The notes under the pieces: generated by a model
Told to the model about the DNA's origin: nothing
Databases searched by the model: none
What the model saw: only the letters and a program-made list of their open reading frames with translations
Source: a bacterium
GTDB taxonomy: Bacteria > Bacillota > Sulfobacillia > UBA995
Length of the DNA stretch: 64,000 nucleotides
Direction: 5' to 3'
Assembly: GCA_031082145.1 (NCBI GenBank)
Contig: JAVHLP010000006.1
Span: 101,764-165,763 of the forward strand
Shown: in pieces, positions 1 through 64,000 of the stretch
Layout of the letters: each line of letters starts with the position of its first letter
How positions within the stretch are numbered: position 1 is the first letter of the stretch
Program-made: the position numbers and the translations under genes

Positions 1-426
1 GATGTAGAGAACCAGCAGGCCCAGGAGGCCAACCCCCGAGGCTGGTCCGATCGAACCACCCTTCATCATGAGGTAGGCCACCGCGCCGGCCAGGACCATG
101 AACCCCGCCTTGGGAAGCAGGCTGCGGCGTTCGATCCTCACCGGGCGGATCAGCAGCGCTGTGGAGAGCACAACGCAGGTGTTGAAGATCACCGATCCCA
201 CGGCGTTGCCCACCGCGGTGTCGGGCCGGCCCGAGTAGGACGCATACAGCGATACCGCCGTCTCGGGGAGGGTGGTGGCCAGGCTCACTATGGTGGCGCC
301 GACCAAGACTCGGGGTATCCGGGCAACCCGGGCCAGCCAGACGGCGGAGTCGACGAACCAGTCGGCGCCCTTGGTTACCAGGCCCACTCCAACCGCGAAG
401 ATGAAGACCTGGACGGCAAGGCTCAT
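1..426 (-). CDS. Na+/Ca2+ exchanger (CaCA family) membrane protein, N-terminal part, runs off window edge
   Basis: Manual reverse-strand translation from ATG at 426: MSLAVQVFIFAVGVGLVTKGADWFVDSAVWLARVARIPRVLVGATIVSLATTLPETAVSLYASYSGRPDTAVGNAVGSVIFN; the GATIVSLATTLPE / GNAVGSVIFN pattern is typical of CaCA exchanger repeats. Confidence 0.8.
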   Translation of the reverse strand, partial: MSLAVQVFIFAVGVGLVTKGADWFVDSAVWLARVARIPRVLVGATIVSLATTLPETAVSLYASYSGRPDTAVGNAVGSVIFNTCVVLSTALLIRPVRIERRSLLPKAGFMVLAGAVAYLMMKGGSIGPASGVGLLGLLVLYI

Positions 427-662
427 GACCGATCTCCCCTCGGCCGGCCAACATGCCCGCCCGGGCGGGGGCTTGTCCCGAGGCGCCCCGGAGAGAAAGC
501 CCTTGACCTGCGTTCGCAGGCCCAGGGCCAACCTGCCCCGGTGGGGTCGCCGGCGCGATTCCACCCCCAGAACAGTATTTGTGCTGAACCCCCTCCGAAT
601 CCTGCCGCCGCCTGGACTGGGGAAGGTTGTTTTACAGCGGTAGAACGGTCGCCTGGCGGTAC

Positions 663-1517
663 CTAGATGCTCACCCAGATGGGGTGGCGCCCCCGGAAGG
701 AGGTAATGGCCCCGAAACCCGCCTCGCGAGCCAGGTCCAGAGCCTCGCTGACGCCGGCTCCCACGCTTTTTGCCCGGTGGCTGTCTGACCCGATGGTGAG
801 GACCTCTCCTCCCAGTTCCCGGAACCGTCTCAGGATCTCCAGGGCCGGCAACGTCTCCCCGAGGGGTCCCCGCAAGCCGGAGGTGTTTATCTCCAGGCCG
901 ACACCTCCGTCCGCCGCCAGCCGGAGTATAGTCTCAGCCTGGTCGCGGCAGTCATCCAGCCGGAAGGGGCCGAAGCCCGTCGGGGCGTAGCGTTTGATGA
1001 GATCGAAGTGACCCACCGCGTCGAAGAGACGTTCCGAGGCGGCCACCCTGACCGCCGCCTCCAGTTCCTCGAAGTAGGCCCGGTAGGCGGCTTCCCGGGT
1101 CCGGGTGGCCAGGAAGGGGAGATCGATGAGGTGTCCCTCCACAACGTGCACCGATCCGAGCAGGAAATCGAAGGGTAGGGGATGCTTCTTCATGAAGGCC
1201 AGGCAGGCGGGGTGGCTGGCCCGGTCGACACCGACTTCGGCTCCCAGGAGCACGGTGAGGCGATGGGCGCCGCTGGCCCGGCTCACCGCCTCGAGGTATC
1301 GCTCGGGGTCAAGTCGGCCGCTGCCTGGATCGGCGGGGCTGAAGTCGAGATGATCGGTGAAGCAGATCTCGGCGAGGCCTCGCTCGGTAGCCGCAACACA
1401 GCACTCGGTTACCGAAGAGAGGGCGTCAATGCTAAAGGTGGTGTGCACGTGATAGTCGAGGAGAATGGAGCCCACCCCCACGATTGCCATTCTACGGCAC
1501 AGCCACCGGGGGGTCAA
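663..1517 (-). CDS. PHP-domain histidinol-phosphatase (HisJ-like)
   Basis: LLDYHVHTTFSIDALSS, CFTDHLDF, GAEVGVD, LLGSVHVVEG, GSDSHRAKSVG: PHP metal-binding motifs. True start may be an internal ATG (MAIVGVGSILLDYHVH). Confidence 0.8.
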   Translation of the reverse strand: MTPRWLCRRMAIVGVGSILLDYHVHTTFSIDALSSVTECCVAATERGLAEICFTDHLDFSPADPGSGRLDPERYLEAVSRASGAHRLTVLLGAEVGVDRASHPACLAFMKKHPLPFDFLLGSVHVVEGHLIDLPFLATRTREAAYRAYFEELEAAVRVAASERLFDAVGHFDLIKRYAPTGFGPFRLDDCRDQAETILRLAADGGVGLEINTSGLRGPLGETLPALEILRRFRELGGEVLTIGSDSHRAKSVGAGVSEALDLAREAGFGAITSFRGRHPIWVSI

Positions 1518-1654
1518 GGCGTCCCCCTCACTCTACGGCCTGCTCCGGCACCAACACCCGGCACGTCTCAAGCTTGACAGCCGATCGGAAAAGCGAGATT
1601 GTATTCTCAGGCGGGGGACAAGGCCTTGCCACCGCTCACTGACAAGGGGGGACC

Positions 1655-2413
1655 TTGTTGAAACGGGTGGGCATGATCGGTGCCGGGATCATAGGTGGGC
1701 ACATCGTGCGCCGAGCCCTCGCCGAGGAGGCGTTTCTGGTAGCCTTTGTGGTAGAACGCGACGAGGCGAAAGCCCGGGAGCTGGGAGTTCCTTACCGTCC
1801 AGCCCGGCCCGGAGGCCCCTACCCGGTTGACCTCGTCGTCGAGGCCGCCGAACCGTCCGCCTTGAAGGAGCACGCCCTGGCCGTCCTGGCCGAAACCGAT
1901 CTACTGCCCTTCTCGCTGACCGCCTTCGCCGATCCCGAGTTCGAGGAAGCGATCCTGAAGGTTGGCCGGCGCTGCCGGACCCGGATTCGCATTCCCCATG
2001 GGGCTATCGTCGGGCTGGACGGGCTCTGGGACGCCAGGGCCATTCTGACCCAGGTGCGGGTCACCTCAACCAAGCCACCCCACGCCTTCGGCCGCGCCGA
2101 TACAGCCAGGACGGTCTTCTACGAGGGGCCCGCCCGTCAGGCCTGCAGGGCCTACCCCCGGAACGTGAACGTTCACGCCGCCGCAGCCCTCTGCGGGATT
2201 GGGTTTGACCGCACGGTCTCTACCTTGATCGCCGATCCCGACTGCCGGACGCTGCAGCACTTCATTGAGGCAAAGGCCGGCGGGGTGGATTTCTCGGTCC
2301 GGGTGGCCAGCCGCTCTACCGGAGGCGTGACCGGGTGGTATACGCCCGAATCGGCCTACCAGACCGTAAAGCGCCTGTGTGCGGAGGGCGGGCCAGGAAT
2401 GCGCCTGGCCTGA
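1655..2413 (+). CDS. aspartate dehydrogenase-like protein (NadX/DUF108 family)
   Basis: N-terminal Rossmann GMIGAGIIGGHIVRRAL, VVEAAEPSALKEHALAVL, RIRIPHGAIVGLDGL, YPRNVNVHAAAALCGIGFD. Confidence 0.75.
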   Translation: MLKRVGMIGAGIIGGHIVRRALAEEAFLVAFVVERDEAKARELGVPYRPARPGGPYPVDLVVEAAEPSALKEHALAVLAETDLLPFSLTAFADPEFEEAILKVGRRCRTRIRIPHGAIVGLDGLWDARAILTQVRVTSTKPPHAFGRADTARTVFYEGPARQACRAYPRNVNVHAAAALCGIGFDRTVSTLIADPDCRTLQHFIEAKAGGVDFSVRVASRSTGGVTGWYTPESAYQTVKRLCAEGGPGMRLA

Positions 2414-2440
2414 GAGCGTAGGGCGGCAGGGGCGTGGGCA

Positions 2441-2641
2441 GTGACCTGCTGCGCCACCTGGTGGAGGCAGCCCGGGGAAGCCGGGTACGAGCGACTGGGG
2501 GTGGACTTCGGGTCCGCCAACATCCTGGCCGGCCGCTCCTGGCTCCGCTACTTCGCCCCGGTCTGCTACTCGCTCGTCCGGCACGTCGACGACCGCATGA
2601 CCTGGGCTCACGAGCACCGGAGCGGGCAGTCGTCCTGGTGA
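2441..2641 (+). pseudogene. C-terminal remnant of a GNAT-type acetyltransferase
   Basis: Short ORF containing GYERLGVDFGSANILAGRSWLRYFAPVCYSLVRHVDDRMTWAHEHR, which resembles the C-terminus of GNAT acetyltransferases; no N-terminal acetyl-CoA binding part is present upstream. Confidence 0.45.
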
Positions 2642-2707
2642 GCAAAGAGGAAAAACCCGTCGCGGGCCGAAAGCTGAGGTGTTTCCTCCCGCGAAGGGAC
2701 AACGGCC

Positions 2708-4024
2708 ATGCGGCTATCACCGGAACTCACCGTCCGCCCGACCCAACGCCTGGTCATGACCCCGCAACTCCGCCAGGCCATTGAAGCCTTGCAGCTAAAC
2801 AGCCTGGAGCTGTCCTCCTACATAAGGTCCCAGGTAGAGGAGAACCCCTTCCTGGAGCTCGATGAGGAGGAGCCCGCCGCGCCGGAGCCGGAGGACCCCC
2901 AACCCGCCGGCGATGACGAGCCTCTCGACCCGCCCGAATTCCCAGCCCCCCAGCCCAGCCTGGCCGACCGGCTGACCGAGGACTTCCGGCTGGAGACGGG
3001 GGACGGGACGCTCATCCGGGCCGGCGCCTACCTTGCCGGGAATCTTGATGACAACGGCTACCTCCGTATCTCGCCCGGGGAGACCGCCCGGGCGCTTGGA
3101 GTGGGTGAAGAGAGGGTAGTGGCCGCCCTCCGCTTGCTCCGAGCCCTGGAGCCGGGGGTGGGAGGAAGGGATCTCCGGGAGTGCCTGCTCCTGCAGATCG
3201 GCGATCAGGACCCGTTGCTGCGGATCTTGGTCCGGGACCACTTGGGTGAGTTGGCCGCCGGCCGGCTGCGGGCGGTCGCCGACCGGTTGGGGATCGACGC
3301 GGAGGCCGTGGGCCTGGCGCTGGAGCGCTTGCGGCAGCTGGAGCCGCGACCCGGCCGGACCTGGTCAGCTCCTGGCGGCAACCCGGCAGTAGTCCCCGAC
3401 CTGCGCTTTGAGCGAGTCGATGACGACTTTGTAGTGCTGGTTGAGGAGCCCAACCCCCGGGCGAGGCTGAACCTGTGCTACCGGCGCTGGCTGGAAGAAG
3501 GGCAGGCGGCGGAGGACGCCGAAGTCCGGCGATATCTGTTGAGCCGAATGAACGCCGCGGTCTGGGTACTCCGCTGTTTGGAGCAGCGCAGGGTGACCTT
3601 GCTCCGGGTGGGCCAGGCGATCCTGGAGCGGCAGGCGGACTTCTTCCGCAAGGGGACGCGCCACCTGCACCCGCTGACCATGCGGGAGATCGCCGACCGG
3701 GTGGGAGTGCACGAGTCTACGGTCAGCCGCGCGGTTGCCAACAAGCATGCGCTGACACCCCACGGCACCTTCCCGCTGCGGGTCTTCTTCGCCGGCGGGA
3801 TGGCCTGCCGGGGCGGCGAGGCCCTGTCGGCGGTGAGCGTCAAGCGGCTGATCCGGGACCTGGCGGCCGGCGAGGACCGGCGCCGGCCCCTCAGTGATCA
3901 GGATCTTGCATCCGAACTGGGGCGCAGGGGGATCCGCATCTCCCGGCGAACCGTCTCCAAGTACCGGCAGGAACTGGGACTGGCCCCATCCGCGGCGAGG
4001 GCTCGCTTCGGGGGGGCAACCTAG
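2708..4024 (+). CDS. rpoN: RNA polymerase sigma-54 factor
   Basis: N-terminal glutamine-rich region MTPQLRQAIEALQLNSLEL, core-binding region, HTH TMREIADRVGVHESTVSRAVANK, RpoN-box variant SRRTVSKYRQELGL. Confidence 0.95.
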   Translation: MRLSPELTVRPTQRLVMTPQLRQAIEALQLNSLELSSYIRSQVEENPFLELDEEEPAAPEPEDPQPAGDDEPLDPPEFPAPQPSLADRLTEDFRLETGDGTLIRAGAYLAGNLDDNGYLRISPGETARALGVGEERVVAALRLLRALEPGVGGRDLRECLLLQIGDQDPLLRILVRDHLGELAAGRLRAVADRLGIDAEAVGLALERLRQLEPRPGRTWSAPGGNPAVVPDLRFERVDDDFVVLVEEPNPRARLNLCYRRWLEEGQAAEDAEVRRYLLSRMNAAVWVLRCLEQRRVTLLRVGQAILERQADFFRKGTRHLHPLTMREIADRVGVHESTVSRAVANKHALTPHGTFPLRVFFAGGMACRGGEALSAVSVKRLIRDLAAGEDRRRPLSDQDLASELGRRGIRISRRTVSKYRQELGLAPSAARARFGGAT

Positions 4025-4041
4025 CGCGGGAGGCGTATCCG

Positions 4042-5046
4042 ATGACGCGGGTTGGCATCAACGGCTTCGGCAGGATCGGACGGCAGTTCTACCGGGCGGC
4101 CCGGGACTTCCCCGGCATTGAGGTGGTGGCGGTCAACGACCTGACCGATCCCGCCACACTGGCCCACCTCCTGGTATACGACTCCAACTACGGGACCCTG
4201 GAGGCCGATGTGAGCTCGGGCGACGGCGAGATGATGGTGGACGGCAAGGCCGTCAAGGTGCTGGCCGAGCGCGATCCGGGCCGGATCGCCTGGCGGGATC
4301 TGGGCGTCAAGGTTGTTGTGGAGTCCACCGGCCGCTTCACCAACGCCGAGCACGCCGTCAAGCACCGGACAGGGGGCGGCGCGGCCAAGGTGATCATCAG
4401 CGCTCCCGGCAAGGGAGAGGATGCCTGCCTGGTGCTGGGGGTGAACGAGGATGCCTATGACCCCGAGTGCCACCACGTGATCTCGATGGCCTCGTGCACC
4501 ACCAACTGCCTGGCCCCGGTGGCCAGAGTACTTGATGACGGCTTCGGGATCGTCCGGGGCCTGATGACCACCGTGCATGCTTACACCAGCGATCAGATGC
4601 TACTGGACGGCCCCCATCAGGACCTGAGGCGAGCCCGGGCGGCGGCCTTGAGCATAGTTCCTACCAGCACCGGGGCGGCGGCGGCGATCGGCAAGGTGCT
4701 GCCCCGGCTGGCCGGTAAGCTGAACGGGTTTGCCATGCGGGTTCCTACCTCCACCGTGTCTGTCGTGGACCTGGTGGTCGAACTCGAGCGAGAGGTAACG
4801 GCCGAGGAGATAAACCGGGCGTTCCGCCAGGCGGCGGCGGGGCCGCTGGACCCCTACCTCAAGGTGAGCGATGTGCCCCTGGTCTCGGTGGACTTCAAGG
4901 GGAACACCGCCTCGGCCGTGGTGGACGGGCTGTCCACGATGGCCGTAGGGTCTCTGGCCAAGGTAATCGCCTGGTACGACAATGAGGCAGCCTATGCCCG
5001 CCGGCTGGTGGATCTGGTGCGCTTTCTGGCCGAGAGGGGACTCTGA
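4042..5046 (+). CDS. gap: type I glyceraldehyde-3-phosphate dehydrogenase
   Basis: VGINGFGRIGRQFYRA, SMASCTTNCLAPVA catalytic Cys, VPTSTGAAAAIGKVLP, WYDNEAAYA. Confidence 0.97.
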   Translation: MTRVGINGFGRIGRQFYRAARDFPGIEVVAVNDLTDPATLAHLLVYDSNYGTLEADVSSGDGEMMVDGKAVKVLAERDPGRIAWRDLGVKVVVESTGRFTNAEHAVKHRTGGGAAKVIISAPGKGEDACLVLGVNEDAYDPECHHVISMASCTTNCLAPVARVLDDGFGIVRGLMTTVHAYTSDQMLLDGPHQDLRRARAAALSIVPTSTGAAAAIGKVLPRLAGKLNGFAMRVPTSTVSVVDLVVELEREVTAEEINRAFRQAAAGPLDPYLKVSDVPLVSVDFKGNTASAVVDGLSTMAVGSLAKVIAWYDNEAAYARRLVDLVRFLAERGL

Positions 5047-5049
5047 GCC

Positions 5050-6237
5050 TTGAACCTCGTCAGGCTGGCGGCTTTCGCCGTCGAGGATCGCAGAGTGCTG
5101 GTGCGGGTGGACTTCAACGTGCCCCTCCGCCCGGACGGGGAGATCGCCGATGATACGAGGATCCGCTCGTCCCTGCCGACCATCCGACACCTCCTGGAGC
5201 GGGGAGCCGGGGTAATCCTGGGTAGCCACCTGGGGCGGCCGCGGGGACGACCTGATCCCCAGTTGAGGCTGGACCGGGTGGCCCGGAGGCTGTCCGAGTT
5301 GCTTGGTCAGGACGTACTTAAGCTGGACGGGGTGATCGAGCCGGAAGTGGCCCGGGCCGCCACCGGAGTGGCCCGGGGCCAGGCGGTGCTCCTGGAGAAC
5401 TTGCGCTTCTACCCCGGCGAGGAGGCCAACGATCCCGCTTTCGCCCGGGCCCTGGCCGGGTTGGCCGATGTATACGTTAACGATGCCTTCGGGACCGCCC
5501 ATCGGGCCCATGCCTCCACCGCGGGGGTGGCCGAGCACTTGCCCGCCCTGGCCGGCCTGCTGATGGCGAAGGAGATCGAGGCCCTTGAGCAGCTCCTGGG
5601 GGAGCCTTCCCGGCCCTACGTCGCCGTCCTGGGCGGGTCCAAGGTGGCCGACAAGCTGCCGATCCTGAAGAACCTGCTGGCCCGGGTGGACGTAATGCTC
5701 GTCGGCGGCGGCATGGCCAATGCCTTCCTGGCCGTGACCGGCCATGGGGTCGGAGACTCCCGGGTTGAACCCGACGCGCCACGCGAGGCCACCCGCTTCC
5801 TCACGGCGGCGGCGAAGACTGGCAAGCGGGTGGATCTGCCGGTTGACGTGGTGGTGGCGGAGGCCATCGCTCCCGACGCCGCCTTCCGAGTGGTGGGAGT
5901 GGACGGAGTCCCGGCGGGCTGGGTGGTCGTCGACATCGGGCCCGAGACTCAACGCCGCTTCGGACAGACCGTCGGTGAGGCGGCCACCGTCTTCTGGAAC
6001 GGCCCCCTGGGGATAGCCGAGATCGAGCCCTTCGCCGGCGGAACCGAGGCGATGGCGCGAGCCGTGGCCGCCTGCCCCGGGCACACCGTGGTCGGCGGGG
6101 GCGACTCGGTGGCCGCCCTCGAGCGGCTGGGCCTGACTCGGGCCATCGGCCACGTCTCCACCGGTGGAGGGGCCACGCTGGAGTTCCTGGAAGGGAAGGA
6201 ACTACCGGGGGTGGCCTGTCTTCTGCGGGAGGGCTGA
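5050..6237 (+). CDS. pgk: phosphoglycerate kinase
   Basis: [75 protein letters not shown]. Confidence 0.97.
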
Positions 6238-6240
6238 GCG

Positions 6241-6996
6241 ATGAGGCGACCCCTGATAGTGGGGAACTGGAAGCTACACAAGACGGTGGGTGAGGCGATC
6301 GCCCTGATCGAGAAGCTGAAGCTTGCGATCGGCGATCCCGGCGGGCGTGAGGTGGCGATTGCCCCGCCGTTCACGGCCTTGTACGCCGTGCGGGGAGCGC
6401 TCTGCGGGACACCCATTGCCCTGGCCGGCCAGGACTGCCACGGGGAGGAGAAGGGGGCCTTCACGGGTGCCGTCTCGGCCGGCATGTTGCGGGACGTGGG
6501 ATGCCGTTACGTCATCGTGGGGCACTCCGAGCGCCGCGAGCACTTCGGCGAGACCGACGCCGCGATCGCCCGCAAGCTCCTGGCAGCGCTCGCGGCCGGC
6601 CTGGCACCCATTCTCTGCCTGGGCGAGAAGTCCAAGGATCGGGGCCGGACCCGGGAGGTGATCACCCGCCAACTGGAGACGGCGCTGGCCAGCGTCGAGC
6701 GGCCAGACAGGGTGGTCATAGCCTACGAGCCGGTTTGGGCCATAGGTTCGGGAACGCCGGCGACCCCGGCCGAGGCGGCGACAGTGGCCGACCTGGTCCG
6801 GGAGCGGTTGGCCGCCGGCTGGGGGCCGGAGATGGCCGGGCGGACCCGGGTGCTGTACGGCGGCAGCGTCAACGCCACCAACGCCGGGGGCTTTCTGGGC
6901 CGGGAGGAGATCGACGGCGCCCTGGTGGGCGGGGCCAGTCTGGACGCCACCACTTTCTCGGCCATCGTGGAGGCGGCACCGTTCTTTGAAGGCTGA
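6241..6996 (+). CDS. tpiA: triosephosphate isomerase
   Basis: RPLIVGNWKLHKT, VIVGHSERREHFGET, AYEPVWAIGSGTPATP, LYGGSVNATN. Confidence 0.97.
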   Translation: MRRPLIVGNWKLHKTVGEAIALIEKLKLAIGDPGGREVAIAPPFTALYAVRGALCGTPIALAGQDCHGEEKGAFTGAVSAGMLRDVGCRYVIVGHSERREHFGETDAAIARKLLAALAAGLAPILCLGEKSKDRGRTREVITRQLETALASVERPDRVVIAYEPVWAIGSGTPATPAEAATVADLVRERLAAGWGPEMAGRTRVLYGGSVNATNAGGFLGREEIDGALVGGASLDATTFSAIVEAAPFFEG

Positions 6997-8485
6997 TCGC
7001 CGGCCGGTCGCCCTTGTCGTCCTCGACGGCCTGGGCCTTTCACAGCGGCGGGAGGGCAACGCCTGGGCCCTGGCATCCACTCCCAACCTTGACCGCTGGT
7101 GGCGGGCCGCTCCCCGCAGTTGCCTGCTGGCGGCGGGAGAGGCCGTTGGCCTGGGGCCCGGCCAGATGGGCAATTCCAACGTGGGGCACCTGAATCTCGG
7201 AGCGGGCCGGGTGGTCCACCAGGACATCCTCCGCATCACCAACGCCGTCCGAGAAGGCACTTTCTTCCACAATCCCGTCCTGGTCAGGGCCTGCCGGCCC
7301 GGTTCCGTCGTCCATCTGGTGGGCCTGGTCTCCGACGGCGGCGTTCATAGTCACCAGGATCACCTCGAAGCCCTCCTGGAGTTGGCCCGGCGGCGGGGGG
7401 TGGCCAGGGTCAGGGTACACGCCATCCTGGACGGGCGGGATGTGCCCCCCCAGAGCGCCGGCTCTTACCTCGAGCGACTGGAGAGGGCCCTGGCCGGCAC
7501 CGGCGAGATCGCCAGCATCATGGGACGCTACTACGCCATGGACCGGGACAATCGCTGGGAACGTGTGGGTCAGGCCTACCAGGCCATGGTGCTAGGGCGG
7601 GGACCCCGGGCCGCTGGGGCCAGGCAAGCCCTCCGGGAGGGCTACGCCCGGGGCGAGACGGACGAGTTCCTGGCGCCGGCGGTGATCACCGGGGACGGCA
7701 TCGCTCCCGGCGATCCGGTCATCCTGTTCAACTTCCGGGCCGACAGAAGCCGGCAGCTATCCCGCGCTCTTGCCGATCCGCGCTTCGGGGGCTTCGACCG
7801 GGAGGGTGGGGCGCCCTGCGAGTTGGTGACCATGACCAGCTACGACGAGGCTTTTCCCTTGCCCCACGCCTTCGCTCCCGCCCCTCGTCCGGTCAACGGG
7901 CTGGGCGAGTGGGTATCCGAGAGAGGGCTCAGGCAGTTGCGGATTGCCGAGACGGAGAAGTACGCCCACGTGACCTACTTCTTCAGCGGGGGCCGGGAAG
8001 CCCCTTATCCAGGAGAGAAGCGGGTGCTGGTGCCATCACCCCGGGTGGCCACCTATGACCTGAGGCCGGAGATGAGCGCCGTCGGGGTGACCCAGGCGGT
8101 CCTGGTCGAACTGGACAGGGATTCGCCAGACCTGGTCATTCTCAACTACGCCAATCCCGACATGGTCGGCCATACCGGAGTGCTGGCGGCGGCGGTGCGT
8201 GCGGTGGAGACGGTCGACGACTGCCTGGGCCGGGTGATCCCCGCCTTCGGGGCGGCCCTGATCGTCTCCGATCACGGCAACGCGGAGGAGATGATCGACC
8301 AGCTGACCGGCCAACCTCACACCGCCCACACCACCAACCCGGTGCCGGCCATCCTGGTGGCTCCCCAACATCGTGTCACGCTGTGCGATGGCATCCTGGC
8401 CGACGTGGCCCCGACCGTGCTCGAGCTCATGGGACTGCCGATTCCTCCCCAGATGACCGGTCAGTCCCTGCTAGGGAGGGTTTGA
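6986..8485 (+). CDS. gpmI: 2,3-bisphosphoglycerate-independent phosphoglycerate mutase (TTG start overlapping tpiA)
   Basis: [79 protein letters not shown]. Confidence 0.96.
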
Positions 8486-8487
8486 GG

Positions 8488-9768
8488 ATGAAAACCGGGA
8501 TCAAGCGCGTCGACGCCCTGGAGATCCTGGACTCCCGGGGCCACCCAACCCTGGAAGTGGATGTGGAGCTGGAGGGAGGTTGGACGGGGAGGGCAGCCGT
8601 ACCGGCGGGAGCCTCCACCGGCAGCCACGAGGCTCGCGAGCTTCGCGACGGCGGCCCGCGCTACGGCGGCCGGGGAGTGAGCCGGGCGGTCGCTGCGGTG
8701 ACCGGCGAGCTGGCCCGGGCGGTGCGGGGCGTTGACGCGCTGGACCAGCCGGGCCTGGATCGGGTTCTGGTGGAGGCGGACGGCACTCGCCGCAAGGAAC
8801 GGTTGGGCGCCAACTCGTTGCTGGGAGTATCGCTGGCCGCTGCCCGGGCCGGGGCCAGGGCCAAGGGTCTTCCCCTGTACCGGAGGCTGGCCGAACTGGC
8901 GGGGAAGGAGAGGCCGATCCTCCCCGTGCCCCAGCTCAACGTCATCAACGGCGGGCGTCACGCCGACAACGGCCTGCAGGTGCAGGAGTTCATGATCATG
9001 CCCGGTGGGGCTTCCTCGTTCGCCGAAGCCCTCCGCTGGGCGGCCGAGGTCTACCACTCGCTGCGGGAACTCCTGCGGCGCGGGGGCCACACGGTGAATG
9101 TGGGCGATGAGGGTGGCTTCGCGCCCGGCTTACGGACCGACGAGGAGGCGCTGGAAGTGCTGGTGCGGTCGATCCAGGCGGCCGGCCTGGCGCCCGGGCG
9201 AGACGTCAGCCTCGCGTTGGACGCAGCCGCCAGTGAGTTCTTCCAGGATGGCCGCTACCGTCCCACCGGGCGGCCGGAGGGCCTCACGGCGGGGGAGATG
9301 ATTGAGCTATACCGGACGTGGGCCGACGCCTACCCGGTGATCTCGCTGGAGGATGGCCTGGCGGAAGACGACTGGGAGGGTTGGGTGGAGCTAACCTCCC
9401 GGCTCGGCGGTCGTCTGCAGTTGGTGGGGGACGACCTCTTCGTCACCGACCCGGAGCGACTGGAGCAGGGGCTCCGTCGCGGGGCGGCCAACGCCATCCT
9501 GATCAAGGTCAACCAGATCGGGACCCTGACCGAGACCCTCCACACTCTGGCCTTGGCCGAGAGGCGGGGCTGCCCGGCGGTGATCTCGCACCGCTCGGGT
9601 GAGACCGGGGACACCTTCATCGCCGATTTGGCCGTCGGCACCGCCGCCGGCCAGATCAAGACCGGGGCGCCTTGCCGTGGCGAGCGGGTGGCGAAATACA
9701 ACCGCTTGCTCCGGATCGAAGCCGAGGCCGGCGGTCAACTGGGCTACGGTTTGCCCGCCGAGGGCTAG
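8488..9768 (+). CDS. eno: enolase
   Basis: [97 protein letters not shown]. Tracked ORF opens at 8383; ATG at 8488 fits the conserved N-terminus. Confidence 0.96.
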
Positions 9769-9780
9769 CTGTGTTAGAAT
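9751..9780 (+). promoter_or_regulatory. putative sigma-A promoter for secG, overlapping the end of eno
   Basis: TTGCCC - 18 nt - TAGAAT upstream of secG. Confidence 0.5.
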
Positions 9781-9824
9781 GAGCGCGTGGCCCGGCGCAT
9801 CCGGGCGGGAAGGAAGGATCGGGC

Positions 9825-10055
9825 GTGTTCAAGGGCATTGTCACGGTTCTGCACATCCTCTCCGCGCTCGGCCTGATCGCCGCCGTGCTCCTCATGTCGG
9901 GCCGCAGCGCCGGCCTCTCCGGGGCCGTTGGCGGGGGCGCCGAGCGCCTTTTCGGGAAGAAGCGGGGAATGGACGAGATCTTGGGGAGGTACGCCGCCCT
10001 TCTGGCCGGCTCCTTCCTGATCACCGCCATCATCCTGGCGGCCGCGCACCTCTAG
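9825..10055 (+). CDS. secG: preprotein translocase subunit SecG
   Basis: Small two-TM protein VLHILSALGLIAAVLLMSGRSAGLSGAVGGGAERLFGKKRGMDEILGRYAALLAGSFL, located after eno. Confidence 0.85.
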   Translation: MFKGIVTVLHILSALGLIAAVLLMSGRSAGLSGAVGGGAERLFGKKRGMDEILGRYAALLAGSFLITAIILAAAHL

Positions 10056-10072
10056 ACGGCACCGCCGGGCAT

Positions 10073-10098
10073 AGCGGCCGGGTCCGGCCGCTTTTCTT
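10073..10098 (+). terminator. Rho-independent terminator after secG
   Basis: agcggccgg-gt-ccggccgct followed by tttcttt. Confidence 0.85.
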
Positions 10099-10125
10099 TA
10101 ACTGCCGCATGGGAGGGAGCCTGAC

Positions 10126-12147
10126 TTGACGGACCGTCTTATGCTATGGGGGCCCCTGGCCGGTCTGCTCGCCCTGGCCTTCGCGCTCTACTTGGCCTTG
10201 CAGGTGGGCCGCCGGGATCCGGGGACCGACCGGATGCGCGAACTGGCCACGGCGATTCAGGAAGGCGCCCGGGCCTTTCTGTTCGCCGAATACAGGGTGC
10301 TCGTCTTCTTCGTTCTTGGTCTGGCCGTCCTCATCTTCGCCGCCGGCAGCCTGACACCGGCCGAGGGTATGCGGCCTCAAACGGCGTACGCCTTCGGGCT
10401 GGGGGCCCTGGCCTCGGTGCTGGCGGGTTACGCCGGGATGAGCGTCGCCACCCGGGCGAACGTCCGCACGGCCAACGCCGCCCGCGAGGGACAGCGCCAG
10501 GCCCTGTCGGTCGCCTTCTCGGGCGGGGCGGTCATGGGTATGGCGGTGGCCGGTCTTGCTCTGGCTGGCCTGGGCCTGGTCTACTTCCTGTTCGGCGACC
10601 CCGGTGACCCGGAGAGTTTCAAAATCGTCAACGGCTTCGCGCTCGGAGCCAGCTCCATCGCTCTGTTCGCCCGCGTGGGCGGAGGTATCTACACCAAGGG
10701 CGCCGACGTGGGCGCCGACCTGGTGGGCAAAGTGGAGGCTGGCATCCCCGAGGACGATCCCCGCAATCCCGCCGTAATCGCCGATAACGTCGGCGACAAC
10801 GTGGGGGACGTGGCCGGCATGGGGGCGGACCTCTTCGAGTCCTTCGTGGGCTCGCTGATTGCCGCCATGATCGTGGGAGCGGCCGCTGCCGGCACTCTCG
10901 GGTTCCCCGCCCTCAACCTGGTAGCCTTGCCCGTACTGGTGGCGGCGGCCGGAACGGTGGCCGCGATCCTGGGCACTTTCGCGGTCCGGCTGGCCGAGAA
11001 GGGCAACCCCGCCGCCGCCCTGCGGTCGGGTTCTTTTGCCAGCGCGGGCCTGGTTCTGGTGGCCGCCTTCTTCCTGTCCCGTTGGCTGGCCGGCGGCGCC
11101 GGCCCCTTCGCCGCGATAGCGGCCGGTCTCCTGGCCGGAGTGGTCATCGGGCTGCTCACCGAATACTACACCTCCAGCGGACGGCCCCCGGTGGACGGTA
11201 TCGCCGAGGCTTCCCAGACGGGAGCCGCCACCAACATCATCGCCGGCATGGCGGTGGGGATGAACAGCACGGTGCTGCCGGTGCTGGTGGTGGCCGGCGC
11301 CATCCTGGTCGCCTACCACTTCGCGGGTCTCTACGGGATCGCCCTGGCCGCGGTGGGGATGCTCTCCACCACGGGGATGACGGTGGCGGTGGACGCTTAT
11401 GGTCCCATCGCCGATAACGCCGGTGGGATCGCCGAGATGGCGGGACTGGACCGGGCGGTGCGTAAGATCACCGATAACCTTGATGCCCTGGGGAACACCA
11501 CCGCCGCCATGGGCAAGGGCTTCGCCATCGGTTCCGCCGCCCTGACCGCCCTGGCCCTGTTCTCGGCCTACGCCACGGCGGCCCGGCTGGAGCTCGTCAA
11601 CCTGCTAACCCCCCAGGTGGTGGCCGGTCTGTTCATCGGCGGCATGCTACCCTACTTCTTCTCCTCCCTCACCATGCGGGCGGTAGGCCGGACCGCGTTC
11701 GAGATGATCGGCGAGGTTCGCCGGCAGTGGCGGGAGATCCCCGGTCTCATGGAAGGTACGGCCCGGCCCGACTACGCCCGGGGGGTGGATATCGCCGCCC
11801 GGGCCGCCCTCAAGGCGATGCTGGTGCCCGGGCTGATTGCGGTGGCCGCACCCTTGATCGTGGGCCTGACCCTCGGCCGCGAAGCTCTGGCCGGCCTGCT
11901 GGCGGGCACCCTGGTGTCCGGCTTCCTGCTCGCGGTCATGATGGCCAACGCCGGCGGGGCCTGGGACAACGCCAAGAAAGCGATCGAGGCAGGCCTGTTT
12001 GGCGGCAAGGGCACTCCGACTCATGCCGCCGCCGTCGTCGGCGACACAGTCGGGGATCCCTTCAAGGACACGTCCGGCCCTTCCCTCAACATCCTGATCA
12101 AGCTCATGACCATCGTGGCCCTTGTCTTCGCACCGCTGTTCCTCTGA
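10126..12147 (+). CDS. hppA: membrane-bound ion-translocating pyrophosphatase
   Basis: [105 protein letters not shown]. Confidence 0.97.
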
Positions 12148-12169
12148 CCGGAAACGGAGGGCAAGTCCC

Positions 12170-12724
12170 ATGACCCGTGAAGAAGCTCTCGCACTGGTCA
12201 AGAGCCGGCTCACCAACAAGAACCTGTTCAAGCACACGCTGGCCGTGGAGGCGGTGATGCGGCGGCTCGCCCGCCACTTCGGCGAGGACGAGGACTTCTG
12301 GGGCCTGGCCGGCCTCCTCCACGACATCGACTACGATGAGACCAGGGATGACCCTGATCGCCACAGCCAGGTGGGAGCCGATCTGCTGGCCGCCCAAGGC
12401 TTGCCGACGGAGCTGGTGGACGCCGTGCGGGCCCACAACGAGCGCCACGGGCTGTCCCGAGCCACCCGCATGGCCCGGGCGCTTTACACGGCCGACCCAC
12501 TCACCGGCCTCATCGTAGCGGCCGCGCTCATAAGCCCATCCCGCCGCCTGACCGGCATTGACGCCGGTTTCGTGCTGAACCGGTTCGGCGAGAGAGCTTT
12601 TGCCCGCGGCGCCAACCGCGAGGTCATCCGGGCTTGCGAGACCGAGCTGGGCATCGGCTTGGAGGAGTTCGTGGCCCTGGGGCTGGAGGCCATGCAGGCC
12701 ATCGCCGGCGAGATCGGCCTCTAG
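12170..12724 (+). CDS. HD domain-containing protein
   Basis: [37 protein letters not shown]...[17 protein letters not shown]-domain H...HD motif. Confidence 0.8.
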
Positions 12725-12728
12725 CGAT

Positions 12729-13556
12729 ATGAACCCGGCCTGGTATGCCCGGCAGAGCCCGGTGACCGACCCCCGCGACCGGGCTTTCCTGCTCGACGCC
12801 GTATCGGGACCGGTGGCCGCCCTGGTGGCGGCCATCCACGGCCTGTTCGTGCACCCCTTGTGGGCAGACCGCCATGGGCTGATCCTCACCGACTCACACC
12901 GGGAAGACCTCCAGCTGAGGTTCGTCCACCGGATGGCGGGCCGCCTGCACGACCTCGACCCCCGCCCGCTGGCGGCGGCCCGCCCGCCGGAGCGGCGGCT
13001 GCTCGGGAACTGCCGAGATCAATCCGTGTTCCTCTGTGCCTGGTTGCGCCGCCGGGGGGTGCCGGCCCGGGCGCGCTGCGGTTTCAGCACTTACTTCCGG
13101 CCTGGCCGGTTCGAGGACCACTGGATCTGCGAGTACTGGGACGGCCTCCGCTGGGTCGCCGTGGACCCCCAGCTTGACGCCTTGCAGCGGGATGCCCTGG
13201 GCCTGGCCTTCGATCCCCTCGACCTCCCTCCCGGGCAGTTCATCGATGGGGCCACGGCCTGGCTGATGTGCCGCGAAGGCCGGGCCGACCCCGATCACTT
13301 TGGGATCCTGGACCTACAGGGCCTGTGGTTCGTACGGGGCAACCTGGTGCGGGACCTGGCGGCCCTCAACCGGGCCGAGGTGCTGCCCTGGGACGGATGG
13401 GGCCTGGCGGCGAAGGCAGAACCCGAGGTCTCTGCCCGGGATCTCCGACTGCTCGACGGCGTGGCCCGGACGGTCGCGGCAGGGGACCGGGCCCTGTACG
13501 AGCTTTACGGCCAGGAGGAGTTAAGGGTACCCGTCTACCTGCTCGAGGAGGCCTGA
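12729..13556 (+). CDS. transglutaminase-like domain protein
   Basis: NCRDQSVFLCAWLRRRGVPARARCGFSTYF...DHWICEYWDGLRWVAVDPQ: Cys/His/Asp transglutaminase-like core. Confidence 0.7.
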   Translation: MNPAWYARQSPVTDPRDRAFLLDAVSGPVAALVAAIHGLFVHPLWADRHGLILTDSHREDLQLRFVHRMAGRLHDLDPRPLAAARPPERRLLGNCRDQSVFLCAWLRRRGVPARARCGFSTYFRPGRFEDHWICEYWDGLRWVAVDPQLDALQRDALGLAFDPLDLPPGQFIDGATAWLMCREGRADPDHFGILDLQGLWFVRGNLVRDLAALNRAEVLPWDGWGLAAKAEPEVSARDLRLLDGVARTVAAGDRALYELYGQEELRVPVYLLEEA

Positions 13557-13557
13557 A

Positions 13558-15717
13558 GTGAGCGGCGGGAGGCAAGCCGACCCCATCCTGGAGGTCCTTG
13601 GCCGTCGCCCCGGCCGCCCGCTGACCCTGGAAGAACTGGCCGGGCGCCTGCCCAACGTCAAAGACCTGGCCGGTCGCCTGGGAGAACTCGAGGCCCGGGG
13701 CAGCCTGGTCCGCACCCGCACCGGCCGCTACGGGCTGCCGGGCAACATGAACCTGGCCGCCGGCCGGCTGGAGATCACCCGCGGTGGTCATGGCTTTGTG
13801 GTCGGGGAGGGTCCCGACGTGCATGTGGCTCCCGGCGACCTCGGCGGCGCCCGGCAGGGCGATCGGGTGATCGTGCGCCTGCTGCCGCCGGCACGCCACC
13901 GCCGCCGGTCGGCTCCCGGCCCTTCCGGCGAGGTCATCCGGGTGCTTGAGCGAGCCGGGCAGCCGGTGGTGGGCACCCTCGAACTCCGGGCCGGAGTGGG
14001 CTTGGTCATCCCCGACGATCCCCGGCATGGCCCGCCCCTGCTCATCCCCGCGGCCAAGGTGGCCGGGGCCTTGGCGGGGCACACGGTAGTGGCGGCCGGG
14101 GAAGACTGGGGGGACGGCCGCCGCCCGTCTGCGGGCCGGGTGGTTGCAGATCTCGGACCGGCGGGGGACCCCGGCACCGACATTCCCGCCGTCCTCCACC
14201 GTCACGGGTTGCCCCCCGGATTCCCACCGGAAGTGCTGGCGGCAGCCGCCGGCCTGCCCCGCGAGGTTCGCCCCGAGGACCGCGCGGGCCGCGAGGATCT
14301 GAGGGATCTCGGCACGGTAACCATCGACGGCGAGGATGCCCGCGATCACGACGACGCCGTCTCCATCCGCCGCCTGCCCGGCGGCGGCTACCGCCTGTGG
14401 GTGCACGTGGCCGACGTCGCCCACTACGTTCCCGAGGGCGGGGTACTGGATCGGGAGGCCGGCGACCGGGGAACGAGCGTCTACCTGGTGGATCGGGTCT
14501 TGCCCATGTTCCCGCCGGCCCTGTCTGAGGGTATCGCTAGCCTCAACCCGGGAGTGGAGCGCCTGGCGGTCACGGTCACCCTGGACTTCGGTCCCGGGGG
14601 CGCGCTCCGGCGCAAGGAGTTCTGCCGCAGTCTGATCCGGGTCGACGAGCGCATGACCTACCCCCGGGTCAAGGCTATTCTGGACGGCGATCCGGTCCTC
14701 TGCCGGCACCACGCCCCCTTGGTGGAGCCCCTGGGGACGATGCGGGAACTGGCCCTCCAACTGCGGGAAGGCCGCCGCCGGCGAGGCAGCCTGGACTTCG
14801 AGTTACCGGAAGCCGAGGTTGAACTGGACGCGGGGGGCAATCCCGTCTCGATCAAACGGGCCGAGCGATCGGTGGCCGACCAGATCATCGAGGAGTTCAT
14901 GCTGCAGGCCAACCAGGCGGTGGCCGCCCATCTCGAAGAACGGGGTTTCCCCTTGCTCTACCGCGTCCACGAGCCGCCCGACCCCTCCCGCCTGGAGGAC
15001 CTGGCCGAGTTCCTGGGCGCCTTGGGCTTTGTGTTGGGTACCCGGGGGGCTCTGCACCGGCGCCTACAGGCGGTCGTCGAGCGGGCCCGGGGCGGGCCCC
15101 TGGCCGACGTCGCCGGGGTGGCCGTCCTCCGCTCGCTCAAGCTGGCCCGCTATAGCCCAGAGGACGCCGGGCACTTCGGATTGGCCACCCGCTGCTACAC
15201 CCACTTCACGTCACCGATCCGCCGCTACCCCGATCTGGTTGTCCACCGTCAACTGGTCGAGGCCATGGCGGGGAAGCAACCTGGCTCTCCCGCCTCCCTG
15301 GGGGAAGTGGCAGACGTGGCGTCAGCCCGCGAGCGGCGGGCGGCAGAAGCCGAGATGGAGGGAATTCTGGTCAAGAAGGTGCGCTACCTGGCCGCGCGAC
15401 TGGGTGAGGTCTACCCGGGTAAGATCACCGGCGTTACCTCGTTCGGCTTCTTCGTGGGGTTGGAGAACACAGTGGAAGGCCTGGTACACGTATCCACCCT
15501 GGGCGACGACTACTACCGGTTCGATCCCGCCCGCCAGGCCCTGGTGGGCAGGAGGTCGGCCCGCCTCTACCGGCCCGGCCAGGCCGTCCAGGTGCAGGTG
15601 GCCCGGGCCTCGATAGCCACCCGCCAGGTGGAGTTCATGCTGGTCGGTGGTCCCCCCGATCGCCCCCCGCCCAAGGCCCGGCGGCGGGGAGGAGCGCGGT
15701 CCAGAAGCGGTCGCTGA
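13558..15717 (+). CDS. rnr: ribonuclease R (RNase II family)
   Basis: TIDGEDARDHDDAVSI, LWVHVADVAHYV, LPMFPPALSEGIASLNP, FTSPIRRYPDLVVHR, C-terminal S1 domain. Confidence 0.93.
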   Translation: MSGGRQADPILEVLGRRPGRPLTLEELAGRLPNVKDLAGRLGELEARGSLVRTRTGRYGLPGNMNLAAGRLEITRGGHGFVVGEGPDVHVAPGDLGGARQGDRVIVRLLPPARHRRRSAPGPSGEVIRVLERAGQPVVGTLELRAGVGLVIPDDPRHGPPLLIPAAKVAGALAGHTVVAAGEDWGDGRRPSAGRVVADLGPAGDPGTDIPAVLHRHGLPPGFPPEVLAAAAGLPREVRPEDRAGREDLRDLGTVTIDGEDARDHDDAVSIRRLPGGGYRLWVHVADVAHYVPEGGVLDREAGDRGTSVYLVDRVLPMFPPALSEGIASLNPGVERLAVTVTLDFGPGGALRRKEFCRSLIRVDERMTYPRVKAILDGDPVLCRHHAPLVEPLGTMRELALQLREGRRRRGSLDFELPEAEVELDAGGNPVSIKRAERSVADQIIEEFMLQANQAVAAHLEERGFPLLYRVHEPPDPSRLEDLAEFLGALGFVLGTRGALHRRLQAVVERARGGPLADVAGVAVLRSLKLARYSPEDAGHFGLATRCYTHFTSPIRRYPDLVVHRQLVEAMAGKQPGSPASLGEVADVASARERRAAEAEMEGILVKKVRYLAARLGEVYPGKITGVTSFGFFVGLENTVEGLVHVSTLGDDYYRFDPARQALVGRRSARLYRPGQAVQVQVARASIATRQVEFMLVGGPPDRPPPKARRRGGARSRSGR

Positions 15718-15720
15718 CTC

Positions 15721-16155
15721 CTATCTTGGTGGGCGCCGGCCTACCCGGTCCCATACGTGGTCGCCGGTGACGACTACCCCCTGGTCCCTGATCTCTTTGG
15801 CCCAGGGAACTCCCCGCTCCAGCAGGTGGGTGAACTCGGCCACCGTGTAGCCCCTGGGCTCAACGCCCCCGGTGGCTACCGAGTAGAGCAACTCCGACCG
15901 GTCCAGCGGGTGCGGGGGCAGGTCGTCGGCGATCACGATGAGGTCGAGATCGCTCCAGAGGTTGAAGTCTCCCCGGGCGACCGAGCCGGTCACGACCACG
16001 GCCAAGGAGGCCAGTAAGGTCTGGAGGTTGGCGGCGTACCGCCGGGCCTGTTCCAGCAGTTCCTCCCGCTGCCGGCGGCGGGCTTCAGTCAGCTTCTGCA
16101 AGGCCGGCAGCCTCCCTCGCGTACTGGATGACCTCTTGAGCTGCCGAGACGGCAT
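15721..16155 (-). CDS. MNT-type nucleotidyltransferase domain protein (possible antitoxin)
   Basis: VVVTGSVARGDFNLWSDLDLIVIAD is the minimal nucleotidyltransferase GSxARG...SDxDL motif; start uncertain (alternative near 16104). Confidence 0.75.
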   Translation of the reverse strand: MPSRQLKRSSSTRGRLPALQKLTEARRRQREELLEQARRYAANLQTLLASLAVVVTGSVARGDFNLWSDLDLIVIADDLPPHPLDRSELLYSVATGGVEPRGYTVAEFTHLLERGVPWAKEIRDQGVVVTGDHVWDRVGRRPPR

Positions 16156-16504
16156 CGTCAGCGGTCCGCCGGTCGTAGAACTCGGCCGGGGTGCCGGATG
16201 CGTAGGCGTCGGGATAGCGGGGGGGGATGTAGTGACGGTCCAGGGTCCGGGCCCGGTTGGCGAGACCGGCGGGGAGGGTGGCCCCGGCCTGCTCAAGCTG
16301 CTCGGCCAGCCGCAACACCGAGTGACCGGTGGCCGGCAATCCCCAACCCCGGAGGAGGCCCTTCAGGGCGTACTCCGCGCTCTGCTGCGCTTTGAAGGAG
16401 GCCCAGGAGTAGTCTCCGGCCTCTAGGTCGCGGCGGGCGGAAGCCAGAGTGTACGCCGCCCATTCTGACCAGCGGGCCAACTCCTCCCGGTCAAAGAACT
16501 GCAC
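16085..16504 (-). CDS. HEPN domain protein
   Basis: WSEWAAYTLASARRDLEAGDYSWASFKAQQSAEYALKGLL...GHSVLRLAEQL...RARTLDRHYIPPRYPDAY: typical HEPN pattern, GTG start at 16504, overlaps the MNT gene. Confidence 0.8.
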   Translation of the reverse strand: MQFFDREELARWSEWAAYTLASARRDLEAGDYSWASFKAQQSAEYALKGLLRGWGLPATGHSVLRLAEQLEQAGATLPAGLANRARTLDRHYIPPRYPDAYASGTPAEFYDRRTADDAVSAAQEVIQYAREAAGLAEAD

Positions 16505-16593
16505 AGCACTCCCTCCAGCGTCCGGACGGGTCCTGAGCCGAGCATACCAGTTGTCCCGGCGGGCCGTCAAACGCTCCTGACCGGCAACCGGCA

Positions 16594-17814
16594 TCAGCTT
16601 CCCGGCATCCGCCGTAGTAGCCACCCGTGCCAGTCGAGGGTCAGTTCCTCCACGGTCACTCCCGTCAACTCGACCAGGGCGCCGGCACTGCTCAGGCCGT
16701 CGCCGATCATGTCCACCAACCGGCGTAGGGCATCGGGACCATGCCGCATGGTCAGGTACTCCGCCAGCGCGAATGCGTACTCGTAGGTCCACTGCCGCCA
16801 GTGACCGGCAACCGGGCTGGTGTTGAACGCCTCGGCCAGGTCTCCCGGCGTCGGGAGACCCAGGACCCGGCTGAGCGACGGCTGGGAACGGAAGAAGTCC
16901 TCGCGGCGCCGGCCCTCGAGTTGTCCCGCAGCCAGACCGGCCATTCCCTCGGATAGCCACGCGGGGATGGCTGCCGGCGCCGGGTCGCGCGCCCGGGCGT
17001 ACCGCCAGAGCAGGAGGTGGTTGAGTTCATGCACGAGGAGCTGATAGAAAGACTGGTCACTTCGTTCGGCGGATGAAACCATCAGTACGGCGTTTGCGTA
17101 GGTGGTCCCCAGGAGTCTGGCGGAAGGCGGCCGGTGGGCGGCGGCCCCCAGTTGCTGCTTGGACTCGAAGACATAGACGGTCACCGGTACGGAAGCCCAG
17201 CCGGGGAGGGGCTCGTCCCCGGCCAGGAGGGGCCCAAGGGCTTGGTCGAAGCCTTGCTCTCCCAGCCGTACCAGCGAGTCGAGATCTCCCCGGTGGCCCG
17301 GCCAGACCCGCAACTGCAGGCGCTCGGTGGCGGCCACCAGCCAGTTTACGGAAGGGAGGGCGAGCGGCGGGAACACATGACCCACCCGCCAGCCCTCAGC
17401 GGCTGCAAACGCCTCTAACTGAAGCGTCACTCGCGGTACGCGGGAGAACTGACAGACGATGGTTACGAGAACGGGATCTCCCGGCTCAGACCCGGTGATG
17501 GCCCAACGTTCGAGGTCGCCCGGCGGCTCCAGGGCGAGCTGAAGCAGCCGGGCCATGGCGGGCTGATCCAGGCCGTGGCGGGTAGTAACCAGATCGGTGA
17601 CTTCGGCCCACTCGCCGCCGGCGATCAGATCCAGCACCCGGGCGACCGCTTCCTCGGCGGTGCCCGTCTCGGGACCCACGTGTTCCGGCCAGGGAGGCTG
17701 CCGCCCGGCAGACAGGGCCAGGACCGAGACTATCGCCAGTACCACCAGGGTTACCTCCAACCACTGCCCCAGACTTCCCCGGAGCCTGCCTGTACCTGGT
17801 CCGGGCCTGCTCAT
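16594..17814 (-). CDS. membrane-anchored peptidase MA-like metallopeptidase
   Basis: N-terminal TM (WLEVTLVVLAIVSVLALSAG) and zinc motif LVHELNHLLLWRYA with AWLSEGMAGLAAG. Confidence 0.7.
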   Translation of the reverse strand: MSRPGPGTGRLRGSLGQWLEVTLVVLAIVSVLALSAGRQPPWPEHVGPETGTAEEAVARVLDLIAGGEWAEVTDLVTTRHGLDQPAMARLLQLALEPPGDLERWAITGSEPGDPVLVTIVCQFSRVPRVTLQLEAFAAAEGWRVGHVFPPLALPSVNWLVAATERLQLRVWPGHRGDLDSLVRLGEQGFDQALGPLLAGDEPLPGWASVPVTVYVFESKQQLGAAAHRPPSARLLGTTYANAVLMVSSAERSDQSFYQLLVHELNHLLLWRYARARDPAPAAIPAWLSEGMAGLAAGQLEGRRREDFFRSQPSLSRVLGLPTPGDLAEAFNTSPVAGHWRQWTYEYAFALAEYLTMRHGPDALRRLVDMIGDGLSSAGALVELTGVTVEELTLDWHGWLLRRMPGS

Positions 17815-17902
17815 TTGCTGCCGTCACCTCCCGCCCCCAGCATATTCCACCCCGTTACCTGGAAACCCTCGCCAGTGGCGAGCCAGCCGGCGCCACGAAG
17901 AG

Positions 17903-17933
17903 AAAACCCCCGCCCCACAACCTGGGCGGGGGG
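17903..17933 (-). terminator. Rho-independent terminator for the Hdr/Flox/Frd operon
   Basis: On the minus strand: CCCCCGCCC-AGGTTGTG-GGGCGGGGG-TTTTCTCTT. Confidence 0.85.
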
Positions 17934-17949
17934 ACGAAGCCCGGTTGTC

Positions 17950-19542
17950 CTAGCGTCCGACGTAGTCGGGCAGCAGGATGGGTGCGGAGGCCTGACCGAG
18001 ACCGGCCGCGGCCACCTCCTGGTTGAAGCGGGCCACGTGCTCCACCGACGGGGTACCCACCTTGACCGTGGGGGCCTGCTCGGCCGCGTGGCGTCCCGCC
18101 CGGCGGCCGAAGACCAGGATGTCCAGCAGGCTGTTGCCCATCAGCCGGTTGCGCCCGTGAATGCCGCCGGCTGCCTCGCCGGCGACGTACAAGTTGGCGA
18201 CCTGCGGGCAGCGGCCATGCTCGTCGATCTCAATGCCACCGTTCTGGTAGTGCAGGGTGGGGTAGATCAGGATCGGATCCTGGCTCATGTCGATGCCGAA
18301 GCGCTCATACTGCCGGAACATCGCCGGGAGCTCCTTGCGTACCGTTCCCGGGCCGTGAATGCGTTCGATCATGGGGCTGTCCAGCCAGACCCCGGGTTGC
18401 CCGGTCTCGGTGGCGAAGCCCTTGCCCCGATCACTGCACTCCCGGATAATGGCCGCCGACACGGCGTCGCGCGTCTCCAGCGGGAACACGAACTGCTCAC
18501 CTTCCGCGTTGACCAACTGAGCCCCGACCCCGCGGACCTTCTCGGTGACCAGCTGGCCCAGCATCTGCTCGGGAAAGGCCACGCCGGTGGGGTGGAACTG
18601 GGTGGCGTCCAGGAAGGCCAGCCGGCCTCCGGCCCGGTAGGCCATAATCAGGCCGTCGGCCGTCGCCCCGTAGTGATTGGAGGTCGGGAAGCCGGAGACG
18701 TGCAGGCGGCCAAAGCCACCGGTGGCCAGAATGGTGGTCCGGGCCCGGGCCACCAGGAACTGCCCGGTCTCGAAGTTCTGCATGAGGGCGCCGGCGCACT
18801 TCCCCTCCTGGTCGAGGACAAGCTCCAGCACCGGGCAGAACTCGATGAAGGGGACGTCCCGGTTCAGGAGTTCGTCCCGCAGCGTCCGCATGATCTCGGC
18901 CCCCGTGTAGTCGCGGGCGAAGTGCATGCGCTTGCGGGACGTCCCGCCGCCGTGAATGGACATCATGGTGCCGTCCGGCTGCTTGGAGAACATGCAGCCC
19001 AGGTCCTCCAGCCACTTGATCACCAGGGGGGCGTCGCTGGTCAGGGCGCGCACCAGCTCTGGCTTGTTGGTGAAGCCGCCGCCGCCCAGGACGTCCAGGT
19101 AGTGAATCACGGGTGAGTCATTGGGCTTGCTGGCGGCCTGGATGCCGCCCTGGGCCATCATTGTGTTGGCGTCGCCCAGGCGGAGCTTGGTCACCAGCAG
19201 CACCCGGCTGCCCAGTTCGTGAGCGGTGAGGGCGGCGGCGACTCCCGCCCCCCCGCCGCCGATGACCAGGACGTCAACGTCGAGATCGGGTTCCGGCAAG
19301 GGCCGGACGGGGTCGATCACGCTACGCGCTTCCAGAAGGTTGACCAGTTCATGGGGCATGCTGTCACCCGCATTGGGGCCGATCTTCACCGGGCGTTGGG
19401 TGTCCTCCCGGAAGTCGGGATGGAAGCCGCGGAGGAGGGCGTCCTTCTCATCCGGGGTGAGCCGGGGGTGCTTCTCCTCGAGCCGCCGCTCGCGGGTCGC
19501 GGCCACCTTGGCGATGGATTCGCGCATTGACGCACTGTACAC
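17950..19542 (-). CDS. fumarate reductase/succinate dehydrogenase-type flavoprotein (TfrA-like)
   Basis: VLVIGGGGAGVAAALTAHELG, QGGIQAA, SGFPTSNHYGATADG, QFHPTGVAFPEQ, NGGIEIDEHGRCPQVANLYVAGEAAGGIHGRNRLMGNSLLDILVFGRRAG. Confidence 0.88.
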   Translation of the reverse strand: MYSASMRESIAKVAATRERRLEEKHPRLTPDEKDALLRGFHPDFREDTQRPVKIGPNAGDSMPHELVNLLEARSVIDPVRPLPEPDLDVDVLVIGGGGAGVAAALTAHELGSRVLLVTKLRLGDANTMMAQGGIQAASKPNDSPVIHYLDVLGGGGFTNKPELVRALTSDAPLVIKWLEDLGCMFSKQPDGTMMSIHGGGTSRKRMHFARDYTGAEIMRTLRDELLNRDVPFIEFCPVLELVLDQEGKCAGALMQNFETGQFLVARARTTILATGGFGRLHVSGFPTSNHYGATADGLIMAYRAGGRLAFLDATQFHPTGVAFPEQMLGQLVTEKVRGVGAQLVNAEGEQFVFPLETRDAVSAAIIRECSDRGKGFATETGQPGVWLDSPMIERIHGPGTVRKELPAMFRQYERFGIDMSQDPILIYPTLHYQNGGIEIDEHGRCPQVANLYVAGEAAGGIHGRNRLMGNSLLDILVFGRRAGRHAAEQAPTVKVGTPSVEHVARFNQEVAAAGLGQASAPILLPDYVGR

Positions 19543-19554
19543 GGGTTACCCTCC

Positions 19555-20241
19555 TCAGGCCTCTATGTCGCGGGAGTTGTAGAGTTCCTTGAGCTGGGCC
19601 AGATCCATGTCGGCGATCCGATCCAGATCCGAATCAAACTTGCCCGCCTTGACCTCGGCCACCCGATCGGCCAGGTGTGCGGCCGGACGGGCGAGGTAAC
19701 GGGCGTAGAGTCGACGCGCCAGAAGGCCTACGTTAGGCTGAACCTCTTCCGCAGGGCAGCGGGAGGCGCACAGCCCGCACATTATGCAGTCAAAGGACTT
19801 GTCGGCCACCCCGGCGATGTCTCCCCGCATGGCCCGGGCCATGTAGTCCATCACGTCGATGCCCTGCGGGCAGACCCGGGTGCAGGTGTTGCACCCCAGG
19901 CAGCGTGGCAACTCGGGGTAGAGCTGGAGCAGGGTGGCCAGGTTGGGCTTGAGCTGGGTCAGGCCGTAGGTAGCCTTGTTGGCCGGGTAGAAGGGGATCT
20001 GGGTCAGGTACATCTCCGGCTCCACCACCGTCTGGCAGGCCAGGCCGACCTTGAGCCGGTAGTCGCCCCGGGTACGGTACACCGTACCGCAGGCCCCGCA
20101 GAAGCCACCGCGGCAGCCGGCCCCCCTCACCAGACGGTAGCCGGCGTACTCCATGGCCCGCATGATGGTCAGGCCCTTGGGCACCTGGTAGCCCTTGCCC
20201 ATGATGTATATGGTGATGAGTTCCGGCTCGGGTTGAGCCAT
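19555..20241 (-). CDS. fumarate reductase-type iron-sulfur subunit (TfrB/FrdB-like)
   Basis: Plant-type ferredoxin Cys pattern GCRGGFCGACG and two 4Fe-4S motifs CLGCNTCTRVCPQG / CIMCGLCASRCPAEE. Confidence 0.85.
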   Translation of the reverse strand: MAQPEPELITIYIMGKGYQVPKGLTIMRAMEYAGYRLVRGAGCRGGFCGACGTVYRTRGDYRLKVGLACQTVVEPEMYLTQIPFYPANKATYGLTQLKPNLATLLQLYPELPRCLGCNTCTRVCPQGIDVMDYMARAMRGDIAGVADKSFDCIMCGLCASRCPAEEVQPNVGLLARRLYARYLARPAAHLADRVAEVKAGKFDSDLDRIADMDLAQLKELYNSRDIEA

Positions 20242-20265
20242 CTTCCCTTCCCCCTTCGTAAGGCC

Positions 20266-21084
20266 TCAGTATTCCTGGGGCAACTGCTTGAGTTGTTCGT
20301 AGGTGAAGACCGGCCCGTCCAGGCACACGTACTTGGCGCCGATGTTGCAGCGGCCGCACTTGCCCACCCCGCACTGCATCTTCAGCTCGAGCGTGGTCAC
20401 GATCTGGTCGTCCGCGAAGCCCAGCTTGGTCAGAGACGCCAGGGTGTACTTGATCATGATGGGCGGCCCGCAGGTGACGGCGACCGTTCCTTCCGGTGAG
20501 GGACCCAGCCGCTCCAGGAAGTGGGGGACCAGGGCTACCGCACCCTGCCAGTCGCCGTTGGCGGCGTCCACCGTCAGGTGCACCCCAACATCCTTAACCC
20601 GGGGCCAGTTCTCCATGATCTCCCGCTTGAAGCAGAGATCCTGGGGCGACCGGGCGCCGTAGACGATGTCCACCCGGCCGTAACGATCGCGCTCGTCCAG
20701 GCAATGGTTTATGAGGGCCCGCAAGGGGGCCAGGCCTATCCCGCCGCCAACGAACAGGAGGTTTCTGCCCGCCCAGTCTTCAAGGGGAAACCAGTTACCG
20801 TAGGGACCGCGGACACCCACCTTGTGGCCTGGCTCCGCCTCGTGCAGGGCCCCGCTGACCCGCCCCACCCGCTTCACGCTGAACTCCAGGGGTCCCCGCC
20901 GGGCGGCGGTGGAGGTGATGGAGATCATCGCCTCTCCCACCCCGAAGACGGACACCATGGCGCACTGCCCCGGGCGGTAGGCGAAGCTGCCGGTGTTGTC
21001 CGGCTCCACCACAAAAGTCTTGACGTCGCCCGTCTCGGGGATGATGTCCTTGATGGTGGCTATCTCGGGGACCAGTGGGTTCAT
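20266..21084 (-). CDS. FAD/NAD(P)-binding oxidoreductase with C-terminal 2Fe-2S motif (FloxA / AsrB-like)
   Basis: RPGQCAMVSVFGVGEAMISI, NLLFVGGGIGLAPLRALI, VTCGPPIMIKYTL, C-terminal CGVGKCGRCNIGAKYVCLDGP. Confidence 0.85.
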   Translation of the reverse strand: MNPLVPEIATIKDIIPETGDVKTFVVEPDNTGSFAYRPGQCAMVSVFGVGEAMISITSTAARRGPLEFSVKRVGRVSGALHEAEPGHKVGVRGPYGNWFPLEDWAGRNLLFVGGGIGLAPLRALINHCLDERDRYGRVDIVYGARSPQDLCFKREIMENWPRVKDVGVHLTVDAANGDWQGAVALVPHFLERLGPSPEGTVAVTCGPPIMIKYTLASLTKLGFADDQIVTTLELKMQCGVGKCGRCNIGAKYVCLDGPVFTYEQLKQLPQEY

Positions 21085-22082
21085 GGGAGTACCTCCCCCA
21101 GATCGGTCAGGACGGCGACCATGTGCAGGTCCGCCGGGCACTTCTCGACGCAGCGGCCGCAGCCCACGCAGCCGTAGGCGCCGTGGTTGGCCGGTGAGTA
21201 GCTGAGCTTGTGCAGGAAGCGGTTACGCACCCGCTGCTTCTTGGCCGGCCGGGGGTTGTGACCGCCGGCCATCAGGAGGAAGTCCTTGAACTGGCAGGAA
21301 TCCCAGCCCCGCAACCGCCGGCCCCGGGTGCCCCGAGAAGTGTCGAAGATGGCCGTGCAGTAGCAGGTGGGGCACAGATAAGCGCACGTGCCGCAACTGC
21401 GGCAACGCCGGGCCACTTGCTCCCAGTAGGGATGCTCAAAGAATCCCTCCAGCCGGGCCGCCAACCTGTCGGTGGTCAGCTTCTCGGCCAGGGGGATCCT
21501 CAACTCGCGGCAGGCATCGCGGGCGCCAGTGTCGGGAGCGGGGGCCAGAAGACCGGCCACTGCCTGCAGGGCCTCCTCGCCCCGGGCCGTCACCGCCTCC
21601 ACCAGGTAGCCATCATCGGCGGGGTAGAACATGACGTCCGAGCCCCGCTCGTCGGCGGGCGATACTCCCATTGCCCGGCAGAAGCAGTAAGGGCCCGGCT
21701 CGCGACAGGCCACGGTCAGGACCGTCGTCGCCTCCCGGCGCCGGCGGAATAACTCGTCCACGAAAGTCCCTTCCAGCAGGACCTGGGCGATAAGAGCCAG
21801 GCCGGCGGCGTCACAGGGCCGCCCGCCGAAGACAACCTGCGGCGCCGGGGCCGGAGCCTCGCGCAAGGAGAGGTTCTCATCACCGCCCGTGAACTCCAGC
21901 ACCGCCTCGGTCTGCGGGTACACCAGACCCTTGAGCGAGTTGACGGGGTTGACGTAGGAGGTGGCGATAGCCTGGCCGGTCCACGGTCGCAGCAAGACGA
22001 GGCCGTCTTCGGTCGCCGGGGCGTATACCTGGGCTTGCCGGCCCAAAGTCTCCAGCAAGCGGGGCAGGGCACCGGCCCTCAT
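21081..22082 (-). CDS. 4Fe-4S oxidoreductase subunit (AsrA / FloxB-like)
   Basis: CRSCGTCAYLCPTCYCTAIFD and CVGCGRCVEKCPADLHM. Confidence 0.75.
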   Translation of the reverse strand: MRAGALPRLLETLGRQAQVYAPATEDGLVLLRPWTGQAIATSYVNPVNSLKGLVYPQTEAVLEFTGGDENLSLREAPAPAPQVVFGGRPCDAAGLALIAQVLLEGTFVDELFRRRREATTVLTVACREPGPYCFCRAMGVSPADERGSDVMFYPADDGYLVEAVTARGEEALQAVAGLLAPAPDTGARDACRELRIPLAEKLTTDRLAARLEGFFEHPYWEQVARRCRSCGTCAYLCPTCYCTAIFDTSRGTRGRRLRGWDSCQFKDFLLMAGGHNPRPAKKQRVRNRFLHKLSYSPANHGAYGCVGCGRCVEKCPADLHMVAVLTDLGEVLP

Positions 22083-22087
22083 GAGCT

Positions 22088-23044
22088 TCACAGTGTCTCG
22101 TCCCCCTCCCGCCAACCCTCGGGATCGTCGGGGCTGAAGTGGCCCAAGGGTTCCGCCTCCTGCGGCCGGTGGGGATCGGGCACCGCGAAGAGGTCCCGGA
22201 TGTCCTTCATGAACTTCTCATTGAGTAACATCAGGGGAATCCCCACCGGGCAGGCCCGCTGGCACTCGCCGCAGGCCACGCAGCGCCCGGCCACGTGGTA
22301 GGCGCGGGTGAAGTGGAACATGAAGTGATCGGCCAGCCCGGTGGTGCGCTCCAGCCACTCGGGGTTGTCCAGCGAACAGGCAACGCAGTTGCAGGCCGGG
22401 CAGGCGTTGCGACAGGCGTGGCAGCGAAGGCAACGCTCGAGGTGGCGGGCCCAGAAGGCGTAACGATCATCCGGGCCGAGCTTCTCCAGGGCCTCGACGC
22501 CTTCAAACTCCCGTTGGGCACCGGGCAGGGGCTCTTCCAGCCAGGTATCGGCCGTCCGGGGACTGGGGTCGGCGCAAGCCAGGCACCGGTCGAGCAGGCA
22601 GTCGGACCGGGGGAAGCTCAGGCGGCCGCCGGCGGTCGTGAGAGCGACCGTCTCCCCGTTGACCTCGGCCCCGAACACCGGCCGGCCGGCGAGGCGGCGG
22701 GCCTTGTCCGGGTCCACGGCTCCCCGGCAGGCTACACCCACGACGTAGACCTGGTCGCGACCGACCCTCTTGTCGGCGACCAGGCGTTCCAGGCCCAGGC
22801 CATCGCAACCCCGGGCCACGATGCCGGCCGGGCCGGCGGCAGTCTCGTCCAGAAGGTAGCGGGCCAGACCCGGACCGCAGAAAGGATCGAGGACCAGCTT
22901 GCCGGCCTCGTCGGCGTTCTTTGCAAACCAGGGCACCGGCCGGGAGGGCTCGAGCCCGGGCCCAAAGCCGATGAACAGGCTCACCCGGCCCTCGGCCAGG
23001 AGGCTGCCGGCGATGCTCCGCAGCTTGGCTTGGCGCTCGTTCAC
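22088..23044 (-). CDS. 4Fe-4S dicluster protein (FloxC/FloxB-like)
   Basis: CLRCHACRNACPACNCVACSLDNPEWL and CVACGECQRACPVGIPL. Confidence 0.7.
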   Translation of the reverse strand: MNERQAKLRSIAGSLLAEGRVSLFIGFGPGLEPSRPVPWFAKNADEAGKLVLDPFCGPGLARYLLDETAAGPAGIVARGCDGLGLERLVADKRVGRDQVYVVGVACRGAVDPDKARRLAGRPVFGAEVNGETVALTTAGGRLSFPRSDCLLDRCLACADPSPRTADTWLEEPLPGAQREFEGVEALEKLGPDDRYAFWARHLERCLRCHACRNACPACNCVACSLDNPEWLERTTGLADHFMFHFTRAYHVAGRCVACGECQRACPVGIPLMLLNEKFMKDIRDLFAVPDPHRPQEAEPLGHFSPDDPEGWREGDETL

Positions 23045-23463
23045 GTCTCTTCCCTCATCTTCCGGTTAGGTCCCAGCCGCCGGAGATCGGCGGTCATCTC
23101 CCGGACCACCTGGGCGAACCGATGTCCCTCGGCGGCGGAGATCCACTCCACCCGGAAACGCTCCGGCTCCATGCCCAGGTACTCGAGGAATCGCTTGACC
23201 AGGGAGTAGCGGCGGCGGGTGAAGAGGTTGCCGGAGGTGTAGTGACAGTCGCCGGGGTGGCACCCGGCCACCAGCACACCGTCGGCCCCTCGCTGGAAGG
23301 CCCGTAGCACGAAGGAAGGGTTCACCCGGCCCGAGCAGGGCACGCGGATAAGCCGGATGGCGGCGGGGTACTCCAGCCGGCTGGTGCCGGCCAGGTCGGC
23401 CCCCGCATACGTACACCAGCGGCAGGCAAAGCCCACGATCCGCGGTTCCCAGGTCAAAGACAC
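23041..23463 (-). CDS. MvhD-like iron-sulfur subunit (FloxD/HdrA-linked)
   Basis: IVGFACRWCTYAGADLAG...IRVPCSGRVNPSFVLRAFQRGADGVLVAGCHPGDCHYTSGN. Confidence 0.9.
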   Translation of the reverse strand: MSLTWEPRIVGFACRWCTYAGADLAGTSRLEYPAAIRLIRVPCSGRVNPSFVLRAFQRGADGVLVAGCHPGDCHYTSGNLFTRRRYSLVKRFLEYLGMEPERFRVEWISAAEGHRFAQVVREMTADLRRLGPNRKMREET

Positions 23464-25409
23464 AGCGTGCCCACCTCCGCCAGGATCTGTTCATCGGTGA
23501 ATCCCTTGAGCTTCATGGCGCCGCTGCGGCAGGCCGCCGCGCAGGCCCCGCAGCCCTGGCAGAGGCCGGCGTTGACCGAAGCCACCTGCCGGTCCTTGAG
23601 AGCCTTGGGCTCGATGGCGTGGTAGGGGCAGATCGGCTGACAGGCCAGGCAACCGGAGCACCGGCTCTCGTCGACCGCCGCCACCAGCGGGTCGGCGGCC
23701 AGCTCGTCCCTCGAGAAGAGCGCCAGCACCTTAGCGGCGGCGCCGGAAGCCTGGGCGACCGACTCCGAGATGTCCCTCGGGGCCTGGACGGAGCCGGCCA
23801 GGAAGATGCCACGAGTCATGGTCTCCACCGGCCGCAGTTTGGGATGGGCCTCGCTGAAAAAGCCGTGCTCATCTGTTCCTACCTTCAAGATCTGGGCCAG
23901 GCCGCGGGCTTCCTCCCGGGGCACGGCGGCCGTGGCCAGGACCACGAGGTCGGCAGCGATCTCTACCGCCTGCCCGGAGAGAGTATCCACGCCCTTGACC
24001 AGCAGGCGGCCATCCTCGGGGTAGACCCGGGCCACCCGGCCCCTGAGGTACAAGGCCCCGTCGGCCTCCACTGCCCGCTGGACAAACTCCTCGTATCCCT
24101 TGCCCCCCGCCCGTACGTCCATGTAGAAGATGTAAGCCTGCCCGTCAGGGACCTTGTGGCGGTACAACATAGCGTGCTTGGCCGTGTACATGCAGCATAT
24201 CTTGGAGCAGTAGGGCTTGCCCTTGTCCGGATCCCGAGAACCGACGCACTGGATGAAGACAACCTCGCGGGGGATCTTCCCGTCCGAGGGCCGCCGGATC
24301 ACACCGTCGGTCGGGCCCGAGGAGGAGTTCAGGCGTTCAAAGGCCAGGCTGTCGATGACGTCGGGGTACTTGCCGTAGCCGTACTCGCCGAAAGCTTCCC
24401 GGGGTAGAACGTCGAAGCCGGTGGCCACCACGATGGCGCCCACCTTCTCCTCTCGCACCGTCTCGGTCTGTTCGAAGTCCACCGCCCCGACGGGGCAGAT
24501 CTTGGCACACACCCCGCACTTGCCTTTCTCGAAGTAGGTGCAGTGCTCCCGGTCGATGACCGGGCGATTGGGGACCGCCTGGGGGAAGTTGACGCCAATG
24601 GCCTTGCGGGAACCCAGCCCCCGCTCGAAGTCACTCGGTATCTTGCGCGGGCACTTCTCCTGGCACAGCATACAACCGATGCACTTGTCCCAGTCCACAT
24701 AGGCTGGCTTGCGGGCGATCTTCACCGTGAAGTCGCCGACGTAGCCGGTCACCTCTCGGACCTCACTGTAGGCGAGAACCTCAATGAGGGGGTGCCGGGC
24801 CACCTCGGCCGTCCGGGGGGTCAGGATGCACGAGGCGCAGTCCAGGGTAGGGAAGGTCTCCGACAACTGGGCCATTCTCCCTCCCAGGTTGGGCCCCTGC
24901 TCCACGAGGATCACGGGGCAACCAGCCTCGGCGATGTCGGTGGCCGCCTGCATGCCGGCAATGCCGCCCCCGATCACCAGGGCCTTGCGGTGGACCGGGA
25001 ACTTCAGGGGTTCCAGCGGTTCGTCCCGGCGGACCTTGGCCACCATGGCGGCCACGATAGCGCTGGCCTTGACGGTGGCCTCCTCGCGATCGGTATGCAC
25101 CCAACTGCACTGCTCGCGAATGTTGGCGATCTGCACCAGGTAGGGGTTCAGACCGGCCATCCGGGCGGCCTCCCGGAAAGTGCTCTCGTGCATGCTGGGC
25201 GAGCAGGCCGCCACAACCACGCCGCTCAGCCGCTTCTCCTGGATGGCCTGCTTGATCAGGTTCTGCCCCGGCTCCGAGCAGAAGTACTTGTAGGTCTCGG
25301 CGTGCACGACCCCGGGGATGGCCCTTGCCGCTTCGGCCACCCGTTCCACATCAACCGTCCCCGCTATGTTAAGGCCGCACCAGCACACGAAAACCCCGAT
25401 CCTGGGCAA
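23454..25409 (-). CDS. hdrA: CoB-CoM heterodisulfide reductase HdrA-like flavoprotein
   Basis: GVFVCWCGLNIAGTVDVERV, ALVIGGGIAGMQAATDIAEAG, multiple CxxCxxCxxxCP clusters, FIQCVGSRD...YCSKICCMYTAKHA. Confidence 0.92.
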   Translation of the reverse strand: MPRIGVFVCWCGLNIAGTVDVERVAEAARAIPGVVHAETYKYFCSEPGQNLIKQAIQEKRLSGVVVAACSPSMHESTFREAARMAGLNPYLVQIANIREQCSWVHTDREEATVKASAIVAAMVAKVRRDEPLEPLKFPVHRKALVIGGGIAGMQAATDIAEAGCPVILVEQGPNLGGRMAQLSETFPTLDCASCILTPRTAEVARHPLIEVLAYSEVREVTGYVGDFTVKIARKPAYVDWDKCIGCMLCQEKCPRKIPSDFERGLGSRKAIGVNFPQAVPNRPVIDREHCTYFEKGKCGVCAKICPVGAVDFEQTETVREEKVGAIVVATGFDVLPREAFGEYGYGKYPDVIDSLAFERLNSSSGPTDGVIRRPSDGKIPREVVFIQCVGSRDPDKGKPYCSKICCMYTAKHAMLYRHKVPDGQAYIFYMDVRAGGKGYEEFVQRAVEADGALYLRGRVARVYPEDGRLLVKGVDTLSGQAVEIAADLVVLATAAVPREEARGLAQILKVGTDEHGFFSEAHPKLRPVETMTRGIFLAGSVQAPRDISESVAQASGAAAKVLALFSRDELAADPLVAAVDESRCSGCLACQPICPYHAIEPKALKDRQVASVNAGLCQGCGACAAACRSGAMKLKGFTDEQILAEVGTLCL

Positions 25410-25410
25410 G

Positions 25411-26247
25411 TCAGTTCACCTCGGGAAGCAGCGATTTCTTCCTCAGGACGGGCCGGGGGTCGACGGCGTGACCGCCGAAAGCCCCGTCCAAGCCCAGGGC
25501 CAGGGCCAGGAGTTGCGTGAAGTAGACCACCGGCAAGGCGGTGCCGGCCTGCTCAAGGTTGTAGGAGCAACTGGGGCAACTGGTCACCACCAGATCGGCC
25601 CCGCCTGCGGCGGCCGACCGGACCACTGCGGCGGCGGCCGACCGGCCCCCATCCCGCAGCGCGAGGTAGGCGCCGCAGCACTCCGTCTTGAGGGCGAAAT
25701 CCACCGGCTCCGCCCCCAGGGCCCGGAGGAAGTCCTCCAGGATGGTGGGGGCCTCCGGGTCGTCAAAGCACATGTCCTCCGGTGGCCGCAACAGCAGGCA
25801 ACCGTAATAGGGTGCCACCCTCAGGCCGGCCAGGCCTTTCGACACCTTCGCGGCCAGACCCTCAAAGGTAACATCTCGCTTCAGGATCTCCAGCAAGTGG
25901 TGGACTTGCCGCCCGCCGGAGTAGTCGGCTTCCACAAAGGACTTGAGCTTCTCCTGGATCTCGCGGTTGGTTGCCACCAGCCGGTTGGTCCGGCGCAGTA
26001 CGTTAAGACAGCCTGAGCAGAGGGTGACCAGGTCCGCCCCCGCCCCGTCGGCGGCGGCCAGCGCGCGGTAAGGGGAGACCAGGTTGATGATGGCGTCCGT
26101 GGCCAGCGGGAAGACGGCGCCACAGCACTGCCAGGTATCCAGCTCGGCCAGTTCGAGCCCCAGTCGCCGGGCGCTCTCCCGCGCGGTAACATCGAAGTTG
26201 CGAGCCTGCTCGTGCAGGGTGCAGCCGGGGAAGTAACGGTATGCCAA
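25411..26247 (-). CDS. hdrB: HdrB-like CCG-domain protein
   Basis: Two CCG motifs (DTWQCCGAVFPL, KTECCGAYLAL) with matched CxxC (LCSGCLN, SCPSC). Confidence 0.9.
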   Translation of the reverse strand: MAYRYFPGCTLHEQARNFDVTARESARRLGLELAELDTWQCCGAVFPLATDAIINLVSPYRALAAADGAGADLVTLCSGCLNVLRRTNRLVATNREIQEKLKSFVEADYSGGRQVHHLLEILKRDVTFEGLAAKVSKGLAGLRVAPYYGCLLLRPPEDMCFDDPEAPTILEDFLRALGAEPVDFALKTECCGAYLALRDGGRSAAAAVVRSAAAGGADLVVTSCPSCSYNLEQAGTALPVVYFTQLLALALGLDGAFGGHAVDPRPVLRKKSLLPEVN

Positions 26248-26265
26248 GGGTTCCCCCCACCTCTG

Positions 26266-26655
26266 CTAGCTTGAATACTTGCGGAGGAAACTGACGATGG
26301 TCTGCTGGGGCGCTCCCGGCGGCGGCGGGCCCAGGGCGGCCCTGGGAACGCCGCGCCGCAGCAGGATGACTCGGAGTGCTTCCATGGTGCGGGAGAGGTC
26401 GACTCCCCGCGGGCAGCGGGCGGCGCAGGTGTGGCAGGCCGCGCATAGCCAAATGGCGTTGGCCGCCAGGGCCTCCTCTACCTGTCCGAGCTGCAGTAGC
26501 CGGATCACCCGGTGGGGAAGGATCCCCATCTCCCTCTCCAGAGGGCAGCCGGCCGAGCACTTGCCGCACTGGTAGCAGAGGGCGACCGTCTCGCCGCTGA
26601 TCTCCTGGAGCTTGGCGATCAGATCGGTACGCAGCGTGTCCCTGTTGATGCGCAT
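26266..26655 (-). CDS. hdrC: HdrC-like 4Fe-4S protein
   Basis: CYQCGKCSAGCPL and CAACHTCAARCPRG. Confidence 0.9.
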   Translation of the reverse strand: MRINRDTLRTDLIAKLQEISGETVALCYQCGKCSAGCPLEREMGILPHRVIRLLQLGQVEEALAANAIWLCAACHTCAARCPRGVDLSRTMEALRVILLRRGVPRAALGPPPPGAPQQTIVSFLRKYSS

Positions 26656-26775
26656 TTTTCCCCCACCGAGAACTACGTGTATAACTCGCTATTCTACTGC
26701 CGCCCCGGTAACCCTTCTGTCATGATGTTCCGCCGTCGATGTTAGAAATCTCCGTCAGTGTATCTCCCGCGCCCG

Positions 26776-26805
26776 TTGACAGGTTCCGCTCTCGGGGCCT
26801 ATGAT
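26776..26805 (+). promoter_or_regulatory. putative sigma-A promoter upstream of smpB
   Basis: TTGACA - 18 nt - TATGAT just upstream of smpB ATG. Confidence 0.65.
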
Positions 26806-26825
26806 CGGCCGGGGAGCGATGTCAG

Positions 26826-27287
26826 ATGCGAAGCGACGATCTGAAACTGGTGGCCACCAACCGCAGGGCCAGGTATGACTACCACCTCGAGGACACTCTC
26901 GAGGCCGGCTTGGTGTTGGTCGGTTCCGAGGTGAAGTCGCTTCGCCTGGGCCGGGCCAGCCTGGCCGACAGCTATGCCACGGTCGATCAGGGGGAGGCCT
27001 ACCTCCACAACATGCATATTAGCCCTTACGAGCAGGCCAATCGCTTCAACCACGAGCCCAAGCGGACCCGGAAGCTGCTCCTGAACAAGGACGAGATCCG
27101 AACTCTGGCCGGCAAGGTGTCGCAGCGGGGGTACACGCTGGTGCCGGTTCGGGTGTACTTCCGCCGGGGGCGGGCCAAGGTGGAGATCGCGCTGGCCCGC
27201 GGGAAGAAGACCTACGACCGGCGCCGGGACATAGCCGAACGGGACGCCCGGCGAGCTATTGAGCGGGCCTTGAAAGAGCGCCGTTGA
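26826..27287 (+). CDS. smpB: SsrA-binding protein SmpB
   Basis: LVATNRRARYDYHLEDTLEAGLVLVGSEVKSLR, HNMHISPYEQANRFNHEPKRTRKLLL, GKKTYDRRRDIAERDARR. Confidence 0.96.
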   Translation: MRSDDLKLVATNRRARYDYHLEDTLEAGLVLVGSEVKSLRLGRASLADSYATVDQGEAYLHNMHISPYEQANRFNHEPKRTRKLLLNKDEIRTLAGKVSQRGYTLVPVRVYFRRGRAKVEIALARGKKTYDRRRDIAERDARRAIERALKERR

Positions 27288-27303
27288 CGGGAGGAGCCGA
27301 TCC

Positions 27304-27870
27304 GTGAAGCTGCTGGTACTCGTCTACGAGGACTTCGCCGAGTTCGAGGTGACGTTACTGGGCTTCGTCGCCCGGCAGGAAGGCAATGATGTCGTCACTG
27401 CGGGGCTGGACGACGCCATGCGGGTGCGCGGCCTGGGGGGCCTGACGGTAGTGGCCGACATCCCGCTCGGCGCGGTCAAGGTTGAGGACTATGAGGCGCT
27501 GGTGGTGCCGGGGGGGACACCGGAGATCCTGATCGACCGCCAGGATGTCGGGGACTTGATCCGCTCTTTCGACCGGGCCGGCAAGATCGTCGCCGCCATC
27601 TGCATGGCCCCAATCCACCTGGCCCGGGCCGGCGTGCTGGCCGGGCGTTCCTTCACGACCAGCGCCAGCCAGAACTGGCGAGGGGTCTTTGACTGGCCTC
27701 GCAAGCTCGAGCGCCCGGTCGTCACCGACGGCAACATCATCACCGCCCAGGGACCAGCCTTCGTTGAGTTCTCGCTCACCCTGATGGAGCGGTTGGGCGC
27801 CTACCGGCAGGCTGAGCACGCCCGGCTGTGGCGGGAAGAACTGAGCGTTCAAGAGCCGGGGCCGTCCTGA
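27304..27870 (+). CDS. DJ-1/PfpI family protein
   Basis: LLVLVYEDFAEFEVTLL, EALVVPGGTPEI, GKIVAAICMAPIHLARAGVLAGRSFT. Confidence 0.85.
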   Translation: MKLLVLVYEDFAEFEVTLLGFVARQEGNDVVTAGLDDAMRVRGLGGLTVVADIPLGAVKVEDYEALVVPGGTPEILIDRQDVGDLIRSFDRAGKIVAAICMAPIHLARAGVLAGRSFTTSASQNWRGVFDWPRKLERPVVTDGNIITAQGPAFVEFSLTLMERLGAYRQAEHARLWREELSVQEPGPS

Positions 27871-27969
27871 CAGCCTTAGCTCGGCGGGATGGACGACCGC
27901 GATTTGCTGCTTGCGGCGGGCGGCAGGCTCTGTTAGAATGAAAGTCCACCCCATCGTCAGGTGGAGTTT

Positions 27970-28324
27970 GGGGGCGAGTCAGATTCGACGTCGGCAGTGC
28001 CGGCGGGAGAAGCAGGCCGGGGACCAGGACCCCGTAATCAACCTGGACCAAGTAGAAACGCCAACGAGAGCTACGCTCTGGCTGCCTAGCGCAGCCACGT
28101 CCCTCCAGCCCAATCCTGCGGGGCTGCCAGGGGCGTCAAACTAGCGGGATACCGCCAGGGAAACCGGTCCGGGTCCCCGGCGGGAACCTTACGGGCCTGG
28201 CCCCAACCGGATCCTTCCCTTGGGAGCCGGGACGGGCGACCAAAGCAAAGCAAGGGATAAGCCTGTAGAAGCTCCCGTCAGTGCGCCGGCGGACCCGCCG
28301 GGCAGCTCGGCGGCGCCTCCACCA
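27970..28324 (+). ncRNA. ssrA: transfer-messenger RNA (tmRNA)
   Basis: Acceptor arm gggggcg / cgcctcc-acca, internal reading frame gccaacgagagctacgctctggctgcctag = A-NESYALAA-stop, located after smpB, followed by a terminator hairpin. Confidence 0.9.
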
Positions 28325-28327
28325 GTT

Positions 28328-28357
28328 CGCGGCTCCGGGGAGACCCCCGGAGCCGCG
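28328..28357 (+). terminator. hairpin terminator after tmRNA
   Basis: gcggctccgggg-aga-cccccggagccgc. Confidence 0.6.
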
Positions 28358-28399
28358 CCGTTGGCAGGAGGGAGCATTGCCGGCGGAGAACATCTGGGT

Positions 28400-29347
28400 A
28401 TGCCTTACCAGGGGTTCTCGATCATCGACTTCCACATCCATTTCCCCCTAGGCTGGAACATGGGCCGGGCGGCGAAGCGTGACCCGCAGGCTGACTACGC
28501 CCGGCAACGACGCGCTCGGTGGCGCTTGGAGTGGGATTTCCCCGAACCGGAGGAGATCCCATCGCCTGAGGAGGTGGCGGACCGCTGGGCGGGTGAGGTG
28601 GACCGCCACGGGCTTGACCGGGTGGTGGTGGTCACCGGGGGCGACAACGATATCCTGGCCAGACTGGTCAGCCGTCACCCCGGCAAGCTGCTGGGCATGG
28701 CCCACCACTCGCTGGAACGGCCCGATGCCGCCGCTGAACTGGCCCGAGCTCTCGGCGAACTGGGGCTGCGGGGTTATAAGGTCATCGGCACCGGCCTGGG
28801 AGTCAGCCTGGACGACCCGGCCCTGCAGCCGGTATGGCGCCTGCTCGAAGAACGCTCGGCCCCCCTCCTGATCCACTTCGGCTTCCTCGGTCTTGGCGGC
28901 GGCCATACCGCCAATCAGGATCCGTTAACCATCGCCGGTGTGGCCCGCCGTCATCCCGGTTTGCCCATCATAATCCCCCACTTCGGCTCCGGCTACTGGG
29001 AGGAACTACTTCGCCTGTGTTGGGCCTGCCCCAACGTAATGGTGGATACGTCCGGCTCCAACCAGTGGGTCCGCTGGCTTCCTTACCGTTTGGACCTTGA
29101 GGATCTGTTCCGAAAGGCCTACGAGACGATAGGGCCCCGCCGTCTCCTCTTCGGGACCGACTCCAGCTGGTTCCCCCGTGGCTTTGTGTTCCGTTACCTG
29201 CAAGAACAGATGCGGGCTTGCCGCCTGATCGGCATGCCCGACCAGGCCATCCAGGACATATTCGGCGGCAACGCGGCCCGCCTGCTGGACCTGCCGTGGC
29301 CCCCGCAGGGCGGCGAGTGTTCGGCTGCGCCTGCCCGGGGGGGTTGA
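28400..29347 (+). CDS. amidohydrolase (TIM-barrel) family protein
   Basis: IIDFHIHFPLG, GLRGYKVIGTG, LLIHFGF, PIIIPHFGSGYW, RRLLFGTDSSWFPRG, IFGGNAARLL. The tracked ORF opens at 28220 inside tmRNA; ATG 28400 is preferred. Confidence 0.8.
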   Translation: MPYQGFSIIDFHIHFPLGWNMGRAAKRDPQADYARQRRARWRLEWDFPEPEEIPSPEEVADRWAGEVDRHGLDRVVVVTGGDNDILARLVSRHPGKLLGMAHHSLERPDAAAELARALGELGLRGYKVIGTGLGVSLDDPALQPVWRLLEERSAPLLIHFGFLGLGGGHTANQDPLTIAGVARRHPGLPIIIPHFGSGYWEELLRLCWACPNVMVDTSGSNQWVRWLPYRLDLEDLFRKAYETIGPRRLLFGTDSSWFPRGFVFRYLQEQMRACRLIGMPDQAIQDIFGGNAARLLDLPWPPQGGECSAAPARGG

Positions 29348-29354
29348 CCCCGGC

Positions 29355-30938
29355 ATGGTGCGTTTCACCGGCGCCGTGCTCGTCTCCATCGCTCTTCTCG
29401 GGGCGGGATCCCCGCCCACCCCACTGGCAGCGGCCCGGGTGTTGGACCTGCAATGGCAGGTCGGCGCGGGACAGGCCACCCTGGTCATAAACGTGGCCGG
29501 GCGACCCGGTTTGGCCGTTTCTCCCCGCGAAGAGGACGCGCTGATCGTCGACATACTGGGAGCAAGGCCGGTGCCCGGGCTGGTAGCCCCTGTCCCCTCC
29601 GGCGAGGGCGGCGTCCGCGGGGTCCACGTCCGGCACCATGAGGGAGCCCCCGGGTTCACCAGGGTGACGCTGGAGCTGGACGGCCCGGTGAACCACCGGG
29701 CCCGCTTCGATCCACTGGCCTCGGCCGTCCTGGTCGACATCGGTTATCAGATCACCAGACTAGCCCACGAGGGTCAGGGCGCCGGGGCCCGGGTCATCGT
29801 TGAGGCCAACGGCCCCGTCGGCTGCCAGGTGCTCCTCCTGGAGAGCGAGGGGCGGCTAGTAGTGGACTTGCCGGGGACGACCCTGGCCCCAAGCCAGCCT
29901 CCGGGGTCCCTTCCGGTCGTCAACTCCGCGGTCCGCGAGTTGCGGGTTCTCGAATCGGCGACCGGCGTGAGAGTTGCGGTAGGGTTTGAGGGAGCGCCTC
30001 CGCACGTCCTGGCCGGCCACCGGGGGCTGGAGATCTCTTTCGCGCCCCGGATTCGTAAGGTCGCCCTGGCCACCTCGGTGTGGGGAACTCCCCGGCTGCT
30101 GGTGCACACCTCGGCTCCTGCCGTGATCCAGGAGACGCTGGAGCTTAGCCCCCAGATGCTGACGCTGGAGTTCCCCCAGGCCTTCCTCCTCGACGAGGTC
30201 CCCGCGGCGCAGCTGACCGGGTCGGGCATGGTGGAGGCGGTCCGGGTGATCGGTTCACCCGGTGGTGACCCCGGGGTCAGGCTGGAGGCCGATCTCCGCC
30301 TGTACGGCAGCCACACCCTGGTCTGGAACCAGCCGGGGACCTTGCTCATGGTAGAGTTCCACCCCCCCGACCTGCGCGGGTTCATAGTGGCCGTGGACGC
30401 GGGGCACGGTGGTTACGACCCCGGGGCCCTGTCCCGCCGGGGAGGCATCCAGGAGAAGGACATCACCCTGGACCTGGCCTTGCGACTGGGCGCCCGGCTG
30501 GCGGAGGTGGGGGCCACCGTTGTTCACACCCGGGACCGGGATGTCTTCCTCAGCAACCAGGAGCGGGTGGCACTGGCCAACCGGGTGGGGGCCCATGTTC
30601 TGGTATCCATTCACCTGAACTCCTACCGCGACCCGTCGGTCCGGGGTCTGGAGACCTACCGGGCCCGCGCCAACGCTGGTGGCACCGAACTGGCCGAGTT
30701 CATCCAGGCCGCGGTGTTGGAGCATACGGGACTGCCCGACCGCGGCCTCCGTTGGGAGGACTTCACGGTGTTGGTGCAGGCGGAGATGCCCGCCGTCATG
30801 GTGGAGGTCCTCTATCTCTCCAGCCCCACCGACGCTTCCCTTGCCGCCGACCCGGCCTTCCGCGATCGCGTGGCCGAGGGTATGTCTGTGGGTTTGGTTC
30901 GCTACTTCACGGCCTGGCGGCTCCGGGAGAGACGATGA
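29355..30938 (+). CDS. N-acetylmuramoyl-L-alanine amidase with AMIN-like N-terminal domains
   Basis: Signal peptide; C-terminal Amidase_3: VAVDAGHGGYDPGALSRRGGIQEKDITLDLALRLGARL, HVLVSIHLNSYRD, PAVMVEVLYLSSPTD. Confidence 0.88.
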   Translation: MVRFTGAVLVSIALLGAGSPPTPLAAARVLDLQWQVGAGQATLVINVAGRPGLAVSPREEDALIVDILGARPVPGLVAPVPSGEGGVRGVHVRHHEGAPGFTRVTLELDGPVNHRARFDPLASAVLVDIGYQITRLAHEGQGAGARVIVEANGPVGCQVLLLESEGRLVVDLPGTTLAPSQPPGSLPVVNSAVRELRVLESATGVRVAVGFEGAPPHVLAGHRGLEISFAPRIRKVALATSVWGTPRLLVHTSAPAVIQETLELSPQMLTLEFPQAFLLDEVPAAQLTGSGMVEAVRVIGSPGGDPGVRLEADLRLYGSHTLVWNQPGTLLMVEFHPPDLRGFIVAVDAGHGGYDPGALSRRGGIQEKDITLDLALRLGARLAEVGATVVHTRDRDVFLSNQERVALANRVGAHVLVSIHLNSYRDPSVRGLETYRARANAGGTELAEFIQAAVLEHTGLPDRGLRWEDFTVLVQAEMPAVMVEVLYLSSPTDASLAADPAFRDRVAEGMSVGLVRYFTAWRLRERR

Positions 30939-30981
30939 CCCGGCCTGACTGCCCTCCCGGTGGGAGCGGCACACTAGCGCC

Positions 30982-32001
30982 GTGGACGGGCGCCCGTTGT
31001 TCGAGCCCCAGGCCCTGTACGTCGAGCGCGGGGCGGAGAGGTATCCCCTGGGTGAGACGTTGGTCAGGCGCTACCTCGGGCGCGGCGTTCCGGTTCACTG
31101 GGTCGACGACCACAACCGGATACCCGAGTTGAGGGCGTGGCCCGATCGCACCCTGCCCCAGAAGAAGCGCTTGCTCATCCTTGGCGTGCGGAAGACCATC
31201 CGGCTCGTCCCCAACCGGCTCTCGGCCGACTACATACTGCCGTTCACCTCGTCCGGCTGCCCGGCGATGTGCGTCTACTGCTACCTCCTGTGCACTTTCT
31301 TCACCAACTCCTACCTGAGGGTATTCGTGAACCGGGATGAGATCTGGCGGGCCGTGGACCGGAAGGAAGCCCACACCGACCGGGACATCGTGGTTGAGAT
31401 CGGCTCCAACAGCGACCTGGTGCTGGAGGACACCCTGACCGGCAGCCTGCAATGGGCCATCGACCGGTTCTCGGGATTGCGCCGGCTCCAGGGGACCCTG
31501 GCGACCAAGTTCGCCGCCGTGGAACCCCTGTTGGCGCTGGACCACCGTCGCCGTACCCGGCTCCGGGTCAGCGTGAACCCCGAACCCATCGTCCGCCGGC
31601 TCGAAGTGGGCACAGCCCCTCTGGATCGCAGGCTGGAGGCGGCCCGGATGCTCCACCAGGCTGGTTACCCGGTGGGGGTGAACCTGGCCCCGGTTGTCCT
31701 CGAGGACGGCTGGGAGCGGGACTACGGCCAGCTCCTGGACCGGTTGGAGGCCGAGCTACCCGAATCCCTCAAGCGAACCCTCTTCTTTGAGATCATCTTC
31801 ATGACCTACGGCGTGGCCAATTGCCGGCTCTGGGCGGAGGTTTCACCCCGGATCCGCCAGCCCTACGACCCCGCCCGGATGCGGCCCAAAGGGCGAGGCA
31901 AGTACGCCTACCGGCCTGAAGTCCGAGGTCCCGCCGAGGCGTTCTTCCGGAGGGAACTCAAGCGCCGGTTCCCCCAGGCCATCCTGACCTACGTCTGCTG
32001 A
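30982..32001 (+). CDS. splB: spore photoproduct lyase-like radical SAM protein
   Basis: LPFTSSGCPAMCVYCYLLCTFFTNSYLRVFVN (CxxxCxxC), VEIGSNSDLVLED, TKFAAVEPLL, RVSVNPEPIVRRLEVGTAPLDRRLEAARML. Confidence 0.9.
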   Translation: MDGRPLFEPQALYVERGAERYPLGETLVRRYLGRGVPVHWVDDHNRIPELRAWPDRTLPQKKRLLILGVRKTIRLVPNRLSADYILPFTSSGCPAMCVYCYLLCTFFTNSYLRVFVNRDEIWRAVDRKEAHTDRDIVVEIGSNSDLVLEDTLTGSLQWAIDRFSGLRRLQGTLATKFAAVEPLLALDHRRRTRLRVSVNPEPIVRRLEVGTAPLDRRLEAARMLHQAGYPVGVNLAPVVLEDGWERDYGQLLDRLEAELPESLKRTLFFEIIFMTYGVANCRLWAEVSPRIRQPYDPARMRPKGRGKYAYRPEVRGPAEAFFRRELKRRFPQAILTYVC

Positions 32002-32029
32002 GCGTTGACGATGCTGGAAAGGCTCTGCT

Positions 32030-32830
32030 ATGATGACCGGGGACGGGCGGGCGGGGAGGCGGGGCATGGGCGGGGAGACGACGGGACGGCGTGACGGCCG
32101 GGCTCCCGACGAGCTGAGGCCCTGTTCGCTCATCCGGGGGGTGCTCAAGTACCCCGAGGGGTCGGCCCTTATCGTGCTGGGCGACACCCGTGTCCTGGTG
32201 ACTGCCTCGGTGGAGGAACGGGTGCCACCTTTCCTGAAGGGGACCGGCAGGGGCTGGATCACGGCCGAGTATGCCATGTTGCCCCGGGCGACTCCGGAGC
32301 GGAACCCCCGCGAGATCAGCCGTCCCGCCGGCCGCACACAGGAGATCCAGCGCCTGATCGGCCGCTCCCTGCGGGCGGTAACGGATCTCGACCGCTTGGG
32401 CGAACGGACGGTTTGGGTGGACTGTGATGTCCTCCAGGCTGATGGTGGCACCCGCACCGCCTCCATCACCGCCGGTTGCGTTGCCCTGGTCGAGACCTTA
32501 TCCCGCCTGCGGCAGGAGGGCAAGCTGGAGGAGTGGCCGCTCAGGGACTTCGTGGGAGCCGTTAGCGCCGGTCTCGTCGGAGGTTCGCCGATGCTGGACT
32601 TGGCTTACGAGGAGGATTCTCGGGCCGGCGTGGACCTCAATGTGGTCCTCACCGGCCGGGGCGAGTTGGTGGAGGTCCAGGGGACCGGCGAAGGCGGTCC
32701 TTTCTCGTTCGAGCGGCTGGAGGAGTTGGTGCGGCTTGCCCGCCGGGGCGTGCAAGCCCTCGTTCAGGCCCAACGCCAGGCCCTGGCCGGCCTGCCCGGC
32801 GCCCGGGAGTTCCTCGGGGAAGGGGACTAA
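32030..32830 (+). CDS. rph: ribonuclease PH
   Basis: [75 protein letters not shown]. Confidence 0.96.
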
Positions 32831-32833
32831 CCC

Positions 32834-33454
32834 TTGTCCCATCCCCTGGTGCTGGCCACTCGCAACCCGGGCAAGCTCGCCGAGCTAACACGGGCTCTTG
32901 CTCCACTCGGGCCGCTGGGCCTGCAGTTGCTCACGGAGGCCGACTTCCCCGCCGCTCCATCCCCCAGTGAAACGGGCTCAAGCTATCGTGAGAACGCGGC
33001 CCTCAAGGCCCGTGAGTGGGCCCGCCGGACCGGGATCACCGCGCTGGCGGATGACTCCGGGCTGGAGGTGGCAGCCCTGGGAGGAGCGCCGGGGATCGAC
33101 TCCGCCGTCTACGCCGGGCCCGGAGCCTCCGATGCCGACAACAACCGGAAGCTCCTTGACGCCATGGCGGGCATGGCCGATCGCCGGGCCACCTTCCGCT
33201 GCTGCCTGGCTTTGGCCGGACCGGACGGCAGCGTGCGGTATTTCGAGGGAAGCTGCGAGGGAATCATCGCCGACCAGCCGTCGGGCGGTTGGGGGTTCGG
33301 CTACGACCCCCTCTTCTCAGTACCCGGCCAGGGTGTCACCTTGGCCGGCCTGGCTCCTGAAGCCAAGGACGCCGTCAGCCACCGCGGGCAAGCCCTGGCC
33401 CTGCTGCGAAAATGGTTAGAGACGATTCTGAGCCGGGGAGGCGGGACGGGGTGA
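32834..33454 (+). CDS. rdgB: XTP/dITP diphosphatase (RdgB/HAM1)
   Basis: LVLATRNPGKLAEL, ALADDSGLEVAALGGAPGIDSAVYAG, GFGYDPLFSVPG, HRGQAL. Confidence 0.95.
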   Translation: MSHPLVLATRNPGKLAELTRALAPLGPLGLQLLTEADFPAAPSPSETGSSYRENAALKAREWARRTGITALADDSGLEVAALGGAPGIDSAVYAGPGASDADNNRKLLDAMAGMADRRATFRCCLALAGPDGSVRYFEGSCEGIIADQPSGGWGFGYDPLFSVPGQGVTLAGLAPEAKDAVSHRGQALALLRKWLETILSRGGGTG

Positions 33455-33948
33455 AGATCGGGGTGGTCTCCGACACCCACGGTCAGCTGCGGGCAGTACA
33501 GGCCGCCCTGGCACGGGTGGGGCCGCTGGATCTCCTCCTGCACGCCGGTGACCACTACCAGGACGGATTCCGGCTCGGCCAGGCCCTGAAGGTGACCACC
33601 AAGGCGGTTGTGGGCAACTGCGATCTGATGGTCGCCGGCCCGGAGGAGGAGATGCTGCGCCTAAAGGGGAGGCGGATTCTGCTCACTCACGGCCACCTCT
33701 ACCGGGTCAAGCGTACTTACCAGCTCCTCATCAACCGGGCGGTGGAACTGGCCGCCGACATCGTGGTCTTCGGGCACACCCACCTGCCGGTGAGCTTCAG
33801 GGACGGCGGGGTCCTCTTCCTGAACCCCGGCAGCCCGGTCGCCGGCGCCGGCCGGGACGTCCGCCGCACCTACGCCATCCTCCACCTGCAGCCGATCCCG
33901 AGGGTCGACATTATCCCCCTCGAGCCCGCGCGGGCGAAAAAAGGCTGA
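33451..33948 (+). CDS. YfcE/MJ0936-family metallophosphoesterase
   Basis: GVVSDTHGQL, LLLHAGDH, VVGNCD, ILLTHGHLYRV, VFGHTHLPV, FLNPGSPV. GTG start at 33451. Confidence 0.92.
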   Translation: MKIGVVSDTHGQLRAVQAALARVGPLDLLLHAGDHYQDGFRLGQALKVTTKAVVGNCDLMVAGPEEEMLRLKGRRILLTHGHLYRVKRTYQLLINRAVELAADIVVFGHTHLPVSFRDGGVLFLNPGSPVAGAGRDVRRTYAILHLQPIPRVDIIPLEPARAKKG

Positions 33949-34023
33949 TCGCCCGCGACTAACCCCGTCCGGGCCGTCCCATAATAAGCGTCGAAGCCGA
34001 CTTCGTAGCGAGGGGGGTTCGAG

Positions 34024-34263
34024 GTGCACCATCACTCCAACATCACCCAGCGGGAACTGCTCGACGTGGGTGAAATCGTCCGGGCCGAGACCACGGTTGC
34101 CGAGAAGCTTGCCTTCTTCTCCGAGCACAGCAACAACCCCGAGGTCCGGCGGATGTGCCAGGAGCATCTTTCCCGGCACATCGACAACTACAATACCCTG
34201 ATCAACCATGTCCAGCGGATGACCGGGGGCCCAGGCGGCCCACCGGGCGTCCGCCACTCCTAG
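34024..34263 (+). CDS. small spore-coat-associated/CotF-like protein
   Basis: MHHHSNITQRELLDVGEIVRAETTVAEKLAFFSEHSNNPEVRRMCQEHLSRHIDNYNTLINHV; paired with a CotF-like gene. Confidence 0.5.
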   Translation: MHHHSNITQRELLDVGEIVRAETTVAEKLAFFSEHSNNPEVRRMCQEHLSRHIDNYNTLINHVQRMTGGPGGPPGVRHS

Positions 34264-34279
34264 AGGAGGAGGGAGCGAA

Positions 34280-34726
34280 TTGCAGCCCAATCTCAGCGGC
34301 CGCAACCTGTCTGACCGCACCATCGCCATGGACAGCCTGAATTCCTGCAAGCATCTCTCGCATCTCTATCACATGGCTACCGAGGAAGCCAGCGATCCAT
34401 CGCTGCGCCGGACCCTGGACCACCTGATGCGCTCCACCCTCGACATGGGCGAGGATGTGTTCCGCCTGAGTCATCGCCACGGCTGGTACCAGGTGGCGCA
34501 CGCGGAACCGGGCCAGGTCGGGCAGTTCCTGGACCACCACCATCCCATCCACCGGGGCCAGCACGGCCACGAACGCTTTGGCGACGTGCGCCAGGGCGAG
34601 CGCATTGGGCCGGATGTCGGGGGGTTCCCCTACGCCACCGCCACCGGCTACGGTGTACCGGTTCGCGCCGAGGGCTTCGGCGGCCGGCGCGAGGAGCATG
34701 TCGGCTGGGGTCCCCGTCAGTACTGA
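34280..34726 (+). CDS. CotF-family spore coat protein
   Basis: AMDSLNSCKHLSHLYHMATEEASDPSLRRTLDHLMRSTLDMGEDVFRLSHRHGWYQVAHAE matches the CotF helical pattern. Confidence 0.6.
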   Translation: MQPNLSGRNLSDRTIAMDSLNSCKHLSHLYHMATEEASDPSLRRTLDHLMRSTLDMGEDVFRLSHRHGWYQVAHAEPGQVGQFLDHHHPIHRGQHGHERFGDVRQGERIGPDVGGFPYATATGYGVPVRAEGFGGRREEHVGWGPRQY

Positions 34727-34822
34727 GGAAGCCCGGCCGGACTGCCGCTAGCACAAGATGGACAGCCGGGACCGGGCTAACACCCGGCCCCGGCTGGTGC
34801 CTTCAGCCGCACTCACGCTAAA

Positions 34823-34851
34823 TTGACTTGCCCCGGGCCGCGTACTATACT
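34823..34851 (+). promoter_or_regulatory. sigma-A promoter of tRNA-Pro
   Basis: TTGACT - 17 nt - TATACT immediately upstream of the tRNA. Confidence 0.8.
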
Positions 34852-34867
34852 GAAGACACGCTGACAC

Positions 34868-34944
34868 CGGGGCGTAGCGCAGCTTGGCAGCGCGCCTGCT
34901 TTGGGAGCAGGAGGTCCCGGGTTCAAATCCCGGCGCCCCGACCA
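34868..34944 (+). tRNA. tRNA-Pro (TGG)
   Basis: Full cloverleaf cggggcg...cgccccg-acca, anticodon loop ttTGGga, GTTCAAATC T-loop. Confidence 0.95.
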
Positions 34945-34987
34945 GTTGTTGCCATATGGGAGCCAACTCGTAGTCAAGCGCCACCTG

Positions 34988-35010
34988 GGCGCGCCGGCAG
35001 GGCGCGCTTT
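34988..35010 (+). terminator. terminator after tRNA-Pro
   Basis: ggcgcgcc-ggca-gggcgcgc-tttt. Confidence 0.65.
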
Positions 35011-35038
35011 TGACGATCCCCGGCGGCTATGCTATACT
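35009..35038 (+). promoter_or_regulatory. sigma-A promoter of the downstream tRNA run
   Basis: TTGACG - 18 nt - TATACT. Confidence 0.7.
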
Positions 35039-35065
35039 GATTGGCGCAGCAGAGAGGCGGCTCGA

Positions 35066-35139
35066 GCGGGAGTAGCTCAATGGTAGAGCCCTGCCCTTCC
35101 AAGGCAGCCACGTGGGTTCGATTCCCATCTCCCGCTCCA
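35066..35139 (+). tRNA. tRNA-Gly (TCC)
   Basis: gcgggag...ctcccgc-tcca, anticodon loop ctTCCaa. Confidence 0.95.
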
Positions 35140-35147
35140 GGTTCGAT

Positions 35148-35224
35148 GCGCCTGTAGCTCAGCCGGATAGAGCACGGTCCTTCTAAGTCCGGGGCCGCAG
35201 GTTCGAGTCCTGCCAGGCGCACCA
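35148..35224 (+). tRNA. tRNA-Arg (TCT)
   Basis: gcgcctg...caggcgc-acca, anticodon loop ctTCTaa. Confidence 0.95.
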
Positions 35225-35234
35225 TGCGATTTGT

Positions 35235-35311
35235 GGTGGATGTAGCTCAGTGGTTAGAGCACCAGGTTGTGGCCCTGGGGGTCGGGGGTTCAAATCCCCT
35301 CATTCACCCCA
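35235..35311 (+). tRNA. tRNA-His (GTG)
   Basis: gtggatg...cattcac, anticodon loop ttGTGgc, extra 5' G (boundaries +/-1). Confidence 0.92.
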
Positions 35312-35318
35312 AAACTTA

Positions 35319-35392
35319 TGGGGCGTAGCCAAGCGGTAAGGCAGCGGCCTTTGGAGCCGCGAGCGTTGGTTCGAGTCCAACCGCCCCAACCA
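35319..35392 (+). tRNA. tRNA-Gln (TTG)
   Basis: tggggcg...cgcccca-acca, anticodon loop ctTTGga. Confidence 0.94.
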
Positions 35393-35401
35393 GGTCAGGG
35401 T

Positions 35402-35477
35402 GGGCCATTAGCTCATCAGGTAGAGCGGCGGTCTTTTAAACCGCGGGCGGAAGGTTCGAGTCCTTCATGGCCCACCA
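35402..35477 (+). tRNA. tRNA-Lys (TTT)
   Basis: gggccat...atggccc-acca, anticodon loop ctTTTaa. Confidence 0.95.
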
Positions 35478-35563
35478 GAGAGATCCCGGCGTCGAGGTCA
35501 CACATTTGGCCGGTCCGACTCCTCGCGTGGAACGGCGGCGTGGGTTCGGCAGGACCAGCGACC

Positions 35564-35577
35564 GGTGGTATCTTGGG
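35564..35577 (+). repeat. 14-bp direct repeat ggtggtatcttggg, left side of accessory island
   Basis: Identical to 44499-44512 at the other side of the island. Confidence 0.45.
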
Positions 35578-35890
35578 GGGAGCGCAGACAACGGTCGCAT
35601 GTGGGAACGGGAGCGGACAAGGGCCGAAAGTGTGGACTGCCACGGACCTGACGCTATTCTTGGCAGGCGGACAGGGGCGGACCCCTGCGGAGATAGCCGA
35701 AGGAAATGGGACGTGATCTGCATGACCTATAGCGTCCTCAAGCTGTTCCGTAGCGGGTGGCGTCCGGCGATGGCTGGAGGCTGGAGCCCGAGCCAGCTGT
35801 CGGTCGGCGTCCTCGGCCGGGTTCCGGCAGAGAGGATCGCGCTTGAATGAACCCTACGACGCGTTGCCCGTTCGTCTCCCCGACGGGCTC

Positions 35891-37519
35891 CTAGCAGGGC
35901 CACGACACACATAGCTCACACCACTCCGACGCTCCTTCGACGCGATTCTGCTCCCGGAAGAAGTGTTCAAGCGTCTCACTCAACCGAGCGTCCCTAATGA
36001 GAACTGACCCGTCATCACCAATGGCGAACATCTCGGGAGTCAGATGCGTCTGGTGAGCCGATCGCGGTCCTTTGCCTGCTCTGGAGCACGCGGCCCGGGA
36101 GGGCTCTCGACCCTGACACACCATCTCCTTTCCTGACTCAGTATCATGGATGCGTCCGCTCGTGCTGAGAGCCGCTCCATTCCCTCTGATCAACCGAGCC
36201 ATCGCGCGCAAGACACCGGTCGATGGCTGGTAGGTTCCGAGCCTAGTTGACAGTGTCAACGCTGACGGGCCGTCACGGACGATCCACGACTTCTCGTCAA
36301 GAGCTTCGAGATAGTACGAGACGGCCTCTTCAGTCAGAGACAAGATGCGGGGCAGATCGTTGGTCCTTGTGCCACCGTCCATGGCGTCTAACACCCTCAC
36401 ACATGTAGCCCCCAGGGTATACACCAATGGTTCGTGTCGGGTATCCACGATGACTCCGCCCTGGCCGGTAGAGAAGTGAAAAAGGCCGGCAGAAGAATGG
36501 CGTGATCGCCAGGTGTTGACCGCGTGAACCAGATCCACAGCATACTCGGCAGAAGGCGCATTGACGTAGTCGAAGTCGAAGAAGTAGGCCAGTTCTTTCA
36601 CAACCTCCGGAGACAACCGGCCATAGACGAACGAATACGCAGGTTTTGGGCAGATAGCGTGTATGCCGAAGTCCGCGGCATTCTTGAAGAGAGGGCTGAA
36701 ACGGTCGAGCCTCACAGGATGCATGCCGAGTGGCGGTGGCAGATGGAGAAGCCGGCGCACCAACTGAGCGCATTTCACGGACTCTGAAGGGGCTTCGCCG
36801 GGGAAGCCCCACAGGAGATTCCAGTGAGCCAGAAGGCCATACTCCAGCATCCACTTGAGGCATTGCAGGTTCGTGATCAGCGTCGTTCCCTTTCGCATGA
36901 TTCTCAGGACTTGCGTTGAGAGGCTTTCGACACCGACTTGGAGACCCTTGACACCTGCTTCGGCTAGGGCCTGGACTTCGTCCTTCCGAAGGCTTGCCTT
37001 GACTTCATAGTGGATCTCGAAGTCTACCCCACGCTCCTTTAGTCTTGGGAACACCGACCCGGGGTAATTGGCGGGCATGATGTTGTCGGTAGCTGCGATC
37101 TCTCTAGTTAGATGGCCATAGTTGTCCCACAACTCGGCGATTTCACTGACGGCTCTCCCGACCGATTTCTGTCTGTGCTTCAGCTCGGCCCCGTTGAGGC
37201 CACAGAATACGCAGTTCTCGTGTTGGCCCCACCAGCACCCACGTGATCCTTCTTCCGGATCATCGGTCCATAGCCACGGCGAGAAGAGCCACTCACCCAG
37301 CAACCTGACCGGCGGGTCATCGGCAACGGAGCTATAGGCAACGGCTCCGATGCGGGCCGCCAGCATGATGTTGAGATACAGCACCCGGGATTCCCGACTG
37401 ACCCTTGATAATTCGGCCTGCAGGAGGCTGGCACCTAACGCAGGCCTGTTGGGTGACAGAAACGGAGTGTTCACGAAGACCACTTCGGGCAGTAGGCGCA
37501 GGTCCTTACGCTCGTGCAT
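35891..37519 (-). CDS. RiPP-maturation radical SAM protein 1-like enzyme, apparently lacking most of the cobalamin-binding domain
   Basis: VVFVNTPFLSPNRPALGASLLQAELSR...LLGEWLFSPWLW then GSRGCWWGQHENCVFCGLNG (Cx7Cx2C, the unusual Cys spacing of this family), FEIHYEVKASLRKDEVQALAEAGVKGLQVGVESLSTQVLRIMRKG, HWNLLWGFPGE, HPVRLDRFSPLF. C-terminal tail EWCELCVSWPC. Confidence 0.75.
   Translation of the reverse strand: MHERKDLRLLPEVVFVNTPFLSPNRPALGASLLQAELSRVSRESRVLYLNIMLAARIGAVAYSSVADDPPVRLLGEWLFSPWLWTDDPEEGSRGCWWGQHENCVFCGLNGAELKHRQKSVGRAVSEIAELWDNYGHLTREIAATDNIMPANYPGSVFPRLKERGVDFEIHYEVKASLRKDEVQALAEAGVKGLQVGVESLSTQVLRIMRKGTTLITNLQCLKWMLEYGLLAHWNLLWGFPGEAPSESVKCAQLVRRLLHLPPPLGMHPVRLDRFSPLFKNAADFGIHAICPKPAYSFVYGRLSPEVVKELAYFFDFDYVNAPSAEYAVDLVHAVNTWRSRHSSAGLFHFSTGQGGVIVDTRHEPLVYTLGATCVRVLDAMDGGTRTNDLPRILSLTEEAVSYYLEALDEKSWIVRDGPSALTLSTRLGTYQPSTGVLRAMARLIRGNGAALSTSGRIHDTESGKEMVCQGREPSRAACSRAGKGPRSAHQTHLTPEMFAIGDDGSVLIRDARLSETLEHFFREQNRVEGASEWCELCVSWPC
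37371..37442. repeat. 72-bp perfect direct repeat, copy 1 (inside the 5' part of the minus-strand radical SAM gene)
   Basis: ttgagatacagcacccgggattcccgactgacccttgataattcggcctgcaggaggctggcacctaacgca. Confidence 0.97.
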
Positions 37520-37754
37520 CGGTACTTCTCCTCTCAGCCGAGACCAGCGGGGCTCCGGTTTGTCTGTCTTCAGCGCCCGCGGTCTCCTGCTCCGAGACAG
37601 CTTCTCCCGTCACTCTGTCTTCCCCGACAATAGGCCACACGTTGACTCGCGGGCCGTCGCGCACAAAGGCGAACGCTGTTGGGGCGAGCACCTGTCCTTC
37701 TTCTCCATAGAGTTCAACCACATCGAGAAGCTCTTGGAGGATGATCCGGAACAT
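37506..37754 (-). CDS. small hypothetical protein, start-stop overlapping the downstream radical SAM gene
   Basis: ATG at 37754 preceded by ggagg; MFRIILQELLDVVELYGEEGQVLAPTAFAFVRDGPRVNVWPIVGEDRVTGEAVSEQETAGAEDRQTGAPLVSAERRSTDARA; overlaps the next gene by 14 nt. Alternative ATG at 37811 within the repeat. Confidence 0.45.
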   Translation of the reverse strand: MFRIILQELLDVVELYGEEGQVLAPTAFAFVRDGPRVNVWPIVGEDRVTGEAVSEQETAGAEDRQTGAPLVSAERRSTDARA

Positions 37755-37810
37755 GCCCGCAAGGCCTCCGGCTTCCTCCGATGATGGAGCATCGACCGGA
37801 AAGCAGAACA

Positions 37811-37882
37811 TTGAGATACAGCACCCGGGATTCCCGACTGACCCTTGATAATTCGGCCTGCAGGAGGCTGGCACCTAACGCA
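37811..37882. repeat. 72-bp perfect direct repeat, copy 2 (between the two minus-strand radical SAM genes)
   Basis: Identical to 37371-37442, offset 440 bp; flanking sequences diverge immediately. Confidence 0.97.
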
Positions 37883-39059
37883 ATGGTACATAGATGCCCA
37901 GAACGCCTGGCCCGAGGGTCGGGAAGTAGGGATAGTTGGGGCCGCATGGCCGCAGAGCCAGCGCAAGGCTATGGCCGGCCCGATCGACTCCAACCGGGAT
38001 ATCCACTATTCTGTTACGCAACGCCTTCCTCACCAGGTCTGTCGCGTGTGCCCCCGAGATGACGATTTCATCGTTCACCCGGGTGATCGCGTCGCCTACC
38101 CTGAGACCGCTTATCCATGCCGGCGAGTTGCGCCCAACGCCAAGCACCTTCGCCCGGCTCAGGGGCTGTCTGTCCAACGCTGTTTCGAAGGCCGATGGGA
38201 GGATAAGGATTGGAGACTCCAACTCATATCGAAGAGGCGCCAGTCTTGCGGTCACAATGGCCCAGTGAGAGAGTGTATTGAAAGAGCCGGCCTGCGGTGC
38301 GTTGTACTTAGTGTAGCCCGGAAGGGATACAATGAGCCTCTCCGCTTCCGACTCATCTGCATAACGTAGGCAGTTTTCGATTTCCTCCAGAGGTATGGTC
38401 GGCCAGGGAACACAGCTGACGGCGAAGGGTATCTCGGCTTCGCGAAGGAGAGCAAGAGATCCCAGAGCCAACTCAGGATTTTGGTCTCCCATCAACTGAC
38501 TGCGGGTTGTTGGCCTGGTGCTGTTCATCGAGACCGTTATATGTACGGGGTTAAGAGACCCCAGCTTGCGGACTACGCTCTCGGTCAGAGCAATGCCGTT
38601 GGTCGTCAGCATCATCCATTCCGAGCTGCGGCTACGGATCTCCTGAAGCGCCTCCAAGCTCCTTGGATGGCTGAGGGCTTCATGAACCTGAGAGAACATG
38701 GGAAAGAGCATCCGCCCCTCGCGTTCGCGATAGCGGCTGACTCGGGTCAGGAAACGTGTGTAGCTGGTTGCAGCAGAGCCGGATGTTGCCCTCCAGTTAG
38801 GGGGGTTGCCCTTAAGATAGCAGAATGAGCACGCCGCATTACACGAACCGGCGAGTTCGTCCAAGAACGCCCCCGCGTTGAACCCTGGGGGCCGACGGCA
38901 TTCCCAGTGGCTAAGGTTCCGCAGTCTGAAGCCGGTGATATTGACCGGAGCACCATCGCTCTCAAGCTGAACGACGCCCAGGAGTGCCTCCAACATGCGT
39001 TTCATCGCGCCGATCCGGGGCTCCGCGAACGTAACCCGTCGAAGATCCTCGAAGTCCAT
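37875..39059 (-). CDS. radical SAM protein with C-terminal PDZ-like domain
   Basis: GSCNAACSFCYLKGNPPNW (CxxxCxxC), LTTNGIAL, HITVSMNSTRP, PDZ-like VLGVGRNSPAWISGLRVGDAITRVNDEIVISGAHATDLVRKALRN. ORF track start 39455 is likely too long; ATG 39059 follows a G-rich RBS. Confidence 0.75.
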   Translation of the reverse strand: MDFEDLRRVTFAEPRIGAMKRMLEALLGVVQLESDGAPVNITGFRLRNLSHWECRRPPGFNAGAFLDELAGSCNAACSFCYLKGNPPNWRATSGSAATSYTRFLTRVSRYREREGRMLFPMFSQVHEALSHPRSLEALQEIRSRSSEWMMLTTNGIALTESVVRKLGSLNPVHITVSMNSTRPTTRSQLMGDQNPELALGSLALLREAEIPFAVSCVPWPTIPLEEIENCLRYADESEAERLIVSLPGYTKYNAPQAGSFNTLSHWAIVTARLAPLRYELESPILILPSAFETALDRQPLSRAKVLGVGRNSPAWISGLRVGDAITRVNDEIVISGAHATDLVRKALRNRIVDIPVGVDRAGHSLALALRPCGPNYPYFPTLGPGVLGIYVPLR

Positions 39060-39189
39060 AGCCACGCTACCCCCCTTCCGCATGTGGGCAGTAGTGCCCT
39101 CAGTTGGGACACGAGACCCCAAGCAGGAGATGGGAAGAATGGGGAGAATTGGCACGTATGCACGACTCCTCTGCCGGGTGGGATTTGCA

Positions 39190-40543
39190 ATGGGCCGGCA
39201 CGTGTGGCGGAGGCTCGCTCCGGACACGGTCATCCTGTTTGACGACGAGACTCTTGCCCTTATTGAGGTAGACGATCTTACGGCCAAGATGCTGATGCAG
39301 GGCAGCCCAGAGGTTGCAGACAGAGTCACTGTGACCGATGAGATACGTGAGTCCCAAGAGGCCTTTGAAGGGCTTGTCCAGAGCGGGATTATCCTACTTG
39401 AGCATGAGACTCCTCCCGAGATCCAGCCGGTGATGAGCTTCCTCCTGATGAACATCTCCAGCCAATGCGATGGCCTGTCAGTACTGCTTCGCTGAGGGCG
39501 GAAGCTATGGCCAGACTCCCGGTCTGATGTCTGAGGAGGTGGCCCGGCGGGCCATAGACTTGTTGGCGGCTGCTCCGTACGAGGGAATGAAGCACATCGC
39601 CTTCTTTGGCGGTGAGCCGCTGATGAACATACCTATACTGGAGTTCATCCTGGCCTATGGCCGAGAAGTGATCGGAGATAAGACCAAGCTCGGCTTCATG
39701 GTTTCTACGAACGGCACGAAGCTCACAGAAACGGTAACAGATCTCCTCAGCCGGCACCATGTGTCAATACAGGTAAGCGTCGACGGCACGCGTGAACTCC
39801 AGAACCGCCTCAGACCTCTGAGAGGCAACGGCGACTCATTCAACGCCGTTGCGCGGAATCTGGACTCTGCAAGGAGGATCGCAGGCAACATACACGGTAG
39901 GGCAACCGTCACCAACCTCTGCCCCGATGCGCTGGATCTAACGGTTCAGCTGATGTCCCTTGGATTTGACTCGGTTAGCCTTCAGCCGGTTCACGGCTCC
40001 AGAACCCTCGAACTTGATGATACACAGATGACTCAATTTGTCGAAGGATATCGCATCATGGCCCGGCGCGGTCTTAGCAGGAAAGTGTCATGGCTGAAGG
40101 GATGCGTGGAGCGTGTGGCTAGGAGGGCCAGGGCAGAGCAGTTCTGCGGAGCTGGACTGCGTGGTTTGACCGTAGCTACTGACGGGAACTTCTACGTCTG
40201 TCACAGGCTGATCCCGCTGCCTGAGTTCAGAGTGGGAGATGTCCGGGACGGTGTGAACACAGAGAAGTTGGTCGACATCTTCAAGGGCAAGCAGGGTGTG
40301 GACGTTTCACTAGTGTGCACATCCTGCATGTTCCGCCATATGTGTGGAGGCGGCTGCTTGGCGGAGAACTTCCTTGAGAACGGGGATATCAGAGAGCCGT
40401 GGACAATGAGGTGCCTGCTCACCAAGGGTGTCTGTCAGGCAGCCCTTGATGCTTACCTCGATCAGCACTACTGCAACGAGAGCTTGGAGACTGCGCCGGA
40501 TGCCGAAGTGGCTGCTGCTGGGGGGGGTGATGACCCTGGCTAG
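39190..40543 (+). pseudogene. radical SAM/SPASM peptide maturase with N-terminal RRE-like region; reading frame broken at ~39466-39472
   Basis: Frame 1: MGRHVWRRLAPDTVILFDDETLALIEVDDLTAKML...VMSFLLMNISSQC; then frame 2: MACQYCFAEGG...FFGGEPLMN...STNGTKLTE...VSVDGT and SPASM CGAGLRGLTVATDGNFYVCHRLI...CTSCMFRHMCGGGCLAENF. Joining the frames restores CxxxCxxC. Confidence 0.8.
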
Positions 40544-40715
40544 AGTGGCCTTGCTAAACGGACAGCTCGACGGGCGTGAAGCATCGTCTGGTGGAGTAGA
40601 GCCGAACGGGTGCGTTGTCTGTGGCATAAATCTTGCCCCATGCTGGACTCATGTCTGCAACTACGTGTACGTGCCTTGCCCGTACTGCGGCGTGGACTGC
40701 AGGCCTGTGGAGTGA
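40530..40715 (+). CDS. candidate cysteine-rich RiPP precursor peptide (61 aa)
   Basis: MTLARVALLNGQLDGREASSGGVEPNGCVVCGINLAPCWTHVCNYVYVPCPYCGVDCRPVE; ATG overlaps the stop region of the SPASM gene (40541-40543); seven Cys in the last 34 residues. Confidence 0.5.
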   Translation: MTLARVALLNGQLDGREASSGGVEPNGCVVCGINLAPCWTHVCNYVYVPCPYCGVDCRPVE

Positions 40716-40737
40716 ATGCAGTCGATGAGATGCATCG

Positions 40738-41208
40738 TTGCCAAGTGGTTCCATCAGGGAAGTCCTAACCCTCGGCCTTGACTCCGGAATACCGGACTCG
40801 GTACTCATGGAGGCCCTTGATTCAGTCGACCTCACCGCGAGGGTCATGTCCTTTCCAGGAGGGATTGACACCAGTCTGGGAGCCAACAACGTGGAACTCA
40901 GTGCGGGGGAGACCCAGAAGCTCTTACTTGCCCGGGCTGCGTTAGCGCACTATGACCTCCTGATCTTGGACGAAGCGCTGAGTTCACTGGATAGCGCCAC
41001 GGCTTTGATGATACTCAGGCGTCTTAAGGACACTTTCTGCCGTGGGAATCGGGGGGGCGTTCTGCTTGTTACCCATCGGGAGAGCGAGGTGGCCCTCATG
41101 GACGAGTACTACACTCTTGAGAACGGCGAGTTGAGGTCGGCCGAAACCCTGAAGCATCCTTGCGGGTCATCCGGGGGTGCGACGCAAGCGGAGGTGGCCG
41201 GAGAATGA
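40738..41208 (+). pseudogene. C-terminal fragment of an exporter-type ABC transporter ATPase (no TMD, no Walker A)
   Basis: PSGSIREVLTLGL...VMSFPGGIDTSLGANNVELSAGETQKLLLARAALAHYDLLILDEALSSLDSATALMI...GGVLLVTHRESEV: signature, Walker B and H-loop only; an in-frame stop lies just upstream. Confidence 0.75.
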
Positions 41209-41915
41209 ACCGGGACGGCCGGGATGAGGCCGGGAACGAGCTTCTTCGGGCAAAGGGTCTGGGCAAGCGATTCGGAGGGGCGTCGGACGGCTTCTGGATC
41301 TTCCGGCACCTGGATATGACTCTACGTCCGTCCGAGATGGTTTGCCTGTCTGGGCCGTCGGGCTGTGGTAAGACCACTCTGCTGGCTCTTCTCTCAGGTC
41401 TCGAGAAACCGACCGAGGGAACCGTCACTCTCATGGGGCATTCGCTCGAGACCATGTCGGAAGCCAGGGCTGCCGACGTCCGACGCAAGGCCATTGGCTT
41501 TGTCTTTCAGTTCTTCTATCTCCTCCCCAACCTCACGGTTCAGGAGAATATCGCGCTTCCTCTCATAGCCGCCGGCGAGGGGCGTACGGTGCTCTCCCGC
41601 GCCGCGGAGCTGGCGAGCGAACTGGGCCTCGTCGACCGGCTTAACCGCTATCCCCGCCAGCTCTCAGCCGGCGAGCAGCAAAGGGTGGCTCTGGCCCGGG
41701 CCATCATCTCCAGTCCCGCTATCGTCATGGCGGATGAACCGACGGGCAATCTGGATGCTTCCTCGGCCGACGTCGTGCTGTCGATCCTACGCCGCCAGAC
41801 TCAGGAAGGGCGGGCGGTGCTGATTGCCTCCCACAACCCCAAGGTTGTGGAGGTATCAGATCGCGTGATCGATCTCTCACAGGTCGCTGTCAGGGCGGAG
41901 GACTCCCGGCCATGA
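41205..41915 (+). CDS. ABC transporter ATP-binding protein (LolD/MacB-like)
   Basis: [87 protein letters not shown]. Confidence 0.93.
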
Positions 41916-44416
41916 TGCGGTGGACAGCACGCCTGGTGATCAGCGGCCTCAAGTCGGACGCCCGGTGGCTTGTGCCCATTGCGATCACGGTCAGCTTCGC
42001 ACTGGCGACAGTTGTTCCCGTGCAGGCTCTCCGCGATGCCGCCACCGGGTTTGATCGGTATACGGCCGGCGTCCTCGGGGCGGACCTCAGGGTGAATGTT
42101 GGAGCGTCACCGGGCGCGGACCAGACAGGGTTGCTTGTCGCCTCCATCCGCGATATGGGGGCGGAGGTAAGCTGGATTGTCGAAATGGGTGCACCGGTCT
42201 CGAGCGAGTCACGGGAAGCGGCCGTCCGAGCGGTGGTGGTGCTGGAAGGCCAATACCCCCTGTACGGGGGAGAGCTTTGGTCTCGCCATCCGGGAGAGGC
42301 GTTGCGGCACGGAGTCGCGCTGTCGATCAACGCATGCCGGGCCTTGGGAGTCGCAGAGGGCGATATCGTAACAGCCTTCGGTAGGGCCCTTCCGGTGGCG
42401 GCTGGTTTTCCGGAGAACTTGCTGACGCTAGCGTCTTCCGGGGATGCCGGAACGATGGTCGTCTCCGGCGAGATGCTGTCTCCTGAAGCGGCGTCTCTGT
42501 TGCGGATGGGCGGGGGAATCCTGGCGGTCGGCCTACCCTCAGACGTGGACGCTTCGGACATGATCCAGAAGGTCCTGGTGGAAGCCTTCGGCCGAGAGAA
42601 CATCCTCCTTCGCCAGGACGTGGCTCCGGTCATCGAGGTGGGCATGACTCGGCTGAAGCAGGTGTTTCTCTGGTGCGCGCTGCTGATTATCTTCATCTGC
42701 TCCTTCGGGCTTGCTTTCGGGGTCGAGGACTACGCCAACAGCAAGGCCGACGAAATCGCGATGCTGAAGGTCCTGGGCTTCGCGACGCCGCTCGTGGGGC
42801 TGGTAGTGGTCCTGAGACTCGTCATTGCCGGATTGGCCGGAGGTGTTCTCGCCACCGGACTGGGCTCTCTGATGAACAGGGCCACGATGACCGCCGCAGG
42901 TACCCGGGCGGCTGACATCGCCGATCTGATGAAGCTGTCCGGTTTTCCCCTTGAGTTCCTGGCCTTTAGTACACTGGCCATCCTGGCTTTCGGCGGCTTC
43001 CCGCTCCTCGTGCGTCTTGCCGAAAGACCACACCGGGTTCTCTGGAGCAAGATGAGGGGTTTCCCGCTGGAGGCCAGAACAAGGGCGGGGGTGGGGTCTC
43101 TCGTCAGTACTCTGGTGATGGCTGTTCCCGTCATGCTGGGCCTCACCCGCTGGTACGCCGGACCGGCAGACACGGCCGCCTTCGGTTCGGTTCTCGTTCT
43201 GGGTGCGGGATTGCTGGTGCTCCTGGTGGTTGTCATCGTCTTGAAGCTCATCGGACTGGTCGGCAACCAACTCCCGGTGAGTCTCAGGTGGCCCTTTACC
43301 TACCTCCGAACCGGGGTGGGCCGGATCATAGCTTCCACCACCGCCGTAGCATTCGCCCTGGTAGTCGGAACCGGGGCGCTTGTCCTGGACAAGACCATCA
43401 ACTGGGAGCTTCAGGCGGCTGTTCGCAAGCAGGTGCCTTTCAGTGTGTGCGTTCTCGCGGAGCATGGGTCCCTTTCGCCATCGGTCGAACGGGGGATTGC
43501 GGAGCAGATCTCCGTGATGGAGGGGGTGGACTACTCAGCTTACTGCGACGTCGGATACGCCTTCTTCGGACCTTCCGCCACTCAGCTCCGCCCCAGAGCC
43601 GTGCTTATCAAAGCGGTCGAGATTGAGGACTGCGCCCTGTTCGGTTCGATTCTCGCCGATAACATGCCTGCTGCTGTCGACCCGGACGTTGTTCCCTGCT
43701 CCCTGTGGGAGGAGAACACAAGGAGTAAGGCGACGGGTCGGCGGTTGACCCTGGCCCTGGGTTCGAGCTGGACATCTGGTCCGCATGGGGATCCGTTTGA
43801 AGCGGTCGTCGTGGGCGTAGACCCGCGACCGGGGCTGAGGGTGGGTCTAAACGCGCCTTTGACCGTGCCTGCCGGCACCCTGGATATTCCGGCCATTCGG
43901 TTTCTCGGGGTCAGGGCAGACCCTGCATTCACCCCGAGTGTGACGACTGCGCTGAAATCCTTCTGGCCGGAGGCTGAGGTTCATGACTTCGGGGCCATCG
44001 AGGTGATGCTCAGAAGCGCGGCGGAGGAACTCGCCTTCCTTTGGTGGGCAACGGCTCTCTTCGCCCTGATGGTAAGCGTGGTCATATTCATCACTACGTC
44101 TTCCGTGGCCCGCATCGTGCGCTCGTTCTCTCTGGCGCTTCTTCGCGTTCTCGGTATCACCGGCTGGCGGCTCGTGATGGGGCCTTACTTCGAAGCCCTA
44201 ACCCAGGGTGTAGTATCGGGGCTGGTTGCAGGGTGTATAGCCCATGTTCTGGTATCTCGAGGCTTTGCCCTGTTCTTCGCGGTCAGCCTGCCCTCCAACT
44301 GGGTCGCCCCCGCGCTGGCGGTGGCCGTGTCAGTCACCATTTCCCTTGTTCTTCAGATCTGGTTTCTGCGGCGCGACCTGCGGCGGGCACCGCTGGAGGT
44401 CCTCCGCTCGGAGTGA
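41912..44416 (+). CDS. FtsX-like ABC transporter permease
   Basis: 834 aa, overlapping the ATPase stop; multiple TM segments in two FtsX-like blocks (LLIIFICSFGLAFGVEDYANSKADEIAMLKVLGF; ATALFALMVSVVIFITTSSVARIVRSFSLALLRVLGI). Confidence 0.85.
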   Translation: MMRWTARLVISGLKSDARWLVPIAITVSFALATVVPVQALRDAATGFDRYTAGVLGADLRVNVGASPGADQTGLLVASIRDMGAEVSWIVEMGAPVSSESREAAVRAVVVLEGQYPLYGGELWSRHPGEALRHGVALSINACRALGVAEGDIVTAFGRALPVAAGFPENLLTLASSGDAGTMVVSGEMLSPEAASLLRMGGGILAVGLPSDVDASDMIQKVLVEAFGRENILLRQDVAPVIEVGMTRLKQVFLWCALLIIFICSFGLAFGVEDYANSKADEIAMLKVLGFATPLVGLVVVLRLVIAGLAGGVLATGLGSLMNRATMTAAGTRAADIADLMKLSGFPLEFLAFSTLAILAFGGFPLLVRLAERPHRVLWSKMRGFPLEARTRAGVGSLVSTLVMAVPVMLGLTRWYAGPADTAAFGSVLVLGAGLLVLLVVVIVLKLIGLVGNQLPVSLRWPFTYLRTGVGRIIASTTAVAFALVVGTGALVLDKTINWELQAAVRKQVPFSVCVLAEHGSLSPSVERGIAEQISVMEGVDYSAYCDVGYAFFGPSATQLRPRAVLIKAVEIEDCALFGSILADNMPAAVDPDVVPCSLWEENTRSKATGRRLTLALGSSWTSGPHGDPFEAVVVGVDPRPGLRVGLNAPLTVPAGTLDIPAIRFLGVRADPAFTPSVTTALKSFWPEAEVHDFGAIEVMLRSAAEELAFLWWATALFALMVSVVIFITTSSVARIVRSFSLALLRVLGITGWRLVMGPYFEALTQGVVSGLVAGCIAHVLVSRGFALFFAVSLPSNWVAPALAVAVSVTISLVLQIWFLRRDLRRAPLEVLRSE

Positions 44417-44498
44417 CCCACCCCGCGCGCCCCGGGGGGCAGTCCACAACCGCGTTGAAGGCCCTGACGAAGGGACAGCTTGACGATAGCGTATGCCT

Positions 44499-44512
44499 GG
44501 TGGTATCTTGGG
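44499..44512 (+). repeat. 14-bp direct repeat ggtggtatcttggg, right side of accessory island
   Basis: Identical to 35564-35577. Confidence 0.45.
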
Positions 44513-44569
44513 AGCGCGGGGAGCGGGCGCGCAGTTCGATCATGAGGGGCCTTGACACAATATTATCAC

Positions 44570-44655
44570 GCGGGCGTGGCGGAACGGCAGACGCGCTAGA
44601 CTTAGGATCTAGTGGGGCTTAACCCGTGGGAGTTCGAATCTCCCCGCCCGCACCA
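44570..44655 (+). tRNA. tRNA-Leu (TAG)
   Basis: gcgggcg...cgcccgc-acca, long variable arm, anticodon loop ctTAGga, GTTCGAATC T-loop. Confidence 0.95.
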
Positions 44656-44747
44656 GAGAGGCAGATACCGGGGCGCCCTTGGGTGGCCCCGGTGCCGTGT
44701 TGCCCCGGCCGGCGGGGGAATACAATGGCGAGCGGAGTGGGGACATC

Positions 44748-46058
44748 TTGCGGGTTGCCCTGGAGAGACTGGAGCGCAGTAGGGTACGACTGGAAGTAGA
44801 CGTGGCGGCGGAAGATGTTCAGCAAGCCTGGGAAGACGCGGTACGCCAGGTCGTGGGCCGGGCGACGATCCCCGGCTTCCGGCGGGGCAAGGCTCCTCGT
44901 GGCCTTGTAGAACGCCACCTGGGGCGGGACGTCTTCCGCCAGGAAGCGCTGGACCTGCTTTTGCCCGATGCCTACGCCCGCGCCCTCGGCCAGAGCCAGG
45001 TGGAACCGGTGGAAGTGCCGGCCATGGAGGTTCTGGAGTTCCGGGAGGGGGAGGCGCTCCGGTTCACGGCCACGGTGGACGTGCGGCCAGAGGTGGAATT
45101 GGGCGAGTACCGTGGCTTCGGCCTGGAGCTCAAGCCGCCCGAGGTGACCGGGGAGCAGGTGGAACGTGAGCTGGAGTTCATTCGAGAAGCCCACGCGCAA
45201 CTCGAAGACCGGGGCGAAGAGCCCCTGCGAGCCAACTGGTTCGTCCACATCGGCTACCGGGCGGTGACTGCCGAGGGGTCCCTGGACTCGGTTGCCGAGC
45301 AGGATCGACTTCTGGAACTAGGCTCGCCCGGTCTCCTGCCGGGGATGAGTGACGCTCTGGAGGGAGCCCGGAGGGGAGAGACCAGGGAGTTCAGCCTGAC
45401 CCTGCCGGACGACGAGGGCTACGGGCCGGCCGCCGGCCGGGAAGTGCGGGTACGGGCGACCATCAAGGCGGTCAAGGAGAAGGTGCTGCCGGCGCTGGAC
45501 GACGGGTTCGCCCGAACGGCCGCCGGCCTGGACTCCTTGGAGGAATTGACCGCTATGGTAAAGAATAGATTGGCTGCGATTGCCCGTATGAAGGCCATCG
45601 CCGGTGTTCGCGAGTCCATCCTGTCCCGGATCGTTGAGGAGGCCCGGGTGGAGCTTCCCGAGGCCATGGTAAGCCGCAGGGAGGCCAGCATGAAGGCCGA
45701 CCTCGAGGAAGATCTGTCCCGGCGCGGCCTTGACCTGGACACCTACCTGAAGGCGGCGAACATCGAACCCTCGCAGTTTGAGGCCGATGTCCGGGTCGGG
45801 GCGGAGCAGGGAGTCAAACGCGACCTGGTGATGGACGCCGTGGCCCGGGCCGAGGGCGTGGTGGCGGCCGACGAGGAGATCGAGGCCGAGTATGCCCGGC
45901 TGGAAGAGCAGCATCGGGGACCGGCCCGGACCTTGCGGGAGCAGATCCCCCCGGAAGCGGTCGGGCGGGCCCTGGTGCGCCGCAAGACCATAGACCTCTT
46001 GCTCAAGGCCAATACTATAGGCCTGGAGAGTGCGGGCGAACTGGAGGCGGGCAGTTGA
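44748..46058 (+). CDS. tig: trigger factor
   Basis: [69 protein letters not shown] start near 44748 preferred over 44679. Confidence 0.93.
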
Positions 46059-46657
46059 GTAACGGGTACCTGGTTCCCATGGTGGTCGAGCAGACGGGCC
46101 GCGGCGAGCGGGCTTTTGACATATACTCCCGCCTGCTCAAAGAGCGGATAGTCTTTCTGGGAACGGCCATCGATGATAGTGTGGCCAACCTGATCGTGGC
46201 CCAGATGCTGTACCTTGAGAGCGAGGATCCCGACAAGGACATAATGCTCTACATCAACTCACCCGGCGGCTACATTCACGCCGGCATGGCCATCTACGAC
46301 ACCATCCAGTATGTGCGGCCCGACGTGCAGACGATCTGCGTCGGCCTGGCGGCCAGCGCGGCCGCCATAATCCTGGCTGGTGGGGCCAAGGGCAAGCGCT
46401 TTGCCTTGCCTCACACCCGGATCATGATCCACCAGCCGGCCGGGGGGGCGCGGGGCCAGGCAGTGGAGATAGAGATCGAGGCCCGGGAGATCATAAGGTT
46501 GCGCGAGCTCACCAACCAGATCTTGGCCAGGCATACCGGCCAGCCGATGGAGAGAATAGCCCGGGACACGGACCGGAACTTCTACATGTCGCCGGAGGAA
46601 GCCAGGGCCTACGGGATACTGGATGAGACCCTGACCGTTCGTCCGGCGAGGAAGTGA
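46055..46657 (+). CDS. clpP: ATP-dependent Clp protease proteolytic subunit
   Basis: [84 protein letters not shown]. Confidence 0.97.
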
Positions 46658-46676
46658 GGACTCGACCCCGAGCGAG

Positions 46677-47960
46677 GTGAACGGGTTGAAGTTCGGTGAT
46701 GAGAAGGGACAGTTGAAGTGCTCCTTCTGCGGGAAACTGCAGGAACAGGTCAAGCGGTTGGTCGCCGGCCCGGGCGTCTACATTTGCGACGAATGCATTG
46801 AGCTGTGCAACGAGATAATCGAGGATGAGCTCACTGAAGAGGGCGATCTGGAACTCAGGGATCTCCCCAAGCCCAGGGAGATCAAGACCATACTGGACCA
46901 GTACGTGATCGGTCAGGACCGCGCCAAGCGGATCCTGTCGGTAGCCGTGTACAACCACTACAAGCGGGTCAACCTCGGCGGCAAGAGTGACGAGGTGGAG
47001 TTCCAGAAATCCAACATTGTCCTCCTCGGTCCCACCGGGTGCGGGAAGACTCTCCTGGCCCAGACGCTGGCACGGATTCTGAGCGTCCCCTTCGCCATCG
47101 CCGATGCGACCTCCCTTACCGAAGCAGGCTACGTGGGGGAAGATGTCGAGAATATCCTGCTGAAGCTCATCCAGGCGGCGGAGTATGACGTCGAGAAAGC
47201 TGAACGCGGGATCGTCTACATCGATGAGATCGACAAGATCGCCCGCAAGTCGGAGAACCCATCCATCACCCGCGATGTCTCGGGTGAGGGGGTGCAGCAA
47301 GCCCTGCTCAAGATCTTGGAGGGCACGGTGGCAAGCGTCCCCCCCCAGGGTGGTCGGAAGCACCCCCACCAGGAGTTCATCCAGATCGACACCACCAACA
47401 TCCTCTTCCTCTGTGGGGGCGCCTTCGAGGGCGTCGACAAGATCATCCTCAACCGGGTGGGCAAGAAGGGGATGGGGTTCGGGGCCGAACTGCGCACCCG
47501 GGAAGCTCAGCAGCGGATCGGCGAGGTCCTGACCCAGATCATGCCGGAAGACCTTCTCCGCTACGGCATGATACCCGAGTTCGTGGGGCGCGTGCCCGTC
47601 ATCGTGACCCTGGACTCCCTGACCGAGCGGGACCTGATCCGCATTCTGACCGAACCCAAGAACGCGCTGGTCCGCCAGTACCAGAAGTTCTTTGAGTTGG
47701 ACGGCACGGACCTCGAGTTCACCCCCGAGGCGCTGGAAGCTATCGCCCGCGAGGCCATGCGGCGGAACACAGGGGCCAGGGGGCTGAGGGCGATCATGGA
47801 AGACATCATGCTCAACGTGATGTACGAACTCCCCTCTCGCACCGACGTGGCCCGGTGCATGGTCACCCGGGAGACCGTCCTGAAGCGTGAAGACCCCTTG
47901 CTGGTGACCGTGGACCGCAAGGCCGATCGTAAGGCCCCCAAGCGCGAGGAGACGGCCTGA
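46677..47960 (+). CDS. clpX: ATP-dependent Clp protease ATP-binding subunit ClpX
   Basis: Zinc finger [62 protein letters not shown]. Confidence 0.97.
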
Positions 47961-47967
47961 GCATAGA

Positions 47968-48007
47968 CCCACCCCCGGCTGTGACAAGCTAAACCGCCGG
48001 GGGTGGG
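47968..48007. other. 12-bp perfect inverted repeat between clpX and lonB
   Basis: cccacccccggc ... gccgggggtggg with 16-nt loop, no T-run. Confidence 0.7.
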
Positions 48008-48013
48008 CTGTCG

Positions 48014-49702
48014 ATGCAGCTAGGAAGCCTGTTATACGTGCTTCAGTTCGCCTTCGCCGCCATTATCGGCATCTACTTCTGGAATCTGCTACGCAGCCAG
48101 CAGGGCGCCCGCACGGCGGTTGACAAGGAGTCCCGTCGCGAACTGGACCGGCTGCACAAGATGAGGCAGATATCGCTGACCGAGCCCCTCTCGGAGAAGA
48201 CCCGTCCGGCCAGCTTCGAGGAAATAGTGGGTCAGGAAGAGGGCCTCAAGGCCCTGCGAGCCGCATTGTGCGGCCCCAACCCCCAGCACGTGCTCATCTA
48301 CGGTCCGCCGGGGGTGGGCAAGACCGCGGCCGCCCGCCTGGTGCTGGAGGAAGCCAAGCTGAACGAGGCTTCTCCCTTCAAGGAGTTCGCCCGCTTCGTG
48401 GAGATCGACGCTACCACCGCCCGCTTTGACGAGCGCGGCATCGCCGACCCGCTGATCGGGTCTGTCCACGATCCTATCTACCAGGGTGCCGGGCCGCTGG
48501 GGATCGCGGGCATCCCCCAGCCCAAGCCCGGGGCGGTGACCAAGGCACACGGTGGCCTGCTCTTCATAGACGAGATCGGCGAACTGCACCCAATCCAGAT
48601 GAACAAACTCTTGAAAGTGCTGGAGGATCGCAAGGTCTTCCTGGAGAGCGCCTACTACTCATCTGAAGACCAGAACATCCCCCGGCACATCCACGACATC
48701 TTCGAGAACGGGCTGCCGGCCGACTTCCGCTTGGTGGGAGCGACGACTCGCTTGCCCCAGGATATCCCGCCTGCCATCCGGTCACGTTGCGTGGAAGTCT
48801 TCTTCCGGGGCCTGTTGCCTGATGAGGTCGGAGCCATCGCCCTCAATGCCGCCCGCAAGGTTGACGTCAGGCTGGCGCCGGGGGCCCTGGAGGTCATCAA
48901 GAAGTACGCGGTGAGCGGTCGCGACGCGGTAAACATCATCCAGATCGCGGCCGGTCTAGCCCAGTCCGGCCGGCGCACAGAGATAGAGACCGCCGAGGTG
49001 GAGTGGGTGGTGAACAGCGGGCAACTCTCCCCCCGCCCCGAGCGCCACCTGCCCGACCGGCCGCAAGTCGGCCTGGCCCACGGGCTCGCGGTGTACGGGC
49101 CTAACATGGGGATGATCGTGGAGATCGAGGTGGCCGCCACTCCGGCCTCTCCCGGCAAGGGGAGCATAACCGTCACCGGGGTCATCGAGGAGGAGGAGAT
49201 GGGCGGCGGCCAGCGTACGGTCAGACGCAAGAGCACTGCCCGGGGATCGGTGGAGAACGTCCTTACGGTGCTCCGCCGGTACGTCGGAGTCGACCCCCGG
49301 GACTACGAGATCCACGTGAACCTGCCGGGAGGGATCCCCATCGACGGCCCTTCGGCCGGCGTGACCATAGCTGTCGCCATCGCCTCCGCTCTGACGTCAA
49401 TACCGGTCGACAACCGGGTCTGCATGACCGGCGAGATCTCCATCCGCGGGCTGGTCAAGCCGGTAGGCGGCATAGCCGCCAAGCTTGAGGCCGCCCGCCG
49501 GGCGGGGGCCACCCGGGTGCTCATCCCGCGAGAGAACTGGCAGGAGATGTTCCGGGAACTGCCCGACCTCACCGTCACCACGGTGGACTCCCTGGACGAG
49601 GTACTCCAGGCCGCCTTGGCAGCTCCCCTGCGGGCCGGCGGGGCAGAGATCCCGGTCGCCGCCGCCGCGGCCTCCCCTTCCGTTCCCCAAGTATTCCCAT
49701 AG
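48014..49702 (+). CDS. lonB: ATP-dependent protease LonB (sporulation type)
   Basis: N-terminal TM, LIYGPPGVGKTAAARLVLEEA, LLFIDEIGELHPIQMNKLLKVLEDRKV, GGIPIDGPSAGVTIAVAIASALTSIPV (catalytic Ser), GGIAAKLEAARRAG. Confidence 0.92.
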   Translation: MQLGSLLYVLQFAFAAIIGIYFWNLLRSQQGARTAVDKESRRELDRLHKMRQISLTEPLSEKTRPASFEEIVGQEEGLKALRAALCGPNPQHVLIYGPPGVGKTAAARLVLEEAKLNEASPFKEFARFVEIDATTARFDERGIADPLIGSVHDPIYQGAGPLGIAGIPQPKPGAVTKAHGGLLFIDEIGELHPIQMNKLLKVLEDRKVFLESAYYSSEDQNIPRHIHDIFENGLPADFRLVGATTRLPQDIPPAIRSRCVEVFFRGLLPDEVGAIALNAARKVDVRLAPGALEVIKKYAVSGRDAVNIIQIAAGLAQSGRRTEIETAEVEWVVNSGQLSPRPERHLPDRPQVGLAHGLAVYGPNMGMIVEIEVAATPASPGKGSITVTGVIEEEEMGGGQRTVRRKSTARGSVENVLTVLRRYVGVDPRDYEIHVNLPGGIPIDGPSAGVTIAVAIASALTSIPVDNRVCMTGEISIRGLVKPVGGIAAKLEAARRAGATRVLIPRENWQEMFRELPDLTVTTVDSLDEVLQAALAAPLRAGGAEIPVAAAAASPSVPQVFP

Positions 49703-49788
49703 GCCGGGTGACTGACCCACAAGCGCCGTTTGCGGCATTCAGGCTGCTCTGTGCGCGTCCGTTTGGCCTCCTACGGTAGGGAAAGGAA

Positions 49789-49817
49789 TTGACATCCGGA
49801 CCGGAGAATAATACGAT
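49789..49817 (+). promoter_or_regulatory. putative sigma-A promoter for lon
   Basis: TTGACA - 17 nt - TACGAT. Confidence 0.65.
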
Positions 49818-49865
49818 ACAGTAAGTCTTTGCCCAGTTAGAAGGTAGAATGGAGAGGGTTTCGGG

Positions 49866-52274
49866 TTGGGACCAAGACCCGAGCCGGTAAACCATGTACG
49901 CCTGTTTCCTCTCCTCCCCTTGAGGGGAATGCTGGTCTTCCCTCACATGGTTGTCCACCTGGAAGTCGGCCGGGAGAAGTCCGTCGCCGCGGTTGAGGAG
50001 GCTCTGGCCAACGACCGCCTGATCGTCCTGGCCAGCCAGCGCGAGACCCGGCAGGACCGCCCCGATCCGTCGGACATCCACGAAATAGGCACGATAGCTG
50101 AGGTCAAGCAGTTGATCAAGTTGCCCAGCGGCACCATCCGGGTGCTGGTGGAGGGTATTGCCCGGGTCCGCGTGCACCACTACGTGGCCGAAGAACCCTG
50201 TTTCCGGGTTCGGGCGGAAGAGCTTTCCATGCCTGACGAGGGCAGTTCGCAGGCAGGGGCCCTTATGCGGACTGCCGTGCACCAGTACGAGCAGTACATG
50301 AAGCTATCCAAACGAATCCCGGCCGAGACCATGGCCTCGGTGACGGCCGAGGATCGGCCCGGCCGGCTGGCCGATATCATGGCCGCCCACCTGCACGGGG
50401 TGCTCAAGCCCGAGGATCGCCAGGATCTTCTGGAAGCCCTGGATCCCGCCGCCCGGCTGGAGTTGGCTTGCCAGATCCTCGGCCGGGAGATCGAGATCCT
50501 GGAGCTGGAGCGGCGGATCTCCAGCCGGGTGCGCAAGCAGATGGAGAAGACGCAGAAGGAGTACTACCTGCGCGAGCAGATAAAAGCCATTCACAAGGAA
50601 CTCGGCGACAAGGAAGACCGGACCAGCGAAGTGGATGAGTACCGCCAGAAGATCGCCGACGCCGGTCTTCCCCCCGAAGTCGAGGAGCGGGCTCTCCGGG
50701 AACTCGACCGGCTTGAGAAGATGCCGGCCATGGCGGCGGAGGCAGTGGTGGTCCGGACCTACCTGGACTGGATTGTCGGCCTTCCCTGGAGCCTGCAGAC
50801 GGAAGACCGGCTGGACGTGACCGGGGCCCGGGGCATTCTGGACGAGGACCACTACGGCCTTGAGAAGCCCAAGGAACGGATCCTGGAGTACCTGGCCATC
50901 CGGCAGTTGGCCAAGGAGCTCCGTGGTCCCATCCTCTGCTTTGTCGGCCCTCCCGGAACCGGCAAGACTTCGGTCGCCCGGTCGGTAGCCCGGGCCCTGG
51001 ATCGACGTTTCGTTCGCATCTCGCTGGGTGGGGTCAGGGACGAGGCCGAGATCCGCGGTCACCGCCGGACCTACGTGGGGGCCTTGCCTGGCCGGATCCT
51101 TCAGGGTATGCGACGGGCCGGTTCGCGCAACCCGGTGTTCCTGATGGACGAGGTCGACAAACTGGCCAGCGACTTCCGTGGCGACCCCGCCGCAGCCCTC
51201 CTGGAGGTTCTGGATCCAGAGCAGAACCACGCCTTCAGCGACCACTACCTGGAGCTGCCCTTTGACCTCTCCAAGGTCCTCTTCATCACCACCGCCAACA
51301 CCTCGCACACCATCCCCCGGCCTCTGCTGGACCGGATGGAAGTCATCAACCTGCCCGGTTACACCGAGGACGAGAAGGTGGCCATTGCCTTGCACCACCT
51401 CCTGCCGCGGGTAGTTCCCGAGCACGGCCTGCAGCAGGCAAACCTGGAGATCTCAGAGGGCGCCCTGCGCGCGATCATCCGGGAGTACACCCGGGAGGCG
51501 GGTGTCCGCAACCTGGAGCGGGAACTGGCCACCGCCTGCCGCAAGACGGCAAAGGAGATCGTGGAGGGCAGACCGGGTCCGGCCAGGATCACCACCTCCA
51601 ATCTCCACCTGTTCCTGGGCCCGCCTCGATTCCGCCTGAGCCTGGCCGAGAAATCGGACGAGGTGGGAGTGGCCACCGCGGTGGCGGTGACCGAGTCCGG
51701 GGGCGACATCATGCCCATTGAAGTCACGGTCATGCGGGGGAAGGGGACCCTGCTGTTGACCGGCAAACTTGGCGAGGTCATGCGGGAGTCGGCCCAAGCG
51801 GCTTTCAGCTACATCCGCTCTCGGGCCCGTGAGCTCGGCATTGAGGAGAACTTCCACGAACGGTATGACCTGCACGTTCACATCCCCGAGGGCGCCATGC
51901 CCAAGGAAGGGCCGTCGGCCGGCATCGCCATGGCCGTCGCCGTGACCTCGGCTCTGTCCAACCGGCCGGTTCGCCGGGATGTTGCCATGACGGGGGAGAT
52001 TACCCTGCGGGGACGGGTGCTGCCGGTTGGAGGGGTGAAGGAGAAGGCTCTCGGCGCTCACCGGGCAGGCATGAAGACCATGCTGCTACCGCGAGAGAAT
52101 GAAAAAGACCTCGAGGAGGTCCCCTTGCCCATTCGCCAGAAGCTGGAGTTCGTGCTCGTGGACCACATGGATCAGGTGCTGGAGCTGGCCTTGGCCGGAT
52201 CCCAGCCGGTGGCTTTCCCCGAAGAAGCCCTACCCCCCGTCCGGCCGGAGTTGACGCAGGGCCACCCTGGCTGA
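49866..52274 (+). CDS. lon: ATP-dependent protease La
   Basis: [95 protein letters not shown]. Confidence 0.97.
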
Positions 52275-53162
52275 AGGAACCCCTGCCGGCAGTTCAGCCA
52301 CCGCGGTACCCAGGATCACCAGCGCTCCCCCCACCCAGCCGCGTGCTGCGAGGACCTCCCCCGCCAGCAGGTAGCCGCCCAGGGCGGCGAACACCGGCTC
52401 CGACGCAAAGATGATGGCCGTGTGAGCAGCCGTCGTGTCCCTCTGGGCCCAGTTCTGTACGGCCATGGCCAGGGCGCTGGCGAAGACGCCGGTGAGGATG
52501 ATGGCCGGCCACACTCCCGGTGGCACCGGCCGCCAGCCCTCCGTGGCCAGGGCCGCTAGCGTGCTGAGCAAGGCCACGCCTCCGAGCTGAAGCGTGGCCA
52601 GCGCCAGGGGATCGAACCGGGGGGCGAACCTCCCGACGGTCACGATGTGGAGGGCGTAGAAGCAAGCCCCCACCAGCACCAGGAGGTCTCCCGATCCGGG
52701 CAGCAGGGTACCCTCCAGGGTGAGCAAGGCCAGGCCGGCCGTGGCGGCCACCACTCCGGCCATCACCGGCCACGCCGGCCACCGGCGGAAGAGCAGGGCC
52801 GAGATGCAGGGTACCAGCACCACGGCCAGCCCGGTGATGAAGCCGGCCTTGGAGGCACTGGTCAGCATCAGCCCGTAGGTCTGAAAGGTGTAGCCTCCGA
52901 ACAGGAAAGCCCCGATCAGGAAGCCTGGCCCCAGGGCTCGGGGCAGGGCGGCGAGAGTCCGGCGGGGGAAGATCGTCAGCAACACCGCGAAAGCCAGCCA
53001 GAAACGCAGGGCCAGGAAGTTGAACGGGGGAAGGGCGGCCACTGCCAGTTTCACCATGACGAAGGTGAAGCCCCAGATGGCGGCCACCGCGAGCAGGGCC
53101 GCATCGGCCCGGAGCGCTCGCCAGCCTCTAATCGGCACAGGTCTAGCAGGGGTCCTGACCAT
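52230..53162 (-). CDS. EamA/DMT-family transporter
   Basis: Ten-TM hydrophobic pattern; [54 protein letters not shown]. Confidence 0.9.
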
Positions 53163-53217
53163 GCTCCCATCATGATACCACTCCCCGCTGCCCGGGACAA
53201 CCGCACCAAAAAGACCG

Positions 53218-53245
53218 TTGACAGTTGCCCCTGCCGTCGTATAAT
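53218..53245 (+). promoter_or_regulatory. putative sigma-A promoter for the ATP-grasp gene
   Basis: TTGACA - 16 nt - TATAAT. Confidence 0.65.
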
Positions 53246-53427
53246 GGATTCGAGATCGGCTGGATCTAGCCGCCGTAACAGGGGATGAGCGGCTCAGCCG
53301 CAGGTACAGGCGGTGCGTTCAGGCCACGCCGGACCGGGGAGGCGATGACTGGAGGCCAGGAGGCGCTCTCAACGCTCGGGTGGGGTACTGCGCAAGCTAT
53401 GGGAAGCTGCCCGGGAGGGAGCACGAG

Positions 53428-54453
53428 ATGGGACTGACGGTAGGTCTCCTGTACAACCTGGGGAAGGATGAACTCCCCGGAGATGATGAACCTCCAGACA
53501 TTCATGCCGAGTTCGACCGCGAGGAGACTATCCACGCGGTGGCAGACGCCCTGAGGCAGGCCGGGCACCAGGTGATCCACATTGAAGCTGATGAGTTGGC
53601 CTGGCCCCTCCTGCGGGAGACCCGGCCGGACATCGTCTTCAACCTCGCCGAAGGCAGGCACGGGCCAAGCCGCGAGGCGCAATTCCCGGCCCTGCTCGAC
53701 CTGATGGGCATTCCCTACACCGGGTCGGGAGTCCTGACCCTGGCCCTTAGCCTGGATAAGGCCATGGCTAAGCGGCTGTTCCAAGCTGAGGGAGTTCCCA
53801 CCCCGGCCTTTGAAGTCGTACCCCCGGGTGCTATCCCGCGGGTCGACCACCTCAGCTATCCGCTGTTCGTCAAGCCTGCCCACGAGGGTTCCTCGATGGG
53901 GATCGGTCCCAGTTCGGTGGTCAGGGACGAGCTCGCCCTGGCCCCGGCGATAGCCAACATCCACCGCTGGTACCGGCAACCCGCCCTGGTTGAGGAGTTC
54001 CTGGAGGGGAGGGAGTTCACCGTTGGCATCCTGGGCAACCGGGATCCTTACTTCTTCCCCATCATCGAGGTGAACTTCGACCCCTGCCCGGCCGAGCACG
54101 GGCGGGTCTATTCGTACCACTTCAAGCAGCACTGGGATGACTGGAAGTACTACCGCTGCCCGGCTCCGGTAACCGACGCCGAGGCCGCCCTGCTGCGGGC
54201 GACCGCCCTGCGGGCCAGCCGGGCCTTGGGCTGCCTCGACGTGACCCGGGTCGATCTTCGCCTGGATAGCGAGGGAACACCCAATGTCCTGGAAGTCAAC
54301 CCACTTCCCGGGATGTGCCCCGGGTTCAGCGACCTGCCCCGCATGGCCGAGGTGGCCGGGATGACCTACTCCGAGTTGGTCATCCGTATCCTCGAGTCCG
54401 CCCGCGAGAGGTACGGCCTGGTCCAAACCCAGGTTGAGCGCCAGACAGCCTGA
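53428..54453 (+). CDS. D-alanine--D-alanine ligase-like ATP-grasp protein
   Basis: IVFNLAEGRHGPSREAQFPALLDLMGIPYTGSGVLTLALSLDKAMAKRLF, LFVKPAHEGSSMGIGPSSVV, VTRVDLRLDSEGTPNVLEVNPLPGM. Confidence 0.85.
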   Translation: MGLTVGLLYNLGKDELPGDDEPPDIHAEFDREETIHAVADALRQAGHQVIHIEADELAWPLLRETRPDIVFNLAEGRHGPSREAQFPALLDLMGIPYTGSGVLTLALSLDKAMAKRLFQAEGVPTPAFEVVPPGAIPRVDHLSYPLFVKPAHEGSSMGIGPSSVVRDELALAPAIANIHRWYRQPALVEEFLEGREFTVGILGNRDPYFFPIIEVNFDPCPAEHGRVYSYHFKQHWDDWKYYRCPAPVTDAEAALLRATALRASRALGCLDVTRVDLRLDSEGTPNVLEVNPLPGMCPGFSDLPRMAEVAGMTYSELVIRILESARERYGLVQTQVERQTA

Positions 54454-54462
54454 AACGTCATC

Positions 54463-54488
54463 GGGGCGACCTCAGAAGGGGTCGCCCC
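54463..54488. terminator. hairpin between convergent genes
   Basis: ggggcgacc-tcagaagg-ggtcgcccc-cttt. Confidence 0.6.
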
Positions 54489-55848
54489 CTTTCCACCAGG
54501 TTCCCGGCTCCTCCGGGGCGCCGTCCAGTCGCTTCCGCACCGGGTGGGGGCGATGCAGGCGGGCCGGTGGGGGGGATCCCCCCGGGAGCGTCTCCTCCCG
54601 GCCGTCGTCTCCGCCCCGAGTCGGCGCCTTCTCCTGTTCATCCATCCCTTCGGGGAGCAGGCGTTCCTGATTCAGCAAGAAGGTCACTACCACCACGGCG
54701 ATTACCGCCACCCCCGCCCCGCCGAGGTAGACGGGAACCGAGCCCAGTGTCTCCACCATCCCGAAGGCGGGCGGCCCGATCGCCACTCCGAAGAAGCGTA
54801 CCGCCCCGTACAAGGCGGTGACCAGACCGCGACCGGCATAGGAAATCGAACTGGTGATGAGGGTGTTCAGCGACGGCAGCGCCAGGCCAACTCCGATGCC
54901 GGCGACAGCCGTGCTGGCGGTCCAGAGGACGATGCTCCCCATCCAGGGCAGGGGGGCAACGCCCAGGGCGATCAGGATCAGCCCGATGACAACCGCGAGC
55001 TTGGCCCGGCGGGCGAACTCACGCTGTAGCACGGTTCCGCTGACGTAGGCGGTGATGGCCAAGCCCAGCACGGGCAGGGCGATGATCAGGCCGCGGCCGA
55101 ACACGGGGACGTTGAACCTCTGCTCCAGGACGTCGGAGAGATTGGCGAGCACTCCGAACAGGAGGAACAGGCTGGCCATGCCGGCCAGAAAGCAGGCCGC
55201 CAGCGGCACCGCCTTCGCCCGGGCGACCCGACGGAGAGACTGGACATACTCCTCCATGGACCTGGCCCGCCCGGCCGCCTCCGGCTCCCGAACTACGAGC
55301 CAGACCAGGGCCGCAGCGGGAAGCGCGAGCACCCCGTACACGAAGAAGGGCGCGAACCAGAAGACCAACGCCGCCGCCGCTCCCGCCACCGGGCTCACCA
55401 CCTTGCCCAGGCCATTAGCAGCTTCCAGGAGCCCCAGGGCCTTGCTACGTTCCTTGCTCTGGAAGATGTCGCCCGCCAGCGCCAGGGCCAGTTGGTAGGT
55501 TCCGCCGGCCCCGATGCCCTGGATTACCCTCGCTCCCAGGATGAAGAGGAAGGGGCTGGCCACCAGGACCGACGCCAGGCCGGCGGCCAGCCCCCCGAGG
55601 CCGTAGAGGATCAGGGCGGGGGCGATCACCGTGACCCTGCCCACCCGGTCTGATAGCAGCCCGGCCCAGGGGATGACCAGCCCGGCGGGGAGGGAGAAGG
55701 CGGTGATCAGCAGACCCACCCTTGCTTGCCCCAAGTCGAGGGTCTGCCCGATCTGCGGCAGCACGGGGATGAGCATGGAGTTGCCCAGTACCATGATAAA
55801 GGGAACGGTCGCCAGGGCGGCGAGTTCGGCTCTCGTCCGTGATCGCAT
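54472..55848 (-). CDS. MFS transporter
   Basis: MVLGNSMLIPVLPQIGQTLDLGQARVGLLITAFSLPAGLVIPWAGLLSDRVGR; 12-TM pattern. Confidence 0.9.
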   Translation of the reverse strand: MRSRTRAELAALATVPFIMVLGNSMLIPVLPQIGQTLDLGQARVGLLITAFSLPAGLVIPWAGLLSDRVGRVTVIAPALILYGLGGLAAGLASVLVASPFLFILGARVIQGIGAGGTYQLALALAGDIFQSKERSKALGLLEAANGLGKVVSPVAGAAAALVFWFAPFFVYGVLALPAAALVWLVVREPEAAGRARSMEEYVQSLRRVARAKAVPLAACFLAGMASLFLLFGVLANLSDVLEQRFNVPVFGRGLIIALPVLGLAITAYVSGTVLQREFARRAKLAVVIGLILIALGVAPLPWMGSIVLWTASTAVAGIGVGLALPSLNTLITSSISYAGRGLVTALYGAVRFFGVAIGPPAFGMVETLGSVPVYLGGAGVAVIAVVVVTFLLNQERLLPEGMDEQEKAPTRGGDDGREETLPGGSPPPARLHRPHPVRKRLDGAPEEPGTWWKGGDPF

Positions 55849-55892
55849 GTTCCCCGTAGAGTACCCGGCTTGGCCTCAGCTCATGCCGGGTT

Positions 55893-56108
55893 CTACCAGC
55901 GCCGGCGACCCCTCCGCCGCGTTGCCAGGATGAACCAGCCGATCAAGGCCAACAACGCGCCGAACACTATCAAGGCCCAGAAAGGCATGGCCAGGAGCAC
56001 GATCACCACCCCGATGGCCACCAGCAGCCTGGCCACCGTTTGAACCGGGACCTTACGCGGAGGACGAAGTCGCCGCAACAGCGGGTCACCTCTCCCCCCG
56101 GACCTCAT
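55893..56108 (-). CDS. small membrane protein
   Basis: VARLLVAIGVVIVLLAMPFWALIVFGALLALIGWFILATRRRGRRRW, two TM segments and basic tail. Confidence 0.5.
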   Translation of the reverse strand: MRSGGRGDPLLRRLRPPRKVPVQTVARLLVAIGVVIVLLAMPFWALIVFGALLALIGWFILATRRRGRRRW

Positions 56109-56210
56109 TTGATGCCATGTTATGCGGGACCTGTTATCCCGGTCGGCCATGCCGGGCCGGAAGGAACTCGAGCGACCGGATGAGAAGGATGCCCCGGTGG
56201 AGGGGAAACG

Positions 56211-57224
56211 ATGGCGGAAAGCGTCTTTGACCTCATCGGCAACACACCGTTGGTGAGGGTAACTGTGGCGGACGACCCGAACGTCGTGGTCCTGGGCAAG
56301 GCGGAGTTCATGAACCCCACCGGCAGCCACAAGGACCGGATCTACCTCCGCATGATCCAGGATGCCGAGCAGAGGGGCGAACTGGAACCCGGCACCACGA
56401 TCATCGAGGGATCCACCGGGAACGCGGGGGCTGCCTGTGCCATGGTGGGCGGTCTCAAGGGTTACCGCGTGGTTGTGGTCATGCCCGAGGGCATGTCCGA
56501 GGAGCGCAAGAAGCTCATCCGGGCCTTGGGAGCGGAGATCGTCTTCACCCCCGGCGGCGAGAGTGACCAGGACCTATCCCTCCGCGAGATCGAGCGAAGA
56601 GTGGCGGCCGAACCAGGCAAGTACTGGTATCCCTGCCAGTTCGAGAATCCCGACAACCCGCTGGCGCACTACGACGGCACCGCCCCCGAACTCTGGGAGC
56701 AATGCGGAGGGACCATCGACCTGTTCGTGGCCGCCGTCGGCTCAGGGGGCACCCTGACCGGCGTCGGCCGTTATCTTAAGGAACGTCGCCCCGGGGTCCG
56801 GCTATACGCTGTGGAGCCTGAGGAATGTCCCATCCTGTCCTCCCGGCGGTGGGGATCCCATGACATCCAGGGAATCGGCGACGGGTTTGTTCCCCGCAAT
56901 CTAGATCTCAGCCTGCTCGACGGCGTGGTCAGGGTAAGTTCCGACGAGGCCATAGCGATGTCGCGCCAGGTGTGCCGGGAGCAGGGGTTGCTGGTGGGCA
57001 TCTCGACCGGCGCCAACCTCGCCGCGGCAGCCAAACTGGCCGGACACTACCCGCGCATCGGGGTGATCGCCACCGTGCTCTTCGACACCGGGCACAAGTA
57101 CTACACGTCGCCGCTGTTCGGGGTGTGCCGGCCGGTGGCCGTACCCGAGCGCGACCACCGCCTGGACGAACTCTCCCACCGGCTGCTGGACCGGTACTCC
57201 CCCTCCTGGGACATCATCGCCTGA
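56211..57224 (+). CDS. cysteine synthase family PLP enzyme
   Basis: IGNTPLVRVTV, NPTGSHKDRIYLRMI (PLP Lys), EGSTGNAGAACAMVGG, AAVGSGGTLTGVGRYL, DTGHKYYTS. Confidence 0.87.
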   Translation: MAESVFDLIGNTPLVRVTVADDPNVVVLGKAEFMNPTGSHKDRIYLRMIQDAEQRGELEPGTTIIEGSTGNAGAACAMVGGLKGYRVVVVMPEGMSEERKKLIRALGAEIVFTPGGESDQDLSLREIERRVAAEPGKYWYPCQFENPDNPLAHYDGTAPELWEQCGGTIDLFVAAVGSGGTLTGVGRYLKERRPGVRLYAVEPEECPILSSRRWGSHDIQGIGDGFVPRNLDLSLLDGVVRVSSDEAIAMSRQVCREQGLLVGISTGANLAAAAKLAGHYPRIGVIATVLFDTGHKYYTSPLFGVCRPVAVPERDHRLDELSHRLLDRYSPSWDIIA

Positions 57225-58437
57225 TCCGCTCGCCCTCCTCGGTAGCCAGCCGGATGCGCTCCACAGCCGGTGGATGGCTGTACAGCACTATTTTCAGCAG
57301 CGGGTGGGGGTCGACGAGGGACAGGTTGGCCGTGGCTAGGTTTTTGTGGAGGGTGGTCACCACCTCGGCCTTGCCGGTGAGACGGACCGCGTCACGGTCC
57401 GCCTCCCGCTCGAAGACGCGGGACACCGTGTTCTGGAGGGGAAGGGTGGCGAAGGAGACCAGGGTCACGAATAGGAGGGCCACGGGTAGGGCCCGGAAGT
57501 CAGACGCGAGCCCGATCCCGGCGAAGATGACCTTGAGCAGGAACAGTGCCCCGAACGTGCCGGCGACGGCCATGGCAAGCCCTCTGGGCACATGCAGGTG
57601 TCGCCAGTGGCCGATCTCGTGGGCGACCACCGCCAGGACCTCGTCCCGGTCGAACCCGGACAGGAGGGTGTCGTAGAGCACGATCCGCCGCGACCCCGAC
57701 AAACCGGTGAAGTAGGCGTTCACCTTCTGCGTCTTCCGGCTGGCGTCGGCGACCAGGACGGTGCCCACGTCGACGCCGGCCCGCCGCGACATGTCGATGA
57801 TCTCGGTGCCCAGCGCCTCATCGGCCAGCGGGGTGAAACGGTGGAACAGGGGGTCCACGAGCAGAGGCGAGAGGTAAGCCGCCAGGATGAGGAAGGCGGC
57901 GTAAGCCGATGCCGCCGGGATCCACCATCTCCCCGGGAAGCGGAGCATGAGCCAGTATAACCCGGTCAGTCCTACCGCCGACAAGCCGATCGAGATGGCG
58001 GCGCTCTTGGCGTGATCGCCCAGCCAGGCTCCTGCCGAGTGGACCGCCAGGCCATGGGCCCGCTCCAGGAAGAAGCCCCGGTACAAGTCAAGCGGCAGGA
58101 GCAGGAGGCCGACCACGGCGAGGAGCAACGTGACCTGCAGGAAAGCGCCGGCAAGGGATACCGGTCCGGCGGGGCGCCTCAGGAAGAATAACGCCACCCA
58201 GGTGAGCAGTACTGCCAGCATGGCGAACCTGGCCAGGAACAGAAGCTGGCGAGTCCGCTGATAGGACCAGGCGCGGGCCAGGAACTCCGGGCTGAAATGG
58301 TGGAGGGCCTCGGCGGTGGTCGGCGGCGTCAGCAGGGAGCCGATGAGGACGGCCGTCGCCACGGCGAGCGCCGCCAGTCCGGCCGCAAGCAGCAGGGTCA
58401 ATCCAGATGGGCCCCTCATCACCCGGAGCACCCCCAT
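57214..58437 (-). CDS. M48 family metallopeptidase (Ste24-like)
   Basis: DEVLAVVAHEIGHWRHLHVPRGL (HExxH), SRVFEREADRDAV, KVNAYFTGLSGSRRIVLYDTLL. Confidence 0.9.
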   Translation of the reverse strand: MGVLRVMRGPSGLTLLLAAGLAALAVATAVLIGSLLTPPTTAEALHHFSPEFLARAWSYQRTRQLLFLARFAMLAVLLTWVALFFLRRPAGPVSLAGAFLQVTLLLAVVGLLLLPLDLYRGFFLERAHGLAVHSAGAWLGDHAKSAAISIGLSAVGLTGLYWLMLRFPGRWWIPAASAYAAFLILAAYLSPLLVDPLFHRFTPLADEALGTEIIDMSRRAGVDVGTVLVADASRKTQKVNAYFTGLSGSRRIVLYDTLLSGFDRDEVLAVVAHEIGHWRHLHVPRGLAMAVAGTFGALFLLKVIFAGIGLASDFRALPVALLFVTLVSFATLPLQNTVSRVFEREADRDAVRLTGKAEVVTTLHKNLATANLSLVDPHPLLKIVLYSHPPAVERIRLATEEGERIRR

Positions 58438-58450
58438 TCCCGAAAGGATA

Positions 58451-59032
58451 CTACCCGAGTTGCCCAGTTATCTCATCCTGCATTGATCCGGGCAACCCGG
58501 CGACGATCATCCCCCGGCGGATGAGATCCAGGTCAAAGCCTTTCCCACGCATGAACTCGATCAGGGGGCGGTAGCGGTCAGGCCGGTTGCGGTACAGTTC
58601 GGTGATCAGCCTCAGCTCAAGCGCCACCGCCGGTACTGCATGAGGACCGCAGGGGAGCAGTACGAAACGCTCCCAGGGCCCGCGCCCGAATGTCTCAATG
58701 GTGTCAAGATCCGACTCCACTTCGACGGTGCTGATGCCGACCTCCACCCCGCCCACCTCGTAGTTGGCGTAGTATTGCCTGGTGTGGGGCAACCACGAGG
58801 GGGCGTCCAGGCAAGGGAAAGACGACAGGGCAGCGCCAAAGGCATCCACTATAGCTCTTGTCCTCACGAGAAGATCAACGTCGGCAGCCGGTAACTGAAC
58901 GCCGTGGAGGAGCGCCGCCGCCGTGCCAACCAGGCGGTATTCGGTCCTCACGGTCCCGGGCAACTCATCCAGCACGGTGACCAGTGCCTCCCTCAGGCGG
59001 GCCAGGGTGAGGGAAGCAGGCGGGCGGGTCAT
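58451..59032 (-). CDS. nucleotidyltransferase-fold protein
   Basis: YRLVGTAAALLHGVQLPAADVDLLVRTRAIVDAF: GxAAxxxHG...DVDLLV pattern. Confidence 0.65.
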   Translation of the reverse strand: MTRPPASLTLARLREALVTVLDELPGTVRTEYRLVGTAAALLHGVQLPAADVDLLVRTRAIVDAFGAALSSFPCLDAPSWLPHTRQYYANYEVGGVEVGISTVEVESDLDTIETFGRGPWERFVLLPCGPHAVPAVALELRLITELYRNRPDRYRPLIEFMRGKGFDLDLIRRGMIVAGLPGSMQDEITGQLG

Positions 59033-59072
59033 GCCGTCACCCCCCGTGTCTACCGCAATGTAGCTAGCCGGC

Positions 59073-59927
59073 CTAGAACAGGCGCGAGATGGAGTCGTCC
59101 CACACGGCAGTCACCGGCGCCGGCCTGCCCAGAGCCATGGCAATGAGATCGCCGGCCTCCTCCAAGGTTATCGTGTCACCGTTGGGACGCATGACCCCGT
59201 TCACAAAGACGGCCCGGGCAACGCCGAAACGTCCCCGCACCCCGGCGTCACCGCAGTTCCACTCTCGTACCAGTACCCTGTCTCCGTAGGAGGCCGCCGC
59301 CCGCCTCGCGACGGCAGCTTCCTCGCTCAGCAGCCCGGAACAGAGTGGAGTGAAGAACACATCCACTATCACTTCCGGGTGCCCGGGCCCCCCGTCCGGG
59401 TGCAAATCGGGAGGGCTGTAGCGCGGTTCGAAGTACCGCGGCAAACCGGCACCGGTGGGGAGATCTATGTACATCAGCCTGCGCTGTCCCTTGGCCTGGG
59501 CAACCCTGAAGCCCAAGCGGGCGAAGAAGTCTTCCGGCATGAACCCCCAGACACCGGCGCAGGCATCAACCACCACGCCTCGTCCCAGCTTGGCCGCGCG
59601 CCGGCGCACCTCGTGGACAAGAGCCCGTCCGACCCCTCGGCCGGACGAGAACACGTTCACGCAGTGAAGCAGGACTGCTCCCTCGCCCTCCACGTCGCGG
59701 GCTACTCCTTCCACCGGCGCCGTCTGCGCGAAGCCAAGCGGCCGCTCTCCATGGTGGGCGACGAGGATCTCAAGGCCCGCGCCTGCCTGGGCTATGAGGT
59801 ATTGGCGGCGGCTCTCGACCAGGGACTGATCACAGGCTCTGCCGTGGCCGCAGGAGCAGACCTCAAGCCAGTTGGCCGGCTCCAACCCCCGCCAGGATAG
59901 CTCGCCCGAGTCGCGGTGGGATGTCAA
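59073..59927 (-). CDS. GNAT acetyltransferase fused to a C-terminal thioredoxin-like domain
   Basis: HCVNVFSSGRGVGRALVHEVRRRAAKLGRGVVVDA...FFARLGFRVAQ (GNAT) followed by VIVDVFFTPLCSGLLSEEAAVARRAAASYGDRVLVREWNCGD. TTG start at 59927 overlaps upstream gene stop by 4 nt. Confidence 0.65.
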   Translation of the reverse strand: MTSHRDSGELSWRGLEPANWLEVCSCGHGRACDQSLVESRRQYLIAQAGAGLEILVAHHGERPLGFAQTAPVEGVARDVEGEGAVLLHCVNVFSSGRGVGRALVHEVRRRAAKLGRGVVVDACAGVWGFMPEDFFARLGFRVAQAKGQRRLMYIDLPTGAGLPRYFEPRYSPPDLHPDGGPGHPEVIVDVFFTPLCSGLLSEEAAVARRAAASYGDRVLVREWNCGDAGVRGRFGVARAVFVNGVMRPNGDTITLEEAGDLIAMALGRPAPVTAVWDDSISRLF

Positions 59928-60370
59928 CGCTCCCGCCCGCCTTGCCGTCGGTTGCCGCCGGAGTCCGGCCCTCCGCCCCTCAGCGCATCGAGGCGGACCT
60001 TGTTCTCGTATGGCGCGATGAATCTCGCCCGGTCCCCTTCCGGCACCGGGAGGCCAAGGCGATCGGCGATTTCCTCGTACACCACCAGCCGCTCGGCCAG
60101 CCGCTCGCAGCCGTACTGGGCACACGGGGAGCAGTTGGGGAGTCCCCTCTGGATCACGCAGGGTCTCACCGGGCAGACTGTATCGATCAGCTTGGGGTTC
60201 TCGGCCATGCAGCCGTCACACCGGATCTCCTCCGGGGGAATGCGAAACCCGAAGTACTTGTGCCAGCCGTCACTGAGGAGCTGACGGTTGGCGGGATCCG
60301 CCTCCGCATTGGGGCGATAGGCGAGGCACAAGTCACAGCGATAACCACACCGCGCGAGTATCTCCTGCAT
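59924..60370 (-). CDS. DUF3795-like cysteine-rich protein
   Basis: MQEILARCGYRCDLCLAY...CDGCMAENPKLIDTVCPVRPCVIQRGLPNCSPCAQYGCERL. Confidence 0.7.
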   Translation of the reverse strand: MQEILARCGYRCDLCLAYRPNAEADPANRQLLSDGWHKYFGFRIPPEEIRCDGCMAENPKLIDTVCPVRPCVIQRGLPNCSPCAQYGCERLAERLVVYEEIADRLGLPVPEGDRARFIAPYENKVRLDALRGGGPDSGGNRRQGGRER

Positions 60371-60620
60371 GACAAGCCTCCCCGGCGCGGCCGTCCCGCC
60401 GTTCCAGCAACGGTGCAGCGACGTGTCCTCCCGCCGGTCTTCGGGACAAGAACTGCTGGGGGGGAGTTGAGTCCGGACGGCGGCGGCCGCTCAGTCATTC
60501 GCTGCCCGCTCCGCGGGAACCTCCACCGGAACATCCGCGCCTTCGCCTGGTTGCGTCCGGTCGAGTACCGCGTACGACAACCGCCAGCGTCAAATGGGAG
60601 GGGAGTGAACGGCCCCCTTA

Positions 60621-60872
60621 TCAGACGATCTTGTCGTAGTCCGAGTGGGTTCCGATCCATATCCACAGGATGCCTTCCGCCACGTCGGTGCCGAGCGCAC
60701 GATAGCGGTTGCCGATCCGGACAGACCAGAGATCACCGAGACGCTTGAGGTGCAGGGAAGGATGGCGCGGGTCCGACTTGAGCAGGGCCAGGCTTCTGTC
60801 CGCCAAGTTCCGCACCTCGGCGGGTAGTGCCTGATACAAAGACCAGAAGCGCGGCGACGCGAAGTGGTTCAA
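60621..60872 (-). CDS. RelE/ParE-like toxin
   Basis: FWSLYQALPAEVRNLADRSLALLKSDPRHPSLHLKRLGDLWSVRIGNRYRALGTDVAEGILWIWIGTHSDYDKIV: ParE/RelE fold pattern with basic core and H-x-DYDK end. Confidence 0.75.
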   Translation of the reverse strand: MNHFASPRFWSLYQALPAEVRNLADRSLALLKSDPRHPSLHLKRLGDLWSVRIGNRYRALGTDVAEGILWIWIGTHSDYDKIV

Positions 60873-61069
60873 AGCCCCCGTGCTTTCCCGTCTCTGTAGT
60901 CAGCAAGAGCTTCAGCAACGAGGTCATCCAGTTTTCCCGCCTTCGCGTCCGCTTCGATCCGTCGATCCCAGATCCGGGCGTCAAACTCAAGAAACCATGC
61001 TCGGAACTCTGCGAAATCGCGGGGTGCCAGGTTCTGGATCCGTCTGATGAGCTGCTCAACTTCGCCCAT
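60869..61069 (-). CDS. cognate antitoxin-like small protein
   Basis: MGEVEQLIRRIQNLAPRDFAEFRAWFLEFDARIWDRRIEADAKAGKLDDLVAEALADYRDGKARGL; overlaps toxin start by 4 nt. Confidence 0.7.
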   Translation of the reverse strand: MGEVEQLIRRIQNLAPRDFAEFRAWFLEFDARIWDRRIEADAKAGKLDDLVAEALADYRDGKARGL

Positions 61070-61423
61070 GGAGTACCCCCTCCCCTCAAGTCACGGGGTC
61101 GCCAGCCAGTTCTCGCTCTCATCATAGACTGCGCGGAAACCAGAAGGAAGCCCCGCTCTATCTCCCAAGGCCCCTCAGGGGCAGGGCCGTCGGGCTAACG
61201 GCCTGCGGCTGAGCTGGGCCGGTACGAGGTCAGCTTAGATCCGCCAAAGTGGGTGCGTTCGAGCCGCTGGATAGACCTCATCGGCTGCGCTCAACCATTC
61301 GATCCCAAGGAGTGGAATCCTCCCAGCGATGCCGCCCTTGTCCATGCTGCAGGAGAACCCGCCGCCACCCCCTACGTCCCGCTTGCTTGATCGGGAGCCG
61401 GGGTCGACCCCCGTCTAGAGCAG

Positions 61424-61837
61424 TTACTGCAGCCCTTCTCGGCCCTGTGATTCCTCTTCCCTGATTCTCTGCTGGGTCCGGTTGCCGTACGTCCCGGCAG
61501 TGAACAGAACGACTCCATATGGAAGCCAGAGTAGCCAGCGGTAGGAAGACGTGGATGTGAGCATCACGGCGACGAATGACATCACTACCGGCCACGCCAC
61601 CCACGTTAACTTGACCACGAAGGCGCGTTCCCGGTGCCCTCTTGTGTTCAGGATAGACGAACTAGACCCCACGACTGCTCCGAGCGTCCCCGCGGCCACT
61701 CCAAAAAACGCCCCAAGGTTGCGCCACCACCCCTGCGGAAGCAGCACCAGCAGCGCTAGTGCCGCACCCACCGCTAGCAGAATGTTGCCGCCCACTCCTG
61801 CGACTGCCCAGAATCTCATCCTGTCCCGCATCCGCAA
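61424..61837 (-). CDS. hypothetical membrane protein
   Basis: Several TM segments: GVGGNILLAVGAALALLVLLPQGWW, GVAAGTLGAVVGSSSSIL, WVAWPVVMSFVAVMLTS, YGVVLFTAGTYG. Confidence 0.5.
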   Translation of the reverse strand: MRMRDRMRFWAVAGVGGNILLAVGAALALLVLLPQGWWRNLGAFFGVAAGTLGAVVGSSSSILNTRGHRERAFVVKLTWVAWPVVMSFVAVMLTSTSSYRWLLWLPYGVVLFTAGTYGNRTQQRIREEESQGREGLQ

Positions 61838-61906
61838 TCGCCTCCATCCCCCGTCATATCCTGTCTATGGCCGCGCCCCTGTGGCCCTTCAGAGGGTGCC
61901 CAAGAC

Positions 61907-62188
61907 GTGATCAAGACCATCGCGTGCCGGTTCCCGTCGGTGGATGGGGAGCCGGCACTACGTCTTGTTCCGGTGGCCCTGCGACTCCTCGTGCCTGGTT
62001 CTCTGCTGGGTCTGATCGCCGCAGTCCCACTGTTGTCCGGAGGGTCCTGGTGGGCCTCACTCGCGCTGGTCTCCCTTCCCACCGTCTACTCGGTTATCCG
62101 ATGTCTATGCTTGGGGCCGATGCCCGTTTACGCGGTGCCCGAGCTGTTACCCGGACCGCCGGTTCTTCTATTCGCCGCCACGGGCTAG
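61907..62188 (+). CDS. hypothetical small membrane protein
   Basis: ALRLLVPGSLLGLIAAVPLLSGGSWWASLALVSLPTVYSVI. Confidence 0.35.
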   Translation: MIKTIACRFPSVDGEPALRLVPVALRLLVPGSLLGLIAAVPLLSGGSWWASLALVSLPTVYSVIRCLCLGPMPVYAVPELLPGPPVLLFAATG

Positions 62189-62375
62189 CCGCTCCTCCCA
62201 GAATCTGGCCTAGCCGCCTGCCCGGAGGCACACCGCAGTGACGCTTGCCCGTACCGCCGCTACAGGGAATCGCGAAAGGGCCCCGGGTGGCCAGGCAGGA
62301 GATGGCTGCCGCGCGTCGTAATGTCAGCACTGGCAACATCTGGCTGCTTCTCAACGGAGAGAGGGTTGGCGGCAG

Positions 62376-63872
62376 ATGGGGATGAGGGTCAACTCGGGGC
62401 GGCGGCTGGAGTTAGGGGGGCGCCTACTGCGGCGCTCCCTAGCACCCTGCCTGGTCGCGCTAATGCTTCTTTCCGCCGGCGCGACTTGCGCTGCGGGCTC
62501 CAGCCGGGTCCCCATCGGGTTCTCCCGGCAGGAGGTGGCTGGAGCTCTCCTGCTGCACAAGGCCCCGCACTCGCCCGGCATGGGAGCCATCTTCGCCGTC
62601 ATGTTGGCCGGGGCCGGCGACCAAAGGCCGCATGAGACACACTGCGCGCACGTCGCCGAGCACATGGTGTTCCGCAACCCGCTGACCGGCGGCCGCTCGC
62701 TGTTCGAGTTGGTCCGGCAAGCGGGCGGCAGGGTCAACGGATGGTCCGGCCCCCTCCATACCCAGTTTGAGGTCGCCGTGCCGCACGAGCTGATTCCCGA
62801 GGCCCTGCGGTGGCTCGTGGAAGCGCTGTTCCCCCTCTGCCTCTGCGAGCAGGCTTTCCGCGAGGAGATCCACGCCCGCATGGTCCGGGATTTGGAGTAC
62901 ATGACCACAAGCCGGGTCGCCGCAGCCATGAACGCCTTTCACGAGCAGGTGTACCGTGGCACAGTGTACGAGCAGCGGCTATTTGACGTTCCCGTCACGA
63001 CGGTGACGATGGACGCGGTGGCTAGCTTCATGGCCCGGGAGTACTCGCCGCAGCGGCTCATGATCGTCGTGGTGGCGAACGTTGAGGAGGCCACACTGGT
63101 AACTGAACTGAACGCGGCACTCAATCAGGTGCCCGTGGGGCCGCCGCCGGCGCGACGACAGGTCTCCCTCGCCCCGCCGCCCATTGGCCATCTGCGCTTG
63201 CCCGGTTTCGGCAAGCCGCTTGTTCTCGTGGGTCTGGCGGTCGACGGCATTGAGGAGGACGACGGCCCCCTTCTGGCGCTGGGGCTCCACCTGGCCCTGT
63301 CCAGGCTACTGGCCGCCCCGCCCCCCGGGTTGAGACCACGCCGGGAGCTAACCGTGGCGCTCAGGCTGGAGGGCGCATTTTGTCTCGCGGTGGCTTTCGA
63401 GGGAGCGGCGACGCTAACCGCTGCCAGGCTGGAGCGGCTGGCCGAGGAGGCAACGCATGCGGTCCGGAACGCTGCGGCCGAGTTCGCTGCCGGGGGTCCG
63501 GACGAAGGCCAACTCTTGGAGTTGCTCGAGGCAGTCGAGAGGGCGTCAGAGGCACAGGCCGCCCCCTCGGGGATCCCGCCATACAACGAGGCTTACCTGG
63601 CGGGTGTTACCCTGATCCCCACATATCAGGCCTACTCCCGTGCGCCGGACGACTTCGTATCCGAGCCGGGAGCGATAGGTCCCACTCTTGCCCGTTACCT
63701 GCCCCGGGCCACCTGCACCGTGCTGGTGGTGAGCGCGGCGGCCGGCATGGCTCCGGCCCTCATCATCGGGGCCGCCGTGCTGGCCGTTGCCGGCGTCATC
63801 CTGGGCCTGGCCTTGGGTAGGTGGAAGCGGCGTACTCGTCGCCCAGCCGTATCTCCGCCGGAGAGGGAGTAG
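62376..63872 (+). CDS. membrane-anchored M16-like zinc peptidase
   Basis: Signal/TM N-terminus, HCAHVAEHMVF (HxxEH inverted zinc motif), GGRVNGWSGPLHTQFEVAVP, FREEIHARM, C-terminal TM ALIIGAAVLAVAGVILGLALGRWKRRTRR. Confidence 0.75.
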   Translation: MGMRVNSGRRLELGGRLLRRSLAPCLVALMLLSAGATCAAGSSRVPIGFSRQEVAGALLLHKAPHSPGMGAIFAVMLAGAGDQRPHETHCAHVAEHMVFRNPLTGGRSLFELVRQAGGRVNGWSGPLHTQFEVAVPHELIPEALRWLVEALFPLCLCEQAFREEIHARMVRDLEYMTTSRVAAAMNAFHEQVYRGTVYEQRLFDVPVTTVTMDAVASFMAREYSPQRLMIVVVANVEEATLVTELNAALNQVPVGPPPARRQVSLAPPPIGHLRLPGFGKPLVLVGLAVDGIEEDDGPLLALGLHLALSRLLAAPPPGLRPRRELTVALRLEGAFCLAVAFEGAATLTAARLERLAEEATHAVRNAAAEFAAGGPDEGQLLELLEAVERASEAQAAPSGIPPYNEAYLAGVTLIPTYQAYSRAPDDFVSEPGAIGPTLARYLPRATCTVLVVSAAAGMAPALIIGAAVLAVAGVILGLALGRWKRRTRRPAVSPPERE

Positions 63873-64000
63873 GCGGGGGTTGCGACAGCGCCCTCTCGCT
63901 CCCCAGGGTGATATCTTCGCTGTCCGCTTACAGGGTGACAATATCGGGACTGTTGAAGAAGTCGGGTCGCTCAGGGCTTGCATTGGGGTCCAACTATGCC

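Follow-up and report, generated by a model that had tools for sequence, protein, structure and literature searches.

The locus examined here raises the question of whether a 61-residue, seven-cysteine peptide encoded at the end of a radical-SAM maturase gene is the precursor of a modified peptide and, if so, of what kind of product, and whether that product can still be made in this bacterium. Our analysis of the window (the whole 64-kb stretch of DNA under study) and of related loci indicates that the peptide very probably is such a precursor, a member of a small undescribed family, preserved intact in a cluster that looks to be decaying. Other members of the family occur in a few further genomes of this phylum, nearly always encoded immediately downstream of a distinct radical-SAM maturase.

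An earlier note on this DNA had called the open reading frame (ORF), and on re-reading its sequence, coordinates and cysteine positions and spacing are correct: the cysteines fall at residues 28, 31, 38, 43, 50, 53 and 57 (x2-x6-x4-x6-x2-x3), and the ATG at 40530 precedes the stop codon of the SPASM gene (TAG, 40541-40543), giving the overlap that the note had proposed, 14 nt in length. Read mechanically, the ORF may open upstream at 40428 (GTG, 95 aa); comparison with the relatives described below supports a predicted start at or near 40530. This is the sole ORF of 25-150 aa in the window with at least six cysteines in its last 45 residues. Markov-random 64-kb sequences contain on average 0.08 ORFs with at least seven cysteines in the last 35 residues, or about one per twelve windows, so cysteine density by itself is suggestive of a gene and not decisive. 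By codon score, in-frame controls give 0.38 +/- 0.18 and out-of-frame controls -0.69 +/- 0.20; this frame, at -0.11, is the best of the six and intermediate, midway between the two.

The peptide lies on an island bounded by a tRNA array, the last member of which is a tRNA-Lys (35402-35477), and by a tRNA-Leu (44570-44655). Along the island, a rSAM_ocin_1-type RiPP C-methyltransferase and a radical-SAM/PDZ gene on the reverse strand are followed on the forward strand by the SPASM maturase, the peptide, an ABC-exporter fragment, a LolD/MacB-type ATPase and a large permease (Table 1), and this gene content marks it as a RiPP-type island. The LolD/MacB-type ATPase is possibly part of an alternative exporter, and the permease, from its position, is presumed to be its FtsX-like partner. 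The radical-SAM protein with a C-terminal PDZ domain (37875-39455, reverse strand) is divergent to the SPASM maturase and scores above the cut-off of no NCBIfam family. The island holds no Rce1/CPBP or S41 protease of the kind seen beside the relatives.

Table 1. Features of the island around the seven-cysteine peptide (window coordinates).
Feature	Coordinates	Strand	Remarks
RiPP radical-SAM C-methyltransferase (TIGR03975, B12-type)	35891..37519	-	Model positions 264-605 of 606 at residues 89-424
Maturase N-terminal, recognition-domain-like part, in another frame	39190..39468	+	Matches the G473 maturase N-terminus (E 7e-4); gene-like codon score
SPASM radical-SAM maturase, main part (rSAM core and SPASM domain)	39470..40543	+	
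Seven-cysteine precursor peptide	40530..40715	+	Leader at about 1-26 (motif RVALLN), core at 28-61; resembles the G473 peptide, leader motif common with six other peptides
ABC exporter remnant	40738..41208	+	C-terminal end of the ATPase domain only, without Walker A
LolD/MacB-type ABC ATPase	41160..41915	+	Apparently intact
Large permease	41912..44416	+	No Pfam or NCBIfam match

In a maturase tree, the window maturase groups with those of four other genomes (G032, G020, G473 and G294) in a nine-row clade (100/99), apart from 24 SCIFF-associated maturases; two of the rows, those of the window and of G032, are incomplete sequences on long branches, which leaves their placement relative to each other unsure. 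Search scores set the clade apart as well, its members giving E values of 1e-103 to 1e-218 and the next genes 1e-98 and weaker. SCIFF maturases are widespread, and the clade maturases, which score above this background, occur in few genomes. The models that score best on the clade are those of the PapB, SCIFF, Nif11 and QhpD maturases, none of which reaches its curated cut-off, and the nearest solved structure is 5wgg (E 2e-89), which we take to be CteB. The closest maturase by tree, that of G032 (locus L033, 8582-9562), is without the N-terminal third of its sequence and is immediately followed by a CPBP protease gene; no precursor is visible at that locus. Scanning genome contigs with the maturase query returned one SCIFF-type locus. 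A literature search, which covered mostly open-access text and in which free text cannot match motifs, returned no description of the maturase clade or of the leader motif. As a separate observation, a 24-kb Paraclostridium bifermentans plasmid (CP124692.1, L140) carries a maturase homologue (30%), unannotated, that immediately adjoins an ABC exporter gene.

The placement of a precursor beside a SPASM maturase, as first read in the window, recurs in three other genomes, where cysteine-rich ORFs (about 54-84 aa) lie downstream of clade maturases (G020, L034; G473, L084; G294, L085 and L097) and in several cases have good ribosome-binding sites. The G020 peptide begins MVKFQLLNKAKQLPRSACLLADVCGVD..., the G473 peptide reads ...VFVKIVLINGQNAPRKAQIEPEGDINILLCGTNVFGC...PPPCPHCQTGGVDVAPKLPR, and G294 encodes four peptides (e.g. 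MPRVLFLNDSSSIPDP...), one of them apart from any maturase in the stretch read. Precursors occur in four genomes only, that of the window included, and this small number counts against the reading. A fifth G294 maturase (contig C101, L086) has no cysteine-rich ORF directly downstream. The G294 loci (L085, L086 and L097) comprise several maturase-precursor modules with S41 peptidases and divergent cysteine-rich cores, and one of their maturases is frame-broken.

What unites the seven peptides is the leader. The N-terminal half had been described as leader-like, and the comparison bears this out, since all seven have a hydrophobic-Asn stretch there that ends in Leu-Asn or Ile-Asn, the Asn being invariant (7/7) and its role in RRE binding putative. 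A regular expression for this leader, combined with at least four cysteines, picks family members only (six of the seven) among all larger loci and the window. The window and G473 peptides also align end to end (BLASTP E = 3e-4 over 79 columns), with LNGQ or INGQ in the leader followed by CG-[IT]-N-[LV], PCP-[YH]-C and GVD; when the cysteines are held fixed and the other residues shuffled, this similarity has p = 0.001 (local) and 0.0005 (global), and the G473 and G020 peptides give p = 0.0003 in the shuffle test. Against the G294 peptides, the window peptide is not significantly similar beyond leader motif and position (p 0.13-0.74). The related peptides keep the leader, are Gly-rich and vary in cysteine number and spacing, so the exact spacing that had been put forward as a search pattern is not conserved; it is the leader and CG-x-N ... 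PCP-x-C ... GVD that recur in the closest relative. The shared leader motif and the end-to-end G473 alignment point to a real precursor.

The neighbourhoods agree with this reading. G020 shares with the window the order maturase-precursor-ABC gene, and the relatives' neighbours include ABC exporters (G020, G294 and G032), Rce1/CPBP membrane proteases (G020, G032 and G473) and S41 peptidases (G294), exporter and protease being the usual RiPP kit; G473 has two large ABC-like ORFs nearby, as candidate exporters. The family thus combines what is looked for in RiPP precursors, namely a short ORF beside a maturase, a conserved leader, a variable core and recurring neighbours.

When 61 relatives and 154 genomes of the class were searched with the window peptide, together with viral contigs, plasmids and phages, no close homologue emerged and all matches were chance ones, the two best (L023 and L024) both lying in unrelated loci. 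Peptide profiles A1 and A3 found no new members and are weak, A3 missing even the window peptide itself at E 0.01. The window peptide has no Pfam, NCBIfam or PHROGs match, and the suggestion that its core could represent a new family has held up; no model was hit by any of the family peptides compared, five with NCBIfam, three with Pfam and four with PHROGs.

Three readings would deny the peptide its role as a precursor. The ORF could be a chance open frame in intergenic DNA that decayed after loss of the front of the exporter, and the decay around it, the intermediate codon score and the chance rate of about 0.08 per 64 kb are all compatible with this. We nevertheless consider it improbable, given that the G473 peptide is similar from end to end with matching start, leader and C-terminus, which argues strongly against chance, that the same position after the maturase is occupied in three other genomes, and that the frame has the best codon score of six. 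A small metal-binding protein of zinc-ribbon or rubredoxin-like type, to which we assign a very low probability, is evoked by CVVCG and CPYCG, which look like two zinc knuckles (C28-x2-C31 ... C50-x2-C53, a fit by eye with no tool result behind it); against it, the related peptides are Gly-rich and differ in cysteine number and spacing while keeping the leader, and the position next to a SPASM maturase recurs. Neither Pfam nor NCBIfam recognises it as such, and AlphaFold gives it no fold (pLDDT 48, from a single sequence and hence uninformative). The 61 residues could, lastly, be a C-terminal extension of the maturase reached by slippage in the G8 run at 40520-40527, a homopolymer at the gene boundary where the two frames are one base apart; this is scarcely credible, for in the intact relatives the maturase stops at most some 10-25 residues from this point and is followed by a separate ORF that starts with its own ribosome-binding site.

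Whether the precursor is still processed here is a different matter. The earlier note was right about the precursor, and it missed the apparent breakage of the maturase, the exporter and the neighbouring radical-SAM gene. Four lesions can be made out. The two maturase parts are in different frames, the break falling inside the CxxxCxxC motif after its first cysteine, and the match to the G473 maturase N-terminus adjoins the main part at residues 120/122. Programmed frameshifting was considered as a rescue and rejected: reading from the first cysteine straight into the second frame shortens CxxxCxxC by one residue. Only the last ~140 aa of the ABC exporter are left, with homology beginning 17 nt past the peptide stop. 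The rSAM_ocin_1 gene matches its model over the best stretch given in Table 1 plus a second, shorter one, and seems, judging from this alignment, to be missing a large part of the N-terminal B12-domain region through an internal deletion; an 81-nt near-copy of the start of this gene lies nearby (37802-37882).

With the genome assembly in 34 contigs, the maturase break may be an assembly error, and the peptide could be live and modified here, either because the break is such an error or because modification occurs in trans. The precursor and both maturase halves keep their coding character and the maturase break is one small lesion in a multi-contig assembly, which makes this a possibility to be kept in view, if a doubtful one: the truncated exporter and the apparent deletion in rSAM_ocin_1 represent lesions that are larger and independent, and the search of the genome turned up no second clade maturase. 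Its only two other maturase homologues by this search, on contig C33, are distant (31% and 27%), and no precursor of SCIFF or LN-leader type was found near the SPASM-type radical-SAM genes there (L032). Several independent lesions favour real decay over assembly error. The locus is thus probably a decaying relic in which the precursor is intact, the maturase is frame-broken in its catalytic motif and the exporter is mostly deleted. Barring assembly error, the frame break and the truncation leave this genome without a functional cognate maturase and exporter; because of these lesions, product formation here is doubtful and the window peptide may never be modified. Taken as a whole, a genuine RiPP precursor with a leader-binding step and a thioether core, in a cluster that is now probably a decaying relic, is the explanation we consider best and likely to be correct.

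In the proposed mechanism, the adjacent SPASM maturase would use its N-terminal recognition domain to bind the peptide at the RVALLN leader segment and would join some core cysteines to nearby acceptors by thioether bonds, in the manner of PapB on PapA. Candidate crosslinks are C53-GV-D56, C57-RPV-E61 and C31-GI-N34. In complete clusters, leader removal would fall to an Rce1/CPBP or S41 protease and secretion of the product to the ABC exporter. The minimal substrate form of PapA, which we take to be LKQINVIAGVKEPIRAYGCSANDA, has a leader (LKQIN...) that likewise presents a hydrophobic-Asn pair. The m/z computed for this sequence, 844.1197, equals the value in PMC9413430. PapB joins Cys to Asp or Glu, tolerating zero to six residues between them, and a conserved leader Asn has been proposed as needed for RRE binding (PMC9413430). 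In the seven cores taken together, Asp at one to three residues past a Cys (CX1-3D) is mildly enriched (p = 0.02). Non-alpha thioether bonds would therefore be the most likely chemistry, as far as can be inferred. More tentatively, and with less expectation of being right than wrong, the seven peptides could be the first members of a separate RiPP class, defined by a divergent SPASM clade, a short hydrophobic-Asn leader that guides it and an uncharacterised pattern of multiple crosslinks in fast-varying Cys/Gly-rich cores.

The precursor and its maturase form a pair that can be searched for and that current NCBIfam and Pfam models do not cover. The intact copies in G473, G020 and G294 provide ready test systems for the choice of cysteine acceptors by SPASM enzymes that work with a minimal leader; in the window, a RiPP cluster can be seen that is apparently decaying around an intact precursor.

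Among known systems, the Nif11-type peptides with rSAM_nif11 (TIGR04064) and QhpD (TIGR03906) have homologous maturases (119-216 bits), but the scores are far under the cut-offs, and the window peptide, having no NCBIfam or Pfam match, carries no recognised Nif11 leader. The SCIFF systems (CteA/CteB, Tte1186) likewise pair a small cysteine-rich precursor with a homologous rSAM-SPASM enzyme. The earlier note had already set the peptide apart from SCIFF, and we concur: the maturase belongs to a separate clade and its window fragment scores 171 bits against TIGR03974, far under the cut-off of 425 (relatives 151-238). In addition, the window peptide has a different leader, lacks the core C-x2-[ST]-C-Q-[ST]-A-C-K-[ST]-S-C of the SCIFF peptides beside relatives' maturases, with which it was compared, and is encoded downstream of its maturase, whereas the SCIFF precursor is upstream. 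The ranthipeptide system PapA/PapB (freyrasin, Paenibacillus polymyxa) is alike in its adjacent precursor gene, in the hydrophobic-Asn pair of an otherwise dissimilar N-terminal leader and in acidic residues after Cys. The PapB model NF047865 also matches the SPASM maturases, with 206 bits for the window fragment and 187-247 for the relatives, under the cut-off of 340 even where these are full-length. The PapA core carries six CX3D repeats, whereas the window core has seven cysteines with one CX3E and one CX2D and does not form such a repeat. Judged on sequence, the family is neither SCIFF nor, by curated score, PapA/PapB proper, and its product is probably a PapA/ranthipeptide-like thioether peptide with an undescribed core.
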